This document shows positions 1 through 64,000 of a stretch of 64,000 nt of DNA, piece by piece. Numbering within the stretch: position 1 is the stretch's first letter; the number at the start of each line of letters is the position of its first letter. The position numbers and the translations under genes are program-made. The stretch lies in assembly GCF_022012335.1 (NCBI RefSeq), contig NZ_JAKLTO010000007.1, positions 1 through 64,000 on the forward strand, read 5' to 3'. The notes under the pieces are model-generated. The model had not been told where the DNA came from. It did not search any database and saw only the letters and a list, made by a program, of their open reading frames with translations. This stretch comes from Flavobacterium sp. SM15. Its GTDB lineage: Bacteria; Bacteroidota; Bacteroidia; Flavobacteriales; Flavobacteriaceae.

Positions 1-720
1 TTAAAGGTGTAGCCGAAGAAACACAACCCGTAGCCGTATCGCGAACAGTTACATTGTATCCTCCTGGGGTAAGTCCTGTAAAAGTAGTTGAAACCTGATA
101 AGTTACTCCGTTTACACTATATTGTAAAGTAGCTCCGCTTGGACCCGTTACAACAATTGTTCCCGTTGGAGTGGTACACGTTGGTTGAACTGTCACACTC
201 GCAGTCGGTGCTGCCGGGTTAGCCGGAATCGGATTTACGGTTACTGAAGAAGCAGCTGAGCAACCAGTTCCTGTATCGCGAACAGTTACGTTATAAATTC
301 CAGGTGCTACACTAGAAAATGTAGTTCCGGCCTGAAAAGTTACTCCGTTGATACTATATTCCAAAGTAGCTCCTGTTGGCGCAGTCACTACGATTGTCCC
401 TGTTGGAGTGGTACACGTGGGCTGAACCGTTACACTAGCGGTCGGTGCTGCTGGGGCTCCTGCCGCAGGATTTATTACTACCGGAGTTGCTAAAGAAGCA
501 CACCCAGTAGCCGTATTTCTCACAGTAACATTGTAGGTACCTGGAGCCAATCCTGCAAAAGTTGTCGATGCTTGATAAGTTGCACCATTAATACTGTATT
601 CCAAACCTGCACCTACCGGAGCTGTTACTACTATCGTTCCGGTTGGACTCATACACGAAGGTTGAACCGTAGCACTTGCTGTTGGAGTTGCCGGAATTGC
701 ATTAACGGTGATCGGTACAT
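1..720 (-). repeat. Tandem 240-bp repeats (80-aa SprB-like units)
   Basis: The codons for the VQP core recur near positions 182, 422 and 661, so the period is 240 bp (80 residues). Units two and three are nearly identical, while the unit nearest the N terminus has diverged more (Met/Ser changes, Ala-rich linker). The array runs off the left edge, so the copy number is unknown. Confidence 0.85.
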
Positions 721-2542
721 TAAAAGTGGAACTACATCCGAAGCGGTCCGTTGCAGTTAAAGCATAGGTAATATTACTTGTTGGAGAAACCGTTGGAGTT
801 AATGTAGTACTGTTAGCCATGTTGGTTGTCGGACTCCAAGAATAACTCACAATTGCATTAGTGTCTCTTAAAATAACATCCCATGAAACTAAACTTCCGG
901 TTCCTCCACCACCGCCTCTATTATCTGCAACTTTAAGTGTCCAAGTTGTATTGGAATTTCCTCCCGCTGCATTAATTGCATCTAAAACAGTCTGAGGAAA
1001 GCAATAAGTTCTTGTTCCACTGAAAGTGGCCAATGGAAGCGGAGTGAAATTATACGTATTTCCATTCACGGTTATCGTTACCGCATTTGGTGTTGGACCT
1101 CTACCAATGTCTGAATGTTCGGTATGGTTTATTGTAAAACAAATGGATTGCAACATTCCTGCTGTTAAGGTAGTATTTGCCATACCAGAGGAAGTAATGT
1201 TATCGGTTAAACCTGCTGCGTTATTATTAGGAATGGCCGTATTTACAGTTCTAGAAAACTGTCTGTCGTTATAAGGCGTTCCAAGTGACACCACTCCATT
1301 CAGGTTAACGCTTTGCCCATTACATATTGAAGCACTTGCTGGGTTAACCACAATAACCGGCCCAGCATTTAAATTAACACGCTGTGAAGACACACTGGTA
1401 CATCCGTTTCCGGTCACCACTAATGAAATTAGATAATCTCCCGTGGCTGTATAAGTATGTGTTCCCGGATTTGGACTGTTAGAAGTTGTTCCATCACCAA
1501 AATTCCAAGCATAAGTAGATGCCCCAATAGAGTTATTGGTAATGGTCACTACTTGCGGAACCGTACAAGAAGACTGTGGACTAACTGTAAAAGAGGATAA
1601 AGTTCCCATCTGGAACGTCCCTCCCCAATCTAAGGTAAATCCGTTATTGGTTTGACTAAAGTTATCAATCAGCAAGGCATATGTTTGACCTGCCGTCACT
1701 GTTATTGGAGCATTGAATTCTGCAGGACACGTCTGACCTGTTGTATTGGTCAACATCCCGAAATTGGATCCCGGACTGGCACAACCGCCCATGGCTACTT
1801 GGGTTGCATAGTTGTAATTACACGACACCAAAGTACCTAAACATCCTGAGGTAACGTTATAAAGTGCCCAATCGTATTCGTCGGCAGCAATAGGATTTCC
1901 CATAAATTCAAGGGTTCCAGTTACTCCAACTGTAAATTGAATCCAAACGTCTTTTCTAACGGCGGCAAAAAAACAAGAAGGCTGCACACCACTTGCCGTA
2001 AAACCTGCTAAACTAGGAAACGACATACTGGCTTTATTACAAACATTTGTTGCCGATGCACAACCGTCTCCTGGGCTGCTGCTTGGAGGGGTAGAATTAA
2101 TACAAACTTCAAAAGTTCCGGTACCGCTACCGTTGGACTCTACCGAAACCCACACCTGTGTCCCTGGAACTAATCCAACCGTTGCCGAAGCGGCCGCTGA
2201 TCCTGTTGCCGCATTACAAACATCATAGGTACCAGTAGCACAATTCGATGTCTTTATCGTTACAACAGCATTGGTAATCGGGGAAGCTCCATTTGGAGTA
2301 ACAATCACCGTGTTGTTTGCATTTGTGGCAATGAATGTGTACCAAACTTCCTTACCCGGACCAGCGGTATCACAGGTAATGCTGTTATCACTGGTAGCAT
2401 TCAGGTTGGAAGAATTAAAACAAATTGAACCCGAAGCAGGTAAAGCCACCGCTTGGGCATTTCCACAGGTATCGTTGGAAGGCACCTGCGCCATTGCCTG
2501 TAGGGACAATAAGGTTAAGAATAAAAAGTATAGTTTTTTCAT
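1..2542 (-). CDS. Secreted multidomain adhesin with SprB-like tandem repeats (partial, 3' end off window)
   Basis: The frame opens at the ATG at 2542 and is open to the left edge, so about 847 residues are present and the C terminus is missing. Residues 1-19 form a Sec signal peptide ending in QAMAQ. Two Cys-bearing beta domains follow (about 20-115 and 175-300). Next come a PKD domain (about 320-390, WNFGDG) and a proprotein-convertase P-like region (about 405-560, with WTLKVADNRGGGG). From about residue 605 there are 80-residue repeats (VQP[ST]C, TGTIVVT, EYSING, GTYNVTVR, TGC). Such architectures are typical of T9SS-exported flavobacterial surface adhesins; the sorting signal would lie in the missing part. 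It starts 11 bp after a small secreted protein gene, probably as one transcript. The exact function is unknown. Confidence 0.85.
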   Translation of the reverse strand, partial: MKKLYFLFLTLLSLQAMAQVPSNDTCGNAQAVALPASGSICFNSSNLNATSDNSITCDTAGPGKEVWYTFIATNANNTVIVTPNGASPITNAVVTIKTSNCATGTYDVCNAATGSAAASATVGLVPGTQVWVSVESNGSGTGTFEVCINSTPPSSSPGDGCASATNVCNKASMSFPSLAGFTASGVQPSCFFAAVRKDVWIQFTVGVTGTLEFMGNPIAADEYDWALYNVTSGCLGTLVSCNYNYATQVAMGGCASPGSNFGMLTNTTGQTCPAEFNAPITVTAGQTYALLIDNFSQTNNGFTLDWGGTFQMGTLSSFTVSPQSSCTVPQVVTITNNSIGASTYAWNFGDGTTSNSPNPGTHTYTATGDYLISLVVTGNGCTSVSSQRVNLNAGPVIVVNPASASICNGQSVNLNGVVSLGTPYNDRQFSRTVNTAIPNNNAAGLTDNITSSGMANTTLTAGMLQSICFTINHTEHSDIGRGPTPNAVTITVNGNTYNFTPLPLATFSGTRTYCFPQTVLDAINAAGGNSNTTWTLKVADNRGGGGGTGSLVSWDVILRDTNAIVSYSWSPTTNMANSTTLTPTVSPTSNITYALTATDRFGCSSTFNVPITVNAIPATPTASATVQPSCMSPTGTIVVTAPVGAGLEYSINGATYQASTTFAGLAPGTYNVTVRNTATGCASLATPVVINPAAGAPAAPTASVTVQPTCTTPTGTIVVTAPTGATLEYSINGVTFQAGTTFSSVAPGIYNVTVRDTGTGCSAASSVTVNPIPANPAAPTASVTVQPTCTTPTGTIVVTGPSGATLQYSVNGVTYQVSTTFTGLTPGGYNVTVRDTATGCVSSATPL

Positions 2543-2553
2543 AAGAATTTATT

Positions 2554-2862
2554 CTAATAGGTTGAAATCAGTTCGAGTTTTACATTCTTCTGAATACCTT
2601 TTTTGGGTAAAATCATCAACCGTACTTCGGTTCCCAATTGAACATATTTCACTTGGTTTTCAGATCGGTTTTGTTCGATGATTTCATCAATGTTGTAAGG
2701 AATAGCCGGTTTACTTCTCGGGTTTTTCACCTGGATTTGAAAAGTTCCTTCGTATTTTTTCAACTTTTCATCAATACTCAAACCGTTGCTTTTATTCTTT
2801 TCCTGAGCAAAAAGACTCAGTGTAAGCATTAAAAAACACAGCAATTGGAATACTTTTTTCAT
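2554..2862 (-). CDS. Small secreted protein upstream of the adhesin
   Basis: This 102-residue protein has a signal peptide at residues 1-19 (MKKVFQLLCF... ending LSLFAQ) and a mature part rich in Lys, Glu and Asn. It has no cysteine in the mature part and no recognisable domain. The stop codon lies 11 bp before the start of the large adhesin on the same strand, which suggests co-transcription and a periplasmic or exported role linked to the adhesin. The ATG start sits directly before the hydrophobic segment. I do not recognise the family; it could be a small chaperone-like or accessory factor, but the sequence gives no proof. Confidence 0.7.
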   Translation of the reverse strand: MKKVFQLLCFLMLTLSLFAQEKNKSNGLSIDEKLKKYEGTFQIQVKNPRSKPAIPYNIDEIIEQNRSENQVKYVQLGTEVRLMILPKKGIQKNVKLELISTY

Positions 2863-3354
2863 TAGTTAGAAAGGTTTAATTAGTTATTTCATGTAATTAT
2901 TTAGCATAGAAAATCCGACAACAACAGTACATACTGATGAAATCAGGAGAGATTAGTTTAGCAAAACCGTAAAATGAAGATTACTTAAACAACTGATGAA
3001 TCTTGAAAAGCGCAGGCTGTTGCTTTTCATTTGTTCGAACGTTATAGAATGCTGAAATGTAATTTTGTTTCATAAATAATTTTACTATTTAAGTTATTTT
3101 AACACAATTTTTACAAGAATTTAAAAATTGGTCTAATATACATTTTTATAACATATTTTATATTTTTTATTAATTTTTTTTTAAACTGTAAAGAATTCAG
3201 TGTTTACAAGTGTTTTAAAAGATTATTTAACAAAAAAGAATGGTTTATTAATAATTTCAGAAGTTTAAAAAAGTCAAAAAACGACAAAAAGGGTGTTTAA
3301 TCGAAAAAAAAAAGCTGTAAAAACTGTGCGCAAAAGAAATTCCTGTGAATTTCA
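2863..3354. other. AT-rich intergenic region between divergent genes
   Basis: About 490 bp without a credible ORF, very A/T-rich with poly-A and poly-T tracts. It must hold the promoter of the leftward small-protein/adhesin unit, but I see no clear TAnnTTTG box for it. A TAATTTTG box on the + strand at 3060-3067, with a TTG 16 bp upstream, has no gene behind it and may be chance or an unannotated small RNA. Confidence 0.5.
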
Positions 3355-3362
3355 TATATTTG
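3355..3362 (+). promoter_or_regulatory. Bacteroidetes -7 box for lpxH
   Basis: TATATTTG matches TAnnTTTG. Transcription would begin near 3368, after the in-frame ATG at 3345 and before the ATG at 3381. This decides in favour of the downstream start. Confidence 0.6.
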
Positions 3363-3380
3363 AACCTAAATCTGCAATTG

Positions 3381-4139
3381 ATGAAATTACCGAACGCTAA
3401 AAAAGTCTATTTTGCATCCGATCAACACTTTGGAGCACCAACAGCAGAAAAAAGTGCTCCCCGAGAGCAAAAGTTTGTGGTTTGGTTGGACGAAATAAAA
3501 CACGATGCCGATGCTTTATTCCTCTTAGGTGATCTTTTTGACTTCTGGTTTGAATACAAAACCGTAGTTCCCAAAGGCTTTGTAAGGGTCCTTGGAAAAT
3601 TAGCAGAATTAAGAGACAGCGGAATACCCATCTTCTTTTTTGTAGGAAACCACGATTTATGGATGTATGATTATTTTGAAAAAGAACTCAACATTCCGGT
3701 TTATCACAAACCAAAGCACTTCACCATTTGCGAAAAAGAATTTTTTATCGGACACGGAGATGGTTTAGGCCCCGGAGACAAAGGATATAAGCGCATGAAA
3801 AGAGTATTCACAAACCCTTTATCCAAAACATTGTTCCGATGGCTGCATCCCGATATCGGAGTGAAATTAGCACAATACCTTTCGGTAAAAAACAAATTGA
3901 TTTCCGGAAAAGAAGACGTAAAATATCTGGGAGAGGAAGGCGAATGGTTAGTTCAGTATTCGAAAAAAAAATTGACTGAAAAACACTATGATTACTTTAT
4001 TTTCGGACACAGACACCTACCCCTCGAGATTATGCTCAAAGACAACTCGAGGTATTTTAATTTAGGTGACTGGATTGGATATTTTACTTATGGGGTATTC
4101 GATGGAAAAGATTTCGAACTAAAAAAATACAACCATTAA
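3381..4139 (+). CDS. lpxH: UDP-2,3-diacylglucosamine diphosphatase (LpxH-like)
   Basis: This 252-residue calcineurin-like metallophosphoesterase hydrolyses UDP-2,3-diacylglucosamine to lipid X in lipid A synthesis, at the cytoplasmic face of the inner membrane. The two-metal motifs appear in order: SDQHFGA (D-x-H), GDLFDFWFEY, GNHDLW, GHGDG and FGHRHLP. These are diagnostic of the LpxH branch, and the length fits (about 240-260). The frame extends 12 codons upstream to 3345, but a TATATTTG promoter box lies inside that stretch, so ATG 3381 is preferred. The stop overlaps that of the convergent membrane-protein gene. Bacteroidetes can carry more than one LpxH-like paralogue, so the exact substrate is inferred. 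Confidence 0.85.
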   Translation: MKLPNAKKVYFASDQHFGAPTAEKSAPREQKFVVWLDEIKHDADALFLLGDLFDFWFEYKTVVPKGFVRVLGKLAELRDSGIPIFFFVGNHDLWMYDYFEKELNIPVYHKPKHFTICEKEFFIGHGDGLGPGDKGYKRMKRVFTNPLSKTLFRWLHPDIGVKLAQYLSVKNKLISGKEDVKYLGEEGEWLVQYSKKKLTEKHYDYFIFGHRHLPLEIMLKDNSRYFNLGDWIGYFTYGVFDGKDFELKKYNH

Positions 4140-4591
4140 TGATGGCTTAAATGCCCGTCGGTATAGGTTTTACCTTTCCAATACTGCATTAACGCAAAAG
4201 CCCCTATTGCCGAAGAAGCCAAGCCTTCAAAAAGCAAACCGGCACAGTATTGGTAAATTGAAGGGCTGCCTCCGAAAAGAAATGCCTCGGAAAGAGTCTT
4301 AATGTATTCTGCACCTCCACGTAAATGGATGTAAATATTAAGCCCTATCACACTTAAAATCACCCCAATAAAAGCCGTCATTGCTCCCGAGGTAAGATTA
4401 TAAAGATAATTGGTTTCTCCATCGTGAATGTTGGCTTTAATGGTGCGGTTAATTCCTAAAAGCACAATAAAAATGTTTAAGATTCTCAGATAAAAAATGT
4501 TGGACAAGCCCATAAGCTCCATGGCAAGAAAGTACACACCAATACCAACAAAGATTATTAAACCGTTTCTAAATTCTCTTGACTTAATCAT
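4136..4591 (-). CDS. Four-TM membrane protein, unknown
   Basis: A 151-residue protein with about four predicted hydrophobic segments: NGLIIFVGIGVYFLAM, an IFYLRILNIFIVLLGI stretch, an AMTAFIGVILSVIGL stretch and a Gly/Ala-rich segment near residues 108-133. The N terminus is basic (MIKSREFRNG) and the C terminus ends in HLSHH. There is no enzymatic motif. It resembles small flavobacterial DUF4199-type membrane proteins in size and layout, but I cannot assign it firmly. Its stop overlaps the lpxH stop, so the two genes converge with no space for a terminator. It starts alone, with 160 bp of AT-rich DNA upstream. Confidence 0.65.
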   Translation of the reverse strand: MIKSREFRNGLIIFVGIGVYFLAMELMGLSNIFYLRILNIFIVLLGINRTIKANIHDGETNYLYNLTSGAMTAFIGVILSVIGLNIYIHLRGGAEYIKTLSEAFLFGGSPSIYQYCAGLLFEGLASSAIGAFALMQYWKGKTYTDGHLSHH

Positions 4592-4755
4592 AGCATTACA
4601 AATTTAACAGTTAAACACGATTTAAATAACGAAAATACCAATAAATCAAACAATAGTCTGATAAAAAATAGCATCTGTTAACAAATGTAAAGAATATTTT
4701 TCAATACTCGGTTTACCGGCACGCTAATTATTAGTTAAATAGAATTTAAAACCGA

Positions 4756-6066
4756 TTAACGGTAAAGAAGCACCCAGCTAGAATGAGAAAACCAATCCCA
4801 TTTTACGGAAGCTAAGTCCACATTCGGATCAATGAGTTGTTTGGAAGGTTTGCGATTTACCGAAACCGAACAATCCGCAAAAACAGCAACCTCGATACCT
4901 TTACTAAAATAGTATTCTTTGATTCGTTGAGCCGTCTGCCAAATCATATCGGGCTTTGTAGCCATTTCACTCCATTGAATATGAGTAAGATGCTCTTCAA
5001 AAGAATCGGAAATTAAGGTTTTATTCTTTTTATCAAGGATTCTAAAATGCAGGGTTCCGCTTCGTTCACGCAACATCATGCGCCAACTGAGTCGGTGCCC
5101 TTCTTCGGTCCATAAAACATCTCCTTTTATAAACCAATGTCGTAAAGGCAAAAGAAACTGTAAGATAAAATAAGGGATAAAAAAAAGATATACGATTTTT
5201 CTACCTTGATTAAGAAGCAGAGCATTTTCCGTGTTAAAAACCGGTTTGTTTTTAAAAAACAATGCACGAATGGTTTCCGGAGGATAAAAGAAAAGCGCAA
5301 AACTTAAAGCGAAATAAGGAAAAATTCCAATTTTTAGAAAAACCGAATTGAACAGATGAAAAAACAATGCCGCAACAACTGCAAGCGTTCTTGTTCTCTT
5401 CCAAAGCAGCATCGGAACAATTAATCCGTCAAAAGCGATACCCGCATAAGCAATAAAAAGACTGAACCAATGCTGTCTGAAAACAACATTAATCCAACTG
5501 TTTTCGGCTATGTTAAAAAACAAAATCCGTGTATAGGTTCCATCGAGCCAGTCGGGGTAAAATTTGGCAAGAGTGGCAAAAAAATAAACGATAGCCATTT
5601 GAAAAATCATCACAAAAGCACACCAGGAAGGCATTGAAAGCTGTTCCACAACCCTTTTTTGCTTTACATCCAAAGAAGCATACCTGTTGGCTGGAAGAAA
5701 AAACAGAATCAAACCAACCAGCATCAACAAGTAATAATGGTTATTGTATGAGGTTTTCTGCATGAAATAAGTTCCCGACCAAAGCAGGGTAAGCAAGCCA
5801 ACACTCCATCGGTAACGATAGCCCAGCATTACTGCAATCGAGAGCATTCCCATTGCAAAATAATACCCATACATTCCGTAACCAGGCAAGGGTTGCAGCC
5901 ACTCAAAACCAATAAACGAAAAGGTAAATTCCGGAAGCAGAAAATTATGCTTGACCCAACCCGTTAAAACAGCTCCAAAAGCTTCACAGGCAAAAAGAAA
6001 GCCGAACAGCATCCGAAAAAGAATCAGCGCACTGTTGTCTATTTGCCGAAACAAGCTGTTATTCAT
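4756..6066 (-). CDS. HTTM / vitamin K-dependent gamma-carboxylase-like membrane protein
   Basis: A 436-residue polytopic protein with many hydrophobic helices in the first 300 residues and a soluble C-terminal part. Features match the bacterial HTTM (horizontally transferred transmembrane) domain family related to vitamin K-dependent gamma-carboxylase: TSYNNHYYLL, the PANRYASLD turn, the AKFYPDWLDG loop and the HLFNSVFLKIGIFPYFALS helix. Human VKGC carboxylates Glu side chains; bacterial members are mostly uncharacterised. The ATG at 6066 overlaps the end of ribF by 8 bp, so translation is probably coupled. Pairing with a flavin kinase is suggestive but does not prove a flavin or quinone link. 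Confidence 0.8.
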   Translation of the reverse strand: MNNSLFRQIDNSALILFRMLFGFLFACEAFGAVLTGWVKHNFLLPEFTFSFIGFEWLQPLPGYGMYGYYFAMGMLSIAVMLGYRYRWSVGLLTLLWSGTYFMQKTSYNNHYYLLMLVGLILFFLPANRYASLDVKQKRVVEQLSMPSWCAFVMIFQMAIVYFFATLAKFYPDWLDGTYTRILFFNIAENSWINVVFRQHWFSLFIAYAGIAFDGLIVPMLLWKRTRTLAVVAALFFHLFNSVFLKIGIFPYFALSFALFFYPPETIRALFFKNKPVFNTENALLLNQGRKIVYLFFIPYFILQFLLPLRHWFIKGDVLWTEEGHRLSWRMMLRERSGTLHFRILDKKNKTLISDSFEEHLTHIQWSEMATKPDMIWQTAQRIKEYYFSKGIEVAVFADCSVSVNRKPSKQLIDPNVDLASVKWDWFSHSSWVLLYR

Positions 6067-7000
6067 CCAACAAATGTTTTTGAATATACTCGATTGTAGT
6101 TTGCTGATCCTGATGCAATTGCTCCTTTAAAGCCTCAACCGAAGGAAATCTAACCTCATCTCGAATACGTTGGTGAAGGGCAACCTGAATTTGCTTTCCG
6201 TACAAATCTCCATCAAAATTCAAGAAATGAACCTCTACAGAAGGAACCGTTCCACCCACAGTAGGATTAACGCCTATGTTCATCATCCCAAACACCTTCT
6301 TACCATCAATCTTAGAAGAAACAACATAAACTCCTTTTTGAGGAACCAACTTATACTCTTGATCAATTTTAATATTAGCGGTTGGAAAACCGATGGTGCG
6401 TCCTAATTTTTTCCCTTCTACAACCTGTCCGGAAAGAAAATAGTTATAGCCCAAGTATTGATTGGCCAAAGCGATGTTTCCACTATCGAGCGCATTCCTG
6501 ATTTTGGTCGAACTGATGGAAACCTGATCAATTTCCTGAGCCGAGATTTGTTCCACCTCAAAACCGTATTTTTTACCAAAAAAAATCAAATCGTCCAGGG
6601 TTGCCGAACGATTTTTACCAAAACGATGGTCGTAGCCAATAATGATTTTGGCTATTTTGAATTTATCAACAAGAATTTCTTTTACGAACTCTTCAGCAGA
6701 AAGATTAGAAAAAGCTGCATCAAAAGGATGAACCACTAAATTATCCACTCCACATCTGGAAAGCAAATGCGATTTTTCCTCAATAGTATTCAATAACTTA
6801 ATATCGGAATGCTGCTGCAACACCATCCGGGGATGTGGAAAAAACGTAAGCACTAAACTCTCACAACCAAGTTCTTTGCTGCCTGATATGATTTTATCTA
6901 ATATGGATTTATGCCCAAGATGTACACCATCAAAGGTACCTAGTGTTACCACCGTAGGTGATGACGCATTAAATTCTGGTATGGAGTTAAAAATTTTCAA
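6059..7000 (-). CDS. ribF: Bifunctional riboflavin kinase / FAD synthetase
   Basis: RibF phosphorylates riboflavin to FMN and adenylates FMN to FAD in the cytosol. The N-terminal FAD synthetase domain shows the nucleotidyl-transferase signature TLGTFDGVHLGHKSIL and FFPHP, then IIGYDHRFGK and SSTKIRNAL. The C-terminal flavokinase domain shows GRTIGFPTANI, GVYVV and NIGVNPT. About 313 residues is the usual size. No in-frame ATG exists at the N terminus. Frame start candidates are TTG 7018 and TTG 7000. A TACCTTTG promoter box covers 7016-7023, so TTG 7000 (MKIFNSIPEF) is the likely start. It is the first gene of an operon with the HTTM protein. Confidence 0.93.
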   Translation of the reverse strand: MKIFNSIPEFNASSPTVVTLGTFDGVHLGHKSILDKIISGSKELGCESLVLTFFPHPRMVLQQHSDIKLLNTIEEKSHLLSRCGVDNLVVHPFDAAFSNLSAEEFVKEILVDKFKIAKIIIGYDHRFGKNRSATLDDLIFFGKKYGFEVEQISAQEIDQVSISSTKIRNALDSGNIALANQYLGYNYFLSGQVVEGKKLGRTIGFPTANIKIDQEYKLVPQKGVYVVSSKIDGKKVFGMMNIGVNPTVGGTVPSVEVHFLNFDGDLYGKQIQVALHQRIRDEVRFPSVEALKEQLHQDQQTTIEYIQKHLLDE

Positions 7001-7015
7001 AAGAATACATTTGGG

Positions 7016-7023
7016 CAAAGGTA
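7016..7023 (-). promoter_or_regulatory. -7 box for ribF
   Basis: TACCTTTG (TAnnTTTG) reads leftward. It overlaps the upstream TTG candidate start, so ribF must begin at TTG 7000, about 10 nt after the expected transcription start. Confidence 0.6.
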
Positions 7024-7113
7024 ATTAATGCTGATTATTTTAGAAAATTAAATACATTTTTACAACCTTTATCAATTTGTTAAGAAAAATTTAAAAAAAA
7101 TCAAAAATAAATG

Positions 7114-7121
7114 TATTTTTG
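7114..7121 (+). promoter_or_regulatory. -7 box for first reprolysin gene
   Basis: TATTTTTG, 28 bp before the ATG at 7150. No TTG lies at the usual 19-22 bp upstream; the nearest is 33 bp away. Confidence 0.5.
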
Positions 7122-7149
7122 AAGCCTTAACTATCTAATAACTAAAAAA

Positions 7150-10100
7150 ATGAAACGAATTTTACTGTTTTCGTTTGTGGCCGCAATGAGTTTTTCCGCT
7201 CAGGCACAAACTGAAAAGGCCTGGAGCCCCGCCAAAGGCCGTAATTTCGAGACTGCTAAAGGTGTAAAACGCCAAGCATTTCCGAAAAAGTACGATTTGT
7301 ACCAACTGGACATCAACCCGATTAAACAGGCGTTGTTTTCAGCGGTAGACAAAACGTCAAGACAAAGTGTTATTATTTCACTACCAACTGCAAAAGGAGG
7401 TATTGAACAGTTCGAAATGTATGAAGCTTCAAACTTCGAGGCGGATTTACAAGCGCAATTCCCTGAAATCAGAGCGTTTTCCGGAAGAGGTATCACTGAC
7501 CGTTATGCGACCGTTAAATTAAGTATTTCTCCACAAGGAATCCAAACCATGATTTTCAGAGCCGACAAGGAAAGTGAATTCATGGAACCGTATTCTAAAG
7601 ACCGTACCGTTTACGCTGTTTACAACTCTCAAAGAGAAAAAGGGAAATACGGATGGGCGTGTTCAACAGACGACAAACACATGATGGAAAACCTTGACCG
7701 TCAAATCCCAAACACTAACAAATCAGATGCTGGTCAGTTAAAAACCATGCGTTTAGCTCAGTCATGTAACGGAGAATACGCAAACTACCACGGCGCTTCT
7801 ACAGCTGGAACTGCTGCAGACAAAGCAATGGTTTTAGCTGCTTTCAATGCAACATTAACCCGTTGTAACGGTGTTTATGAAAAAGATTTGGCTTTACACT
7901 TAAATCTTGTAGCAAGTACAACAAACGTAATTTACTGTAATCCGGCTACTGACCCTTACTCAACCACACTAAGCCAGTGGAACGCTCAATTACAGAACGC
8001 ATTAAGCTCTTCATTGACTGGACCTTCTACTTCATTAGCTGCAAACAATGCCGCTTATGACATCGGACACATGTTTGGTGCTTCTGGAGGTGGTGGAAAC
8101 GCCGGATGTATTGGATGTGTTTGTGTTAACGACACTTCAAGCACAACAGACAACAACAAAGGATCAGGTATTACTTCTCCTGCAGACGGAATTCCGGAAG
8201 GAGATAACTTCGACATCGATTACGTTGTTCACGAAGTTGGTCACCAATTAGGAGGAAACCACACCTTCTCAAACAGCAACGAGGGTTCTGGTGTTAACAA
8301 AGAAGTAGGTTCTGGTGTAACCATCATGGGTTATGCGGGTATTACTTCTCAAGATGTGGCACCTCACTCTATAGACATTTATCACGAAGCTACAATTGCT
8401 CAAATTCAAGCAAACTTAGCCACAAAAACATGTCCGGTTACTACTCCAATCAGCGCTAACAATGTGGCTCCGGTAGTAAGTGCTGTTGCAAACTTTTCAA
8501 TTCCGATCAACACTCCGTTTGTACTTACAGGAGCTGCAACAGACGCTAACAACGATCCTCTAACTTATTGTTGGGAACAAAACGACGATGGTGGAGCTCA
8601 AACAGGAGCTAGCAGTGGTGCAAGAGCAAACAAACCTGTTGGACCAAACTTTATTTCTTGGCTTCCAACGGCTTCTCCTTCAAGATATTTCCCTAAAATC
8701 GAATCAATTGTTGCAAACTCTGCTACAACATCACAAGTAGGTGGAGACGCAGGAATGTTATCAGAAGCATTAAGCTCTGTAGCTCGTGATTTGAATTTCA
8801 GATTAACAGTTAGAGATAACGCACCGTACAGCTCAACAGCTCCGGTTACTGTAGGACAGACCTCTTTTACAGACATGAAAATTACAACAGTTGCAACTGC
8901 TGGTCCTTTTACAGTAACAGGTCCAAACACTGCGGTTTCTTGGGCAGCTGGAACCAACCAAACCATTACTTGGAATGTAGCTAATACAGATATAGCTCCA
9001 ATCAACGCTAAATATGTAGACATTTATTTATCTACAGACGGAGGTTATACTTACCCAACATTATTAGCGAGCAGAGTTCCTAATGATGGTAGTGAAACCA
9101 TCACTGTTCCTAACAATTTAGGTTCTGCAAACCGTTATATGGTAAAAGCTAACGGCAACGTTTTCTTCGATATTTCCAATATTAACTCTTTAGTACCTGC
9201 TGGAGGAACTACTTTCTCGGTAGCTTTCAACGGAACTGACGGAGGACAAAACAAGTCAGCTTGTCAAGGAACGGATGTATCTTATGATATTGTTTACAAA
9301 GCGCTTAATGGTTTCTCAGGAACTACTTCATTCTCTGCTACTGGAAACCCTGCAGGTTCAACAGTAACGTTTTCACCAAGTACAATTTCAGCAGACGGAA
9401 CAGTAACTATGACAATCAGCAATACTGCAACTGCTACACCTGGAATTTACAACATTATGGTAACGGCTACTTCTGGAGCAACTTCAAAAACAGTACCTTA
9501 CTATTTTGAATTGTTCAACTCAAGTTTCACAGCAATGTCTTTGACAACACCGGCAGATAATGCAAACGGACAAGGATTAGCTGTTAACCTTACTTGGGCT
9601 GCAAACGGAAATGCTACAAATTATGATGTACAAGTTGCTACTGATAATGCTTTCACTAACATCATCAGTTCAGGAAACTCAGCTTCAACAAACTATAGCG
9701 TGAGTGGATTAAACCAAGCTACAGATTATTTCTGGAGAGTATTGCCTAAAAACTCATCTTGTAGTGGAGTTTACAGTACTGCTTATAAATTCACAACGGG
9801 AACTGTGACTTGCGCAAACGCTTCGTCTACAAACATCCCATTAACGATTTCAGCTTCCGGTACTCCAACAATTAACTCAACGTTAAGCATTCCTGCTGGA
9901 GGAACTATTAGTGATGTTAACCTTACAATGAACGTTACCCACTCTTGGATTAACGACTTGACGGCTACTTTAATCAGTCCAACCGGAACTCAGGTTCAAT
10001 TATACGCAAGACCTTGTACCAACACACTTATCCAAAACATAAACGCTACGTTTGACGATTCAGGAATAGCGGTAGTTTGTGGAACCAACCCTGGTATCAG

Positions 10101-10518
10101 CGGAACTGTAAAATCAACTCAGGCTCTTTCAGCATTTAACGGGGAAAACTCTACCGGAACTTGGACTTTAAGAATTAGTGATGCTGCTAATCAAGATGGT
10201 GGTTCATTAAATTCATGGAGCTTAAACATCTGTACTGTTACTGCTTTAGGAACTCAAGAAAACAACCAACTTGACGGATTCACAATTTACCCGAATCCAA
10301 ATAACGGAGCTTTCAACATTCGTTTAAACTCAACTTCAGGAAATGATATCAAAATTAATGTTCATGATATCAGCGGAAGACTTGTATTTGACAAATCATA
10401 CAGCAATACAGGAGCTTTCGACCAGAATTTACAATTAAACAACGTTCAGGCTGGAATTTACATTGTTACCGTTCAAGACGGAGACAAAAAAGAAGCAAAA
10501 CGAATTGCTATCCAATAA
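7150..10518 (+). CDS. T9SS-exported reprolysin-like zinc metalloprotease
   Basis: A 1122-residue secreted protease. Residues 1-19 are a signal peptide ending SAQAQ, followed by a propeptide-like region to about 190. The metzincin zinc site HEVGHQLGGNH (H361, E362, H365, H371) lies in a reprolysin_3-type domain, with the Met-turn TIMGYAG about 30 residues later. The middle holds Ig-like and Fn3-like beta domains (about 440-860). A proprotein-convertase P domain follows (about 890-1030, with STGTWTLRISD). The end is a type A T9SS sorting domain (FTIYPNPNNGAF ... RIAIQ). It is the first of two tandem paralogues, separated by a terminator. Expected role: digestion of extracellular protein; substrate unknown. 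Confidence 0.92.
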   Translation: MKRILLFSFVAAMSFSAQAQTEKAWSPAKGRNFETAKGVKRQAFPKKYDLYQLDINPIKQALFSAVDKTSRQSVIISLPTAKGGIEQFEMYEASNFEADLQAQFPEIRAFSGRGITDRYATVKLSISPQGIQTMIFRADKESEFMEPYSKDRTVYAVYNSQREKGKYGWACSTDDKHMMENLDRQIPNTNKSDAGQLKTMRLAQSCNGEYANYHGASTAGTAADKAMVLAAFNATLTRCNGVYEKDLALHLNLVASTTNVIYCNPATDPYSTTLSQWNAQLQNALSSSLTGPSTSLAANNAAYDIGHMFGASGGGGNAGCIGCVCVNDTSSTTDNNKGSGITSPADGIPEGDNFDIDYVVHEVGHQLGGNHTFSNSNEGSGVNKEVGSGVTIMGYAGITSQDVAPHSIDIYHEATIAQIQANLATKTCPVTTPISANNVAPVVSAVANFSIPINTPFVLTGAATDANNDPLTYCWEQNDDGGAQTGASSGARANKPVGPNFISWLPTASPSRYFPKIESIVANSATTSQVGGDAGMLSEALSSVARDLNFRLTVRDNAPYSSTAPVTVGQTSFTDMKITTVATAGPFTVTGPNTAVSWAAGTNQTITWNVANTDIAPINAKYVDIYLSTDGGYTYPTLLASRVPNDGSETITVPNNLGSANRYMVKANGNVFFDISNINSLVPAGGTTFSVAFNGTDGGQNKSACQGTDVSYDIVYKALNGFSGTTSFSATGNPAGSTVTFSPSTISADGTVTMTISNTATATPGIYNIMVTATSGATSKTVPYYFELFNSSFTAMSLTTPADNANGQGLAVNLTWAANGNATNYDVQVATDNAFTNIISSGNSASTNYSVSGLNQATDYFWRVLPKNSSCSGVYSTAYKFTTGTVTCANASSTNIPLTISASGTPTINSTLSIPAGGTISDVNLTMNVTHSWINDLTATLISPTGTQVQLYARPCTNTLIQNINATFDDSGIAVVCGTNPGISGTVKSTQALSAFNGENSTGTWTLRISDAANQDGGSLNSWSLNICTVTALGTQENNQLDGFTIYPNPNNGAFNIRLNSTSGNDIKINVHDISGRLVFDKSYSNTGAFDQNLQLNNVQAGIYIVTVQDGDKKEAKRIAIQ

Positions 10519-10540
10519 TTCTATTTTGAGATAAATTCAA

Positions 10541-10570
10541 AAAAAGGCGTCAATTATTGACGCCTTTTTT
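10541..10570 (+). terminator. Rho-independent terminator
   Basis: Inverted repeat with stem AAAAAGGCGTCAA / TTGACGCCTTTTT and a 3-nt loop, followed by T's, 22 bp after the first metalloprotease gene. Confidence 0.9.
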
Positions 10571-10587
10571 ATTTAAGTGATTGAAAT

Positions 10588-10617
10588 TTGCAGTTTTACA
10601 AAAAAAAATTAACTTTG
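10588..10617 (+). promoter_or_regulatory. Promoter for second reprolysin gene
   Basis: TTG at 10588-10590, a 19-bp spacer, then TAACTTTG at 10610-10617: a full match to the Bacteroidetes consensus. The ATG follows at 10647. Confidence 0.75.
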
Positions 10618-10646
10618 ACAAAACTTAACATTAACTAACATTAAAA

Positions 10647-13340
10647 ATGAAAAAAACATTACTTGTTTCTATTTTAGCACTAAGCTGCTGGAATGGTTTT
10701 TCCCAAAGTAAACTTTGGAACAAAACCTCAGAAGAAAAAGTTGCTGTTTTATCCAAATTTGAAAGGATGTCAAATCCAGACAAGTTTGAATTGTTTTCAG
10801 TAAATTTTTCAGAACTTAAAAACGCCTTATCTACAGCACCTTTAGATACTTCAGGCATTACTTCAAACACTGTTGTTTCTTTCCCGGACTACACTGGAAA
10901 GATTTCAAACTACGTGATTTACGAAGCACCGGTTATGGAAAAAGGACTTTCCGACAAATATCCAGACATCAAATCTTATGTAGGTAAAGGTATCGAAGAT
11001 AAAACCGCCACCATTCGTTTCAGTACTTCTCTTTTTGGTTTACATGTAATGATGACTTCAGGTGAAGCCGGAACCTATTATATTGACACCTACACAAAAG
11101 ACTTGAACAATTACATCGTTTACAGCAGAAAAGACATCAAAAATACCAGAACTTTCAGCTGTATGGTGGAAGATTCTCCTGAAGAAGTTGCTTCTGAGAT
11201 AAACACCGGTCTTTTAAAAGCAACCGATGGAAAATTCAGACAATACCGTTTGGCTATGGCGTGTACCATTGAGTATGCAGCTTACCATGTTAACGCTTCT
11301 CCACAAACTGAAACTACAGACGCTGAAAAAAAAGCAACGGTTTTGGCTGCCATGAACACTACAATGACACGTGTTAACGGTATTTACGAGAAAGACATGT
11401 CCTTAAGAATGAACTTAATTGCTAACAACGACGCAATTATCTTCATCAGTACAGACAATTTCAGTAACTCAACAGCTACCAGCTTAATCAACGAAAGTCA
11501 AACTGAAATTGATGCTGCTATCGGATCGGCAAACTATGACATCGGACACACTGTAAGTACAGGCGGTGGAGGTCTAGCTCAATTAAACTCACCATGTTCT
11601 TCTAGCAAAGCAAGAGGAATTACAGGATCTCCTGCGCCGGTTGGAGACCCTTATGATGTGGACTATGTTGCACACGAGATGGGCCACCAGTTTGGAGGAC
11701 CTCACACGTTTAGCGGAACCGGAGGATCATGTACCGGAAACGCAAGTGCTGCAGATGCAGTAGAACCAGGAAGCGGAACAACCATTATGGCTTATGCCGG
11801 TATTTGTACTAACAATGTACAGTCGAACTCCGACCCATATTTCCATGCGGTAAGTATTGCTAAAATGACTGCTTTCATGACCGGAGCAGGAAACTGCGCA
11901 ACACAAGCGGCTAATAGCAACACACCTCCAGTTATTGCCTCTTTAACAAATTACACTATTCCTAACGGAACTCCTTTCGTTTTAACCGGAAGCGCGACAG
12001 ATGCAAATCCTTCAGCGGCTCTTACTTATTGCTGGGAGCAAACCAATGCAGCTAACGGAATCGACATTCCAAGCCCAACGCAAACATCTGGACCAAACTT
12101 CAGATCACTTAACCCTACAACTTCTCCAAGCAGATCATTCCCTAATGCTCAGAGTGTATTATCAGGACAGCCATCAACTTGGGAAGTATTACCAACTGTA
12201 GCCCGCACCATGAACTTTGCTTTAGTAGTACGTGACAACCAAACACCAACAGGTGGTCAAACAGCAAGAGCCAACATGACTGTTACAACTGTTGCAGGAA
12301 CTCCTTTTGCAATTACCTCTCCAAATGTTGAGAACACCTCATGGAACCAAGGTTCTACACAAACTATTACTTGGAACGTAGGACCAACCAATGCAGCACC
12401 AATCAATACTACAAACGTTAACATCATGTTATCTACAGATGGCGGAACAACCTACTCAACTTTAGTAGCAAACACTGCAAATGATGGTACGGAAACAATT
12501 ACCGTTCCTAACATCGCAGCTCCATATTGTAGAATCAAAATTGAACCTGTAGGAAACATTTACTATACCGTTTCAAAAAGCCTTTCAATCGGTTATACAG
12601 TAGTTACTCAAACAATTTGTACCGATTACACCAGAACTGTATTTGCAAACCCTAACCTTCAGACTTCTTGGGCTGCATTCAATTTACCAGCGCCTCCGGG
12701 AGTAACCGACAGCTATACAATTACTGACGCTAACGTAACTGTAGTTGCTAATGCTGCAAGAACTAACCAAGTATCGTTTGGACTTGTAAAACCAGGATCT
12801 AGCGTTGTTGATTTTGTATTATTTGACGGACCTACATCAGGTTGCGGAAATGCTGTTGCAAACCTTAATGTGAAATTTGACGATGAAGGCGCTGCTTTCG
12901 CTTGCGGAAATGCTAATAGCGGTCAAAGTTACAAGCCACTTACCAGCTTAACAGGTGTTGACGGAATGAACTCTGCCGGTCAATGGTTATTAGCTGCAAA
13001 AAGTACTGTGGCAGGAAACACTATCTCTAGTATTACTTTAAATTTATGCCGTACTGAAACTACGATAACCTTAAATTCGGAATCATTCGGCTTACAAAAC
13101 TTCTCAATCTATCCAAACCCGAACAACGGTAACTTTACAGTTCAGTTTGATTCACAATCAAGCAACACCATTAAAGTTGGGGTTCACGATTTAAGAGGAC
13201 GTTTAGTATTCGAGAAAGACTACCAAAACACTGGAGCGTTTAACCAAAATTTACAATTGAACAATGTTCAGTCTGGAATTTACATGGTAACCGTTCAGGA
13301 TGGTGACAAAAAAGAAGTGAAGAAAATTGTAATCAACTAA
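10647..13340 (+). CDS. T9SS-exported reprolysin-like zinc metalloprotease
   Basis: An 897-residue paralogue of the preceding protease. Signal peptide residues 1-19 end in NGFSQ. The zinc site HEMGHQFGGPH has H343, E344, H347 and H353, and the Met-turn TIMAYAG follows about 30 residues later. After the catalytic domain come Ig-like domains (about 430-660) and a P-domain-like segment (about 690-800, with DGMNSAGQWLLAAKS). The end is a type A T9SS sorting domain (FSIYPNPNNGNF ... KIVIN). The last 50 residues are almost the same as in the upstream paralogue (TGAFNQNLQLNNVQSGIY). It lacks the Fn3-like insert of its neighbour, hence the shorter length. It has its own promoter and terminator. Confidence 0.92.
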   Translation: MKKTLLVSILALSCWNGFSQSKLWNKTSEEKVAVLSKFERMSNPDKFELFSVNFSELKNALSTAPLDTSGITSNTVVSFPDYTGKISNYVIYEAPVMEKGLSDKYPDIKSYVGKGIEDKTATIRFSTSLFGLHVMMTSGEAGTYYIDTYTKDLNNYIVYSRKDIKNTRTFSCMVEDSPEEVASEINTGLLKATDGKFRQYRLAMACTIEYAAYHVNASPQTETTDAEKKATVLAAMNTTMTRVNGIYEKDMSLRMNLIANNDAIIFISTDNFSNSTATSLINESQTEIDAAIGSANYDIGHTVSTGGGGLAQLNSPCSSSKARGITGSPAPVGDPYDVDYVAHEMGHQFGGPHTFSGTGGSCTGNASAADAVEPGSGTTIMAYAGICTNNVQSNSDPYFHAVSIAKMTAFMTGAGNCATQAANSNTPPVIASLTNYTIPNGTPFVLTGSATDANPSAALTYCWEQTNAANGIDIPSPTQTSGPNFRSLNPTTSPSRSFPNAQSVLSGQPSTWEVLPTVARTMNFALVVRDNQTPTGGQTARANMTVTTVAGTPFAITSPNVENTSWNQGSTQTITWNVGPTNAAPINTTNVNIMLSTDGGTTYSTLVANTANDGTETITVPNIAAPYCRIKIEPVGNIYYTVSKSLSIGYTVVTQTICTDYTRTVFANPNLQTSWAAFNLPAPPGVTDSYTITDANVTVVANAARTNQVSFGLVKPGSSVVDFVLFDGPTSGCGNAVANLNVKFDDEGAAFACGNANSGQSYKPLTSLTGVDGMNSAGQWLLAAKSTVAGNTISSITLNLCRTETTITLNSESFGLQNFSIYPNPNNGNFTVQFDSQSSNTIKVGVHDLRGRLVFEKDYQNTGAFNQNLQLNNVQSGIYMVTVQDGDKKEVKKIVIN

Positions 13341-13360
13341 TTCACTAAGTATATTAAATT

Positions 13361-13388
13361 AAAAAGCTCCTTTAAAAAGGAGCTTTTT
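13361..13388. terminator. Bidirectional terminator
   Basis: Stem AAAAAGCTCCTTT / AAAGGAGCTTTTT flanked by A and T runs, placed between two convergent genes (metalloprotease and lipoprotein). Confidence 0.9.
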
Positions 13389-13916
13389 TTATTGTTTAAA
13401 CGAACCTTTCAGTTGCGTGAGTGTTTGCGGTACTTCTTTAATTTTATAGTCAAGGGCAAAGTCGAGCACGCCTTTTTCATTATTCAGATGAAGTGTTCCT
13501 TGCACAACTCTGAAATAACCGGCCTGCCCTCTACAGAAACAATGACGTCCGAAAAGCATTTTGGTTTGCTGCAATTCACCATTGTTTAAATCGAGCCTGG
13601 AAGCATTGTTTTCAATTTCAAAAACAATTTCTTCTCGATGACTGGCATCCTGGAGCGCTGGATCGGTAGTGCGCTTGTATTGGTAATAAACAACCGAAGT
13701 GTTCGGGTTGTCTTGCAGTTTGTAGGACATGGTTCCAATACCGTCTTTAACGATAACCATCTCCTTGTTTTTATAAAACTCCAACGTACAGGTTCCATCA
13801 TCCGGGCAAACCGTTTCTATTTTACTCTGAACAGGCGCCGAACTTGTACTGGTTGTTAGTTTGGTGCAATTACAGGAAAAGCAGAACAAAAGGGGCAACA
13901 AGAATAACTTTTTCAT
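13389..13916 (-). CDS. Putative lipoprotein, unknown function
   Basis: A 175-residue protein with a lipoprotein signal peptide: basic start, hydrophobic core and lipobox LLFCFSC with the lipidated Cys at about residue 15. The mature part is mostly beta-strand in character. It holds CPDDGTCTLEFYKNKEMVI near residues 37-55 and RHCFCRGQAGYFRV near 125-138, so several Cys pairs could bond in the periplasm. No catalytic motif is visible and I do not recognise a named family. It stands alone between the shared terminator and pth, which lies 40 bp upstream on the same strand. An envelope location is the only safe inference. Confidence 0.75.
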   Translation of the reverse strand: MKKLFLLPLLFCFSCNCTKLTTSTSSAPVQSKIETVCPDDGTCTLEFYKNKEMVIVKDGIGTMSYKLQDNPNTSVVYYQYKRTTDPALQDASHREEIVFEIENNASRLDLNNGELQQTKMLFGRHCFCRGQAGYFRVVQGTLHLNNEKGVLDFALDYKIKEVPQTLTQLKGSFKQ

Positions 13917-13956
13917 CTTTATTTGTTTTGTATAAATATACCAAAAAGTTGGCCAA

Positions 13957-14631
13957 CTATTTTCCGTTGTATTCGCTCATGGTATTTCCTAATCCGGAAA
14001 GAGCAAACGAATTAATAGCCTGAAGTGCTAGATCCATACGTTCGGCAAGTTTGGTTTTTTCTTCCTCATCCCATTCTCCCAATACGTAATCTACCTGTTT
14101 TCCCTTTTTAAAATCATCGCTGATCCCAAAACGAAAACGCGGATAGTCTGAAGAATTCAAAACCAATTGAATGTTTTTAAGTCCGTTATGGCCACCATCG
14201 CTTCCTTTGGGTTTGATACGGATGGTACCGAAAGGCAAATTCAAATCATCGGTAATCACCAAAATGTTTTCTTTGGCGATTTTTTCCTTCTCCATCCAAT
14301 ACTGAACCGCTTTTCCGCTAAGGTTCATGTAGGTATTAGGTTTTAAAAGGATAAGCGTTCTGCCTTTGATTTTGTATTCACATACCGTTCCAAGTTTGGC
14401 GGTTTCAAAATTCAGTCCTTCTTTTTTGGCCAAATGATCCAATACCTTAAAGCCGATGTTGTGGCGTGTGTTCACATACTCCGCTCCGATATTGCCTAAA
14501 CCTACGATTAAAAATTTTTTACTCACTTCGTTACTATTTTTATTGTGGAGTTCGAGAAGCTCCGATTTCACGGGATCGATTGCTTCATTTGGGGAATTTT
14601 CTTTTTTGAAGATGTTTTTAAGCCATTTCAT
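13957..14631 (-). CDS. pth: Peptidyl-tRNA hydrolase with N-terminal extension
   Basis: Pth releases tRNA from peptidyl-tRNAs that drop off ribosomes. The core carries FLIVGLGNIGAEYVNTRHNIGF (catalytic His in TRHNIGF), LLKPNTYMNLSG, ITDDLNLPFG and KGSDGGHNGLKNI, all standard. The core begins near residue 38. Before it is a charged extension (MKWLKNIFKKEN...) that the family usually lacks. ATG 14631 is chosen over an upstream TTG at 14655. A GTG further in (MSKKFLIVGLGN) would give the canonical length. A TACTTTTG box ends 4 nt before ATG 14631, so the mRNA may be leaderless. The extension is therefore plausible but unproven. Confidence 0.92.
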   Translation of the reverse strand: MKWLKNIFKKENSPNEAIDPVKSELLELHNKNSNEVSKKFLIVGLGNIGAEYVNTRHNIGFKVLDHLAKKEGLNFETAKLGTVCEYKIKGRTLILLKPNTYMNLSGKAVQYWMEKEKIAKENILVITDDLNLPFGTIRIKPKGSDGGHNGLKNIQLVLNSSDYPRFRFGISDDFKKGKQVDYVLGEWDEEEKTKLAERMDLALQAINSFALSGLGNTMSEYNGK

Positions 14632-14635
14632 AACA

Positions 14636-14643
14636 CAAAAGTA
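14636..14643 (-). promoter_or_regulatory. -7 box for pth, 4 nt from ATG
   Basis: TACTTTTG, then TGTT, then ATG at 14631. This spacing predicts transcription starting at or next to the ATG. Confidence 0.5.
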
Positions 14644-14687
14644 GTGGAATTTCAAAAGGTTTCCAAAAGCACCTTAAAGCCGCTCTA

Positions 14688-14757
14688 ATAGCCCCGATGG
14701 AAGTGACAGCTTCGCAGCGCAGCGGAGAACTATAACAAACAGCGGGAAGTGCCATTA
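14688..14757. repeat. Candidate intergenic repeat element, GC-rich
   Basis: A GC-richer island in AT-rich DNA. It opens with AGCCCCGATGGAAGTGACAGC and closes with ACAGCGGGAAGTGCC, around a core CTTCGCAGCGCAGCGGAG. The CCCCG and CGGG ends can pair. From memory this resembles an AGCCCCGAT...CAGCGGGAA element common between genes in flavobacteria. Only one copy is in this window, so repetition cannot be shown here. Confidence 0.4.
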
Positions 14758-14800
14758 CTGAAACAGCCCAAGCCAATCGCTTCAAAAAATAAATAAAAAA

Positions 14801-14822
14801 AGTCCCGATAAAAACCGGGACT
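14801..14822 (-). terminator. Terminator downstream of rplY
   Basis: Stem AGTCCCG / CGGGACT with an 8-nt loop. In the leftward direction it is followed by a T-rich tract. It separates rplY from pth. Confidence 0.8.
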
Positions 14823-14847
14823 CTTTGATATGGATCGAATCGAAAAA

Positions 14848-15456
14848 TTATTTTTTCTTTCCTTTTGCTCCTTTTTCTGCTTTTGCAGCTTCCTGAGCAG
14901 CTTTCATCGCCGCACGAGAAATTCTCACTTGACACACAACCGTGTTGTCTGGGTGTAACAATTTGAAGTTGTTTGTAGCCAATTTAGTTACATACAATTT
15001 GTTACCCATTTCAAGTGGAGTGATGTCTGCTTCTACGAAGTCAGGTAGGTTAGCAGGCAAAGCTCTAACTTTTAATTTACGTTGGTTCAAACGTAAAACA
15101 CCTCCTAATAATACACCTGGAGAAGTTCCAACCACTTTTACCGGTACTTCCATAGTGATTTCCTTTTTAGGATCTAACTGGTAGAAGTCGATGTGTAAAA
15201 TTTTGTCTGAAACTGGGTCCATTTGGATGTCCTGAAGGATCGCCTCGTATGATTTACCACCTGCCAAATCAAGTACTACTGTGTGTACGTTTGGAGTGTA
15301 AACTAAACTTTTAAACGCTTTTTCCTCAGCGATAAAATGTACTGGTTGATCTCCTCCGTATAACACGCAAGGTACCATTCCAGCATTACGTGCTGCTTTC
15401 GTTGCCGATTTGCCCACGCTTTCTCTTTCAGATCCTTTGATCGTAATTGATTTCAT
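14848..15456 (-). CDS. rplY: 50S ribosomal protein L25 / general stress protein Ctc
   Basis: A 202-residue long-form bL25 (Ctc/TL5 type), which binds 5S rRNA in the large subunit. The N-terminal L25 domain (about 1-95) starts [19 protein letters not shown] and contains [10 protein letters not shown] and VHTVVLDL. The C-terminal beta domain (about 96-185) contains [13 protein letters not shown] and [14 protein letters not shown]. The tail is basic and Ala/Lys-rich, ending AKGKKK. It lies 29 bp downstream of prs on the same strand. The prs-rplY-pth order is common in bacteria. Here a terminator and separate promoter split off pth. Confidence 0.95.
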
Positions 15457-15485
15457 TGTGAAATATTTAAATAATTAATAAAATT

Positions 15486-16427
15486 CTAAACTATAAACTT
15501 CCCGCTAATGGAAGTGTTGTTTTGTACCATGTGCATTACCTCTGCAAATAATGGGGCGCAAGATACAACTTTTATTTTAGCGCTCTCTCTTTTTAATGGA
15601 ATTGAATCCGTTACGATTAACTCCAGAATTTGAGAATTTTCAATTTTTTCGTAGGCTCCTCCCGATAAAATGGCGTGCGTACAAATTGCTCTAACACTTA
15701 AAGCCCCACGCTCCATCATCATGTCTGCCGCTTTGGCTAAGGTTCCTCCGGTGTCGATCATGTCGTCTACCAAAATTACATTGCGTCCGCGCACATCTCC
15801 AATCAGTTCCATGGTATCGATTACGTTGGCCGCTTTACGCTGTTTGTAGCAGATTACCACATCCGACTCCAAAAACTTGGAATACGCATACGCTCTTTTC
15901 GAACCTCCCATGTCCGGGGATGCAATAGTCAGATTATCTAAATTCAGACTTCTTACATACGGCAAGAAAATAGTTGAAGCGAACAAGTGGTCTACCGGTT
16001 TTTCGAAGAACCCCTGAATCTGATCGGCATGTAAATCCATGGTCATGATTCTTGTAGCTCCTGCCGATTCCAATAATTTAGCTACCAGTTTCGCTCCTAT
16101 CGGAACTCTCGGCTTGTCTTTACGGTCCTGACGCGCCCATCCAAAATATGGGATTACTGCGGTAATGTGTCTTGCCGAAGCTCTTTTCGCCGCATCGATC
16201 ATTAACAGAAGTTCCATTAAATTATCGGCACTTGGAAAAGTCGAACACACCAAAAATACGCGCAATCCGCGGATAGACTCTTCAAAAGACGGCTGAAACT
16301 CGCCATCACTATATTTAGAGAACGTTACCTTGCCCAGCTCTGCACCGTAATGCGCTGCAATTTTTTCAGCAAGATAGACACTTTGAGAACATGCAAAAAT
16401 TTTTGCTTCCGGTTCAATGTGTGACAT
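15486..16427 (-). CDS. prs: Ribose-phosphate pyrophosphokinase
   Basis: PRPP synthetase converts ribose 5-phosphate and ATP to PRPP, the precursor for nucleotides, His, Trp and NAD. Length 313 residues matches class I enzymes. Motifs: FSKYSDGEFQPSFEESIRG near residues 37-55, FGWARQDRKDKPRVPIGAKL (regulatory flexible loop), the metal-binding DLHADQIQGFF, and the PRPP-binding NVILVDDMIDTGGTLAKAA. The ATG at 16427 is supported by alignment length. A TAAATTTG promoter box lies about 50 bp upstream, and rplY follows 29 bp downstream, probably on the same transcript. Confidence 0.97.
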   Translation of the reverse strand: MSHIEPEAKIFACSQSVYLAEKIAAHYGAELGKVTFSKYSDGEFQPSFEESIRGLRVFLVCSTFPSADNLMELLLMIDAAKRASARHITAVIPYFGWARQDRKDKPRVPIGAKLVAKLLESAGATRIMTMDLHADQIQGFFEKPVDHLFASTIFLPYVRSLNLDNLTIASPDMGGSKRAYAYSKFLESDVVICYKQRKAANVIDTMELIGDVRGRNVILVDDMIDTGGTLAKAADMMMERGALSVRAICTHAILSGGAYEKIENSQILELIVTDSIPLKRESAKIKVVSCAPLFAEVMHMVQNNTSISGKFIV

Positions 16428-16478
16428 TTAATTTGTTGTTTTGTAGTTAGTTGAGTGTTGTGTTGCTCTAACGCGGTG

Positions 16479-16486
16479 CAAATTTA
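16479..16486 (-). promoter_or_regulatory. -7 box for prs
   Basis: TAAATTTG reading leftward, with a TTG 23 bp upstream (16510-16512). It gives a leader of about 45 nt. Confidence 0.5.
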
Positions 16487-16528
16487 GAAATTAAATTCAA
16501 CTCTGAAAGCAATTTTTTCTTTTATTTT

Positions 16529-16560
16529 TTGATTATATCTCGAATTTTTAGTTACATTTG
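16529..16560 (+). promoter_or_regulatory. Promoter for tRNA-Leu
   Basis: TTG at 16529-16531, 21-bp spacer, TACATTTG at 16553-16560. The tRNA starts 60 bp downstream. Confidence 0.6.
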
Positions 16561-16619
16561 CACCCACAAATTGAAACAATCAATTTCTAGAGATGCTTTA
16601 AAAACATCTCAGCCCGCAA

Positions 16620-16699
16620 GCCGCGGTGGCGGAATTGGTAGACGCGCACGACTCAAACTCGTGTACTTAGGTGTGTGGGTTCGATTCCCACCCGCGGTA
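16620..16699 (+). tRNA. tRNA-Leu (anticodon CAA)
   Basis: Acceptor stem GCCGCGG pairs with CCGCGGT (G-U at the end), with discriminator A at 16699. The D arm reads GGCGGAATTGGTAGACGC. The anticodon stem CACGA/TCGTG encloses loop CTCAAAC, anticodon CAA. The variable region is extended, as in class II tRNAs, and the T arm is GTGGG-TTCGATT-CCCAC. CCA is not encoded (ACAA follows). Confidence 0.95.
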
Positions 16700-16700
16700 C

Positions 16701-16730
16701 AAAACCTCTCAGCAATGAGAGGTTTTTTTT
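16701..16730 (+). terminator. Terminator of tRNA-Leu
   Basis: Stem AAAACCTCTCA / TGAGAGGTTTT with loop GCAA, followed by eight T's, directly after the tRNA. Confidence 0.9.
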
Positions 16731-16733
16731 ATT

Positions 16734-17043
16734 TCCATTGTTTCCTCTCCCTCAATCAAGATAAGCCCCAACACCAAATTAATAGAACCAAAAACTATAT
16801 CCATTGAAAAAACAACTCAAAAAATACAGTTATGTTCTTAATTTTTACTTGAGCAGTAACAAAAATTCATTAGCTCAATTCAATTTTTACAATCTGTTTC
16901 TTAAAACATTAACTAATTTCTTCAATACTTTAAGTTTCCTTTTATAAAAATAGCATGGCCCTATCAATTAAGCTCCTAAAACCATGACACAAAGCCGTTT
17001 AAAAACACTCCTAACAAAATTTTTTACTTCGTACCGAATTGCC
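16734..17043. other. Intergenic region before bioB
   Basis: About 310 bp of AT-rich DNA with no credible ORF, repeat or riboswitch fold that I can see. Only the bioB promoter box at its right end is recognisable. Confidence 0.5.
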
Positions 17044-17051
17044 TATTTTTG
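17044..17051 (+). promoter_or_regulatory. -7 box for bioB
   Basis: TATTTTTG, 21 bp before the bioB ATG at 17073. No clear BirA-type palindrome is visible next to it. Confidence 0.55.
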
Positions 17052-17072
17052 AGCCGAACAAACTAATGACGT

Positions 17073-18170
17073 ATGAGCACACCAACTAGACACAACTGGA
17101 CTAAGGAAGAAATCATTGCGATATACAACAAACCGTTAATGGATTTGCTTTTCGAAGCCGCTTCCATTCACCGCGAACACCATGACCCGAATGTGGTTCA
17201 GGTTTCCACTTTATTATCAATTAAAACCGGAGGTTGCCCGGAAGATTGTGGGTATTGCCCACAAGCTGCCCGTTACCACACTGATATCGAAGGCAACGAT
17301 TTAATGTCGGTTTCTCAGGTAAAAGCACAAGCTTTACGCGCAAAATCAAGCGGTTCTTCCCGCGTTTGCATGGGCGCTGCCTGGAGAAACGTGAAAGACG
17401 GGCCGGAATTCGATCAGGTATTGGAAATGGTGCGTACTATCAACAAACTGGATATGGAGGTTTGCTGTACTTTGGGAATGTTAACCGAAAATCAGGCCGC
17501 TCGTTTGGCAGAAGCCGGATTGTACGCTTACAACCACAATTTAGACACTTCCGAAGAATACTATAAAGAAGTAATTTCCACACGCGGTTTCGAAGACCGT
17601 TTGCAAACCATCGAGAACGTGCGCAAAACCAACGTAACGGTTTGTAGCGGCGGAATTATCGGAATGGGAGAACGCATCGAAGACAGAGCCGGAATGTTAG
17701 TGGCTTTATCAACGTTAAACCCTCAACCGGAATCCGTGCCGATTAATGCTTTGGTTGCTGTGGAAGGAACACCAATGGAAGACGAAAAACCAGTGGAGAT
17801 CTGGGAAATGATCCGTATGGTAGCCACCACAAGAATTGTGATGCCGGAAACCCAAGTGCGTTTGTCTGCCGGAAGAACCCAAATGTCCAGAGAAGGACAG
17901 GCGATGTGTTTCTTTGCCGGAGCGAATTCGATTTTTGCCGGAGACAAATTGTTAACGACTCCAAACCCGGATGTAAACGAAGACATGAAAATGTTTGAAT
18001 TACTAGGATTGCAACCACAAAAACCCTTCATCAAATTAATGCAGCCGGAAACCGTGGAGGCAGAAGATTCGAAGTTTCAGGCGTTGGGTGAAAAACCAAA
18101 ATGGTCACGACCAGGGCACACCATCGAAAGAAACCTAGAAGCACAGGAAAAAGGTAAAGAGTGCTGCTAA
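17073..18170 (+). CDS. bioB: Biotin synthase
   Basis: This radical SAM enzyme inserts sulfur into dethiobiotin, the last step of biotin synthesis. The 365-residue protein has the CxxxCxxC cluster motif GGCPEDCGYCPQ (C55, C59, C62) for the [4Fe-4S]-SAM site. It also has RVCMGAAWRN, EVCCTLGM, YNHNLDTS and the RLSAGRTQMS segment, whose Arg is a known ligand of the [2Fe-2S] cluster. The ATG at 17073 follows a TATTTTTG box. It is a stand-alone gene here: bioA and bioD are 13 kb away and bioF 18 kb away, all on the opposite strand. Partner genes bioC/bioH are not in the window. Confidence 0.97.
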   Translation: MSTPTRHNWTKEEIIAIYNKPLMDLLFEAASIHREHHDPNVVQVSTLLSIKTGGCPEDCGYCPQAARYHTDIEGNDLMSVSQVKAQALRAKSSGSSRVCMGAAWRNVKDGPEFDQVLEMVRTINKLDMEVCCTLGMLTENQAARLAEAGLYAYNHNLDTSEEYYKEVISTRGFEDRLQTIENVRKTNVTVCSGGIIGMGERIEDRAGMLVALSTLNPQPESVPINALVAVEGTPMEDEKPVEIWEMIRMVATTRIVMPETQVRLSAGRTQMSREGQAMCFFAGANSIFAGDKLLTTPNPDVNEDMKMFELLGLQPQKPFIKLMQPETVEAEDSKFQALGEKPKWSRPGHTIERNLEAQEKGKECC

Positions 18171-18219
18171 TTCTTTAATTTTCTCACAAAAATATATTTA
18201 CGGTAACGTAAAGCTTTCT

Positions 18220-18227
18220 TAACTTTG
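18220..18227 (+). promoter_or_regulatory. -7 box for the JmjC-like gene
   Basis: TAACTTTG, 56 bp before the ATG at 18284. It indicates separate transcription from bioB. Confidence 0.5.
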
Positions 18228-18283
18228 CTCTTAGCCCCTTTCGCTGAGAGCATTTTTTTTGCAAAAAATTTTAATCGCCGTAT

Positions 18284-19156
18284 ATGAAGTTACATCTAAC
18301 CGAGATTGAGCGTGTAAAAACCATTTCAAAAGAGGAGTTTTACAACAATTATGTAAAAAAACAAAAACCATTGGTAATAGAACAGCTAACTTCCGATTGG
18401 CCGGCCTTTGAAAAATGGAATTTAAATTACATCAAAGACCTTGCGGGTGAAAAAACAGTTCCTTTGTATGACGACCGCCCGGTTTCCCACAAAGACGGTT
18501 TTAACGAGGCCCATGCCGAAATGAAAATGAGCGAGTACATCGACTTGTTGCAATCCAAACCCACCAATTACCGTATTTTTCTCTACAACCTGATGAAACA
18601 GGTGCCGCAACTGCAAAACGACTTTAAATGGCCCGATATCGGCTTAAAACTCATCAAACAATTACCGATGTTGTTCTTTGGCGGAGAAAATTCAAAAGTG
18701 TTCATCCATTACGACATCGATTACTCCAACATACTGCATTTTCATTTCCACGGAAAAAAACAGTGCATCCTTTTCGCGCCGAACCAAACACCTTATCTGT
18801 ACAAAGTGCCTCATGCTTTAATTTCTAGGGAAGACATCGATTTTGACAACCCCGATTTTGAAAAATGGCCCGCTTTAAAACAAGCCAAAGGATTAATCTG
18901 TAATTTAAATCATGGCGAAATGCTCTACATGCCTGAAGGTTATTGGCATTACATGAAATATCTTACTCCGGGATTTTCAATGAGCCTTAGGGCTTACCCG
19001 AGAAAACTAAGCAGTTTGTATTATGCCGTGTACAACATTTTTGTAATGCGTCATTTCGACGGGCTGATGCGCAAGTGGAAAGGCCAACAATGGATTGACT
19101 ACAAAAATGAGCAGGCAGTGATCAGAACACACAAAAATTTAAACATCGTTAAATAA
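18284..19156 (+). CDS. JmjC/cupin-8 Fe(II)/2-oxoglutarate oxygenase-like protein
   Basis: A 290-residue cupin_8/JmjC-type protein. The opening KEEFYNNYVKKQKPLVIEQ and SDWPAFEKWNL are typical of FIH-like hydroxylases. The iron triad is present: H142-x-D144 (FIHYDIDYSN) and the distal H222 (PEGYWHYMKYL). HFHGKKQCILFAP supplies a possible 2-oxoglutarate Lys. Family members hydroxylate protein or small-molecule substrates in the cytosol; the substrate here is unknown. The C-terminal 50 residues (IFVMRHFDGLMRKWKGQQW) are helical, as in dimerising JmjC enzymes. It is a single gene with its own promoter and a shared terminator just past the stop. Confidence 0.85.
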   Translation: MKLHLTEIERVKTISKEEFYNNYVKKQKPLVIEQLTSDWPAFEKWNLNYIKDLAGEKTVPLYDDRPVSHKDGFNEAHAEMKMSEYIDLLQSKPTNYRIFLYNLMKQVPQLQNDFKWPDIGLKLIKQLPMLFFGGENSKVFIHYDIDYSNILHFHFHGKKQCILFAPNQTPYLYKVPHALISREDIDFDNPDFEKWPALKQAKGLICNLNHGEMLYMPEGYWHYMKYLTPGFSMSLRAYPRKLSSLYYAVYNIFVMRHFDGLMRKWKGQQWIDYKNEQAVIRTHKNLNIVK

Positions 19157-19184
19157 AAAAGTCCCGAGTTAACTCGGGACTTTT
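19157..19184. terminator. Bidirectional terminator (perfect palindrome)
   Basis: AAAAGTCCCGAGTT / AACTCGGGACTTTT with no loop bases, beginning right after the stop at 19156 and serving the convergent gene ending at 19204. Confidence 0.9.
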
Positions 19185-19203
19185 ATTTGAACATAACTTT
19201 CGA

Positions 19204-20890
19204 TTAATAAAGTATCTTTTTATCTACCGTTTGACCACTTTCTAAAGTTACCTTAACAATTAAAGCACTTTGTGTTTTTCTTATCGTAGAAAATGAAGTC
19301 GAATTGCTGTTAACATTTTTCTTTTCTGCCAGTAAACGTCCTAAAACATCATAAACCGCAACTTCACGAATTTGCCCTAAACCGGAAGCAATATTTACTT
19401 CTGAGTTTGTATAAACCGTTACCGCATTACTTAGGGTTTCAAAATCAGTATTCCCTAAAGTTGTATTGGTAAATCTAAGCACAAATCGATTGTTGAATTC
19501 TCCAGCCGGCGTACTGAACACATAGTTAGAATCTTTTAAATTGTGTACGATGTTCAACTGTAAATCTTCAAGGAAAACATTTTGAGAACGTAAAACACCT
19601 TCGATATCGCCAATAGAAACCGTATAAGTCTTTTCATAAGCGGAACGGAATCCTAACGGCACCACATCATTTACATCGAAAGCGCCTCTGCCCTGAATTT
19701 TATAAGCCGTATCATTAATCATCGAATAAAAGGCAGCATACGTATCGGATTTCACATAAAAACCGTCGTAGGCTTCATCAACACCGGAAGTAGCCTGAGG
19801 GAAGAAACCAATCAATTGCTGACTGTAAATCCCTTCCGGATTGGTCAGGTTCAACCAAAGTCGGTCTTTTTCAACCGGTGCTGAAGCTGTTCGATAAAAA
19901 TTCGCATTAGAATACGTAGCACTACGCATACTGTTATTGAAAACCGCATTCGCATTGGCCGAAGCATCCACCTGAAACCCCTGACCCGAAGCAATATATC
20001 CGTTTGGCACGTTTCCGTTTCCGTTTCCGGTAAGCAACCCTCCACGAGTGGAAGTTCCCCCACTCAGATTATAATAGGCAAAATCATCAGCACTAAAATT
20101 CATCCCCATCGGCCCAGGGTTTACAGCGGCAACCTGAATATTACCTTCATGAGTCCAGAAATAAAGCGTTCCGGAAATAACACCAGCATTGGCCGTTATA
20201 AAATCATCCGCTTTAATAGCAGAAGGATATGGATTCCCGATTAAATTGAAATCGTCGGAGTTTTTGGTACCGTCCTGACTCAAACTCAATGGCGTATTTA
20301 CCACTCCATTGTTTACACGTCCGGTAAACACCACATTCTGCTGCTTTGGAAATGTTCCTGAGGTATTCCCCATTACCGCATACCCTCTTCCGGAGGTCAT
20401 TACTTCTGCTTGAGGAGTGAATACCCACGCATCCTGATTATCATCGTGAGAATCATTGTTATCATCACGGAAATTGGCCGTATTCAACTTATAAATATAA
20501 TTTTGCTGCCATGCAGAAAAAGCACTTCCTATAGTTGCATTTACAACGGGCGGCGACCAAAACGTATAATCATACATATCAAACATTGAAGACGTTTTAC
20601 GCACGTTCATCGTTCCATTGTTGGTTACCACACCAGCATCATTTGTCATAACCAACGAACCTTGATCCAGCACATCTACCACAGCCGTAGCATTCACCGT
20701 TAAATCATTGGTGATTTGCGCATAGGTATTGGCTGCAATAGTTAAGGTGAAACCTGAATTTACCGTTACTCTACAGGCCTCAAGGTTCCCATGCGTAGCA
20801 GTATTGTAATTTCCATTAATCGTTACGGCAACATTTTTATTAGGAACTCCATTGGACCAAGCCGATCCGTTCCAAGTTGAAGTTATCGTT
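19204..20890 (-). repeat. Duplicated C-terminal module, copy 1
   Basis: This encodes residues of about 812-1372 of the metalloprotease. It aligns end to end with 23464-25130 in the neighbouring gene at both protein and DNA level (for example WVFTPQ, GNPYPSAI, YFWTHEGDIQVAA and FRSAYEKTYTVSIGDI). Confidence 0.85.
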
Positions 20891-23322
20891 CCACAAGCTA
20901 CCACAAGCTCAGTAATTACCTGTCGGCACAATTCAACAGAAAAACTATTTAAAGTTCCTGAGTTAGAAGGACCTCCGGTCGTTACAACATCGGCCACTCT
21001 AAACCTCCAGGTTCCTGCCGAATTTTTACCGTTGAACGCTGCCAATGGGCTTGCAGGTTGATAGGAATTTCCAGTGCCTGCACCTGCGCAAGAAAAAACA
21101 GCGCCGGAATCATCAAATGTTGTAATTAATGGATTGACGGCGTTTCCACAGTTATAATCGTCGCTTCTGTACAACTGCACAAAGCTTAAATCTGGGTGAT
21201 TTACCCCTAAATAAACCTGATTCGCCCTGTGTGAAAGATTCGTGCTTACATTCACATCGGAAATCACAAAACTATCCGGTACGTTCACTGAAAAAGTCTG
21301 ATAAGCCAATGGATTTTGTTCCACTATGTTTGCATTCGGACTTGAAGTATAGGTAGTACAAACGGTCGCTACCGTATAACCGATGGCAAAATCTGTGGTA
21401 TTAATAGCGTAATAGTCGTTACCGGTTGGCTCAATTAAAAGACGACAATACGGTGCTGAAACGTTCGGAACCGTAATGGTTTGTGTACCGTCGTTTGGAG
21501 TATTAGCAATTAGGGTAGTTGGAAAAGTCAGTCCTCCATCAGTGGAAAGCAAAATGTTTACGTTAGCAGAACCCGCCAAAGCCGTTGTATTATTTACCGA
21601 CCAGGTTACGGTTTGGGTACTCCCCTGATTCCAACTAATTCCGGAGGTACTTTGAGAGGTAATTGCAAAAGGCCCGTAGGCATTATCAACGGTAACGGTC
21701 ATGTTATCACTTTCATTACAAGCACCACCCGCTCTATTGTCTCTTACCGTTAATCTAAAATTAAAAACACGATCAACTCCTGAGGGAATCTCCCACATGT
21801 TTCCATTAACACCGTTTGCAACGTGACCGGCTAAATTCGGAAGACGGCGTGTAGGACTAGCCGTTGGGGTAAACGAACGGTAATTTGGCCCCGAAGTTTT
21901 GGTTGTACTTGGATAGGTAGTGGTTGCGTCTCCAATATCCATCTGCTCCCAACAATAGGTTAAGGTCCCGTTTCCATTGGCATCGGTTCCTGATCCTGTT
22001 AATTTAAAGGCCGTTCCTATCGGAAATAATTTATCAGCCCCCGCATTGGCAGTAGGAACAGCATTCCCTGTTGGAATTACCACAGCACAGGCTTTTCCCT
22101 TAATATTATTAGTTACCTGCTGAATACTGATGGCATGAAAATAAGCATCACTGTGCGCCTGAACATCGGTTGCCCCGGTAATTCCGGCATAACCCATAAT
22201 GGTACTTCCGCTTCCCGGTTCTAATTGTGCAACGGCAACCTGAGTAGAATGGGTAAAGGTATGATTCGCACCAAATTGATGTCCTATTTCGTGCGCCACA
22301 TAATCAATATCAAAATTATCTCCTTGCGGAATTCCGTCTGCCGGAGAAGTATAGCCGCTTCCTTTTTGTCCGTTAACACAAACACAGCCGATACAGCCCG
22401 CATTACCTCCACCTCCGGTAGCTCCGAACAGGTGACCAACATCGTAATTTGCCTCACCGATTACTGCAGTCAGGTTGGCCTGCAATTCGGCATTCCAGTT
22501 AGACAATTGAGCAGCTGGTGAATAAGGATCGGTAGCTGCGTTGGTATACACAACATTCGAGTTGGTGGCAATGAGCACCATCGTGGCATTAAAATCATTT
22601 TCAAACACGCCGTTAACCCGCGTAACAGTTGTGTTGATAGCCGCCATAGCTCCTGCCACAGTACCACCGTGATACGAGGTGTATTCTCCGGTACAAGACA
22701 TTGCCAAACGGAAACGTCTTAGTTGGCTGTCGTCGGCATTGTTCAGGATTTCATTTTCAAAGCCTTTCCCGGAAAGCATACTCTCAGGTGTTGAACAATC
22801 AAAAGGGAGTTTACTTCCCGAATTATTGGATCTTCGGAAAACAATATATTTTTTAAGATCTTTGGTTAAAGGATCAATAATTAAAGTTCCTTTTTCTGCC
22901 GTTCGTATAATGGCACTGAACCCTTTCTGGGGCGAAACACTAAAACGAATTGTTGTTGAAGGATGTTCCATACTTTGTCCCGCATAGGAACGAATTTCCG
23001 GAAAACGCGCCTGTAATTCAGGTTCCATTACAGAAGCCTCTACAATGGTGAAACGTTCCAAAACCCCCTCATCGTTAGGAATGGTTATAACAGAACCAGT
23101 TGCGGCAGAAGCAACTTCTCTACTTGGTGCATTTTTTAATTCTTGCTGAATTGCGCTTAAATCTAAAGTGAAGATTTTGAATTGTTTAGGCTGAACTGTT
23201 CTTTGCAAAAGATATTCCGTTGGTAATTCAGAACCTGCTTGCTCGGCCCATAACGCTTTTTTTTGAGCGCACAAAGACAACGCCATTAATTGCAAGAAAG
23301 CAATTAGTAGGATTTTTTTCAT
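19204..23322 (-). CDS. T9SS-exported reprolysin-like metalloprotease with type C sorting module
   Basis: A 1372-residue secreted protease. The signal peptide is residues 1-19 (ends LSLCAQ). The zinc site HEIGHQFGANH has H344, E345, H348 and H354, with the Met-turn TIMGYAG. Next come Ig-like domains (about 420-640) and a P domain (about 660-810, with NSAGTWRFRVAD). Unlike the two paralogues at 7-13 kb, the C-terminal part (about 812-1372) is a 'TWNGSAWSNG' beta module that ends in a T9SS type C sorting signal (VYDVLGRLLAEKK ... VDKKILY). This module is shared with the next gene upstream. The N-terminal part aligns with the other two reprolysins, so it appears to be a domain-swapped paralogue. 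Substrate unknown. Confidence 0.92.
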   Translation of the reverse strand: MKKILLIAFLQLMALSLCAQKKALWAEQAGSELPTEYLLQRTVQPKQFKIFTLDLSAIQQELKNAPSREVASAATGSVITIPNDEGVLERFTIVEASVMEPELQARFPEIRSYAGQSMEHPSTTIRFSVSPQKGFSAIIRTAEKGTLIIDPLTKDLKKYIVFRRSNNSGSKLPFDCSTPESMLSGKGFENEILNNADDSQLRRFRLAMSCTGEYTSYHGGTVAGAMAAINTTVTRVNGVFENDFNATMVLIATNSNVVYTNAATDPYSPAAQLSNWNAELQANLTAVIGEANYDVGHLFGATGGGGNAGCIGCVCVNGQKGSGYTSPADGIPQGDNFDIDYVAHEIGHQFGANHTFTHSTQVAVAQLEPGSGSTIMGYAGITGATDVQAHSDAYFHAISIQQVTNNIKGKACAVVIPTGNAVPTANAGADKLFPIGTAFKLTGSGTDANGNGTLTYCWEQMDIGDATTTYPSTTKTSGPNYRSFTPTASPTRRLPNLAGHVANGVNGNMWEIPSGVDRVFNFRLTVRDNRAGGACNESDNMTVTVDNAYGPFAITSQSTSGISWNQGSTQTVTWSVNNTTALAGSANVNILLSTDGGLTFPTTLIANTPNDGTQTITVPNVSAPYCRLLIEPTGNDYYAINTTDFAIGYTVATVCTTYTSSPNANIVEQNPLAYQTFSVNVPDSFVISDVNVSTNLSHRANQVYLGVNHPDLSFVQLYRSDDYNCGNAVNPLITTFDDSGAVFSCAGAGTGNSYQPASPLAAFNGKNSAGTWRFRVADVVTTGGPSNSGTLNSFSVELCRQVITELVVACGTITSTWNGSAWSNGVPNKNVAVTINGNYNTATHGNLEACRVTVNSGFTLTIAANTYAQITNDLTVNATAVVDVLDQGSLVMTNDAGVVTNNGTMNVRKTSSMFDMYDYTFWSPPVVNATIGSAFSAWQQNYIYKLNTANFRDDNNDSHDDNQDAWVFTPQAEVMTSGRGYAVMGNTSGTFPKQQNVVFTGRVNNGVVNTPLSLSQDGTKNSDDFNLIGNPYPSAIKADDFITANAGVISGTLYFWTHEGNIQVAAVNPGPMGMNFSADDFAYYNLSGGTSTRGGLLTGNGNGNVPNGYIASGQGFQVDASANANAVFNNSMRSATYSNANFYRTASAPVEKDRLWLNLTNPEGIYSQQLIGFFPQATSGVDEAYDGFYVKSDTYAAFYSMINDTAYKIQGRGAFDVNDVVPLGFRSAYEKTYTVSIGDIEGVLRSQNVFLEDLQLNIVHNLKDSNYVFSTPAGEFNNRFVLRFTNTTLGNTDFETLSNAVTVYTNSEVNIASGLGQIREVAVYDVLGRLLAEKKNVNSNSTSFSTIRKTQSALIVKVTLESGQTVDKKILY

Positions 23323-23411
23323 TTTTTTGGGTTGGTTAGTTAAGTTATCGCAATATTATATATTTTTCACAACAATTCCTTAACAATTCCTTAAAAAAAT
23401 AACAAAAACAA

Positions 23412-23445
23412 AAAAAGCGTCAAGAATTTAATCCTGACGCTTTTT
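23412..23445 (-). terminator. Terminator of the 1819-residue protein gene
   Basis: Stem AAAAAGCGTCA / TGACGCTTTTT with a 12-nt loop, 18 bp past the stop of the leftward gene. Confidence 0.85.
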
Positions 23446-23463
23446 GTAAAAGAGTATACTGTT

Positions 23464-25130
23464 TTAGTAAATTACCTTTTTGTCTACAATTTGACCATTT
23501 TCCAAAGTAACTTTAACAATTAGAGTACTTTGTGTTTTGGACAGATTCGCAAAATCCGTTGCACTTGCATTTACGTTTTTCTTCTGAGCTATTACGCGTC
23601 CTAAAATATCGTAAACCACAACTTCTTTGATCGGTTCTAGAGAAGAAGCCACATGAAGCACATCGTTTGCATAAACCATAACCGCATTACTGTTGGCTTC
23701 AAAATCAGTAGCTCCTAAAGTTTCACTGTTGAAACGCAATACAAAACGGTTGTTGAATTCACCCGCAGGAGTTGAAAACACATAATTGGAAGCTTTCAAA
23801 TCATGAATAATGTTCAATTGCTTGTCTTCTAGGTATACATTCTCCGTACGTAAGACCCCTTGAATATCACCAATGGAAACCGTATAGGTTTTCTCGTACG
23901 CTGAGCGGAATCCTAAAGCTACTTTTGCATTTACGTCATACGCTTCTCGTCCCTGAATTTTGAACTGCGTATCGCCAATTAACGAGTAGAATGCCGCATA
24001 GGTATTCGATTTTACGTAATAACCATCATAACCACGATCCAACTCCGGAGTAGCTTCTGGAAAGAAACCGATTAACTGTTGGTTGAAAATACCTTCCGGA
24101 TTGGTAAGGTTTAACCAAATACGGTCTTTCTCCTGAGTTCCGTTTGCACTACGATAGAAATTCGTGTTCAAATGATTTTTGTTTCGCATACTGTTGTTGA
24201 ACACAACATTGGTTGCTGCATTCGCATCAACCTCGAAACCTTGACCTGAGGCAATAAAGCCATTTGGCACGTTACTGTTTCCGTTTCCAGAAAGCAATCC
24301 CGCTCTTGTTCCAGTTCCTCCAGCCAAGTTATAGTAGGCAAAATCGTCCGGACTGTAATTGTAAGCCATTGGACCAGGATTAATTGCTGCTACCTGAATA
24401 TCTCCTTCGTGGGTCCAGAAATAAAGGGTTCCTGAAATATCGGCATTGTCTGTAATAAACTTATCGGCACTAATTGCAGACGGATAAGGGTTTCCTACTA
24501 AGTTGAAATCGTCGTTTGCATTAGCCGGATCCAAACTCATTCCGATAGGCTGAGTGATTACTCCGTTATTTACCGGTCCGGTAAACACCACACCTTGTTG
24601 AGCCGGATAGGTCTGAGTTATTTTACCCATCACTCCATAAGCTCTACCCGGAGACATTGCTTCAGTTTGAGGCGTGAATACCCAAGCATCCTGGTTGTCG
24701 TCGTGTGAATCGTTATTGGCATCCAAGAATTTAGTGGCATCCAATTTAAAGATGTAATTCGTTTGCCACTGACTAAACACACTAATCAACGCATTAGAGA
24801 TTGGCGAAGACCAGAAGGTATAATCATAACGGTCAAACGTTGAAGACATTTTTCTCACATTAGTCGTTCCGTTGTTAGTTACCACACCTGTATCGCTTAC
24901 CATTACCAAAGAACCTTGGTTTTGAACCTCTAGTGTCCCGTTAACCGTTAAATCATTTTGGATCAATACATAATCCGTATCCTTAATATCAAGAGTAAAA
25001 CCGTTATTGATCGTTAAACTACAACATTCGAAATCACCGTTTGCCGTAGTATCGTAATTACCATTGATGATGGCTAGTTTGGTTAAATCCGGGTTTCCGT
25101 TAGACCAAGCCGAGCCGTTCCAAGTAGTGG
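23464..25130 (-). repeat. Duplicated C-terminal module, copy 2
   Basis: Counterpart of 19204-20890, encoding about residues 1262-1819 and including the type C T9SS sorting signal. Confidence 0.85.
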
Positions 25131-28100
25131 AATTTACTTTTAATTGGGCTGCATCGGAAGCCACCGAACAAGTCCCCGCTTGAGTAACCTGACAATAGAA
25201 TTGGTATCCATTCAAAGTACCAATAGCTCCATTCAATCCCAAAGTATTAGAAGTAAAACCAGATGCAGTCACACCGGCAAACGATCCAGCCGCTACAGTA
25301 GTCCATCCAGCCGAAACTCCATTATTATAATACCATTGATACGTTAAAACTCCAGCTCCGGCAGGTGTAGCGGCAATTGTAAAACTTGCAGTAGTACCAC
25401 AACCACTAACATCAGACGGATTTGTATTTACCGTAGGTAAGTTATTTGTATAAGCAAAAGGAACAATACCAAGGTTGGCACAGGTTTCTGTTGTAAGCAA
25501 AGTCCAATCTGCAGCATTATAAGTAGCCGTTGGACCAACAGCCGCAGCGTTTCTTCGAATTACATATCCTTTTTCATTTGGACAATATACTATATCAACT
25601 GTAACATCATTTTTAGTAAGACGAATTTCGTCGTTTTCGTTGATTCCATTTCCTTTGTTGGTATAATTGTAGGTCATTGGATCGCAAGAAGTATCGGAAC
25701 CCAAATCCGCAACATAAACTCCTCCAGGAGCAATGGTTCCTGAAATATCAACACTACGCAAACCTACAGTAATACCAATATCTCCATAACGAACTAATTT
25801 ATAATTCGCACCCGCTGCATCCAAATTGATTGGGCTACCGGTTGGATTGTACAATTCCATATACCATGAGTTACCTGCAGCTGAGTCATAAACCTCCGAA
25901 ATAATCAAATCATTAAGATTATTACCCGTTGAACAAGTACCTGTTTGTTTAATTTCAGTAAAATTAGATACAGTATTCACCTTACAACCTCCTTCAGTTA
26001 CCGTAATCTGCCCCGTGGTTAAACCAGAAGGAACCGTTGCAATAATTGTAGTTGCATTAACATAAGTAACCACAGCAGAAATTCCATTGAACATTACCGT
26101 AGTTCCAGCTGTAAAACCTGAACCGGTAATGGTTACATCTGTTCCTGTTGGGCCCGATGCAGGTGCAAAACTTGTAACCGCGTGGGTAGGCACACAAGCA
26201 GCAATAATATTAATAGTGTAATCTTCCACTTCCCCATCAAAACCGGATAAACACGGAGACGAGTCACCATCATAGGTTGCAATTACACGCATTCTCGTTG
26301 CTCCGATAGCAGCCGTCAACGGAATATTAATCGAAAGCGGTGAAGAACTTGAAAGGCCACTAGCCACATTGGTTGCCGATCCTAAATCGAAAGCCTCACC
26401 CGGATCATTAAAATCCAAATCGTGGTTGAAATCAATCCATGCAAAAGCCAAAACAGTGAAATTACCATCGGTATTGATTCTTGAAGACAATGAATAACTG
26501 TTACCCTGTTGCACCGTTGTAGAAATCCCAGTATAATCGGAATAACCTGAAGGCTTCCCACTAGTATTGTTTATTGTATTGAAAGTAACGTTGGTTACTG
26601 AAGTTTGAAAAGATGTATTACCACTTGAAGCACAATAAGCTGCAACCGTTGTAACTGAATTTGACAACGGAGTTGCTGTATTATAAGCTATAGCACAAGA
26701 TCCTGTGTTATATGAAAAAACGAAAACATAATAGGTTGTTCCTGAAGTCAACCCAGTAACAGAAAAAGAATTACCTGCACCTGAATATGCAACTGTTCCA
26801 TCCCCTAAAGTATTACCGGCTGTATAACTTGTACCATCTACTGGCAAATCAGCAGCAGCCAAAGTTGCGCTTGTACTGTAAACCACCAAATATCCAGAAG
26901 GTGCTGGTGAAGCTGCAGTAAAAGAACCATTGAAAGCAGAAGTAGTTATTGCTGAAAACGACAAAGCTGTTGGTTGAGCAGTAGGTGTTGTACATGACGC
27001 CGGTGGCGGACCACATATAATAACGACATCATCCAAGTACCAAGTATTAAAAGAAGAATTGAATCTGAAAGTCACATTGCTTTGTACTGAAAGATCTACC
27101 CCACTAATATTTGTCAAATTGACATTCTCGTTTGCTCCAGCACTATTAGTTACAAAAGTATAACACGGAAGCCATGGTCCAGCTCCAATTCTATAATCTA
27201 CTGTACCGCTTCCCGGATTACTATTGTCTTGATGAAACTGTAATGTTGTAGGAAAATTAACGGATGGAGTGATTAAATAATCACTAATACCAAGGGCTCT
27301 ACACGGCGCAGCAGCTCCGTAATGTGAAGCTACAGCATCACTTGCCGTTCCATTATCCGTCCAATCCGTAAAACTGACAAAATCTTCATTAACACACGGC
27401 GCAGTAGTAACAACCTGATTTTGATTTACACTTGTAGCAGCTGCATAATTAGCATTACCCGCTTGTGATGCAGTAATAACAGTTGTCCCTACCCCTACAA
27501 TAGTCACAGTGTTCCCTGAAACCGTAGCAACAGCAGGGTTTGAACTCACATAAGTTATAGCTAATCCCGAACTTGAAGTAGCGGTAAGATTAAAGTTTGG
27601 CGCACCTACATATTGCACAGGAAGCGGATTGAATGTTATCGTTTGTGAAGCCTGAGTAATATCTGCCGATAAACCTACAGGTTGAGTTAAAGTATAATTT
27701 CCTGAAGCAGCTCCTGAAATTGTACTAGTAGAGGTAACCGCAATTCCAACCCCTACGTTTGCCGTTGCAAATGTTCCTGATGGATTAAGTGTTACCGCAT
27801 CAGGAGCAATAACCCCTACTAATGTAGCTCCAGAAATGGTAGCTGTTGTTGTCCCATCATATACCTTATTATTTGCTACTGCACCAGATACCGTTAAAGG
27901 CTTTGCCGTAATATTAGCAGTCAACCCAGTCGGTTGAGTAAGCGTATAATTTCCTGATTGAGCTCCAGAAAGTGTATAACCTGAAACTGTAACCGGTTTA
28001 GCAACTCCTACAGTAAAGGTCGCAAAAGAAGCTGTCGGAACGCCAGACAAGGAAACCACATCCGAACCAACAACTCCAACCAAAGAAGGCGTTCCAGACA

Positions 28101-28923
28101 GAGTGGCTGTTGTTGTCCTATCATACACTTTATTATCTGCCGTTAAACCGGAAATAGTCAGATTCTTAGCTGTAATTGTTAAAACTAAGGTTTTAGTATC
28201 CGTACCACTTCCATTAGTTGCTGATATATCAATATTATATGAACCAACACCAACAGTTGGTGTCCCAGTAATTGCACCAGTCGTTGTATTTATAGACAAG
28301 CCGGAAGGCAAACCAGTTGCATTATAACTAGTTGGCACACCAGAAGCCGTAATATTATAAGAATAAGCACTACCATAAACCGAAGATGATGTGAGTGAAC
28401 TTGTAATAGATGGAACCCCTCCAACAGGAACCCCTCTAATAATAAGGTCATCAATCCTCATCGTTGCTGTCCCACTTCCCGTAGCAGTAATCCTTAACCT
28501 AATTGAAGCTTTATTATCATATCCCCCACCTAGAGAAAACGGAGTCAAACTTGCAAATGAACCATTTGGACATGCTAATGAAGTCACTGCAGCGAATGCA
28601 ACCCCTCCAGTAGGATCTCCAGTAACCACCCAAGAAGTACCTGCTGCCGATGATCTACCTGCAAAAGAAATATCAACACCTGTATAACCAGTTGTAGAAA
28701 TTGTCAATTCAAAATACTTCCCAGCAGAACTAGCAAAAGAAGCTGCCTGACCAGTAACTCCTGCAAAATAACTTACCGCAGAACTTGCAGACAACGCAGG
28801 CGTCCCAATAGCACCAGCCTCAACTGTCAAATTATTTTCAAATTTATAATTTGCCAAAACAGTCTGCCCCCATCCATAAGTAGCAGCCATCAAAAAAGAC
28901 AGTAATAGTAATTTAAATTTCAT
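23464..28923 (-). CDS. Giant mosaic T9SS surface protein (Ig/YDG/GEVED/IPT/lamin-tail)
   Basis: An 1819-residue protein with a signal peptide (1-20, ends GWGQ). Domain order is as follows. A jelly-roll-like N domain covers about 20-170. A putative Ig (He_PIG) domain covers about 172-255. Two YDG domains follow (NKVYDRTTTATLSG and NKVYDGTTTATISG, about 255-425), then a Big-like domain. A cleaved-adhesin-like jelly roll and an Fn3-like segment come next. Then come a GEVED domain (WIDFNHDLDFNDPGE ... DGEVEDYTINI), an IPT/TIG domain (SFAPASGPTGTDVTITGSGF) and a lamin-tail domain (IISEVYDSAAGNSWYMELYN). An Ig-like segment leads to the module shared with the neighbouring protease (about 1262-1819). 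The end is a type C T9SS signal (VDKKVIY). No protease motif is visible. Likely a cell-surface or released adhesin or carbohydrate-binding protein. Confidence 0.9.
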   Translation of the reverse strand: MKFKLLLLSFLMAATYGWGQTVLANYKFENNLTVEAGAIGTPALSASSAVSYFAGVTGQAASFASSAGKYFELTISTTGYTGVDISFAGRSSAAGTSWVVTGDPTGGVAFAAVTSLACPNGSFASLTPFSLGGGYDNKASIRLRITATGSGTATMRIDDLIIRGVPVGGVPSITSSLTSSSVYGSAYSYNITASGVPTSYNATGLPSGLSINTTTGAITGTPTVGVGSYNIDISATNGSGTDTKTLVLTITAKNLTISGLTADNKVYDRTTTATLSGTPSLVGVVGSDVVSLSGVPTASFATFTVGVAKPVTVSGYTLSGAQSGNYTLTQPTGLTANITAKPLTVSGAVANNKVYDGTTTATISGATLVGVIAPDAVTLNPSGTFATANVGVGIAVTSTSTISGAASGNYTLTQPVGLSADITQASQTITFNPLPVQYVGAPNFNLTATSSSGLAITYVSSNPAVATVSGNTVTIVGVGTTVITASQAGNANYAAATSVNQNQVVTTAPCVNEDFVSFTDWTDNGTASDAVASHYGAAAPCRALGISDYLITPSVNFPTTLQFHQDNSNPGSGTVDYRIGAGPWLPCYTFVTNSAGANENVNLTNISGVDLSVQSNVTFRFNSSFNTWYLDDVVIICGPPPASCTTPTAQPTALSFSAITTSAFNGSFTAASPAPSGYLVVYSTSATLAAADLPVDGTSYTAGNTLGDGTVAYSGAGNSFSVTGLTSGTTYYVFVFSYNTGSCAIAYNTATPLSNSVTTVAAYCASSGNTSFQTSVTNVTFNTINNTSGKPSGYSDYTGISTTVQQGNSYSLSSRINTDGNFTVLAFAWIDFNHDLDFNDPGEAFDLGSATNVASGLSSSSPLSINIPLTAAIGATRMRVIATYDGDSSPCLSGFDGEVEDYTINIIAACVPTHAVTSFAPASGPTGTDVTITGSGFTAGTTVMFNGISAVVTYVNATTIIATVPSGLTTGQITVTEGGCKVNTVSNFTEIKQTGTCSTGNNLNDLIISEVYDSAAGNSWYMELYNPTGSPINLDAAGANYKLVRYGDIGITVGLRSVDISGTIAPGGVYVADLGSDTSCDPMTYNYTNKGNGINENDEIRLTKNDVTVDIVYCPNEKGYVIRRNAAAVGPTATYNAADWTLLTTETCANLGIVPFAYTNNLPTVNTNPSDVSGCGTTASFTIAATPAGAGVLTYQWYYNNGVSAGWTTVAAGSFAGVTASGFTSNTLGLNGAIGTLNGYQFYCQVTQAGTCSVASDAAQLKVNSTTWNGSAWSNGNPDLTKLAIINGNYDTTANGDFECCSLTINNGFTLDIKDTDYVLIQNDLTVNGTLEVQNQGSLVMVSDTGVVTNNGTTNVRKMSSTFDRYDYTFWSSPISNALISVFSQWQTNYIFKLDATKFLDANNDSHDDNQDAWVFTPQTEAMSPGRAYGVMGKITQTYPAQQGVVFTGPVNNGVITQPIGMSLDPANANDDFNLVGNPYPSAISADKFITDNADISGTLYFWTHEGDIQVAAINPGPMAYNYSPDDFAYYNLAGGTGTRAGLLSGNGNSNVPNGFIASGQGFEVDANAATNVVFNNSMRNKNHLNTNFYRSANGTQEKDRIWLNLTNPEGIFNQQLIGFFPEATPELDRGYDGYYVKSNTYAAFYSLIGDTQFKIQGREAYDVNAKVALGFRSAYEKTYTVSIGDIQGVLRTENVYLEDKQLNIIHDLKASNYVFSTPAGEFNNRFVLRFNSETLGATDFEANSNAVMVYANDVLHVASSLEPIKEVVVYDILGRVIAQKKNVNASATDFANLSKTQSTLIVKVTLENGQIVDKKVIY

Positions 28924-28997
28924 ACGTGTTTGTTAAAATTTTAAATAATTTCCTATTTTTAAACCGCCTTTTCGACCAAATGTTAAAAAGCGGGTGT

Positions 28998-29027
28998 CAA
29001 AGGTACGAAATTTTGGAATATTTTCAA
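28998..29027 (-). promoter_or_regulatory. Promoter of the 1819-residue protein gene
   Basis: Reading leftward: TTG (complement of 29025-29027), 19-bp spacer, TACCTTTG (complement of 28998-29005). A full consensus match with a leader of about 70 nt. Confidence 0.75.
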
Positions 29028-29066
29028 TCACTTATGATTAATTTATTGTTAAGTTATGAGTAATTT

Positions 29067-29546
29067 ATGAACACTAACCCTCTGAAAACCTATACAGTAG
29101 ACCAAGCCAAACAAAAACTGGAATACTATTGCAGCTACCAGGAGCGCTGTCATGCCGAGGTGGAAGAGAAATTGCGCTCCATGAAAATGATTCCGCAAGC
29201 GATCGACATCATTATTGTTCACCTGATTGAAAATAATTTTTTAAACGAAGAACGCTTTGCCTTAAGTTTTGCCCGCGGAAAACACAACATTAAAAAATGG
29301 GGAAAAGTCCGAATTATCAACGAGTTGAAATTCAGAAACATTTCCAAATACAATATCGACAAGGCACTTAAAGAAATTTCCACAACAGAGTACCACACAA
29401 CCTTTCATGAATTGGCCGAAAAACAGTGGGAAAGCATCACCGAGAAAAACCTTCCGAAAAAGAAAAAAAAATTTTGCGATTTTTTACTACGTAAGGGCTA
29501 TGAAAGCAATTTGGTATTTGAAAAACTGAACGAATTGTCGGCTTAA
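29067..29546 (+). CDS. recX: Regulatory protein RecX
   Basis: RecX binds RecA filaments and blocks RecA recombinase and coprotease activity. The 159-residue protein is made of three-helix repeats: YTVDQAKQKLEYYCSYQERCHAEVEEKL, then IDIIIVHLIENNFLNEERFALSFARGKHNIKKWGKVRI, then FCDFLLRKGYESNLVFEKL. The E-R-FA and KWGK-I patterns are family hallmarks. It starts at ATG 29067, divergent from the large surface protein gene, with 143 bp between. recA is not in the window. It has no clear terminator; the region downstream holds an unusual repeat array. Confidence 0.9.
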   Translation: MNTNPLKTYTVDQAKQKLEYYCSYQERCHAEVEEKLRSMKMIPQAIDIIIVHLIENNFLNEERFALSFARGKHNIKKWGKVRIINELKFRNISKYNIDKALKEISTTEYHTTFHELAEKQWESITEKNLPKKKKKFCDFLLRKGYESNLVFEKLNELSA

Positions 29547-29813
29547 ATCTTTTATAAAAACTCAGGCATTATCCAATTTCAAAGGTTGCAACACTAAACA
29601 CAATCCTTAAAAAATAATCGCAAACAAAAATTGTGATCAATTTAAATTAAAAAATAAAAGTTCACAAAACTGTGATCGAAAAAAATTTTAAAAGAAAATG
29701 ATTACAATTTTGTGATCAAAAAACAATATGATATAAAAAAAATCACATTTTTGATGAAAAATAATTTTCAAAAAAATGTCAAAAGTAAATAAACAAAAAG
29801 ATTTGCAGAGGAT
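29547..29813. repeat. Array of operator-like inverted repeats, about 40-bp period
   Basis: Between two convergent genes. Cores TTGTGATCAA at 29631-29640, CTGTGATCGA at 29670-29679 and TTGTGATCAA at 29710-29719 are spaced 39 and 40 bp apart. Each is preceded by an ACA half-site, best seen as TCACA-AAAC-TGTGA at 29662-29675. A degenerate fourth copy (ATCACATTTTTGATG) lies near 29741-29755. The DNA between copies is A/T-rich and not conserved. Confidence 0.6.
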
Positions 29814-30974
29814 TTAGGAAAGTCCAATCAAAACACTCACCGCGTTACCGCCAAAACCTACGGCGTTCACCAACACTTTTCTAATGGAAGTGCGTTCTGT
29901 TTGTTTTTCGGCAAAAGGCACCGGAACAAATTGTTGGTGCTGCAACATCATTACTGCCAGTTCTACACTCAAAATTCCGGAAGACCCGAAGGTATGCCCG
30001 ATTTTCCATTTGTTGGTGGTTAGCATTGGTAGATTGGTTCCAAACACTTTTTCAATCGCCTGAATTTCCGAGGAATCTCCTTTAACCGTTCCCGGTGCGT
30101 GCATTACAACAGCATCCACTTGGTCTAAAGAAACATTTTCAAGAGCCATTTTCATCGATTGCTGAAAGCATACCGCATCGGTAGAAATGGAAATTCCGTG
30201 TTCTAAAATATCGGTTGCATACCCAACACCTTGTATGTACCCCAAGGCTTTCTCCGTAGTCCCATTTTCCATGCAAAGCATTCCGGCCCCTTCTCCTAAA
30301 ACCATGGTATTTTTAGTTTTCTCCCTATCAAAAGCTCGACACGGAAATTCCGAAACTTCCGAAGAATAAATCTTAAGCGCCTGCATTTGCGCAAGGGTAA
30401 ACGGGGTTAAAGACGCTTCGCTTCCCCCTACCAAAAATTTATCGGCCATTCCCGAGCGCAGCCATGCCACACCGTTTAAAAGTGCATGTAAAGCAGTGGA
30501 GCAAGTAATCGAATGGGAAATTTCAGGACCCCGCGCCTTCAAATCATGCGCAATCCAGGAGGAAATATTCCCCATAGTGGTGGTTGGCGAGGCTAAAGTT
30601 GAAGCTCTTCCGGTAGTGATGAACTCCTGATGGTAATTCTCAAAAAGTTCGGTCGCCCCCCGTGAAGAACCAATGTTGATACCAAAGACGTCGTTTTCAT
30701 TCCATCCGGCTTGTTTTACCGCTTCACGAGAAGCAAGCATTGCATACAAAACGGAATTGTCCAACGCTTTATATTTGTGATCCGATAAGCGCAAAACCTT
30801 TACTTCTTCTAAAAGAGTTTCGGATAAAGCGGCTACGTTTACTTTTTGCTTTCCGATTGTTTTTTCCGCTATCAAAGTGGTTGGTTTCAGGTATTCTGCC
30901 CAAATGGCTTCGGGTTGGTTTCCCAAGGGTGAAAAAGATGATAAGGCGGTAATAGCAATCGGTTTCAAATTCAA
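29814..30974 (-). CDS. Beta-ketoacyl synthase-like protein of the biotin operon
   Basis: A 386-residue KAS I/II-type condensing enzyme. The catalytic triad is present: Cys158 (HSITCSTALHALL), His292 (VVMHAPGTVKGD, where housekeeping enzymes usually have HGTGT) and His327 (TTNKWKIGHTFGSSG). The end is the usual GGNAVSVLIGL. It follows bioA by 13 bp and closes the DUF2007-bioD-bioA operon, so it may make the pimeloyl precursor of biotin; that role is inferred. There is no ATG: TTG 30974 or TTG 30968 must serve. A TAACTTTG box overlapping the bioA stop may give it an extra promoter. A housekeeping FabF is less likely because of the atypical motif and location. Confidence 0.85.
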   Translation of the reverse strand: MNLKPIAITALSSFSPLGNQPEAIWAEYLKPTTLIAEKTIGKQKVNVAALSETLLEEVKVLRLSDHKYKALDNSVLYAMLASREAVKQAGWNENDVFGINIGSSRGATELFENYHQEFITTGRASTLASPTTTMGNISSWIAHDLKARGPEISHSITCSTALHALLNGVAWLRSGMADKFLVGGSEASLTPFTLAQMQALKIYSSEVSEFPCRAFDREKTKNTMVLGEGAGMLCMENGTTEKALGYIQGVGYATDILEHGISISTDAVCFQQSMKMALENVSLDQVDAVVMHAPGTVKGDSSEIQAIEKVFGTNLPMLTTNKWKIGHTFGSSGILSVELAVMMLQHQQFVPVPFAEKQTERTSIRKVLVNAVGFGGNAVSVLIGLS

Positions 30975-30982
30975 AATTTTTG

Positions 30983-30990
30983 CAAAGTTA
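30983..30990 (-). promoter_or_regulatory. -7 box overlapping the bioA stop codon
   Basis: TAACTTTG reads leftward. Its TAA is also the stop codon of bioA. No matching TTG at the -33 position is seen, so it may be weak or chance. Confidence 0.4.
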
Positions 30991-32259
30991 GCATTCTATT
31001 AATGCTTCTTCTATAGTTTGGTAGATTTTTTCCAGTTGTGCATCGGTAATCACATACGGAGGCAAAACATAAACAATATTTCCCACCGGACGCAGGATAA
31101 TTCCTTTATCAATAAAAAAGTTGTACAATCTATTGCGGAAACTCCCGTAATAACTCTGCGCACCGTCGGTTTTAATTTCCAAAGCAAAGATTACTCCCAA
31201 AACTCGAGTTGTTGCAACCCGGGAATGATTCTTAATCTTATTTTCAAATCTAAGATGATTCTCGTGAATCCGCTGAATATTTTGCTGCATTACTTCAGTA
31301 GTTAAGAGCTCCATACTGGCCAAAGCCGCTGCACAACCAGTTGGATTGGCAGTAAACGTATGCCCGTGAAACAAGGCTTTATTCACATCCTGATCATAAA
31401 AACCATCGAACAACTCTTGTGTAAAAGTGGTAATTGCCATTGGAATCGTCCCTCCAGTGAGCGCTTTGGACAAACACATCATATCAGGTTGTTCACTCAA
31501 ATAATCGCAGGCAAAGGTTTTTCCGGTTTTTCCGAAGCCGGTCATCACTTCATCAGCTATAGTAAAGACATTATGTTTTTTGCAGAGCGCGATCAGTTTA
31601 TCCAACTCGGAAGCATCATACATTACCATTCCCGCCGCACCTTGCACTAACGGTTCGAAAATAAATCCGGCAAACTCATTGGTTTTTAAAAGCGTTTCCA
31701 ATGCTTCGTAACTTGCTAATTCATTGCCTTTACTTGGAACGGGAATTCGAACCACTTCCAATAATGATCCTTTAAACGCTTCGGTAAAAAAAGAAATCCC
31801 GCTGGCAGCCATCGCTGCAAACGTATCGCCGTGAAAGGCATTTTCAAACGCGATTATCTTTGTGCGTCGTTCTCCTTTGTTATAAAAATACTGAAGCGCC
31901 ACTTTAATCGCGATTTCCACCGCCGTAGAACCGTTATCGGAATAGAACAGTTTTTTTTGATTGGACGGAAGCAGCTGCGTCAGTTTTTCAGCGACCAAAA
32001 CGGCAGGTTCGTGTGTAAAACCTCCGAACAACACATGTTCTAAAGTAGTAAGTTGTTTGTAAATCGCATCAGCAATAAACTTGTTGGAATGCCCGTACGG
32101 GTTGACCCACCACGAAGCAATCGCATCGATGTATTCTTTCCCGTTTTCATCCCATAACAACGCACCTTCCCCTTTGGTAATGGCAATATGTGGTGCAGCA
32201 GTCTTGTGTTGGGTATACGGATGCCAGTTGTGTTGTATATCTCTTTCGGAAAGGTTCAT
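30988..32259 (-). CDS. bioA: Adenosylmethionine-8-amino-7-oxononanoate aminotransferase
   Basis: BioA is a PLP enzyme that converts KAPA to DAPA using S-adenosylmethionine as amino donor. The 423-residue protein shows HNWHPYTQHK (substrate Trp-Tyr of BioA), the PLP-phosphate segment SDNGSTAVEIAIKVALQY, AFHGDTFAAMA, the ADEVMTGFGKTGKTFA aspartate region, the PLP lysine in CLSKALTGGTIPMA, and GHTFTANPTGCAAA. All are diagnostic of class III aminotransferases of the BioA type. It lies 26 bp after bioD and 13 bp before the ketosynthase gene, so one transcript is likely. It starts at ATG 32259. Confidence 0.96.
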   Translation of the reverse strand: MNLSERDIQHNWHPYTQHKTAAPHIAITKGEGALLWDENGKEYIDAIASWWVNPYGHSNKFIADAIYKQLTTLEHVLFGGFTHEPAVLVAEKLTQLLPSNQKKLFYSDNGSTAVEIAIKVALQYFYNKGERRTKIIAFENAFHGDTFAAMAASGISFFTEAFKGSLLEVVRIPVPSKGNELASYEALETLLKTNEFAGFIFEPLVQGAAGMVMYDASELDKLIALCKKHNVFTIADEVMTGFGKTGKTFACDYLSEQPDMMCLSKALTGGTIPMAITTFTQELFDGFYDQDVNKALFHGHTFTANPTGCAAALASMELLTTEVMQQNIQRIHENHLRFENKIKNHSRVATTRVLGVIFALEIKTDGAQSYYGSFRNRLYNFFIDKGIILRPVGNIVYVLPPYVITDAQLEKIYQTIEEALIEC

Positions 32260-32285
32260 TTCAATTATGAGTTATGAATTATGAG

Positions 32286-32906
32286 TTAGTACAACTCAAC
32301 AAGTGTTGTCCTGAATTTATCGGCATAATAACAGATTACATTTTGATCGAAGTAGGGCTCGTTTTCGATGCATCCGAGCATTTTTAGTCCGGTTTTTTTC
32401 AGGATGATTTCTTCTGAAGCCGCATTTTCGTCTCCATTGAAGATAATTCCGGCTAGGTTTAACTTTCTATTCTGCAAGGCTTCAATGGTTAAAAGCGTAT
32501 GGTTAATGCTTCCCAGATAATGACGGGACACCACCACTACTTTATAATCCGGCTGAATCAAATCGATCACACAATCAGTTTCATTTAACGGGACAAAAAC
32601 ACCGCCGGCACCTTCCACCACCAAATGGTTTTTGGTTTTCGGTTCTATAATTTTTTTTAGGTCGATCGTTAGGCCATCCAATTCGGCTGCCAAATGCGGA
32701 CTTGCAGGTGTTTGCAACGCATAAGCATTCTCAAAAATCTTTGTTTTAGAATTGGAAAGGTAGTTTTGGATTTTATGGGAATCGGAATTGTGCAAATCAC
32801 CTGCCTGCACTGGTTTCCAGTAATCGGCTTGCAAAGCTTCCGTGATGATGGCCGAGGCGATGGTTTTACCCACGTCGGTTCCTATTCCGGTGATAAAAAG
32901 TTTCAT
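32286..32906 (-). CDS. bioD: ATP-dependent dethiobiotin synthetase
   Basis: BioD closes the ureido ring of dethiobiotin from DAPA, CO2 and ATP. The 206-residue protein starts MKLFITGIGTDVGKTIASA, with the P-loop GTDVGKT. It also has YWKPVQAGD (substrate Lys), VVEGAGGVFVPL and VVVVSRHYLGSINHTLLTIEAL, as in the family. Its start codon overlaps the stop of the DUF2007 gene by 4 bp (ATGA). It lies in the operon DUF2007-bioD-bioA-ketosynthase. Length is slightly short of the E. coli enzyme but normal for Bacteroidetes. Confidence 0.95.
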   Translation of the reverse strand: MKLFITGIGTDVGKTIASAIITEALQADYWKPVQAGDLHNSDSHKIQNYLSNSKTKIFENAYALQTPASPHLAAELDGLTIDLKKIIEPKTKNHLVVEGAGGVFVPLNETDCVIDLIQPDYKVVVVSRHYLGSINHTLLTIEALQNRKLNLAGIIFNGDENAASEEIILKKTGLKMLGCIENEPYFDQNVICYYADKFRTTLVELY

Positions 32907-33319
32907 GATTGGTCAAATTCAAAGTTACAGGTTTCACATTTGTACTTGTGTTTGGCGTAGAAAGGCAACAGCAGCAGCAACAGCGAAAATAAAAAACTGA
33001 ATAAGGATTTTATATCTCTTACCGTCGTGAAATAATCAACCTTTGCACTTCCGCATTTGGGACATTCTATGGCGCTTCCATTATCGTCTAACGAATATTT
33101 GCTGATGCTTTCTAAGATTTCAACCGCATTTGTCTGATCTTCCTGTTTCACAAAAAGCTTAACTCCTCCAATGGCATTGCTCACCATGGGATCGGTATCA
33201 ATGGTCAGGTTATCCCGTAAAAAAACCTCCACACCTTCAGACTCCAACTTTCCCTTGACAATTAAGGCTTCCGAGGTAAATTGAAACGTCGCTAGTTTAA
33301 CAAACTGATCGGTACTCAT
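32903..33319 (-). CDS. DUF2007-family protein with a zinc-ribbon-like tail
   Basis: A 138-residue protein. The N-terminal DUF2007 (putative signal-transducing) fold has FVKLATFQFTSEALIVKGKLESEGVEVFL, a GGVKLFV segment and NAVEILES. Then come a CPKC pair (ECPKCGSAK), a hydrophobic stretch of about 18 residues (SLFSFLFSLLLLLLPF) and a second pair CETC near the C terminus. The two Cys pairs could bind a metal across a membrane-associated hairpin. It is the first gene of the biotin operon and overlaps bioD by 4 bp, but no biotin role is known for the family. A strong promoter lies just upstream, with a leader of only about 5 nt. Confidence 0.8.
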   Translation of the reverse strand: MSTDQFVKLATFQFTSEALIVKGKLESEGVEVFLRDNLTIDTDPMVSNAIGGVKLFVKQEDQTNAVEILESISKYSLDDNGSAIECPKCGSAKVDYFTTVRDIKSLFSFLFSLLLLLLPFYAKHKYKCETCNFEFDQS

Positions 33320-33329
33320 CTTTTTTTTG

Positions 33330-33359
33330 CAAACTTACTGCCTAAAAAACAAACGACAA
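33330..33359 (-). promoter_or_regulatory. Promoter of the DUF2007-bioD-bioA-ketosynthase operon
   Basis: Reading leftward: TTG (complement of 33357-33359), 19-bp spacer, TAAGTTTG (complement of 33330-33337). The ATG follows 10 nt after the box. Confidence 0.75.
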
Positions 33360-33374
33360 CCTTTTTTACTGAAA

Positions 33375-33398
33375 AAACCCATCGGTAAGGATGGGTTT
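33375..33398 (-). terminator. Terminator of the sigma-factor operon
   Basis: Stem AAACCCAT / ATGGGTTT with an 8-nt loop and a T run in the leftward direction, just past the stop at 33406. Confidence 0.8.
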
Positions 33399-33405
33399 CT
33401 TTTTA

Positions 33406-34023
33406 CTATTCTTTTAATTCATCGATGACTTTGCGGATGTCTTTGGCGTATTTTCCGTAGAAATGATTCACCCACCATTCGGTCGCAAAGGCAATGGATG
33501 CGGTCATCGCGACAAAAACCCCTATCAGCACCCAAATAAAAGTAGTTCCGGATTTTGTATTGAGAAAAACCGTCAATTGTTCCATACTGTAATCGTTCAT
33601 GAAAATCATGCCCACAAAAACCAAGGCAAAAGGCACCAGCGAATAACTGAACGACTTGTAAAGTTCCATATTCAACCGAATATCATAATACGTCTCGTAT
33701 AAATTGTCTTTCGTAGTCGCACTGGCTTTGTTTAGGCGTTTGAAAAACAAATACAGTTTTACCAAAAAGTAAGCACAAATGACCACAAAAAGGGTGTAAA
33801 GTGCGTAAAAACCGGTTTTCATTAGCATTGAAAAATGAAACTGAAAAGGAAGCAGCCCCATAAAAACGATGGCCAGAATCTGGTAAATGAATTCGTTTTT
33901 AAGATTTTTTCGAATCTTGTCCAGCGGCGTGTTGGCCGATTGTAATTTTTCAAGATTGCTGGGAAGTTTGACCTCGTTATTCTGGTCGTTATTCCATGCA
34001 GATTGTATATCGTTAAAGTCCAT
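33406..34023 (-). CDS. Membrane partner of an ECF sigma factor (candidate anti-sigma)
   Basis: A 205-residue protein. A soluble N terminus (MDFNDIQSAWNNDQNNEVKLP ... about 55 residues) is followed by four hydrophobic segments: QILAIVFMGLLPFQF, FYALYTLFVVICAYFLVKLY, SLVPFALVFVGMIF and FIWVLIGVFVAMTASIAFA. The N-terminal layout (short amphipathic region, then membrane) is what one expects of an anti-sigma factor, but no ZAS/HxxxCxxC motif is present. Its start overlaps the end of the ECF sigma gene by 11 bp, so translation is probably coupled. The anti-sigma role is inferred from position only. Confidence 0.7.
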   Translation of the reverse strand: MDFNDIQSAWNNDQNNEVKLPSNLEKLQSANTPLDKIRKNLKNEFIYQILAIVFMGLLPFQFHFSMLMKTGFYALYTLFVVICAYFLVKLYLFFKRLNKASATTKDNLYETYYDIRLNMELYKSFSYSLVPFALVFVGMIFMNDYSMEQLTVFLNTKSGTTFIWVLIGVFVAMTASIAFATEWWVNHFYGKYAKDIRKVIDELKE

Positions 34024-34516
34024 AACCTTGTTGTTTTATAATTTCTTTTAATTTTTCTTTCGCGCGATTGAGTTTTACCCTGGCATTCCCTTCCGAGATC
34101 CCCAAGTTATCCCCGATTTCCTTGTGGGAAAAGCCTTCGAGCTGGTAGAAGATGATCGCCTTGTCGATTTTGTCCAGCTTTTGCACCGCACGATAAAAAT
34201 GCTCGATCTGGCTTTCTTTGATGTGGGCATCACTTTCTTCTTCCTTGATGTTCTCCGAGGCGATTTCGTACTTATCCACCTTTCGTTTTTCTTTTTTCAG
34301 AAAGACAATCGAAGTATTGATCGCCACGCGGTACATCCAGGTCGAAAACTGACTTTCTCCTTTAAAAGTATCGTAGGCTTTCCAGAGCTGACAGACAATC
34401 TCCTGAAACAGATCGTCCTGATCGTCCCGATTGTCCATGTACATCTTGGAAACCTTGTGCAGGATCCCTTTGTGGGCCTCAATCCGGTTTAAAAATTCTT
34501 TTTCTTTTGATTCCAA
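34013..34516 (-). CDS. ECF-type RNA polymerase sigma factor
   Basis: A 167-residue sigma-70 family ECF factor. Region 2 covers about 8-75 (DDQDDLFQEIVCQLWKAYDTF, GESQFSTWMYRVAINTSI). Region 4 covers about 108-160 (FYQLEGFSHKEIGDNLGISEGNARVKLNRAKEKLKEII), with a helix-turn-helix for the -35 element. A charged linker between (EKRKVDKYEIASENIKEEESDA) is long for the family. The start is a TTG at 34516; no upstream ATG is in frame. It sits 9 bp after the TraB-like gene and overlaps the membrane partner gene. It may sense an envelope signal. Confidence 0.9.
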   Translation of the reverse strand: MESKEKEFLNRIEAHKGILHKVSKMYMDNRDDQDDLFQEIVCQLWKAYDTFKGESQFSTWMYRVAINTSIVFLKKEKRKVDKYEIASENIKEEESDAHIKESQIEHFYRAVQKLDKIDKAIIFYQLEGFSHKEIGDNLGISEGNARVKLNRAKEKLKEIIKQQGYGL

Positions 34517-34525
34517 AATGCTTGT

Positions 34526-35380
34526 TTAGTTCATTACAGGTTTTACAGTATAACCGGCATTTTTCAGAAGCTGAAGCACGCCTTGCTCACCCGGTAAATG
34601 TGCTGCTCCTACGGCAAAGAAAACACTTTCTTTTTTCATTAAGTCGGGCATTTTCTTCGCCCAATTATTGTTACGAATGTCTAACATGTATTTTTTGTCT
34701 TCCGCATCCATGTATTTAGGGCTAATGGTCAATTGATAAAGTTTGTAAATTTGCTCTGAAGTATACACCGGAATCAAGGCTTTGAAATACTCCGAACCGT
34801 ACAGCTTGATCTGATCAATCATCTCATGATCTGAGTAGGCTTTCCCAAGAAAATCCAATTGCTCGCTGAGTTTTTCCAAGCCAATGGTTTCCATCTTTCT
34901 ATCGGTTGCCATTTTCATAAACTCCATTTCGTACATTTTTGGAGGACAATTTAACGATTTGAACATTACCACACTCATAATGGTCGTTAAGGTATAATTT
35001 TCAAACGTTTTGGCGTCTTTCCCTAGTTTTTCCTTTAAAAAAGCATCGAGTTTTTGATAATCTTCCGGATTTAAAGTCTTGCTAAGCGGCTCTTTGCCCA
35101 TTGCAGATTGTTGCATCAGGTTCAGTTCGGCAGGATCGTCCATATCAATTTCCAAAGCCAATTTGTCCGTTTTTGCAAAAGCTTTTAAGGTCTTATCGGT
35201 CATTTTAAAGTCGGATTCGCACATCATGTGTACCGTTCCGTAAAGATACGACGACTTAGAAAGCCCATTCCCTGAGATTTCCCAAAGCAAGCTATTTTCT
35301 GAAGTTTTTGTTTGAGCGTTTGCAGTTCCTCCAATTACAGAGGCTAAAAGTAAAAGCGAAGATTGAATTAGTTTTTTCAT
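34526..35380 (-). CDS. TraB/GumN family protein
   Basis: A 284-residue secreted protein of the TraB/GumN family (related to Tiki proteases). It has a signal peptide ending GGTANAQ. It has the family signatures SYLYGTVHMMCESDFKM near the N terminus, LALEIDMDD, and the C-terminal KESVFFAVGAAHLPGEQGVLQLLKNAGY. GxxH and the GAAHLPGE motif carry the putative metal-binding His and Glu. Function in bacteria is unclear; a metallohydrolase acting in the periplasm is plausible. The ATG at 35380 is chosen because it starts the signal peptide; an upstream extension to 35437 is unlikely. It heads a cluster with the ECF sigma gene (9 bp gap). Confidence 0.85.
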   Translation of the reverse strand: MKKLIQSSLLLLASVIGGTANAQTKTSENSLLWEISGNGLSKSSYLYGTVHMMCESDFKMTDKTLKAFAKTDKLALEIDMDDPAELNLMQQSAMGKEPLSKTLNPEDYQKLDAFLKEKLGKDAKTFENYTLTTIMSVVMFKSLNCPPKMYEMEFMKMATDRKMETIGLEKLSEQLDFLGKAYSDHEMIDQIKLYGSEYFKALIPVYTSEQIYKLYQLTISPKYMDAEDKKYMLDIRNNNWAKKMPDLMKKESVFFAVGAAHLPGEQGVLQLLKNAGYTVKPVMN

Positions 35381-35390
35381 TTTTTTGATT

Positions 35391-35494
35391 TTAAAGATTG
35401 ATGATGATTTTGATTTTTTCCGCTGCGCTCCAAACAATTCGGCTGTGCTTCGGGTGATGATATTGATGATTTTTATTGATTGATGATTGAAACG
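35391..35494. repeat. Low-complexity GATGAT tract with a GC-rich insert
   Basis: TGATGAT/TTGAT units surround a GC-rich piece at 35419-35453 (TCCGCTGCGCTCC ... CGGCTGTGCTTCGG). The piece resembles the core of the element at 14688-14757. It separates the TraB-like gene from the small membrane protein gene. No promoter box is visible. Confidence 0.4.
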
Positions 35495-35499
35495 TCCTT

Positions 35500-35697
35500 T
35501 TATTTAGTTCTCATTTGCTGCATTGCCATCATACTTTTGCCAAAAACAACAGCTGAAATAATCAGTACTGCTGCAGAAACATCTTTCCCAAACACTAAAT
35601 AGCTTACAAGAGAATAGCTTAATAAAAAGGAAGACAATAGAACTAATAAAATAGTGGCACTCGCTTTTACGTTGTTTGTATTGATTACTGTTTTCAT
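35500..35697 (-). CDS. Small two-TM membrane protein
   Basis: A 65-residue protein starting MKTVINTNNVKASATILL at ATG 35697 and with two hydrophobic segments (ATILLVLLSSFLLSYSLVSYLV and AAVLIISAVVFGKSMMAM). An upstream extension to 35739 exists but begins without a good start. I do not recognise the family. It lies between the TraB-like gene and bioF, all leftward, with no terminator seen. Small size and lack of motifs leave its function open. The hydrophobic pattern and ATG make it more likely real than not. Confidence 0.55.
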   Translation of the reverse strand: MKTVINTNNVKASATILLVLLSSFLLSYSLVSYLVFGKDVSAAVLIISAVVFGKSMMAMQQMRTK

Positions 35698-35772
35698 AAT
35701 GATTTTGTTTTTTTGGTTTACCACACGTAAGTAACCCAAAACACAAAACGTTACAAAAATTCTTAAACTTTT

Positions 35773-36909
35773 TTACAAAAGCCCGTAAATACTAGCTAAA
35801 ACAGCCGAAATTTCTTCTTTGGAATTATAACTGTGCAAACAAAAACGAAGGCGTTCCTGCCCTTGAGGCACTGTGGGAGAAAGTATCGCTTTTACATCAA
35901 AGCCTTTTGCCTGAAGCTGTTGTGCCATCGCTTTTACTTTTTCGTTTCCGGGAACAATGGCTGAATGGATGGCCGATTTGCTGTATACAAACATCGGTTG
36001 CAAACCCAAGCGGTTTTTTTCCTGATTGAAGTGAACCACATTTTCCCTAAGCGCACGTACTTTATCTGCAGACAACAACCCGTAAGCCGCTAAGATTGTA
36101 GCTAAGGAATGAGGAGAAAGCCCGGTTGTATAAATAAAACTACGCGAAAAATTGACCAGATAACTTTTCAGTTCAGAGCTTCCCAAAACGGCGGCTCCGT
36201 GACAACCCAAGCCTTTTCCAAAGGTCATGATGCGGGCAAAAACCTTATTGTGAAGTTGCATACTTTGCGTTAATCCTTCGCCATTTTCCCCAAAGACTCC
36301 TAAAGCATGAGCTTCGTCTATAACCAGGTAAGCCTTGTATTTTTCGGTAAGAGCCGTCAATTCTTCCAGGTTCGGAGAATCGCCATCCATGGAAAAAACG
36401 CTCTCCGTTACTACATAAATTTCTGCAGCCTCATCTTTAAACCGCAAAAGCAACCGCTGTAAATCTTCAAAATCATTGTGTTGAAACTTGTAGTTTTTCG
36501 CGTTAGACAATTGCATCCCATCGCGAATGGAGGCATGGATGAGTTCGTCGTACAGAATGACATCGCCCCGCTGCGGAACCGAACTAAAAAAGCCCACATT
36601 GGCATCGTAACCGGAATTGAAAACCAGTGCGCTTTCCGCATGGTGAAACTCGGCTATGAATACTTCCGCTTCCTTGTATAAAGAGTGATTTCCCGACAAC
36701 AACCTTGATCCGGTCGCACCATTGATTTTTAGATTTCTTTCGATTAGTAAATCATGCGTTGCTTCAAACAATTCTGCCGAGCGGGCAAACCCCAAATAAT
36801 CATTGGAAGAAAAATCGATTAAAGCAGTCGACTCCGGAAGTTTTCGCAAAGAATGCGCCTCGCTGCGCTGTTCCAATTTTTGGGATAATGCCTTGGGAAA
36901 TCGTTTCAT
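35773..36909 (-). CDS. bioF: 8-amino-7-oxononanoate synthase
   Basis: BioF condenses pimeloyl-thioester with L-alanine to make KAPA, the first biotin ring-building step. The 378-residue alpha-oxoamine synthase shows FSSNDYLGFA, GATGSRLLSGNHSLY, ALVFNSGYDANVGF, the PLP-stacking His region ELIHASIRDGM, VIDEAHALGVFGENGEG, and the PLP Lys in TFGKGLGCHGA. Related glycine acetyltransferases share these motifs, but other bio genes lie within 20 kb. The ATG at 36909 is 4 nt after a TATCTTTG box, so the mRNA may be leaderless. It is transcribed apart from bioA/bioD. Confidence 0.92.
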   Translation of the reverse strand: MKRFPKALSQKLEQRSEAHSLRKLPESTALIDFSSNDYLGFARSAELFEATHDLLIERNLKINGATGSRLLSGNHSLYKEAEVFIAEFHHAESALVFNSGYDANVGFFSSVPQRGDVILYDELIHASIRDGMQLSNAKNYKFQHNDFEDLQRLLLRFKDEAAEIYVVTESVFSMDGDSPNLEELTALTEKYKAYLVIDEAHALGVFGENGEGLTQSMQLHNKVFARIMTFGKGLGCHGAAVLGSSELKSYLVNFSRSFIYTTGLSPHSLATILAAYGLLSADKVRALRENVVHFNQEKNRLGLQPMFVYSKSAIHSAIVPGNEKVKAMAQQLQAKGFDVKAILSPTVPQGQERLRFCLHSYNSKEEISAVLASIYGLL

Positions 36910-36913
36910 AACC

Positions 36914-36921
36914 CAAAGATA
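36914..36921 (-). promoter_or_regulatory. -7 box for bioF, 4 nt from ATG
   Basis: TATCTTTG, then GGTT, then ATG at 36909. Same spacing as at pth and panD. Confidence 0.5.
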
Positions 36922-37009
36922 ATCATCTTTTTGTTTTTTGGCTTGCAGAAACTATGACTGATGTGGTTGTCTTTTATAAATCTTGAAAATTTTAAAAGTG
37001 AAGCAATAA

Positions 37010-37037
37010 AAAAGACCGCTCTTTTGAACGGCCTTTT
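37010..37037 (-). terminator. Terminator of the YD-like repeat protein gene
   Basis: Imperfect stem AAAAG(A)CCG / CGG(C)CTTTT with one mismatch, 22 bp past the stop of the leftward gene; T's follow in that direction. Confidence 0.65.
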
Positions 37038-37059
37038 CTTAAATTATAACTTAAAGCAA

Positions 37060-38238
37060 TTATTGTTTTATCACTTTTAAAGTTTGATTTTTTCCTTGTC
37101 CTACTTGGATAAAATAAATCCCTTTGGCAAGGTGATTAATATTTACAGTAGTTTCCTCTCCGTTTAATGCACCTCTTACCACTGGTCTTCCGAATTGGTC
37201 AAAAACTGCATAAGCCTTATTCTCTGCAAAGTTTTTGGTTTGAATTCTGATCATATCAGACGCCGGATTTGGGTAAACCGCTATACCGTTTGCAAAAACA
37301 AGATCATTAACCCCCATCGTGGGCTGATAGGTATAGGTTACTCTTTGTTGATTTTCCCAGATGCTTGAGTTTTCGTTCCAGGTTTGTGAAATCTGCTGTT
37401 CAAGATATCCGTTGGCATTGTTTGTCATATTATATTGAGAGCTACTTTTCCATGCACTTAAAGCCTCATCCCAACCCTGAAACAAATAATGGATCAAGTG
37501 ATTGTTACCGTCGTAAGTATTGATTTGTTTTGATGAATTTTTCCAATCAGTACCAACCCAATCTTCCGTAACTTTTGACTGAATGTTATTAGCGCCATCG
37601 TAATTAAAGGTTACTCTTTTGGAATTGATCCAAGTAGTGGTTTGTTCGTCCCAATTTTGATCAATGTAGAAATTAATTGTCCCGTCAGGATTATTGGTAT
37701 AGTTATATTGAAATAAATTTTCCCAGGAATTAGCAGAGCTATTCCAAAGTTGAAACAAATAGTTAACCAAATAATTGTTCGCATCATAAGTCTGTACGGT
37801 ACGTGATGCATTTGCCCAGTTGTTACCACCCAGATTATTTTCCACAATGATTTCAGTGATTGACCCTTGTGGATTGTAGCTATAGACAGCTCTATTAGCA
37901 TCCAGCCAAACCGAATTAGCTTCATCCCAATTTTGAGAAATATAAGAACTTAAAGTTCCATTTGGATTGTTAGTATGATTGTATTGAACTAAATTTTTCC
38001 AATTACTGGAAGGGGTATCCCAAATTTGGTATTGGTAATTGATCATGTAATTATTGGCATCGTAAGCATAAGTGGTTTTTCCCATATTTTGCCAATTGTT
38101 GTTGGTCCAGCTTTCAATGAGCTGCGTCTGAAAATTTTGCCCGAAAGAGTTTAGTCCGATCACCAAACTGGTCATCAACATAACTTTTGAAAGGGATTTA
38201 CCTGATGCTTTTAATACTTTACGTAGTTCTTTTTTCAT
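37060..38238 (-). CDS. T9SS-exported protein with YD-like repeats
   Basis: A 392-residue secreted protein. The N terminus has a basic stretch (MKKELRKVLKASGKSLSKV) before the hydrophobic core (LMTSLVIGLNSFGQ). Residues 45-305 hold about nine repeats of roughly 30 residues, each with Y-[DN]-x-x-N followed by Trp (YDANNY at 59, 151; YDGNN at 242; YNHTNNPNG, YNYTNNPDG, YNMTNNANG between). They form three super-repeats of about 91. These look like RHS/YD repeats without an Rhs core. The end is a type A T9SS sorting domain (IAVYPNPASDMIRI ... LKVIKQ). Likely a surface or extracellular beta-structure protein; ligand unknown. Confidence 0.85.
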   Translation of the reverse strand: MKKELRKVLKASGKSLSKVMLMTSLVIGLNSFGQNFQTQLIESWTNNNWQNMGKTTYAYDANNYMINYQYQIWDTPSSNWKNLVQYNHTNNPNGTLSSYISQNWDEANSVWLDANRAVYSYNPQGSITEIIVENNLGGNNWANASRTVQTYDANNYLVNYLFQLWNSSANSWENLFQYNYTNNPDGTINFYIDQNWDEQTTTWINSKRVTFNYDGANNIQSKVTEDWVGTDWKNSSKQINTYDGNNHLIHYLFQGWDEALSAWKSSSQYNMTNNANGYLEQQISQTWNENSSIWENQQRVTYTYQPTMGVNDLVFANGIAVYPNPASDMIRIQTKNFAENKAYAVFDQFGRPVVRGALNGEETTVNINHLAKGIYFIQVGQGKNQTLKVIKQ

Positions 38239-38483
38239 ATATAATTCACTAATGTTTACTTATTTATCCCTCACAAATTGACAAACCTTACAGTAATGCT
38301 TCTTTTGTGAACCTTTAAAATTCACGAGCTAAATTAATACAAAAATTCTTATTCTTTAAAGAAAGACTTGGAACAACTTTTTTAAAACCACAAAAAGGAC
38401 TGTTTATCAAACACTTAGAGGTTCATGCCTCGTTATTTTTAAATACAAGCTGTAAAATTTTATTGTTTTTCATATTTTTATTA
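38239..38483. other. AT-rich divergent intergenic region
   Basis: Between the YD-like repeat gene and the DUF2975 gene. No ORF, repeat or clear leftward promoter box is visible; the rightward promoter lies at its right edge. Confidence 0.5.
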
Positions 38484-38511
38484 TTGTTTTTCGATAATTT
38501 TTATACATTTG
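38484..38511 (+). promoter_or_regulatory. Promoter for the DUF2975-HTH pair
   Basis: TTG at 38484-38486, 17-bp spacer, TACATTTG at 38504-38511. It lies inside the frame extension that starts at 38463, which argues for ATG 38535. Confidence 0.6.
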
Positions 38512-38534
38512 CTGAAACCAATAATAAAATAATC

Positions 38535-39053
38535 ATGAGAAAATTAAATTTATTAAAAAGCTTTATTTCCATCTTCTTTCTTTTACAATGCATCGGTATA
38601 ATGGCCGTGCTTATTTTTGCAGTTGTAATTTTATGTCAAAAGGGAGATTTAGACTTCCCTATTAATATTAACGGAAATAAAGTGGAAATTATAGATTTTC
38701 CGACTAAAATAGCTATTATTTTTGTTTGCTTTGGATATGCAGCCTTTGTTTATGGCATCTATCTTTTTAAACAAATCTTAGAATTATTTGCCTTAAGAAT
38801 TATTTTTGACGACCGTATTATTAACAATTTTAATAAGATTGGTAAGGCGTTTGTAGTTGCGACGGTATTAACCCAAATTCCAATTTTCATTTTAAAAATT
38901 AATGGTCAAAAAAGGGATGCTGATTTCAATTTTACTTCAGGAGGATTTGATTCTTTTTTATTCACTACCGGTTTGGCCCTGTTTTTTATGGTGCTAAGCG
39001 AAGTATTCAAAATAGCCAAAAACATGAAAGAAGAAAACGAATTAACTGTATAA
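38535..39053 (+). CDS. DUF2975-family membrane protein
   Basis: A 172-residue protein with four hydrophobic segments: ISIFFLLQCIGIMAVLIFAVVIL, IAIIFVCFGYAAFVYGIYLFK, AFVVATVLTQIPIFIL and FTTGLALFFMVLSEVFKIA. The ELFALRIIFDDRIINNFNKIGKAF linker is typical of the DUF2975 family. It is followed 2 bp later by a small Cro/CI-type HTH gene, the usual partner (a YoaS/YozG-like pair). The start at ATG 38535 is supported by the promoter just upstream; an extended frame to 38463 is rejected. Function unknown; a membrane sensor or stress-linked module is often proposed. Confidence 0.8.
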   Translation: MRKLNLLKSFISIFFLLQCIGIMAVLIFAVVILCQKGDLDFPININGNKVEIIDFPTKIAIIFVCFGYAAFVYGIYLFKQILELFALRIIFDDRIINNFNKIGKAFVVATVLTQIPIFILKINGQKRDADFNFTSGGFDSFLFTTGLALFFMVLSEVFKIAKNMKEENELTV

Positions 39054-39055
39054 CT

Positions 39056-39268
39056 ATGCCTATTATAGTAAATCTAGATGTGATGCTGGCTAAGCGCAAG
39101 ATGCGCTCCAACGAATTGGCGGAACAAATCGGCATCACTACCGCAAATTTATCCATTTTAAAGACCGGAAAAGCAAAAGCGATCCGGTTTTCCACCTTAG
39201 AGTCCATTTGTGAAATTTTGGAATGCCAGCCAGGCGATATTATGGAATATGTGAAGGAAGAGCAATAA
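39056..39268 (+). CDS. Cro/CI-type helix-turn-helix regulator
   Basis: A 70-residue HTH_26/XRE protein, essentially one DNA-binding domain: MLAKRKMRSNELAEQIGITTANLSILKTG carries helices 1-3 with the recognition helix at ITTANLSILK. RFSTLESICEILECQPGDIMEYV is the conserved C-terminal helix pair of this subfamily. It starts 2 bp after the DUF2975 gene, so the two are co-translated. Such pairs are widespread in Firmicutes and Bacteroidetes. The regulator probably controls its own operon. It is convergent with atpC; a shared terminator lies between. Confidence 0.88.
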   Translation: MPIIVNLDVMLAKRKMRSNELAEQIGITTANLSILKTGKAKAIRFSTLESICEILECQPGDIMEYVKEEQ

Positions 39269-39374
39269 ATACAGTTCCCAATTTAGAAGCGAACCAATCA
39301 AATAATTAAACCGGTCAAACCATATAAGACATATTCGTTTTTCTGAGACTCATTATTTATCACGAAAAAACAAA

Positions 39375-39400
39375 AAAGCCCAGCATAAATGCTGGGCTTT
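39375..39400. terminator. Bidirectional terminator
   Basis: Stem AAAGCCCAGCAT / ATGCTGGGCTTT with a 2-nt centre, between the HTH gene and the convergent atpC. Confidence 0.9.
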
Positions 39401-39418
39401 TCTTTATATCCAATTGTC

Positions 39419-39700
39419 TTAGTCGGCTAAAACAATTATCTTATTGTCGTTCATTTCGATCGTTCCCGAAGTGATAGGCAACCAATACGTTTGTTCGTTA
39501 AGTTTATTGAATTTGTCTGCAAATTCTTTAGCAATCTTAATGTTTGAACCCACGATTTTCACGTTACCTTTTGTTAACAACGACACTATGGGCGCGTGGT
39601 TGTTCAACATCTGGAACTCACCATTTACTCCTGGAACCGCTACTGAAGTAACTTCTCCTTTAAATAAAGTGGCTTCCGGTGATACAATTTCTACAATCAT
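39419..39700 (-). CDS. atpC: F1 ATP synthase epsilon subunit (short form)
   Basis: The epsilon subunit links the c-ring rotor to gamma in F1. This 93-residue protein contains only the N-terminal beta-sandwich: MIVEIVSPEATLFKGEVTSVAVPGVNGEF, the NHAPIVSLLTKGNVKI loop and a GTIEMNDNKIIVLAD end. The C-terminal helical hairpin that inhibits ATP hydrolysis in many bacteria (usual length 130-140) is absent, as is common in Bacteroidetes. It follows atpD by 47 bp on the same strand and is the last gene before the terminator. The other ATP synthase genes are not in this window. Confidence 0.93.
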   Translation of the reverse strand: MIVEIVSPEATLFKGEVTSVAVPGVNGEFQMLNNHAPIVSLLTKGNVKIVGSNIKIAKEFADKFNKLNEQTYWLPITSGTIEMNDNKIIVLAD

Positions 39701-39747
39701 TTTATACTTGCTTTATACTTTAAGCTTTAGGCTTTAAGCAATTAAAA

Positions 39748-41262
<1,515 letters not shown>

Positions 41263-41320
41263 TTATGTATTTATTAAACAGCTATTTACGTTTTATGAAA
41301 AAACCTCTTTTTTCAGAGCG

Positions 41321-41352
41321 CAAAGATAGTTTTTTATCGCTTAATAATCCAA
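41321..41352 (-). promoter_or_regulatory. Promoter of atpD-atpC
   Basis: Reading leftward: TTG (complement of 41350-41352), 21-bp spacer, TATCTTTG (complement of 41321-41328). Confidence 0.65.
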
Positions 41353-41378
41353 CTTAATTTTTGAATTTTTTGCAATAA

Positions 41379-41405
41379 AAAAGCGGACTGTTAAAATCCG
41401 CTTTT
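41379..41405 (-). terminator. Terminator of glmS
   Basis: Stem AAAAGCGGA / TCCGCTTTT with a 9-nt loop, 5 bp past the glmS stop; T's follow leftward. Confidence 0.85.
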
Positions 41406-41409
41406 GATA

Positions 41410-43257
41410 TTATTCCACAGTAACTGATTTTGCAAGGTTTCTGGGCTGATCGACGTTACATTGGCGCATTACCGCAATATGGTACGACAACAACTGCAAC
41501 GGAATAGTCGTTAACAACGGAGTAAGCGCTTCGGCCGTGTCCGGAATTTCAATGATATGATCGGCCAATTCCTTTACCTGAACATCACCTTTGGTAACTA
41601 CTGCAATAATTTTTCCGCTACGCGCTTTGATCTCCTGAATGTTACTCACTACTTTATCGTAATGATTTTGTTTTGGCGCAATAACCACTACCGGCATTTG
41701 CTCGTCGATAAGTGCAATTGGTCCGTGTTTCATCTCAGCAGCGGGGTATCCTTCGGCATGGATATAAGAGATCTCTTTTAACTTAAGCGCTCCTTCCAAA
41801 GCAACAGGGAAATTATAACCACGTCCTAAATAAAGACAGTTTGGCGCACTTTTATAAATCGACGCGATGGTTTTAGCCACTTCGTTGGTTTGCAACGCTT
41901 CTTCCACTTTTTCAGGAATCAACTCCAACTCCAACAAATAACGCTGGTAATCAGACTGACTCATCGTTCCTTTAGCCTTAGCCAAACGAAGCGAAATCAA
42001 AGTCAATATAGTAATTTGTGTTGTAAATGCTTTTGTAGAAGCCACTCCAATTTCAGGCCCTGCGTGGGTATAAGCGCCCGCATGCGTTTCACGCGAAATT
42101 GAAGACCCCACCACATTACACACTCCAAAAACAAACGCTCCTTTTTCTTTAGCCAATTTAATCGCGGCTAAAGTATCGGCTGTTTCTCCGGATTGGGAAA
42201 TCGCGATGACCACATCGTTCGGGTAAATAATTGGATTTCGGTATCGGAATTCGGAAGCATATTCCACTTCTACCGGAATTCTTGCAAATTCTTCGAAGAT
42301 GTATTCTGCTACCAAACCGGCATGCCATGAAGTACCACAAGCCACAATTAAAATTCGGCTCGCGTTGGTGAATTTTTCAATATTATCCTCCACGCCCGCC
42401 ATTTGGATAATTCCTTTGTTGGCAAGCAAACGCCCGCGGTAGGTATCTTTAATCACATTGGGCTGTTCGTAGATTTCCTTTAACATGAAATGATCGTATC
42501 CTCCCTTTTCAATCTGCTCCAAATTCATCTGAAGCTGCTGAATGTAAGGATCTACCAATGAGTCGTCTTTAATTTTACGCACTTTCATTGGTTTACCTAA
42601 ACGGATAATTGCCATTTCTTCATCTTCCAGATAAATCGCATTATTCGTATATTCGATAAACGGAGAAGCATCAGAAGCGACAAAATATTCGTCTTCCCCG
42701 ATTCCGATTGCTAACGGGCTACCCAAACGGGCTGCTACGATTTCATCCGGTTTTTTGGTATCCATCACAGCAATAGCATAAGCTCCAACCACTTGGTTTA
42801 AAGCCACCTGCACTGCTTTTCCTAGTTTAAGGTTTTCTTTTTTCTGAACTTCCTCAATAAGGTTAATCAACACTTCGGTATCCGTATCGGATTTAAAAGT
42901 ATACCCTCTATTGATAAGCTCTTTTTTCAAAGGCTCATAATTTTCGATGATCCCGTTGTGGATAATTACCAACTCTCCAGAATTGGAAAAATGCGGATGC
43001 GAGTTCACATCGTTAGGCACTCCGTGTGTTGCCCAGCGCGTATGTCCCATTCCCATAGTTCCGGTAAGGGTAATTTCTTTTTCAGCTCTGGCTTCCAAAT
43101 CGGAAACTTTTCCTTTGGTTTTAGCTAGTTTAAAGCCTCCATTTTCACACAAAACCACACCGGCACTGTCGTAACCACGGTACTCTAATCTTTTCAAACC
43201 TTTAATGATCACAGGATAAGCCTCTCTGTGACCTATATATCCAACAATTCCACACAT
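41410..43257 (-). CDS. glmS: Glutamine-fructose-6-phosphate aminotransferase
   Basis: GlmS makes glucosamine 6-phosphate from fructose 6-phosphate and glutamine, the entry to UDP-GlcNAc for peptidoglycan and lipid A. The 615-residue protein has the N-terminal glutaminase (MCGIVGYIG, nucleophile Cys2; RLEYRGYDSAG; HTRWATHG) and two SIS domains (CGTSWHAGL, ISQSGETADTLAA, STKAFTTQ, KEISYIHAEGYPAAEMKHGPIAL). The end AKSVTVE is standard. It is the third gene of an operon with the GT5-domain protein and the DUF4270 lipoprotein (2 bp gap). No glmS ribozyme is evident upstream. Confidence 0.97.
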   Translation of the reverse strand: MCGIVGYIGHREAYPVIIKGLKRLEYRGYDSAGVVLCENGGFKLAKTKGKVSDLEARAEKEITLTGTMGMGHTRWATHGVPNDVNSHPHFSNSGELVIIHNGIIENYEPLKKELINRGYTFKSDTDTEVLINLIEEVQKKENLKLGKAVQVALNQVVGAYAIAVMDTKKPDEIVAARLGSPLAIGIGEDEYFVASDASPFIEYTNNAIYLEDEEMAIIRLGKPMKVRKIKDDSLVDPYIQQLQMNLEQIEKGGYDHFMLKEIYEQPNVIKDTYRGRLLANKGIIQMAGVEDNIEKFTNASRILIVACGTSWHAGLVAEYIFEEFARIPVEVEYASEFRYRNPIIYPNDVVIAISQSGETADTLAAIKLAKEKGAFVFGVCNVVGSSISRETHAGAYTHAGPEIGVASTKAFTTQITILTLISLRLAKAKGTMSQSDYQRYLLELELIPEKVEEALQTNEVAKTIASIYKSAPNCLYLGRGYNFPVALEGALKLKEISYIHAEGYPAAEMKHGPIALIDEQMPVVVIAPKQNHYDKVVSNIQEIKARSGKIIAVVTKGDVQVKELADHIIEIPDTAEALTPLLTTIPLQLLSYHIAVMRQCNVDQPRNLAKSVTVE

Positions 43258-43259
43258 AT

Positions 43260-45020
43260 TTAGTCGGGTTTTGTATAATAAATCTCTAATTTAACTCTTT
43301 TTTCCGGATAAAGCGTTTCAGTCTGCCCATATAAAATTGTCCCTAACGGACTCATTACCGAAGCCGCTGGCAAATACTTAGTGCTTGGTGTTCCGTTTGG
43401 AGTTTTATAGTATACATTATTAGTATTTGCAATACTTTCCGTAGCAGAAAGGCGAAGTCTGTAATTGGTACTATCTTTATTAATACACCTCTTAACATAT
43501 TCCGTAATTCGGAATTGGTATTTCAATCCTTTAGGCTCTTCAGTACTCGATTGTCTCGGTTGTGACTGTAAAACCCCATTATAAATCGCTTTTTGGAATT
43601 TTGGCCCTAACATACTGGTAGTTCCATCACTCAGGTAATCATAAATTGGGCTGTTATTTTTAGAATCATAAAGATACAGTCGCAGTGGCTCTGATTGCCC
43701 GGGTTTATGCATTTGTTGTTCATCCACATAAAAGGTAAGGTGCGCTTCGTTAATTAACCAGCCTTTGGTTCTCAATTGCTGCAAATAATCCGGCACGTCT
43801 CCGTCATCTGGCCCATCAGGTCCAAAAACATCGATGTAAGAAACCGCTCCATCTCCGTTTCCGTTTGACCCTTTACCGCCACCAGAAACGAAAAGTCTAT
43901 CCGTTAAATTCAGAGACGGGCTTGCATAATTATCGTAAAAATTTGCAGTCTCTCCACTTAAACTAAGTCTGGTAGAAGTTCTTTTATTTTCAATAGTATC
44001 CGGGGTACTTGGGTTATTGTCGTGATCCCCCAATTCACCATAAGAGTATTCGATCTTAATATACCCTTTTGCAAAATCAAGCATTGCCATGGCTCCATAT
44101 CCATCCGAATTGGCTTCAGCCTCAAAGTAAAGCCCTCTGAAATATTCGGTAAACACATTATTGTTTACAAGACTTGAAGCAGGTGCATTTAAAATCTTTT
44201 TGCGGAAGTATTCCTTATTAAGGTTAATCCAAATCCCTGGTGTAAAACGCTCTACAACAGTACGTTTTGTAATATCATTTTGATCTGCCAAAGCAGTATT
44301 ACCTGAAGCCTCAAGATATTCCCCATTCTGATTTCTTCTGAAAAGAATTCTCTCGGAAGCATCAAAAAAGAACTGGTCGTATTCTGAAGCGGAAGCATTT
44401 TTATTAAGCGGATCACCATTCACTACAACATTTCCGGCAGCATCGGTTCCTCTTTTATAAGGATCCATTTTTGTTGTTTTTTCGTTGGAATAGTGCCTTA
44501 ACACTCCATCGGAAGCTCCCGGGTCAAAAGTCTGTAAATTATACCCGTTTTCGTAAACGCGCAACTTGAATTTTGTCGGATTATAAGCATCTGGCTGTGT
44601 AGTACGGTCTAAAAAATCATCAATAGAATCCAAAACGAACTTACGTCGAACCCCATCCGACTCCATACCGTCCTGATGACTAAAATAAGGAATGTACACC
44701 CAAACCGAATCGACCTGAGGGTTCAATCCAAAATCAGGTGCATCAACAGGAAGTTTAGCCTGAGTCACAAAATGAGAAACTCTTGTTCCCAAAGCCGGGT
44801 TATAACTTACCCCTAATGAATTTACGGGTAAATTACTGGTTTGAACAGCGCCAGTTAATTCGTAACCGGCTGTAGGCTCAAACGTTTCTCTATCCATAGT
44901 AAGGTAATCTTCCCCAACTATATCTGAACCTATGGTATTAAAGTCTTTATCACAAGAAATTAAAGAAAAAGCCGCTGCAAAAAACAGAATGCTTTTCTTT
45001 ATCAATGAGTGTTTATTCAT
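43260..45020 (-). CDS. DUF4270 lipoprotein
   Basis: A 586-residue lipoprotein with lipobox FSLISC (Cys23). The following DKDFNTIGSDIVGEDY, the FVTQAKLPVDAPDFGLNPQVDSV region and the strand-rich remainder are typical of the Bacteroidetes DUF4270 family. Family function is unknown; its members are outer-membrane lipoproteins, often next to glycosyltransferase genes. It lies 12 bp after the GT5-domain gene and 2 bp before glmS, suggesting a link to amino-sugar or envelope synthesis. The protein has many Asp/Gly-rich loops (GGGKGSNGNGDGAV) that could bind calcium. Confidence 0.85.
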   Translation of the reverse strand: MNKHSLIKKSILFFAAAFSLISCDKDFNTIGSDIVGEDYLTMDRETFEPTAGYELTGAVQTSNLPVNSLGVSYNPALGTRVSHFVTQAKLPVDAPDFGLNPQVDSVWVYIPYFSHQDGMESDGVRRKFVLDSIDDFLDRTTQPDAYNPTKFKLRVYENGYNLQTFDPGASDGVLRHYSNEKTTKMDPYKRGTDAAGNVVVNGDPLNKNASASEYDQFFFDASERILFRRNQNGEYLEASGNTALADQNDITKRTVVERFTPGIWINLNKEYFRKKILNAPASSLVNNNVFTEYFRGLYFEAEANSDGYGAMAMLDFAKGYIKIEYSYGELGDHDNNPSTPDTIENKRTSTRLSLSGETANFYDNYASPSLNLTDRLFVSGGGKGSNGNGDGAVSYIDVFGPDGPDDGDVPDYLQQLRTKGWLINEAHLTFYVDEQQMHKPGQSEPLRLYLYDSKNNSPIYDYLSDGTTSMLGPKFQKAIYNGVLQSQPRQSSTEEPKGLKYQFRITEYVKRCINKDSTNYRLRLSATESIANTNNVYYKTPNGTPSTKYLPAASVMSPLGTILYGQTETLYPEKRVKLEIYYTKPD

Positions 45021-45032
45021 CTTAAAATTTAA

Positions 45033-45839
45033 TTATAAAACGTAGTTTTTATAGAAATCGGTATACGCCTGAGCGAACTTCTCCTTAGGCACGAAAGGTA
45101 AAAAAGGTTTGCCTGAAGTTTCTATAAATTTTGTTAAACTTGACGACACCTCATTTGAAGCCACAATTACAGCATCCGAATGCAATATGGAAGCCTTCAT
45201 GATGTTTTCAAAATTAGGCTCAGCCAAATCTTTTACCGCTTCTTGCGGCACGTTATCAAAAACAACTTTATTAATCATTGCTGTATCCAGATTCTCATCA
45301 AAAGACTGACTGTAAACCGAAGTTACGATTTTTGTGTCCGCAAAAAGCGCTTCGTTTTTATAAAAATGCTTCATATAGATCGGAAGCATCGCTGCCATCC
45401 AGCCGTGAACATGAATAATGTCGGGAACCCAGTTCAGCTTCTTAACGGTCTCCACCACCCCTTTTGCAAAGAATATGGCGCGCTCGTCGTTGTCCGGATA
45501 CAAAACCCCTTCCTCATCGGTAAAAGTAGCTTTGCGTTTGAAATATTCGTCGTTATCGATAAAATAAACCTGAATACGCTCCTTCGGAATGGAAGCAACC
45601 TTAATAATCAGAGGCATGTCCATATCATTCACCACCAAATTCATCCCTGATAAACGGATCACCTCATGTAACTGATGTCTTCGCTCGTTGATATTTCCAT
45701 ATCGCGGCATAAAAATTCGTATTTGCCCGCCCTGATCGTTGATCATTTTTGGAACGTCATACGACATTAAAGAAACTTCATTTTCAGCCAAATAAGGCAC
45801 TACTTCAGATGATACGTACAATATCCTCTTATCTTCCAT
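45033..45839 (-). CDS. Stand-alone GT5 (starch/glycogen synthase) N-terminal domain protein
   Basis: A 268-residue protein matching only the N-terminal Rossmann domain of GT5 glycogen synthases: ILYVSSEVVPYLAENE, IRIFMPRYGNINERRHQLH, VYFIDNDEYFKRK, the PDIIHVHGWMAAMLPIYMK helix and the DAVIVASNEVSSS strand. GT5 enzymes need a second domain to bind ADP-glucose, and this is absent, as is the KTGGL motif at the start (here YLAENEV). It is therefore unlikely to be a glycogen synthase on its own. It is the first gene of an operon with a DUF4270 lipoprotein and glmS. The role may be regulatory or require a partner. Confidence 0.8.
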   Translation of the reverse strand: MEDKRILYVSSEVVPYLAENEVSLMSYDVPKMINDQGGQIRIFMPRYGNINERRHQLHEVIRLSGMNLVVNDMDMPLIIKVASIPKERIQVYFIDNDEYFKRKATFTDEEGVLYPDNDERAIFFAKGVVETVKKLNWVPDIIHVHGWMAAMLPIYMKHFYKNEALFADTKIVTSVYSQSFDENLDTAMINKVVFDNVPQEAVKDLAEPNFENIMKASILHSDAVIVASNEVSSSLTKFIETSGKPFLPFVPKEKFAQAYTDFYKNYVL

Positions 45840-45877
45840 TTGTAATATTTATTTTAGTAATAGGTACAAAAAACATG

Positions 45878-45885
45878 CAAAATTA
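45878..45885 (-). promoter_or_regulatory. -7 box for the GT5-DUF4270-glmS operon
   Basis: TAATTTTG reading leftward, 38 bp before the ATG at 45839. No TTG at the -33 position is evident. Confidence 0.5.
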
Positions 45886-45916
45886 CAAAAATTTATGCAG
45901 TTGTTTAACAAAATAG

Positions 45917-45924
45917 TAAGTTTG
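45917..45924 (+). promoter_or_regulatory. -7 box for panC
   Basis: TAAGTTTG, 24 bp before the ATG at 45949. The nearest TTG is 13 bp upstream, shorter than normal. Confidence 0.5.
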
Positions 45925-45948
45925 CATACAATTTAAATTCAGAAGAAA

Positions 45949-46797
45949 ATGTTCATCTTCACTAAAAAGTCTGATTTAACGGCGCATTTAAAGCAAATTT
46001 GCACCCCAAAAACCAAAATCGGATTTGTCCCAACCATGGGCGCTTTGCATCAGGGACACCTTTCACTTATGAAAGAATCCCTTAAAAACAACAGCTATAC
46101 CGTAGTGAGTATTTTTGTAAACCCAACGCAGTTCAATAATGCGGAAGATTTGGAAAAATACCCAAGAACTTTAGAGCGCGATGTTGAAAAAATAACTGAA
46201 CTTTCCAAAGACATTCTGGTTTTTGCCCCATCGGTAGAAGATATGTATGAAGGAAACACCAAATCGATACCGTTCAATTACGACGGATTGGAATTTCAAA
46301 TGGAAGGCGCCCACCGTCCCGGCCACTTTGACGGGGTAGGCACTATTGTAAAAAAACTTTTTGAAATTGTACAGCCAACCAATGCCTATTTTGGTGAAAA
46401 AGATTTCCAACAGCTTCAAATTGTAAAAAAGATGGTGGAAAAACACAAGCTTCCTGTCTCAGTTCATGGTTGCCCAATTCATCGGGAAACCAACGGGCTG
46501 GCAATGAGCTCCAGAAACGAACGCCTTTCTGAAGAAGCCCGAAACGAAGCGGCTCTCATTTATAAAACCTTAAAAGCCGCGAAATCAAAATTTACCAAAC
46601 ACAGCGCCAAAGAAGTCATTGCTTTTGTAGAAGACACTTTTAAAAAACGCCCAAATTTTCAGTTGGAGTATTTTGAAATTGCCGATGAAGCCACTTTGCT
46701 GCCGTGTAAACGAAAAAGTAAAACCAAGAAATACCGCGGTTTTATTGCAGTTTTCATAAACAACGTGCGATTAATTGACAATATTTCATTAAATTGA
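45949..46797 (+). CDS. panC: Pantoate-beta-alanine ligase
   Basis: PanC joins pantoate and beta-alanine with ATP to make pantothenate. The 282-residue protein has the HIGH-like GFVPTMGALHQGHLSLM, VSIFVNPTQFNN, EGAHRPGHFDGVGTIVKKLF, FGEKDFQQLQ and the KMSKS-like GLAMSSRNERLS. The set is complete for the family. It is divergent from the GT5-domain gene and followed 14 bp later by panD, which supplies beta-alanine, so the two steps of pantothenate assembly sit together. Confidence 0.96.
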   Translation: MFIFTKKSDLTAHLKQICTPKTKIGFVPTMGALHQGHLSLMKESLKNNSYTVVSIFVNPTQFNNAEDLEKYPRTLERDVEKITELSKDILVFAPSVEDMYEGNTKSIPFNYDGLEFQMEGAHRPGHFDGVGTIVKKLFEIVQPTNAYFGEKDFQQLQIVKKMVEKHKLPVSVHGCPIHRETNGLAMSSRNERLSEEARNEAALIYKTLKAAKSKFTKHSAKEVIAFVEDTFKKRPNFQLEYFEIADEATLLPCKRKSKTKKYRGFIAVFINNVRLIDNISLN

Positions 46798-46799
46798 TA

Positions 46800-46807
46800 T
46801 AACTTTG
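46800..46807 (+). promoter_or_regulatory. -7 box for panD, 4 nt from ATG
   Basis: TAACTTTG, then CATC, then ATG at 46812. A TTG at 46775-46777 lies 22 bp upstream, inside the end of panC. Confidence 0.55.
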
Positions 46808-46811
46808 CATC

Positions 46812-47162
46812 ATGCAGATTCAAGTTGTTAAATCCAAGATTCACCGCGTTAAGGTGACTGGAGCTGATTTAAACTACATCGGTAGTATTACCATTGACGA
46901 GGCTTTAATGGAAGCTTCCAACATTTATGAAGGCGAAAAAGTATCCATCGTAAACTTAAATAACGGGGAACGTTTGGAAACTTACGCAATTACCGGACCC
47001 AGAAACAGCGGTGAGATCACCCTAAACGGACCCGCAGCGCGAAAAGTCCATAAAGGCGACATCATCATCATCATTGCTTACGGAATCCTTACTTGTGAAG
47101 AAGCAAAAACCTTCAAACCATCATTAGTGTTCCCTAATGAAGAAGACAACTCCTTAAAATAA
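46812..47162 (+). CDS. panD: Aspartate 1-decarboxylase
   Basis: PanD decarboxylates aspartate to beta-alanine for pantothenate. The 116-residue proenzyme self-cleaves at Gly24-Ser25 ([13 protein letters not shown]) to form the pyruvoyl cofactor. [14 protein letters not shown] with catalytic Lys/Arg/His at the start, and [41 protein letters not shown] in the middle, are typical. It follows panC and has its own promoter box starting 3 bp after the panC stop, with only 4 nt between box and ATG. The next gene begins 2 bp after its stop, so three genes run on. Confidence 0.96.
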
Positions 47163-47164
47163 TT

Positions 47165-48127
47165 TTGAAAGAAAAAATAAAGAAAATATTAGGCATTGTA
47201 CTCCCGCTTTTGTTGGGAGTTTTTTTAGTTTTTTACACCTATAACAAGTTCACACCCGAGCAGATCGAAGAAATGAAAGGGTATTTCAAAAATGCCGACT
47301 ACAGCTATATTGTAATATCTTCTGTTTTCTCGATTGTAAGTTTGGCTGCTCGCGGTTACCGTTGGCGCTTCAGCCTGGAACACATGGGCTATTTTTCCGA
47401 TTTCAAAACCAATTTTGCAGCGGTAAACATTGGTTATATGATGAACTACACGGTTCCGCGCTCAGGAGAAGTTTCCAGAGCTTTAGTTCTGAACAAATAC
47501 AACAACACACCGTTTGACAAAGCTTTCGGAACCATCATCGCAGAAAGGGTTATTGATTTGTTCATCTTAATCGGATTTATTTTAACCGCTTTGGTTTTAC
47601 AGTTTGACCAACTGAAATCCTTTCTGATTAAAACCATCCCTTTTGAAAAGTTAATACAACTTGCAATTGTTGGAGGAATTGGATTTATTACCGTTTTGCT
47701 GCTTTTTATCTATTCAAAATGGAAACCTATACTGCTTATTAAAGAAAAAGTTGCCGGATTAATCGAAGGGCTTTTAAGTACTTTTAAAATGCCTAAACGC
47801 ATCCCGTTTCTTAGTTATACAGCTGTAATCTGGATTTCCTATGTACTTACTTTTTATTCTGCAATTTATGCTTTACCGGAAACCAGCAGCATAAGTTTCG
47901 GAACAATAGTAACGGCATTTGTAGTAGGAAGTTTGGCGGTAACTTTTACCAATGGAGGTTTTGGTGCTTTTCCACTGATGATTTCCCAAATCCTACTCCT
48001 TTATAACATTCCTGAAACCGCCGGAACTGCTTTTGGATGGATTTTATGGAGCTCGCAAACAGCATTGGTTGTACTATTAGGTGGACTTTCGTTTTTACTT
48101 TTACCGATTCTTCACCGCAAAAAATAA
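47165..48127 (+). CDS. UPF0104 / lysylphosphatidylglycerol synthase-like flippase domain protein
   Basis: A 320-residue membrane protein of the UPF0104/LPG_synthase_TM type. It has about eight hydrophobic segments, beginning IKKILGIVLPLLLGVFLVFY. The family signatures SLAARGYRWRFSLEHMGY, NIGYMMNYTVPRSGEVSRALVL, FGTIIAERVIDLFILIGF and FTNGGFGAFPLMISQILLLY are present. The catalytic MprF synthase domain is absent, so it may flip or transport a lipid across the inner membrane. The start is a TTG 2 bp after the panD stop; no ATG is near. Its placement behind panD is frequent in flavobacteria but does not prove a pantothenate link. Confidence 0.85.
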   Translation: MKEKIKKILGIVLPLLLGVFLVFYTYNKFTPEQIEEMKGYFKNADYSYIVISSVFSIVSLAARGYRWRFSLEHMGYFSDFKTNFAAVNIGYMMNYTVPRSGEVSRALVLNKYNNTPFDKAFGTIIAERVIDLFILIGFILTALVLQFDQLKSFLIKTIPFEKLIQLAIVGGIGFITVLLLFIYSKWKPILLIKEKVAGLIEGLLSTFKMPKRIPFLSYTAVIWISYVLTFYSAIYALPETSSISFGTIVTAFVVGSLAVTFTNGGFGAFPLMISQILLLYNIPETAGTAFGWILWSSQTALVVLLGGLSFLLLPILHRKK

Positions 48128-48174
48128 TTTACTATATTGCTGTTTCAATTTCAACAGCTTAATTCGTAAATTAT

Positions 48175-49434
48175 ATGAAGACCAAATTACTGTTACTGTT
48201 CACCTTTGTAACGAGTTCCCTTTTTGCACAACGCTACGACGAACCTTTTGAATCTCAAAAATTAGGAGGACCGCGCGACATTACCATTGTCCTTCCAGCT
48301 TCCTACGAAAACAATAAAGACAAAAAATATCCTGTTTTTGTAGTGTTGGACAGCGAATATTTACTGGATCCTATTATGGGAACCGTGAAATACGGAGCGT
48401 ATTGGGATGATCTTCCGGAAATGATTCTTGTAGGCATCAACCAAAACAAAAACAGTGAACGCGACAACGACAGTCAATTTGACGAAAACGGCCTTCCGAC
48501 AGAACAAGGCGCTAAGTTTTTCGAATTCATTGGAATAGAACTGTTGCCTTACATTGAGAAAAAATTCCGTGCGGCACCTTATCGTTTAATTGCCGGTCAT
48601 GACGCAACAGCAGGTTTTTTGAACGCTTACTTGTATAAAGACAATCCGGTTTTTAATGCATATTTATGTTTAAGCCCGGATCTACCTGCAGAGATGGAAA
48701 CCCGCATTCCAGACCGTTTAAAAATTACTCAAAAACCGATTTTCTTCTATTTGGCCACCGCGGATGGTGATTTGAAAAAAGACCGCGAACACATCTTAGC
48801 GCTTAATGAAAACGCCAAAAACATTAAATCGGATTTTGTAAAATACAGTTTTGATGATTTCAAAAATTCTTCCCATTATTCATTGGTTCCTTTTGCCATT
48901 AACAATGCTATTTACGCCATTTTTGACGGGTACCAACCAATTTCAATGAACGAATTTCATGAAAAAATCGGTTCCTTGGAAAAAGGCCACACGCAGTATT
49001 TAGTAGACAAATACAACGGAATCCAGAAAAAATTAGGTTTCACTCCAAAAATCAGGCTGAGCGATTTCAAAGCTATTGAGGCAGCCATCATGAAAAACAA
49101 AAACTTTGAAGATTTCATGACCCTTTCCGACTTGGCTAAGAAAAATTATCCGAAATCGATGTTAAGTGAATACCACAAAGCCATGTATTATGACAACATG
49201 GGGGAACCGGCTAAAGCTCAAAAAGCGTTCATGTCTGCTTTTAACATGGAGCCAATCCGTGATTTAACCAAAGACATGATGCTGGAACGTGCCGACGCTA
49301 TTAAAGGACAGTTGAAAAAAGGAAAAGACAACCGTAAAAAAGCGCAGGAAGAAATCCAACAAACCACTGACACTCCTGCAGAAACCCCAACAGAAACACC
49401 AGCCGAAACGCCAAAAGAAGAACCAAAACAATAA
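48175..49434 (+). CDS. Secreted esterase-D-like alpha/beta hydrolase with altered nucleophile
   Basis: A 419-residue protein with a signal peptide (1-19, ends SSLFAQ). It has an esterase D/putative-esterase fold (YPVFVVLDSEYLLDP, GINQNKNSERDNDS, FFEFIGIELLPYIEKKF). At the nucleophile elbow the sequence is AGHDATAG, so Asp143 stands where the usual GxSxG serine is. A His candidate remains in SSHYSLVP (near residue 240). The C-terminal part (about 255-385) has a TPR-like helix pair and a Thr/Pro/Glu repeat tail (PAETPTETPAETP). It may be a pseudoenzyme or use another mechanism. It is 1 bp upstream of radA, probably co-transcribed. Confidence 0.85.
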   Translation: MKTKLLLLFTFVTSSLFAQRYDEPFESQKLGGPRDITIVLPASYENNKDKKYPVFVVLDSEYLLDPIMGTVKYGAYWDDLPEMILVGINQNKNSERDNDSQFDENGLPTEQGAKFFEFIGIELLPYIEKKFRAAPYRLIAGHDATAGFLNAYLYKDNPVFNAYLCLSPDLPAEMETRIPDRLKITQKPIFFYLATADGDLKKDREHILALNENAKNIKSDFVKYSFDDFKNSSHYSLVPFAINNAIYAIFDGYQPISMNEFHEKIGSLEKGHTQYLVDKYNGIQKKLGFTPKIRLSDFKAIEAAIMKNKNFEDFMTLSDLAKKNYPKSMLSEYHKAMYYDNMGEPAKAQKAFMSAFNMEPIRDLTKDMMLERADAIKGQLKKGKDNRKKAQEEIQQTTDTPAETPTETPAETPKEEPKQ

Positions 49435-49435
49435 A

Positions 49436-50797
49436 ATGGCCAAAATAAAAACTTCCTTTTTTTGCCAGAGCTGCGGCACCCAGTTTGCCAAATGGCAAGG
49501 GCAATGCACGGCCTGCAAAGAATGGAATACCATAGTTGAAGAAATTATCCAAAAAGAGGAGAAAGTCGCTTGGAAAACCGAAACTTCCGCGGTAAAAAAA
49601 GCATCCAAACCTCTTAGAATAAAAGAAATTGATTCTGCCGAAGAAATCCGGATGGACACCACCGATGGGGAGCTCAACCGGGTTTTAGGCGGTGGATTGG
49701 TACCGGGTTCCTTAACCCTTTTAGGCGGCGAACCGGGTATCGGAAAAAGTACGTTGCTACTTCAGATTTCACTAAAACTTCCTTACAAAACCCTTTATGT
49801 TTCCGGGGAAGAAAGTCAGAAGCAGATCAAAATGCGTGCAGAACGCATCACGGCCGATACCGATAATTGCTACATTTTAACCGAAACCAAAACCCAGAAC
49901 ATCTTCCGACAGATTGAAGAAATTGAACCGGAAATCGTGATTATCGATTCAATTCAAACCTTACATACGGATTACATCGAGTCTTCGGCCGGAAGCATCT
50001 CTCAAATTCGTGAATGTACCGCGGAGCTTATCAAATTTGCCAAAGAAACCAATGTTCCGGTTATCTTAATCGGGCACATCACTAAAGACGGTAACATTGC
50101 GGGTCCAAAAATTCTGGAACATATGGTGGATACTGTTTTGCAGTTTGAAGGCGACCGCAACCACATTTACCGCATTTTGCGCTCGCTGAAAAATCGTTTT
50201 GGCTCCACAGCCGAATTGGGTATTTACGAAATGCAAGGTTCGGGTTTAAGAGAAGTGGCCAATCCATCAGAAATTCTGATTTCTCATAAAGACGAAGAAC
50301 TTTCAGGAACCGCTATCGCTACAACTTTGGAAGGCATGCGCCCCTTGATGATTGAAATTCAGGCTCTAGTTTCTACAGCTGTTTACGGAACGCCACAACG
50401 AAGCACCACAGGCTACAACGCCAAACGTCTGAACATGATTTTAGCCGTCTTGGAAAAACGTGCCGGTTTCAGATTAGGCGCCAAAGATGTATTTCTAAAT
50501 GTAACCGGAGGAATTTCCGTAGACGATCCTGCGATTGATTTAGCGGTAGTCGCTGCAATTTTGTCCTCGAATGAAGATATTCCGGTGGGCAAAAATTTTT
50601 GTTTTGCAGGGGAAGTCGGCCTATCGGGAGAAATCCGTCCGGTAAACCGTGTGGAACAGCGCATACAGGAAGCGGAAAAGCTTGGTTTTTCAACCATTTT
50701 CGTTTCCAAATACAATAAAATTTCATTGAAAGACACTTTGATTGACGTTAAAATGGTCGCAAAGATTGAAGATGTGGTGGAACAGCTTTTTGGATAA
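49436..50797 (+). CDS. radA: DNA repair protein RadA/Sms
   Basis: RadA is a RecA-like branch-migration helicase in recombination repair. The 453-residue protein begins with a zinc finger (FFCQSCGTQFAKWQGQCTACKEW, two CxxC pairs). It continues with the ATPase: Walker A GEPGIGKST, TLYVSGEESQKQIKMR, IIDSIQTL, and the RadA-specific KNRFG motif (LKNRFGSTAELGIYEM). The C-terminal Lon-protease-like domain (about 275-450) has KDVFLNVTGGISVDDPAIDL. All are full-length and intact. It starts 1 bp after the pseudo-esterase stop and is followed 20 bp later by a GldH-like lipoprotein gene. Confidence 0.96.
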   Translation: MAKIKTSFFCQSCGTQFAKWQGQCTACKEWNTIVEEIIQKEEKVAWKTETSAVKKASKPLRIKEIDSAEEIRMDTTDGELNRVLGGGLVPGSLTLLGGEPGIGKSTLLLQISLKLPYKTLYVSGEESQKQIKMRAERITADTDNCYILTETKTQNIFRQIEEIEPEIVIIDSIQTLHTDYIESSAGSISQIRECTAELIKFAKETNVPVILIGHITKDGNIAGPKILEHMVDTVLQFEGDRNHIYRILRSLKNRFGSTAELGIYEMQGSGLREVANPSEILISHKDEELSGTAIATTLEGMRPLMIEIQALVSTAVYGTPQRSTTGYNAKRLNMILAVLEKRAGFRLGAKDVFLNVTGGISVDDPAIDLAVVAAILSSNEDIPVGKNFCFAGEVGLSGEIRPVNRVEQRIQEAEKLGFSTIFVSKYNKISLKDTLIDVKMVAKIEDVVEQLFG

Positions 50798-50817
50798 AAT
50801 CTCTAAAAAAACACAAT

Positions 50818-51282
50818 ATGAAAACTAGATTATTTTTGCTTTTGGGAATCTTTACCATGTTTATTTCCTGTGATAAAAATAAAGTGTACAGCAAACTAGA
50901 TACTGATTTCGAAAACAATCGTTGGAGCTCCGATCAGGAAAAGATTTTTGACTTCAGCATTGAAGACGATTCCAAAACCTACACCCTTAATCTGAAATTC
51001 AGTCATATATACGATTATCAGTATGAAAGCATACCATTGCTTATAAAAATAACCAGCCCCGACGAAAAAGAAGAACAAATTCCTTTCGATTTAAAAATAA
51101 AAGATGCTACCGGTAAACAATTAGCTGAATGCAGTGGCGATGTTTGCGATTTACTTGTTCCTCTTAAAGAAAACGCTAAATTTTTAAAAGGCGCTTACAA
51201 GATCAGTATCACAAACCAGCATAAAGGCCCATATCTTCCTAATGTTCTTGGAATAGGACTGGAAGTAATAACGGTAAAATAA
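50818..51282 (+). CDS. GldH-like gliding motility lipoprotein
   Basis: A 154-residue lipoprotein with lipobox FTMFISC (Cys18). The sequence after it (DKNKVYSKLDTDFENNRW, then KTYTLNLKFSHIYDYQYE, and the CSGDVCDLLVPLKENAKFLKGAYKISI end region) is GldH-like in layout: N-terminal DxNxV..., a central beta sandwich with an 'aexC[sT]GDxYDL' turn, and a final strand pair. GldH is one of the Gld lipoproteins needed for Flavobacterium gliding. I assign family membership with moderate confidence; a real gldH could also be elsewhere. The next genes in the same direction are an HExxH protein and a GT51 fusion. Confidence 0.6.
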   Translation: MKTRLFLLLGIFTMFISCDKNKVYSKLDTDFENNRWSSDQEKIFDFSIEDDSKTYTLNLKFSHIYDYQYESIPLLIKITSPDEKEEQIPFDLKIKDATGKQLAECSGDVCDLLVPLKENAKFLKGAYKISITNQHKGPYLPNVLGIGLEVITVK

Positions 51283-51289
51283 AACCTAA

Positions 51290-51802
51290 ATGAAATCTCA
51301 AGCCGAAATCCTGCAAATCATCAACAGTTTTCATGAACTGGGCGAAACTGCGCAGGCCGGCGAGTTTTTGATTCGGGAATTTGGCTTAGAGCAGCCCAAC
51401 TTCAAAGGTTTTGAATACCGAGAAGCAGCCAAACCCGATTTCATTTTAATGACTACCGAAGGCACTTTTGGCGAACCTCAAATCATTCGACTACCCGAAA
51501 ACGCTTTCGAATTTCCTTTCGAGATGATCATGAACCTGATTGCCCACGAAATGGTACACGTGATTCAGAAATCAAAGGAGCATATGGTCATGGACAAAAA
51601 CGAGCGCGAATGGCAGGCCTATTACGAAATGCTGTTCCATAAAATCTTCCCAAAGATTCCAGAATGCTCTAATTTCCATAAAAAATTCTTTGGTGAAAAA
51701 GCACTGGACTACTACAAACGGATGGGAGAAGGTTCGGAATTGCAACAAAAATACGCCTCACAGAAATTAGAAGTAGAAAATTTAGTAGCTTCGCTCTTGT
51801 AA
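51290..51802 (+). CDS. Putative zinc metalloprotease-like protein (HEMVH)
   Basis: A 170-residue protein of unknown family. The only signature is MNLIAHEMVHVIQKSKEH, with H86, E87 and H90 forming an HExxH zinc motif, and a possible third ligand in KNEREWQAYYEML (Glu about 20 residues on), as in gluzincins. There is no signal peptide, so it should be cytosolic. It starts 8 bp after the GldH-like gene and is followed 20 bp later by the GT51 fusion, all rightward. The context suggests a role linked to envelope assembly, but this is inference. Confidence 0.65.
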   Translation: MKSQAEILQIINSFHELGETAQAGEFLIREFGLEQPNFKGFEYREAAKPDFILMTTEGTFGEPQIIRLPENAFEFPFEMIMNLIAHEMVHVIQKSKEHMVMDKNEREWQAYYEMLFHKIFPKIPECSNFHKKFFGEKALDYYKRMGEGSELQQKYASQKLEVENLVASLL

Positions 51803-51821
51803 ACACAACATTTCCATTGGG

Positions 51822-53786
51822 ATGAGAACCAAAAAGCAAAAATTTTTTCTGTTTCTTAAAATTTCAGCAGTACTTTTAGTATTGTTGTTGGGAGGATTGT
51901 ATTTCTTCCGTGACACTTTGTTGCAGAAAGCGATTGCCAAGGCCGAATCCAAATTTAAAACCGATTACAACTGCACTTTTTCGGTTAAAAAAGCCAATTT
52001 CAATGGAGTTTCGGAAGTAGAAATGCACCAAATCATCTTAGTTCCAAATAATGCCGACACCCTGTTAGCCGTTCAGAAAATCAAAACCAGTTACAGCCTT
52101 CTAGAACTATTTACCGGCGATTTACAGCTGAAAAACCTGGAAATGAACAACGGTTTCATCCAACTGGTCAAAAATAAAAACGGACGCAATTTTGACGCTT
52201 TTCTAAAACGGGACAAACAAGAAAAATCAAACGAGAAACGCAATTACGCAAAACTCGCCTATCGCCTCTTAAATAAAGTTTTAAATTTGGTGCCTTCGGA
52301 AATGCAGCTCAAAAACCTTTCACTACGCATGGACGATATGGGACGCAAAGTGGTTTTACAAATGAACGATTTGCGTTTGGAGGACCATCAACTGCAATCC
52401 GAAATTCAGGTAAAAACCAATACGTTTGCTCAAAACTGGAAGATCAGCGGTTTTGCCGATCCGCGCGATAAGAAAGCCGATTTAAAATTTTTCAGCGCAG
52501 ACACCTCTAAAATCCAATTGCCCTATATCGATGAACGTTTCGGATTAAAATCAAGCTTTGACAACATCCAAATAAAGCTGGACAAACTTGAAATGGAAAG
52601 CGGTGAACTGCATATTGACGGGTTTACTTCGATCGAAAACTTTACCCTCAACCATCCGAAAATTGCAAAAAAAGACGTGGTCATTCAAAACGCCCGTTTT
52701 GATTACCGTTTTCTTTTGGGTCGTGATTTTATTTCGATTGACAGTAGTTCATCGGCACAGCTTAACCACATAAAAGTCAAGCCGTTTGCAGAATACAGTA
52801 CTGAACAAGACACAATTTACAAACTAAAAGTTGATATCCCGAAAATGAAAGCTCAGGATTTCATCACCTCATTGCCCAAAGGTCTTTTCACCAATTTTGA
52901 AGGCATGGAAGCGGAAGGCAATTTTGATTACAAACTCGATTTTGAATACAACAAAAACAAACCTCATAAATTAATTTTTGACAGTAAATTAAATAAAGAG
53001 AACCTGCGCATTACCAAATATGGAGCGGCCAATTTAGCCAAACTCAACGGCGAATTCACCTATCGTGCCATAGAAAACGGTGTGGAGCAACGCCCTATTT
53101 TAGTGGGAGCAGCCAATCCGAACTATACGCCTTTGGATCAGATTTCACCTTATTTGGAAAAAGCGGTTTTGACCAATGAAGACCCGTCATTTTTCCGCCA
53201 TCGTGGCTTTATCAATGAAGCCTTCAAACAGTCAATCGTCAAGAACATCCGCACCAAGAAATTTGCACGCGGAGCCAGTACCATCAGCATGCAGCTGGTG
53301 AAAAACGTCTTCCTGACCCGTGAAAAAACCTTATCTCGAAAACTGGAAGAAATCCTTTTGGTTTACATTTTAGAAAACAACCGAATTGCTACAAAATCCC
53401 GAATGCTGGAAGTGTATTTCAACGTAATTGAATGGGGCCCAAATGTATACGGTATTGGGGAAGCTTCGCACTTCTATTTCCAGAAAAGTCCAAGCGCTTT
53501 GTCCTTAAACGAATGTTTGTATCTGGCTTCGATCGTCCCGAAACCCAAAAAATTCATGTGGCAGTTTGACGATCAGGGAAATCAGAAACCCTATGCGCAA
53601 AAAAACCAGAAATACATTAAAAATCTGATGCTGCGCCGCGCACTAATTACCGATCAAGACACTATTGGGCAATCCGTGCCGATTTACATCTCAGGAAGGG
53701 CACGTTCGTTCTTGAAACTGAAAACCGTTGTGGATTCTACCGCTACCGATTCCATAAGTTTTGATCCGGACGAATTTGATTTTTAA
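51822..53786 (+). CDS. Membrane-anchored GT51 peptidoglycan glycosyltransferase fused to an AsmA-like domain
   Basis: A 654-residue protein. One N-terminal TM segment (residues about 8-26, ISAVLLVLLLGGLYFF) precedes an AsmA-like beta-rich region (about 30-430, with LFTGDLQLKNLEMNNGFIQL and QLKNLSLRM). The C-terminal domain (about 440-640) is a family 51 transglycosylase. It has E453 in NEDPSFFRHRGF, then GASTISMQLVKNVF, RKLEEILLVYILE and MLEVYFNVIEWGPNVYGIGEAS. These are the catalytic motifs of monofunctional and class A PBP glycosyltransferases. No transpeptidase (SxxK) is present. Such AsmA-GT51 fusions may polymerise glycan strands in the periplasm with a span to the outer membrane. Confidence 0.88.
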   Translation: MRTKKQKFFLFLKISAVLLVLLLGGLYFFRDTLLQKAIAKAESKFKTDYNCTFSVKKANFNGVSEVEMHQIILVPNNADTLLAVQKIKTSYSLLELFTGDLQLKNLEMNNGFIQLVKNKNGRNFDAFLKRDKQEKSNEKRNYAKLAYRLLNKVLNLVPSEMQLKNLSLRMDDMGRKVVLQMNDLRLEDHQLQSEIQVKTNTFAQNWKISGFADPRDKKADLKFFSADTSKIQLPYIDERFGLKSSFDNIQIKLDKLEMESGELHIDGFTSIENFTLNHPKIAKKDVVIQNARFDYRFLLGRDFISIDSSSSAQLNHIKVKPFAEYSTEQDTIYKLKVDIPKMKAQDFITSLPKGLFTNFEGMEAEGNFDYKLDFEYNKNKPHKLIFDSKLNKENLRITKYGAANLAKLNGEFTYRAIENGVEQRPILVGAANPNYTPLDQISPYLEKAVLTNEDPSFFRHRGFINEAFKQSIVKNIRTKKFARGASTISMQLVKNVFLTREKTLSRKLEEILLVYILENNRIATKSRMLEVYFNVIEWGPNVYGIGEASHFYFQKSPSALSLNECLYLASIVPKPKKFMWQFDDQGNQKPYAQKNQKYIKNLMLRRALITDQDTIGQSVPIYISGRARSFLKLKTVVDSTATDSISFDPDEFDF

Positions 53787-53799
53787 GTTCTAAAAAAAA

Positions 53800-54255
53800 T
53801 CAGGCTTTTTTGTATTCCATCCGATACAAATCAAAACCTTTCGCCCAATAATCTTTAATGGTTTCAAGTAAGACAAATCCGTTTTTCTGGTAAAAAGGAT
53901 AGGCAAATTGAGAAGTTCGCACCAAAATCACCTTAACTTCTTCCATAGTTTGTAAAATCGACAGTCGATGCGTTAACAATTTCGTACCAATACCGGCCTT
54001 ATGGTAATCGGGATGAATGAAATCCCAACTGATTTTGGCTACGCTACGGCTTTCTTCAAAGTTGATTCCTCCGGCTCCAACGATTTGATTCTCGAATGAA
54101 GCAACGTAATAGAGTTCCAATTCGTGTTCCAGATAAAGGTTAAAATCTTCAATTTCTTCCTGAGCAAAATACTTAGGAACATTCAGTGAGAGCAATTCCA
54201 ACAATTTTGGCTTGTCTGCAATGGAATACGGTTTTATACTGATTTCAGGGTTCAT
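53800..54255 (-). CDS. GNAT-family N-acetyltransferase
   Basis: A 151-residue acetyltransferase of the GNAT fold. It has the acetyl-CoA binding motif A with WDFIHPDYHKAGIGTKLLTHRL (Q/RxxGxG/A variant HKAGIG), preceded by IVGAGGINFEE and followed by VILVRTSQFAYPFYQKNGF. Substrates of such enzymes vary widely (amines, proteins, antibiotics), and nothing in the context specifies one. It is convergent with the GT51 fusion and lies 23 bp downstream of the LytTR regulator gene on the same strand, so read-through from the two-component operon is possible. Confidence 0.88.
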   Translation of the reverse strand: MNPEISIKPYSIADKPKLLELLSLNVPKYFAQEEIEDFNLYLEHELELYYVASFENQIVGAGGINFEESRSVAKISWDFIHPDYHKAGIGTKLLTHRLSILQTMEEVKVILVRTSQFAYPFYQKNGFVLLETIKDYWAKGFDLYRMEYKKA

Positions 54256-54278
54256 CTTGTTATTTAAAGGATTTCAAA

Positions 54279-55028
54279 TCATTTGAAATTTCTTAAAAAC
54301 TCTTCTTTATAAGTTGGTGAAATTTCGATTTCCGCGCCGTCGTTCAGCATGATGTAACCGCCTTTGTTGTAGGATTTTACAAAATTAATATTGATGATAT
54401 GCGATTTATGTACACGTAAAAAAGGAAACGGTAAAATCTCTGAAAAATGCTTGAGAAAACGGCACACCATTTTTTTACTGCCATCGGCTAAGTGTAAATC
54501 GGTAAAGTTCCCGTTGCCTCGTAGGCGGACGATGTCTTCCATTTTCACCACTTCAAAACCTTCCAAAGTAGGTAAAATCACCTGCTTTTTCTCCGGCTGG
54601 GTTTCACGGAAATTCTCCACGATGATTTTGTTCCGGTTGAAAAGCTCGTTATTGAGAATATGCTGTTGCACTTTATTGACCGCCACAATCAATTCTTCAA
54701 TACTGATGGGTTTTAACAGATAATAGGCGGCGCTTTGGTTGAGGGCTTTAAGTGAATATTCGGAAAAAGCGGTCACAAAAATCGTCTCAAACTGCAAATC
54801 CTTGCAGGCTTCCAACACATCAAAAGCATTTCCGAAAGGCATTTCCACATCCAAAAACACCAATTTCGGCGTCACTTCGTGCAATAACGGAACGGCTTCC
54901 TTGATGTTTTGGGCTTCTCCAATTACTTCTACCTGTGGGCAATATTTCCCAAGATAATTCTTGAGCACTTCACGCGCAGCAGTTTCGTCTTCAACAATTA
55001 CGGCTTTTATTTTCTGTAAGGTCATCAT
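54279..55028 (-). CDS. LytTR-family response regulator
   Basis: A 249-residue response regulator. The receiver (about 1-125) has IVEDETAAREVL, the phospho-acceptor Asp in KLVFLDVEMPFGNAFD, TAFSEYSLKAL and YYLLKPISIEELI. The LytTR DNA-binding domain (about 150-249) has FEVVKMEDIVRLRGNGNFTDLHLADG and FLRVHKSHIININFV. Its start overlaps the kinase gene by 4 bp (ATGA), so the pair is co-translated. LytTR proteins often act on membrane or envelope functions; targets are unknown. It may control the divergent toroid/VWA/DUF4139 genes, which is an inference from position. Confidence 0.92.
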   Translation of the reverse strand: MMTLQKIKAVIVEDETAAREVLKNYLGKYCPQVEVIGEAQNIKEAVPLLHEVTPKLVFLDVEMPFGNAFDVLEACKDLQFETIFVTAFSEYSLKALNQSAAYYLLKPISIEELIVAVNKVQQHILNNELFNRNKIIVENFRETQPEKKQVILPTLEGFEVVKMEDIVRLRGNGNFTDLHLADGSKKMVCRFLKHFSEILPFPFLRVHKSHIININFVKSYNKGGYIMLNDGAEIEISPTYKEEFLRNFK

Positions 55029-56854
55029 AATTTATCAAGCAAGGGAAAGGTAAGGGTTACTAAAGTTCCTGTGGTTCCGCTGTTTTTTTCGGTAATGGAG
55101 AAATCGATGTTGGTTTTATACAATTCATTCAGAAGACTGATACGCTCTTTAGTGTTGGTCACACCGCGCGACTGATGTACTTTCTGGTTGCGGGTTTTCA
55201 AGGCGGCACTTTCGGTCAGGCCGATCCCGTTATCGTCTACTAGTACCGAAACTTTTCCACGGTTGAGTTCGAATTTCAAGAGCAGTAATCCTTTGGTATC
55301 CCGATAGCGCAAACCGTGCCAGATTGCATTTTCCAGATGCGGTTGAATGAGCATGTTCGGGACTAGAGTCGTTTCGGTATCCAAAGCATCGTCTACCACA
55401 ATCTGATAGTCAAATTTGTCCTGAAAACGCAAATGTTCCAGATCCAGATACTTCTTGAGCTGTTCGATTTCGTTACTCAGGCTGATGAAATCCTTGTTGG
55501 AATTTTCCATCATGTTGCGCATAAGGTGCGAATACGAAGTCAGGTACTTGTTGGCTTCCAGCTCTTTATTTTGCGAAATGAACTGGTTGACACTGTTCAA
55601 ACTGTTGAAAATAAAATGCGGATTCATTTCCCGTCGTAACGACTGTAACGCGATTTCCTTATTCTTGATTTTGATGGAATACAGCGCTTTTACAATCAAT
55701 CCCACCAACAAAAGAAGCAACAACAACGATCCCAAAAGCACATAATTGAACGTATTTTTCTTGGCAATGAGTTCGTCTTTCAATATCTTTTCCTTTTCCA
55801 GCTGACGGATTTTCTCCTCCGTGACCTGAAAGGTTTTTTCATCAATTAAAGAACTGTCGTTGCGGATGAGTTTGTCGAAATTCTGAAAAAAATCATCATA
55901 CAAAGCAATGCTTTCTTTGTCTTTACCATGGGTTTTATAATATTGAAGCAATTGCAACAGGCTGTTTTTCACTTCGTCGGTTTTACCTTGTTGCAGCGCC
56001 AATTGATAGGCTTGTTGTAAACACTGAATCGCTTTTTCCGGTTCGTTTTTTTTGAAATAAATGGTCGCTAGGGTTTGCAGTTGCTTAATTTGGGTATCAA
56101 AATCATTTTTGGTTTTAGCCTCGGCCAACAATTTTTCACTGATGCCCAAAGCCTTGTCAAACTGATTGTCGGAAGCATACACTTTGGCAATTTCCGTTCT
56201 CAGTTTAGCGACTTCTTCCGGTTTATCTTTTACATAAGAAATCGCTTTTTCATAACTCTGAATGGCTACTTCCTTGTTTTTTTGCTGCAGGTTCATCTGT
56301 GCTTGTTGTACATAAGCATCGGCTACTTCTTCTTTTTTATCCGCTTTTTCAAGAATTTGAATATTGTATTTGGAATACCCCATTTGAGCCGCCGGGTTGT
56401 TGGCATTTCGCAAACGATTAGCATCATTGAAGTTCAATTGCTCGTAATTCTTATCTGGGGCAACTGCTCCGGCCGCTTCATAATTCTGTATTGCTGAAGT
56501 GATTTTATTTTGCGACTCCTGTACTTTGGCTAAGCTTCGATTAACTCTGGTTTGATCCCGGTTACGTTTCAATTTCGTATAAGTGCCCAGCGCTTTTTTC
56601 AGGTATTCTTCCGCTTTGGCGTTGTCCCCTTTTTCGATGAATCCATCGGCCAGGTTCTCATAGTTTTTGGCAATTTGAACCTCATCGTTGGCGTCTAATG
56701 ATTCTTTCAAATCGTCCGCAGCTCTGCTTATTTTATAGCTTGCAGCCTTTTTGCTTTTGGTTGCGGCAGGCTGAATACTATCCTGCGCGGAAACCTCAAG
56801 ACCAAGGTTTAGCGTAAAAAAAATAAAAGCAAAAAAGGCCTGTTTTAGTGACAT
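55025..56854 (-). CDS. TPR-sensor histidine kinase (LytS/YehU type)
   Basis: A 609-residue sensor kinase. It has a signal peptide (ends LEVSAQ), then a periplasmic array of about seven TPR units (55-330, with YEKAISYV, NQFDKALGISEKLL, NEPEKAIQCLQQAYQLA) and a single TM (about 370-390, YVLLGSLLLLLLLVGLIV). The His_kinase domain (MNPHFIFNSLNSVNQFI, His at the NPHF motif) and an HATPase_c domain (MLIQPHLENAIWHGLRYR, DDNGIGLTES) complete it. It overlaps the LytTR regulator. TPR sensor domains bind proteins or peptides, so the input may be an envelope protein. About 150 bp separates it from the divergent toroid gene. Confidence 0.93.
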   Translation of the reverse strand: MSLKQAFFAFIFFTLNLGLEVSAQDSIQPAATKSKKAASYKISRAADDLKESLDANDEVQIAKNYENLADGFIEKGDNAKAEEYLKKALGTYTKLKRNRDQTRVNRSLAKVQESQNKITSAIQNYEAAGAVAPDKNYEQLNFNDANRLRNANNPAAQMGYSKYNIQILEKADKKEEVADAYVQQAQMNLQQKNKEVAIQSYEKAISYVKDKPEEVAKLRTEIAKVYASDNQFDKALGISEKLLAEAKTKNDFDTQIKQLQTLATIYFKKNEPEKAIQCLQQAYQLALQQGKTDEVKNSLLQLLQYYKTHGKDKESIALYDDFFQNFDKLIRNDSSLIDEKTFQVTEEKIRQLEKEKILKDELIAKKNTFNYVLLGSLLLLLLLVGLIVKALYSIKIKNKEIALQSLRREMNPHFIFNSLNSVNQFISQNKELEANKYLTSYSHLMRNMMENSNKDFISLSNEIEQLKKYLDLEHLRFQDKFDYQIVVDDALDTETTLVPNMLIQPHLENAIWHGLRYRDTKGLLLLKFELNRGKVSVLVDDNGIGLTESAALKTRNQKVHQSRGVTNTKERISLLNELYKTNIDFSITEKNSGTTGTLVTLTFPLLDKL

Positions 56855-56971
56855 ACTACTGTGTTTCTATGTAAATGTAAAGTAAATATTTTAAAAACGG
56901 TGCGGCAAGCGGTTTCACCAAGTCGAAACCTGGTTTCACCCATTCTGCAAAAAACGTGCAAATTCTCAAGA

Positions 56972-56979
56972 TAATTTTG
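56972..56979 (+). promoter_or_regulatory. -7 box for the toroid/VWA/DUF4139 module
   Basis: TAATTTTG, 25 bp before the ATG at 57005, within the divergent region shared with the kinase gene. No TTG -33 is visible, which would fit an activated promoter. Confidence 0.45.
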
Positions 56980-57004
56980 GGATAGAATCATAAACCAAAA
57001 AACT

Positions 57005-58327
57005 ATGAAAACGGAAAATTTAATTGCAGTCTTGAGCGCTTCGGTATTAGTTACAGGGGCTGCTCTTACCTCAAAAATCTCTTCTGAAAAAAATCCTGTT
57101 GTCCAATACAAACCCTCTGTTGCAATTGAAAAGCCCGAAACCGAAGAAAAACCTTGTGTTTTTATGTCGATGATGGGCGAACAATCGGTAACCGATTATG
57201 CTAAGTACAAAAATGATTCCAAAACGACCACAACGATCAATAAAGGCGAAAAATGGCTAGCAGAAGCCCAAAACAAAGACGGAGGCTGGGGAGCCGGTTC
57301 CCACAGCAATCAGGGAGAAATGAACCCGCACGCCGTAAGTTCCGATCCGGCAACAACTGCGATGGCTTCGATGGCATTATACAGAATGGGTTATTCCATT
57401 GAAAAAGGGAAATACAAAACCCAACTTAAAAATGCTCTGGAATTTCTTTTATCCGAAGTGGAGAAAAACAAAAACAACGAGTTCATTACCCAAGTGCGCG
57501 GTACCCAGATTCAAACCAAACTCGGGCAAAACATTGATGCTGCCTTGACCTTGCAATTCTTAAACCAAGTCATACCAACCTTATCCGAGGGAACACTTAG
57601 AAAAAGAGTAGAAAACGCCATTCAGATTTGTGTAGATAAAATCGAAAAATCGTACGACGGAAACGGAAAAGTGAGTGGTGCCGGTTGGGCCGGTGTGTTG
57701 CAATCCTCATTTGCCAATGCCGGATTAGAACAAGCATCCAAAAACAAAAACATCAAAGTAAGTAAAGACAAAATTGACGCCGCAAGAAACTATCAGAAAG
57801 GCAATTACGATGCGGATAACAATCGTGCAAAAACAGAAGACGGCGCAGGAATTATGCTTTATGCGGTAAGCAGCTCGGTTCGTGGCAGTGCCACAGAAGC
57901 CAAAGAAGCCGAAGAACTCTTCGAAAAAGCCAAATCCGAAGGAAAAATCGATCGAAAAGCCGAAATGAGCAAGGAAAATTTAGAAAAAATAGGCGTTACC
58001 CGTGAAAAAGCCGCTTCCTATGATGTTGCTACCAAAGTTTACAAAGCCGCCAAAGTACAGGCCATGGACAACAACGTTATGAACGGTTTCGGGAACAACG
58101 GCGGAGAAGAATTCATGAGCTTTCTGCAAACCGGCGAATCTTTAATGGTAAAAAAAGACAACGACTGGAAACACTGGTACGACAATGTGAGCGGAAAAAT
58201 CATCAAAATCCAGAATGAGAACGGTAGTTGGAACGGACATCATTGCATTACCAGTCCGGTGTTCTGCACCGCAACCTGCCTACTGATTTTAACCATCGAA
58301 AACGACATCAAAACCTTACAACAATAA
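57005..58327 (+). CDS. Exported alpha-alpha toroid (prenyltransferase/squalene-cyclase-like) protein
   Basis: A 440-residue protein with an N-terminal hydrophobic segment (about 8-22, AVLSASVLVTGAALT) that could be a signal anchor. The toroid repeats include EKWLAEAQNKDGGWGAG (QW motif), DPATTAMASMALYRMGY, AALTLQFLNQVIP, GAGWAGVLQSSFANAG and a C-terminal QNENGSWNGHHCITSPVFCTATCLLILTI with three Cys and two His. No DDxD or other terpene-cyclase acid motif is seen, so cyclase activity is doubtful. It is followed 21 bp later by a VWA lipoprotein gene and then a DUF4139 gene. It may bind a ligand or another envelope protein. I know no named member. Confidence 0.75.
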   Translation: MKTENLIAVLSASVLVTGAALTSKISSEKNPVVQYKPSVAIEKPETEEKPCVFMSMMGEQSVTDYAKYKNDSKTTTTINKGEKWLAEAQNKDGGWGAGSHSNQGEMNPHAVSSDPATTAMASMALYRMGYSIEKGKYKTQLKNALEFLLSEVEKNKNNEFITQVRGTQIQTKLGQNIDAALTLQFLNQVIPTLSEGTLRKRVENAIQICVDKIEKSYDGNGKVSGAGWAGVLQSSFANAGLEQASKNKNIKVSKDKIDAARNYQKGNYDADNNRAKTEDGAGIMLYAVSSSVRGSATEAKEAEELFEKAKSEGKIDRKAEMSKENLEKIGVTREKAASYDVATKVYKAAKVQAMDNNVMNGFGNNGGEEFMSFLQTGESLMVKKDNDWKHWYDNVSGKIIKIQNENGSWNGHHCITSPVFCTATCLLILTIENDIKTLQQ

Positions 58328-58348
58328 TTTTTTAAAAAGACAAATACC

Positions 58349-59524
58349 ATGAAATCAACATTCATCATCACAGCCCTTTTTGCAACCGCTTTTACTTTTG
58401 CAAACTGCACGAATTCCAACCATAAGGAAACTTCAAAAACGTTAACTTCTGCTTCAACAATTGAGAAACCGATCAAAGTTGAAAACACCAAAATTCAAGT
58501 AGCCATTTTGCTGGACACTTCCAACAGCATGGACGGTTTGATCGAACAGGCGAAATCCCGTTTGTGGAACATCGTCAATACCTTAACCACACTAAAATAC
58601 CACGGAAAAACACCGGATATTGAAATCGGGTTGTACGAATATGGAAACGACGGTTTGTCTCAAGAATCGAATTACATTCGTCAAGTCGCGCCACTTACTA
58701 CCGATTTGGACCTGATTTCCGAAAAACTGTTTTCACTTCGCACCAATGGTGGCTCTGAATATTGCGGTGCTGTAATTGCCGATGCCACCAAACAACTGAA
58801 CTGGGGCAAAGACGCTTCGAATATGAAACTGGTCTACATTGCCGGAAACGAAGCGTTCAACCAAGGCGGCGTCAACTATAAAGAAGCGATTAGCGATGCG
58901 CTCAAAAAAGACATTTACATCAACACGATTTTCTGTGGTAATCAGGAAGAAGGCATCCGCACGTTCTGGAAAGACGGCGCCGATGCGGGAAAAGGCAAGT
59001 ATTTCAACATTGATTCCAACAAAGCGGTGATTTATATTGCTACGCCTTACGATGTGCGCATCTCCGAATGCAATACCAGAATCAACACGACTTACATCAG
59101 TTATGGCAGTATGGGCTATGAAAAGAAAATGAATCAGGCAGCACAGGATTCCAATGCACAAGGCGTTTCAGCAGCCAATTTTGCAGAGCGTACGGTGAGT
59201 AAATCTAAAGCGGTTTATAAAAATGACAGCTGGGATTTAGTCGACAAAGTTAAAGACGACAAAGGAGCCATCGACAAACTCAAAAAAGAAGAATTGCCAA
59301 AAGAACTGCAAAACAAGTCCAAAGCAGAAATTAAAGTTTATGTGGATCAGAAATCTAAAGAACGCGAAGCCATTCAGAAGGAAATTGGCGAATTAGGTAA
59401 AAAACGTCAGGCCTTTATCGATGCTGAAATGAAAAAAACCAACAGCCAGGACGATTTGGGCGGTGCAATTAACAGTTCCGTTATTGCTTTTGCTAAAACT
59501 AAAGGTTATACGGTTGAAAAATAA
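58349..59524 (+). CDS. VWA-domain lipoprotein
   Basis: A 391-residue lipoprotein with lipobox TFANC (Cys20). The von Willebrand factor A domain (about 50-240) has the MIDAS motif AILLDTSNSMDG (D-x-S-x-S), a Thr in the region SLRTNGGSEYCGA, and an IAGNEAFNQGGVNYKEA segment where a DxxE-type Asp is usual. The C-terminal third is helical and Lys/Glu-rich (DKLKKEELPKELQNKSKAEIKVYVDQKS), likely coiled coil. MIDAS metal sites mediate protein-protein binding, so this may be the adaptor of the three-gene module. It lies between the toroid gene (21 bp) and the DUF4139 gene (40 bp), all rightward. Confidence 0.85.
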   Translation: MKSTFIITALFATAFTFANCTNSNHKETSKTLTSASTIEKPIKVENTKIQVAILLDTSNSMDGLIEQAKSRLWNIVNTLTTLKYHGKTPDIEIGLYEYGNDGLSQESNYIRQVAPLTTDLDLISEKLFSLRTNGGSEYCGAVIADATKQLNWGKDASNMKLVYIAGNEAFNQGGVNYKEAISDALKKDIYINTIFCGNQEEGIRTFWKDGADAGKGKYFNIDSNKAVIYIATPYDVRISECNTRINTTYISYGSMGYEKKMNQAAQDSNAQGVSAANFAERTVSKSKAVYKNDSWDLVDKVKDDKGAIDKLKKEELPKELQNKSKAEIKVYVDQKSKEREAIQKEIGELGKKRQAFIDAEMKKTNSQDDLGGAINSSVIAFAKTKGYTVEK

Positions 59525-59564
59525 AAAGCAATTTCTTACTTTTAAACCTCTAAACCCTTTTTCT

Positions 59565-61181
59565 ATGAAACAGTTTTTTTTTGCCATTCTTTTTTTAATT
59601 TCCGGTTTGCTTTTTGCCCAGAAACCCATTTTTACACAGGCTAAAGTAAAATCAGCAACGGTTTATTTTAATGCTGCCGAACTTTCACAAAATGCAAATG
59701 TAACCTTACCGGCCGGAACCAGTGAAATTGTAATTAAAAATGTAGCCAATTACCTGAATGAGAATTCCGTTCAAATTGGAGCTCCGGCTTCCGTAACGGT
59801 GCTTTCGGTGCAATTCACAAACGATTATATTTCCGAATACGAGGTGGATGAAAATTCGCCGGCGATAAAAAAAGTAAAAGATAGTATCATTTTGGTACAA
59901 AAAGAACTTGAGAAACTCATCAATACCAAAAATTCGGAAACCAAAACCATCGAGCTTCTGGACAAGAACCAACAGGTTTTTGGTCAAAATTCAGGATTGA
60001 GTGTGGCGGAACTGATGAAAATGGTCGAGTACTACAAAACCAAGCGCACAGAAATGAGCAACAATGTAAACACGCTTACCGAAAAGGAAAAGAAACTGAA
60101 TGAAACGCTGAAGCGCCTGAACACCAAACTGGAAATCAACACCGAAAAGGAAGAAAAAACCTCAACGGGAAAATTGGTGTTACAAGTCATGAATACTGCT
60201 GCCGGGAATGTTCCTCTGGAAATTTCCTATCTGACCAATAGGGCAAGTTGGGCACCCTTTTACGATTTGAGAGCAGACAATGTGACCTCGCCCATCAACA
60301 TGATGTACAAAGCACAAGTAACTCAGAATACCGGTATAGACTGGAAGAAAGTAAAATTGACGTTGTCCTCGGGAAATCCGAACCAGAGCAATCAGGCGCC
60401 AACGGTAAATCCTTGGTTTTTAAGATATAGAAATGCCTATGGTTACGAAGCAGATGATGCTTCTCCAGCCTTACAGGAAGTTGTGGTAAGTGGTTATAGC
60501 GCAAAAAAAGATTCGAATATTAAAATAAGAGGCGCTAATTCTATTTCAGCACATACAACGATCAACGAAAACCAATTGAACATTTCTTTCGACATCGACA
60601 TTCCGTACGACATTTTATCCAACGGAAAGAAACACAGTGTGGCGCTGAAAGAAATCAAATTACCGGCTTCCTACAAGTATTATGCGGCTCCGAAACTGGA
60701 CAAAGAGGCGTTTCTTCTGGCAGAAATTACCGATTATGGCAAGTACAATTTGTTAAAAGGCGAAGCAAACATCATTTTTGAAGGCATGTACGTTGGAAAA
60801 ACTTTGGTAAACCCGGGGCAAACTTCGGATACTTTAAATTTGAGTATGGGGCGTGATAAAAAGGTTTCCATCAAACGTGAAAAAATCGTTGAAAAATCGG
60901 GAACGAAATTCTTATCTTCGAAAAAGGAGCAAACCTTCACTTACGACATTGTTATTCGCAACAATAAAAAAGAAGCGGTAAGCATTAAATTAGACGACCA
61001 GATTCCATTAAGCACCGATAAGGAAATCGAAATCGAACTAAAAGAAAAAGACGGCGCAAAACTCAATGCCGAAACCGGATTGCTCAGCTGGGAAATCAAT
61101 TTAAAACCTAACGAAACGAAAAAGCTCCGCTTAAGTTATATGGTGAAATCCCCTAAAGACAAAACCATCGATAATCTATAA
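59565..61181 (+). CDS. DUF4139/DUF4140 (MuiA-like) protein with a SusC-plug-like insert
   Basis: A 538-residue secreted protein with a signal peptide (1-19, ends LLFAQ). The N-terminal DUF4140 domain has AKVKSATVYFNAAELSQNANV and TLPAGTSEIVIKNVANYLN. It is followed by a coiled-coil region (about 105-205) and the DUF4139 domain (SYLTNRASWAPFYDLRADN, AQVTQNTGIDWKKVKLTLS and the final GLLSWEINLKPNETKKLRLSY). Residues 303-325 read LQEVVVSGYSAKKDS then IKIRGANSIS, the hallmark of SusC/RagA TonB-dependent receptors, inserted inside DUF4139. ATG 59565 starts the signal peptide; an extension to 59463 runs back into the VWA gene. MuiA is linked to mucoidy in other bacteria; role here unknown. Confidence 0.85.
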   Translation: MKQFFFAILFLISGLLFAQKPIFTQAKVKSATVYFNAAELSQNANVTLPAGTSEIVIKNVANYLNENSVQIGAPASVTVLSVQFTNDYISEYEVDENSPAIKKVKDSIILVQKELEKLINTKNSETKTIELLDKNQQVFGQNSGLSVAELMKMVEYYKTKRTEMSNNVNTLTEKEKKLNETLKRLNTKLEINTEKEEKTSTGKLVLQVMNTAAGNVPLEISYLTNRASWAPFYDLRADNVTSPINMMYKAQVTQNTGIDWKKVKLTLSSGNPNQSNQAPTVNPWFLRYRNAYGYEADDASPALQEVVVSGYSAKKDSNIKIRGANSISAHTTINENQLNISFDIDIPYDILSNGKKHSVALKEIKLPASYKYYAAPKLDKEAFLLAEITDYGKYNLLKGEANIIFEGMYVGKTLVNPGQTSDTLNLSMGRDKKVSIKREKIVEKSGTKFLSSKKEQTFTYDIVIRNNKKEAVSIKLDDQIPLSTDKEIEIELKEKDGAKLNAETGLLSWEINLKPNETKKLRLSYMVKSPKDKTIDNL

Positions 61182-61187
61182 CATATT

Positions 61188-61213
61188 TCCCGGCCTTTGT
61201 GTCGGGATTTTTT
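61188..61213 (+). terminator. Terminator of the toroid/VWA/DUF4139 operon
   Basis: Stem TCCCG / CGGGA with a 10-nt loop followed by seven T's, 6 bp past the DUF4139 stop. It excludes the GTG-start extension of the next frame (61199). Confidence 0.75.
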
Positions 61214-61243
61214 TATAATTTTATGACAACCAAATATTTACCC

Positions 61244-62623
61244 ATGAAATACTTCGGTTTTATAATCGCTTTGGTTTTCATCAGCTGTGAAGGTCAATCA
61301 CAAACCGGTATAGTAGGCCTGCAAACGTTTGCTTCAGGTTTTACTTCCCCGGTTGACCTGGAACATTGCGGTGACAGTCGTTTGTTTGTTGTAGAACAGG
61401 ACGGAATCATCAAAATCCTGAACAGCAACGGAAGCGTAAATGCAACGCCCTTTCTCAACATTACTTCGTTAACCAATCAAAGTGGTGAACAGGGATTACT
61501 TGGTTTGGCCTTCCATCCGAATTATGCTTCCAACGGTCTTTTTTACATCAATTACACCCGAACTAGTGATGGAGCTACGGTAATTGCGCGTTATTCGGTA
61601 AATCCCAGTAATCCAAACCTCGCCAATCCTACAGGAACGATACTTTTAACCATTCCACAACCTTTTTCCAATCATAACGGAGGAACGTTGAAATTCGGTC
61701 CTGATGGTTATCTGTACATTGGAATGGGTGATGGTGGTAGCGGAGGCGATCCAGGCAACCGAGCGCAAAACATCGACGAATTGTTAGGCAAAATGCTTCG
61801 AATTGATGTGAATTCCGGTTCTCCTTATGACATCCCTCCTACGAACCCTTATGTAGGTGTGGCTGGTGCCGATGAAATCTGGGCGATTGGCTTACGCAAT
61901 CCCTGGAAATTTTCGTTCGACCGACAAACAGGAGATTTATGGATCGCCGATGTGGGTCAGGGTTTGTACGAAGAAGTGAATCGAGCGGCTTCCACCGAAA
62001 GCGGACTGAATTACGGTTGGCGCTGTTATGAAGGCAACACCGTTTATAATAATACGGGCTGTCCTGTGCAAAATACTTTGAAGTTTCCGCTACTGATAAC
62101 CAACCATGCCGACGGGTTCTGCTCCATTACAGGCGGTTATGTTTATCGAGGCACACAATTCCCAAATTTTCAGGGCAAGTATTTTTTTTCCGATTATTGC
62201 AAAGCGCAAATTGGAATGAGCGATGCTTCAGGAAATGCAACATTTTCCCCTACTTTTTCCGGCAATAATTTTGTGAGTTTTGGAGAAGACAGTAGCGGAG
62301 AATTATATGTAGTTTCCATCAGCAATGGAACGATTTATAAGATTCTGGACAGCTCATTGGGTACCGTTGAAACTAACAAAACAGCGTTCAATCTTTATCC
62401 GAATCCTGCAAAATCGGAAGTTTTTATACAGAATTTAGATGCTTCAACCTATGTAAGTTCCGTAGAAATTTTCGATACCAACGGAAAGAAACTATTCGCT
62501 AAAAAAACAGAAAACCAACCGATAACTTCTGTAAATACAGAACCACTACCTGCTGGTTTTTATCTTTTAAAGCTCACCGACAATCTGGGATTGACCGTTG
62601 CTCATAAATTGCTCAAAAATTAA
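61244..62623 (+). CDS. T9SS-linked PQQ-dependent sugar dehydrogenase-like protein
   Basis: A 459-residue glucose/sorbosone dehydrogenase-family protein. The beta-propeller core has GLQTFASGFTSPVDLEHCG, EQGLLGLAFHPNY, NHNGGTLKFGPDGYLYIGMGDGG, NAQ-like NRAQNIDELLGKMLRIDV, EIWAIGLRNPWKFSFD and DLWIADVGQGLYEEVN. The C-terminal part (about 380-459) is a type A T9SS sorting domain (FNLYPNPAKSEVFI ... AHKLLKN). The N-terminal signal reads LVFISCEG, a lipobox-like site that conflicts with release by T9SS. ATG 61244 is preferred; ATG 61223 (MTTKYLPM) is possible. PQQ synthesis genes are not in the window. Confidence 0.88.
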   Translation: MKYFGFIIALVFISCEGQSQTGIVGLQTFASGFTSPVDLEHCGDSRLFVVEQDGIIKILNSNGSVNATPFLNITSLTNQSGEQGLLGLAFHPNYASNGLFYINYTRTSDGATVIARYSVNPSNPNLANPTGTILLTIPQPFSNHNGGTLKFGPDGYLYIGMGDGGSGGDPGNRAQNIDELLGKMLRIDVNSGSPYDIPPTNPYVGVAGADEIWAIGLRNPWKFSFDRQTGDLWIADVGQGLYEEVNRAASTESGLNYGWRCYEGNTVYNNTGCPVQNTLKFPLLITNHADGFCSITGGYVYRGTQFPNFQGKYFFSDYCKAQIGMSDASGNATFSPTFSGNNFVSFGEDSSGELYVVSISNGTIYKILDSSLGTVETNKTAFNLYPNPAKSEVFIQNLDASTYVSSVEIFDTNGKKLFAKKTENQPITSVNTEPLPAGFYLLKLTDNLGLTVAHKLLKN

Positions 62624-63657
62624 GGTGCCGGATTCGGTATCTTTTCTTGTATTTTATTGATTTCGGCAATAACCGCATCCGTCAAACGCACCTCAAACGC
62701 ATTGATATTTTCCTCCAACTGATCCAACGAAGTTGCCCCGATGATGGTCGAAGTCACAAACTGTTGGTGGTGTACAAAAGCGAGAGCCAATTCCGTCAGT
62801 GTCAATCCTAAACTGTGTGCTAACTCCTGATACAGCTTGGTTACTTTGAAACAGTTCTCGTTGGTGTATCTTGTAAAATGCGGAAACAAGCCCAAGCGGG
62901 ATTCCGGCAAAATTCCGTTTAAGTGTTTTCCGGTCAAAAACCCAAAACCAAGGGGTGAATAAGCCAATAAACCAACGTTTTCACGCATACAAATTTCCGA
63001 CAAACCTACCTCAAACAAACGATTCAATAACGAAAATGGGTTTTGAATGGTCGCGATTCGGGGTAAATTATGCTTTTCCGCTTCGTTTAAAAATTTCATC
63101 ACTCCCCAAGGATTTTCGTTGGAAACCCCAATATGTTTGATTTTACCTTCTTTAATCAAACCATCAAACGTTGTTAAAACATCTAAAATATTATCCTGCC
63201 ATATATTGTCAAGTTCCGATACCCCACGTTTGCCAAACATGTTCATCACACGCTCCGGCCAATGCATCTGGTATAAATCGATGTAATCCGTTTGTAGGTT
63301 TTTCAAGCTCAATTCCACTGCTTGATGAATGCTTTGCTTGGAAAAATCCAACGGCTGACGAATATAACCCATTCCACGGTTAGGCCCGGCTATTTTTGTA
63401 GCTACAACCAAATCCTGACGTTTGTGCTTGTTTTTAGCCAGCCAACTTCCGATAAAACGCTCTGTGCTTCCGAAAATATGCTCGTTACCTCCGATGGGAT
63501 ACATCTCGGCAGTATCGATAAAATTAATTCCTCTTTCGATGGCATAATCCAGTTGGTTGTGCGCTTCGGCTTCGGTGTTTTGGTTGCCAAAAGTCATGGT
63601 GCCTAAGCAAATTTCACTGATTTTTAAATCGGTATGGGGTAATGTGGTGTATTTCAT
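62620..63657 (-). CDS. Aldo/keto reductase
   Basis: A 345-residue NADPH-dependent aldo/keto reductase of the Tas/YgdS-like branch. Motifs: CLGTMTFGNQNTEAEAHNQLDYAIERGINFIDTAEMYP (catalytic Asp/Tyr), VVATKIAGP (Lys), YIDLYQMHWPER (His), GLLAYSPLGFGFLTGK and the C-terminal TSTIIGATSLDQLEENI. All four catalytic residues (Asp, Tyr, Lys, His) are present. Its substrate is unknown. ATG 63657 is chosen over an extended frame to 63711, since a TATCTTTG box lies upstream at 63679-63686. The stop overlaps that of the convergent dehydrogenase gene by 4 bp. Confidence 0.92.
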   Translation of the reverse strand: MKYTTLPHTDLKISEICLGTMTFGNQNTEAEAHNQLDYAIERGINFIDTAEMYPIGGNEHIFGSTERFIGSWLAKNKHKRQDLVVATKIAGPNRGMGYIRQPLDFSKQSIHQAVELSLKNLQTDYIDLYQMHWPERVMNMFGKRGVSELDNIWQDNILDVLTTFDGLIKEGKIKHIGVSNENPWGVMKFLNEAEKHNLPRIATIQNPFSLLNRLFEVGLSEICMRENVGLLAYSPLGFGFLTGKHLNGILPESRLGLFPHFTRYTNENCFKVTKLYQELAHSLGLTLTELALAFVHHQQFVTSTIIGATSLDQLEENINAFEVRLTDAVIAEINKIQEKIPNPAP

Positions 63658-63678
63658 TGTACTAGTCTTACAAAGCGG

Positions 63679-63711
63679 CAAAGATACAAAGTTGCTAAGT
63701 TTGAAAAACAA
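63679..63711 (-). promoter_or_regulatory. Promoter of the aldo/keto reductase gene
   Basis: Reading leftward: TTG (complement of 63709-63711), 22-bp spacer, TATCTTTG (complement of 63679-63686). Confidence 0.55.
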
Positions 63712-63741
63712 AAAAGCTCAGAGTTTTAATTCTGAGCTTTT
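63712..63741 (-). terminator. Terminator of the OmpA-family gene
   Basis: Stem AAAAGCTCAGA / TCTGAGCTTTT with an 8-nt loop; T's follow leftward. It lies 22 bp past the stop of the partial OmpA-family gene. Confidence 0.85.
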
Positions 63742-63763
63742 CCTATGTATGTTTGAAAATCGA

Positions 63764-64000
63764 TTAGATTTCGTTTAACATTTTGGTGATTTCATCCAAT
63801 TTTGGAGTCAGGATGATTTCAATACGACGGTTTTTCGCTTTACCTTCTGCAGTTTCATTAGACACCAAAGGAGAGTATTCTCCACGACCTGCAGCAGTTA
63901 AATTTTCCTTTCTCACCATTGCATTGGAAGTAAGTAGATTTACGATTGCCGTAGCACGTTTAGTAGACAAATCCCAGTTGCTTTCTACTCCACCACCAAT
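63764..64000 (-). CDS. OmpA/MotB-family C-terminal domain (partial, 5' end off window)
   Basis: The last 78 codons of a gene that continues to the right beyond the window. The peptide reads ESNWDLSTKRATAIVNLL, then ENLTAAGRGEYSPLVSNETAEGKAKNRRIEIIL, ending DEITKMLNEI. This is the peptidoglycan-binding OmpA-like domain: the NW(E/D)LSTxRA helix and the NRRIEI strand with the conserved Arg that contacts meso-diaminopimelate. The N-terminal part, which would tell an OmpA porin from a lipoprotein or flagellar-type protein, lies outside. An apparent ATG at 63970 is internal and not the start. Confidence 0.88.
   Translation of the reverse strand: MGGGVESNWDLSTKRATAIVNLLTSNAMVRKENLTAAGRGEYSPLVSNETAEGKAKNRRIEIILTPKLDEITKMLNEI

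Follow-up and report, generated by a model that had tools for sequence, protein, structure and literature searches.

A predicted LytTR operator appears to join an exported toroid, a VWA lipoprotein and a DUF4139 protein of Flavobacterium to a wider cell-envelope regulon of the Flavobacteriaceae

The window, that is, the whole stretch of 64,000 nucleotides of Flavobacterium sp. SM15 that was analyzed, carries three rightward open reading frames at 57005-61181, separated by gaps of 21 and 40 bp. They code for a toroid protein, a VWA lipoprotein and a DUF4140/DUF4139 protein. A histidine kinase gene and a LytTR regulator gene, both leftward, lie 150 bp away and are divergent from the trio. An earlier note on this DNA had described this order, the strands, the gaps and the divergent TPR kinase/LytTR pair, and the coordinates of the open reading frames and the Pfam matches confirmed them. 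The terminator that it placed after the trio corresponds to a terminator-like stem. Since such stems are as common in shuffled sequences, the argument for this one is its position. Beyond what that note described, the analysis brought to light a repeat with a 21-bp period, a possible -7 box of the DUF4139 gene itself and a plug remnant inside DUF4139. The features are as follows.

54279-55028, minus strand: LytTR response regulator (Pfam Response_reg 1.2e-15, LytTR 1.9e-11)
55025-56854, minus strand: LytS-type histidine kinase (Pfam His_kinase 5.5e-20, TPR_12 1.5e-16)
56877-56884, minus strand: candidate -7 element of the kinase/regulator operon, TACTTTAC on that strand; TGTAAAG is found there in most genus loci
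56913-56924, plus strand: box 1 of the predicted operator, TTTCACCAAGTC (model R2, E 5.4e-15)
56934-56945, plus strand: box 2 of the predicted operator, TTTCACCCATTC, 21 bp after box 1
56972-56979, plus strand: -7 element of the rightward operon, TAATTTTG, beginning 26 nt after box 2
57005-58327, plus strand: toroid, 440 aa, exported; squalene-cyclase/TED-like alpha-alpha toroid with no cyclase acid motif
58349-59524, plus strand: VWA lipoprotein, 391 aa (PF00092, 1.3e-6)
59537-59544, plus strand: possible -7 box of the DUF4139 gene itself, TACTTTTA
59565 (ATG)-61181, plus strand: DUF4140/DUF4139 protein of the MuiA family (TIGR02231), 538 aa
60471-60548, plus strand: remnant of a TonB-receptor plug insertion in DUF4139, LQEVVVSGYSAKKDSNIKIRGANSIS, recognized by comparison with relatives
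61188-61214, plus strand: terminator-like stem (61188-61207) with a T-tract

The toroid protein matches SQHop_cyclase_C (Pfam, 6e-7) and its predicted structure is an alpha-alpha toroid. The fold is like that of squalene-hopene cyclases (Z 21.1, 3.5 A over 278 residues to 2sqc) and that of complement and A2M TED domains, Foldseek listing C4, C5 and A2M chains. Unlike the cyclases, the protein is exported, and its whole translation contains no DD dipeptide and therefore no DxDD acid motif, as the earlier note had claimed. Assignment as a squalene/oxidosqualene cyclase was rejected (TIGR01787, 34.1 bits against a cut-off of 322.7; DxDD absent), as was assignment as an A2M/complement thioester protein (TED, 18.1 bits against a cut-off of 22; no CxEQ). 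At the position, judged by eye, where TED domains have C-G-E-Q, the window protein has M-G-E-Q. C51-V52 is invariant and G58-E59 nearly invariant in an alignment of 35 rows, and C51 belongs with E368, E369, H412, H413, C414 and C421 to a cluster of invariant residues. The common fold does not give the function of the toroid.

The lipoprotein scores over the PF00092 cut-off, and its MIDAS motif, another claim of the earlier note, was borne out by DxSxS residues (D56, S58 and S60) that are invariant in 16 aligned rows. The same alignment has an invariant I-A-G-N-E motif where a canonical MIDAS Asp is expected. The structure model of this protein is weak (pLDDT 61.5), and the alignment profile found no match among solved structures up to E 1. 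Exported VWA proteins with a MIDAS-like motif are also found in Bat-type and other bacterial VWA operons; in contrast to these operons, the window VWA gene is divergent from a LytTR pair. The third protein is the sole DUF4139 match in its own genome (DUF4139 2.5e-61, DUF4140 8.7e-21, Pfam) and matches the MuiA family over its whole length (TIGR02231, residues 27-535, 4e-79, 266.7 bits against a cut-off of 112.6). Several related genera hold a CarboxypepD_reg/Plug module inside DUF4139, whereas the window protein has only the remnant listed above and gives no Plug match in Pfam. The ortholog of genome G128 (locus L048) has a Plug domain in the corresponding part (E 3.5e-10). An identical TACTTTTA precedes the DUF4139 gene of L048, and the window gene may have its own promoter.

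LytS input domains span the membrane several times; the topology read from the sequence of the window kinase (signal peptide, TPRs, one membrane segment) puts a TPR sensor in that place. The kinase carries His_kinase (PF06580) and adjoins a Response_reg-LytTR regulator (Pfam), the composition of LytS/LytTR systems. With YpdA/YpdB and AgrA (PMC4847170 and PMC4227749), the pair shares the kinase family, the LytTR regulator and two direct repeats, spaced by about 21 bp, that lie upstream of a promoter. It differs from them by the TPR sensor, the flavobacterial -7 promoter and the genes that it is predicted to control, which code for exported VWA, toroid and DUF4139 proteins. In a regulator tree, the window LytTR groups in one clade (100/97) with the module-linked LytTRs from other genera, and 15 paralogs, with long branches among them, fall outside it; one of the 16 paralog stretches fetched (L368) had no usable open reading frame and was left out. 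Two subclades of the tree match two dialects of the operator.

Between the kinase gene and the rightward operon lies a direct repeat whose period is 21 bp, and a flavobacterial -7 box begins 26 nt after it. TAnnTTTG is given as the sigma-A -7 consensus of F. psychrophilum in PMC9723704. LytTR sites consist of two direct repeats of 9-11 nt with 11-13 nt between them (PMC4847170), and the period in the window equals a 9-nt core plus 12. We infer that the repeat is an operator to which the cognate LytTR binds. The site at box 1, which belongs to the training set of model R2, is the sole strong match of that model in its own genome. The two direct repeats are 21 bp apart, and their midpoint lies near -55 relative to the start predicted around 56984. 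The kinase, sensing through its periplasmic TPR domain, would phosphorylate the partner LytTR, which would then bind these repeats and aid RNA polymerase at the -7 element located at a fixed distance. The exported toroid and the VWA lipoprotein would be switched on in this way, and DUF4139 would be expressed with them, either on the same mRNA or through an additional promoter. The opposite sign of control, an operator that represses an operon otherwise on until a signal arrives, seems unlikely. The direction of control is not readable from a sequence and promoter-near sites can repress, but box centers at about -44 and -65 from the predicted start put the repeat upstream of the -7 box, with a constant spacing between the two. 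This arrangement is activator-like and comparable to that of AgrA, whose sites are centred near -60 (PMC4227749).

Related loci were sampled with the VWA or the toroid as the entry point. The repeat with a 21-bp period is present in all 21 genus loci and all 54 family loci examined, the latter excluding G113 (weak VWA match, 24%). The distance between box 2 and the -7 box is 26 nt in 21/21 genus loci and 27 nt in 48/54 family loci, the other six deviating. When each locus was left out in turn and the spacing was free, with the training sites placed beforehand using the full matrix, all 21 genus loci scored above the best of 105 Markov controls and 51 of the 54 family loci above the best of 270, three remaining within the control range. 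Cross-trained matrices were weaker: the genus-trained one gave period 21 in 37/54 family loci and the family-trained one in 13/21 genus loci. The position of the promoter is constant whichever gene leads, be it toroid, VWA or SIMPL. Among six SIMPL-first genus genomes, five have a second copy of the operator before the VWA gene, and the sixth (G220, without VWA) has it before YkuD_2. In the 54 other-genus loci found through the VWA, this gene is always divergent from the kinase/LytTR pair.

The operator was also found before genes unlinked to the pair. Outside the training set, 11 of 12 unlinked toroid promoters have period 21, and 10 of the 12 score higher than every one of the 175 control genes, the other two not. 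Further toroid loci taken from genome contigs, partly of the same organisms, have period 21 and exceed 95% of 777 controls in 47 of 54 cases. The test of DUF4139 promoters did not include L247, whose contig ends close to the gene, nor four genomes with DUF4139 matches: G003 and G072, which have the VWA, and G053 and G089, which do not. In genomes with the VWA/LytTR, 13 of 17 beat all 57 controls and four do not; in genomes without this LytTR, none of the seven intact genes (the fragmented gene of G117 excluded) beat them all, though LytTR paralogs are present. Genome-wide, the best E values of model R1 ranged from 9.9e-14 to 4.2e-5 for 21 genomes that carry the regulator, many of the top matches being training sites, and from 0.0027 to 0.098 for four that lack it. 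Of the surroundings of chosen R1 matches, 28/34 have a correctly oriented gene start within 400 bp downstream, a loose test, which a genome lacking the regulator (L267, G014) passes as well. Two of the six stretches without such a start, L221 and L226, have the match at the 5' end of an over-long YfbK-type reading frame, and some weaker R1 matches are surely due to chance. Among the R1 matches listed, the targets in other genera include SIMPL, YfbK-type VWA, VIT-VWA, A2M-like, TonB and CarboxypepD_reg/Plug proteins. In Cytophagales/Saprospiraceae, the 21-bp operator is clear at one of eight toroid loci (L323), and L338 scores 21.3 with period 25. Because of this, the toroid is not tied to the LytTR regulon everywhere.

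The repeat could instead be the site of another transcription factor, with the LytTR pair a mere neighbor. LytTR homologs occur in all 40 genomes searched, with 12 matches in the window's own genome, and related LytTRs could share the site. Nevertheless, the operators follow this LytTR clade and not the paralogs. Five genomes that lack a VWA of the window type carry the LytTR ortholog (G010, G028, G074, G113 and G117); the operator comparison covered the last three, and matches were found in G074, in G113 and at one of the three DUF4139 fragments of G117. No convincing match was obtained in G014, G021, G023 and G025, which have paralogs and lack this LytTR, nor was the operator found in G208, which keeps the VWA without the kinase and the LytTR. 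Together with the seven intact DUF4139 genes of genomes without the ortholog, and with a repeat spacing that fits LytTR sites (PMC4847170), these results make another factor quite improbable. They favor the control through the divergent TPR kinase and LytTR that the earlier note had proposed from gene order, for the predicted operator is conserved across genera, stands before most unlinked copies and tracks the regulator.

The same note had suggested that the three products form one protein complex, for which conservation of the trio would speak. A neighborhood check did not support it. Of 121 sampled genus genomes, 3 have the trio in one contiguous block, as do 5 of 18 Flavobacterium-type toroid loci. 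Of the 54 genus genomes with DUF4139, 39 lack the VWA; six of 21 genus genomes with the VWA lack DUF4139, and L281 combines the toroid with DUF4139 but has no VWA. Genomes sampled from other genera carry the toroid and VWA genes on different contigs or more than 100 kb apart. A single conserved complex thus has little probability, even though the genes are adjacent and co-directional, the products are all exported, toroid and VWA are contiguous in 16/18 Flavobacterium-type loci, and VWA and DUF4139 have at most one gene between them in all 15 genus genomes having both. That three unrelated exported genes are neighbors by chance is very improbable: DUF4139 keeps its genus position even without the VWA and the kinase, but the operator common to all three families at unlinked loci already contradicts this for the toroid and the VWA.

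We consider it probable that a LytTR regulon extends across the family, that the trio is its Flavobacterium arrangement and that its task is the maintenance of the outer envelope. As far as sequence comparison goes, the operator, the promoter spacing, the co-occurrence with the regulator and the membership of the regulon are well supported, and the trio is best seen as part of a wider regulon that is scattered in most genera and has been gathered into one operon in this lineage. The same switch before scattered copies in other flavobacteria makes the trio appear part of one cell-envelope regulon, previously unnoticed. We infer that, in the other genera, the orthologous regulator binds and activates at scattered sites, serving the same genes and also those of SIMPL, YfbK-type VWA, VIT-VWA, A2M-like, TonB and CarboxypepD_reg/Plug proteins. 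Judged only by the protein families, the likely task would be to maintain or protect the outer envelope, perhaps in connection with TonB-linked outer-membrane traffic. Tentatively, and with more doubt than confidence, the regulon may be an outer-envelope stress response of the Flavobacteriaceae, in which a periplasmic TPR sensor would switch on, by way of one LytTR operator, TonB and orphan exported proteins (VWA, VIT-VWA, toroid, A2M-like, DUF4139). On this reading, several of these proteins have a TonB-receptor plug module but no barrel, and TonB could pull on them at the outer membrane for protection or repair; the regulon would have shrunk to one locus in Flavobacterium.

We know of no description of a flavobacterial envelope-stress regulator of this kind. 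Among the literature matches listed, this gene set and operator were not described, and the terms "von Willebrand" and "two-component" are absent from the main text of three papers on how F. johnsoniae builds its outer membrane (PMC12611786, PMC12045153 and PMC11885536). PMC12045153 supposes a stress response to outer-membrane damage and names no regulator. All five coevolution lines of F. johnsoniae were mutated in an adjacent LytTR/kinase pair, FJOH_RS09515/FJOH_RS09520 (PMC10197871). This is probably another pair than that of the window: the base C reported there at nt 44 of the regulator fits none of 15 genus LytTR genes of the clade, a comparison that depends on the start codon.

If real, the regulon would give orphan families a common context and offer an operator to mutate, a sensor to delete and targets to test in many genera. 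It would also illustrate how the scattered members of a regulon come together behind a single operator, a process for which intermediates are found: L294 has a toroid alone with the operator, and L281 and the SIMPL-first genomes have two operators each.

The gap between the kinase gene and the operon contains a direct repeat whose units recur every 21 bp (the operator, a putative LytTR site) and, after it at a near-constant distance, a TAnnTTTG/A element (the -7 element). All five genes of the locus were confirmed at the positions proposed in the earlier note.

Features of the locus, in window coordinates
54279-55028, minus strand: LytTR regulator, partner of the kinase gene
55025-56854, minus strand: kinase with TPRs and a single membrane segment, preceded by a signal peptide
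56913-56924: operator box 1
56934-56945: operator box 2
56972-56979: -7 element
57005-61181, plus strand, three genes:
toroid, plus strand, 440 aa: alpha-alpha toroid protein; signal or anchor at the N-terminus
VWA, plus strand, 391 aa: protein with a lipobox-like cysteine, C20
DUF4140/DUF4139, plus strand, 538 aa: MuiA family

C20 is almost invariant across 17 Flavobacterium-type VWA rows, and some other genera do not have it. The genome is 2.99 Mb, and among named toroids the nearest comes from Flavobacterium suncheonense (87-88%).

The earlier note had proposed that the three exported products form an envelope protein complex, and had named conservation of the trio as a test. The trio failed that test: the genes were contiguous in only 3 of the 121 Flavobacterium genomes sampled (G000, G128 and G229). 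Within this sample 4 genomes had the toroid, 21 had a full-length VWA, with one further weak match, and 54 had DUF4139; G216 has the toroid and the VWA without DUF4139. In the family sample (120 genomes, one per genus, own genome included) the respective counts were 13, 56 (weak in G113) and 31, and in the 11 other genera that have both, toroid and VWA lie more than 100 kb apart or on separate contigs. Loci of the conserved core were collected through VWA matches; among them, the VWA gene was divergent from a kinase-LytTR pair in 54/54 other genera with a strong VWA match, directly adjoining it in 41 and separated by one ORF in 13. The intervening genes encode SIMPL (PF04402), DUF4349 or unassigned proteins. 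The same divergent arrangement was present in 20 of the 21 Flavobacterium genomes with the VWA, the sole exception being G208, where the VWA is kept and kinase and LytTR are missing. The reverse case, a regulator without the VWA, was found in five genomes and, in the genus, also in G220, G236 and G151. The G151 locus (L139, 9394-12143) has the kinase/LytTR pair and two operators, and in place of the VWA there are an ORF of 87 aa and genes for a patatin-like phospholipase and an Omp85-like protein. A PorP/SprF-like gene, judged by eye, is convergent to the VWA in most of the other-genus loci (L064, L065, L124 and others), several of whose contigs stop about 1 kb past the VWA.

With matrices trained on the same loci, the operator showed period 21 and distance 26 to the -7 element in 21/21 genus loci, and period 21 in 54/54 family loci with distance 27 in 48, 26 in 5 and 28 in 1. 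Because of this training overlap, the analysis was rerun in leave-one-out form with both spacings free. Period 21 was again obtained in 21/21 genus and 54/54 family loci, distance 26 in 21/21 and distance 27 in 48/54, and the scores were above the best Markov control in 21/21 genus (105 controls) and 51/54 family loci (270 controls). A third box lies 21 bp upstream in 26 of the 54 family loci, versus 1 of 540 random positions. The predicted box is TTTCACCMAKTC in the genus and GTTCACTCATTC in the other genera, two dialects of a single pattern; cross-trained matrices returned period 21 in 37/54 family and 13/21 genus loci. Taking the -7 box to span -12 to -5, following PMC9723704, the predicted start is at about 56984, 21 nt upstream of the toroid ATG, and the operator centre falls near -55.

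The first gene behind the operator is the toroid in G000, G128, G216 and G229. The VWA comes first in most of the remaining genus loci, and in six (G160, G167, G178, G197, G206 and G220) this place is taken by SIMPL. Five of these six have a second copy ahead of the VWA; the second copy of the VWA-less G220 precedes YkuD_2. G209 has two copies ahead of the VWA, and no SIMPL gene was called there. Across L278-L295 and the window the operator was present in 19/19 sources (E 2.8e-18 to 2.2e-7), a set that overlaps the training set in the window, L280, L293 and L295. L281 has two operators, one ahead of SIMPL and one ahead of the toroid, and L294 is a lone toroid with the operator upstream (E 2.2e-7).

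Unlinked toroid promoters were scored with a matrix that was built solely from the VWA-facing promoters of 54 other genera and left the period free. Period 21 was found in 11/12, and 10/12 outscored all 175 other genes of the same loci. A second set consisted of 54 toroid loci from outside Flavobacterium, taken from genome_contigs, whose organisms are partly shared with the previous set. Here the period was 21 in 50; 47 combined period 21 with a score above the 95th percentile of the controls (777 genes), and 33 outscored all 777. Named toroid loci of Cytophagales/Saprospiraceae had a clear site only in L323 (1/8); L338 scored well at another period, and a tree places it with Patiriisocius. 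The Cytophagales loci L327, L337, L344 and L347 differ in arrangement from Flavobacteriaceae: the toroid is preceded by three genes on the same strand as itself, each coding for about 800 aa.

R1, a sequence-only model of 47 VWA-facing promoters, was searched against 25 whole genomes. It matched ahead of the unlinked toroid in at least 8 of the 12 genomes that carry a toroid (E 3.2e-6 to 0.016) and ahead of DUF4139 in at least 5 of the 10 searched genomes with this gene (among the matches listed, G118 1.6e-5, G056 4.7e-5, G076 0.025, G108 0.034 and G077 0.057). By the matrix, 13/17 DUF4139 promoters from genomes with the VWA outscored all 57 control genes, and 15/17 had period 21. In VWA-less genomes, the promoters of 0/7 intact DUF4139 genes outscored the controls. 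These seven genomes also have no close relative of this LytTR, the best match to an other-genus query reaching 29-44% identity. LytTR orthologs in other genera share 59-85% identity. Flavobacterium-type regulators share 45-47% with the other-genus query, so that orthology there rests on gene order and the tree. In G117, where the VWA is absent and a LytTR ortholog (67%) is present, DUF4139 is broken and one of its pieces carries the operator.

This LytTR and the putative operator go together across genomes. Among the matches listed, four complete genomes that lack this LytTR (G014, G021, G023 and G025) had no R1 match better than 0.0027; best matches in the other 21 ranged from 9.9e-14 to 4.2e-5, many being training sites. 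R2, the model for Flavobacterium, gave a single strong match in the own genome (5.4e-15, a training-set member), the next being at 0.03. It found no site in G208 up to E 0.1, and none better than 0.0077 in the VWA-less G129, G140 and G163, where LytTR status was checked in G129 alone. A tree of 38 LytTRs united the 19 module-linked proteins and four further orthologs in one clade (100/97); the 15 paralogs, of which three come from the own genome, lie outside it. The two subclades of this clade match the two operator dialects. L063 (G094), the only other genus sampled inside the Flavobacterium subclade, carries the Flavobacterium-type box.

The likeliest reading is a LytTR regulon with a predicted operator that is spread over Flavobacteriaceae and, in Flavobacterium, has been gathered into a single locus. 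Both the regulator type and the protein families are already known; among the matches listed in full-text open-access literature searches, none described the regulon, the operator, the family-wide spread or the one-locus gathering. A signal would reach the TPRs of the kinase, as the protein families suggest, and LytTR would be phosphorylated and bind the two boxes. Transcription would then be activated at the spaced -7 box and the exported proteins made, which, again judging from their families, may act at the outer envelope.

Further candidate targets were found behind R1 matches in other genera. They include YfbK-type VWA proteins (L220, L221, L222, L258 and L266, with L226 matching the N-terminal region), a VIT-VWA-CarboxypepD_reg-Plug protein (L218), an A2M-like protein (L212), TonB (L215, and L263 by likeness), an M14 peptidase (L257) and a 164-aa protein (L255, 2798-3292, E 0.0016) whose sole Pfam match is a TonB-receptor plug at residues 69-163. 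CarboxypepD_reg targets occurred in 15 of the 34 R1 stretches chosen for reading (raw count). Proteins behind R1 matches in L214, L217, L223 and L254 have an N-terminal PCxENW...GxFCxxC...DF, a cysteine-rich part with no Pfam match up to E 0.01, followed by CarboxypepD_reg domains. Six DUF4139 proteins from other-genus VWA genomes were scanned; five contain CarboxypepD_reg_2 inside DUF4139, four of those also Plug, and that of G003 (L079) has neither. Within the genus, Plug is present in G128 (3.5e-10) and absent from G209 (L120), and the window DUF4139 retains a 26-residue remnant of the plug insertion (60471-60548). Two DUF4139 proteins from regulator-less genomes have CarboxypepD_reg_2 without a Plug match. 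With moderate to low confidence, the TonB/plug-module tie points to a role of the regulon in outer-membrane transport or its protection. In L048, L228, L230, L232, L236 and L249, CarboxypepD_reg, mostly with Plug, lies mid-DUF4139, with no beta-barrel.

The toroid was modeled as an alpha-alpha toroid with a mean pLDDT of 78, many core blocks reaching 85-98 and others being lower. Squalene cyclases and (alpha/alpha)6 glycosidases are among its top structural matches; TED-containing chains are in the Foldseek list too. The fold is like that of squalene cyclases and TED thioester proteins, but the cyclase and thioester motifs are missing, the former as the earlier note had said. C51, G366-G367-E368-E369 and G411-H412-H413-C414 are invariant in 35 toroid sequences, and therefore likely mark a binding or catalytic site.
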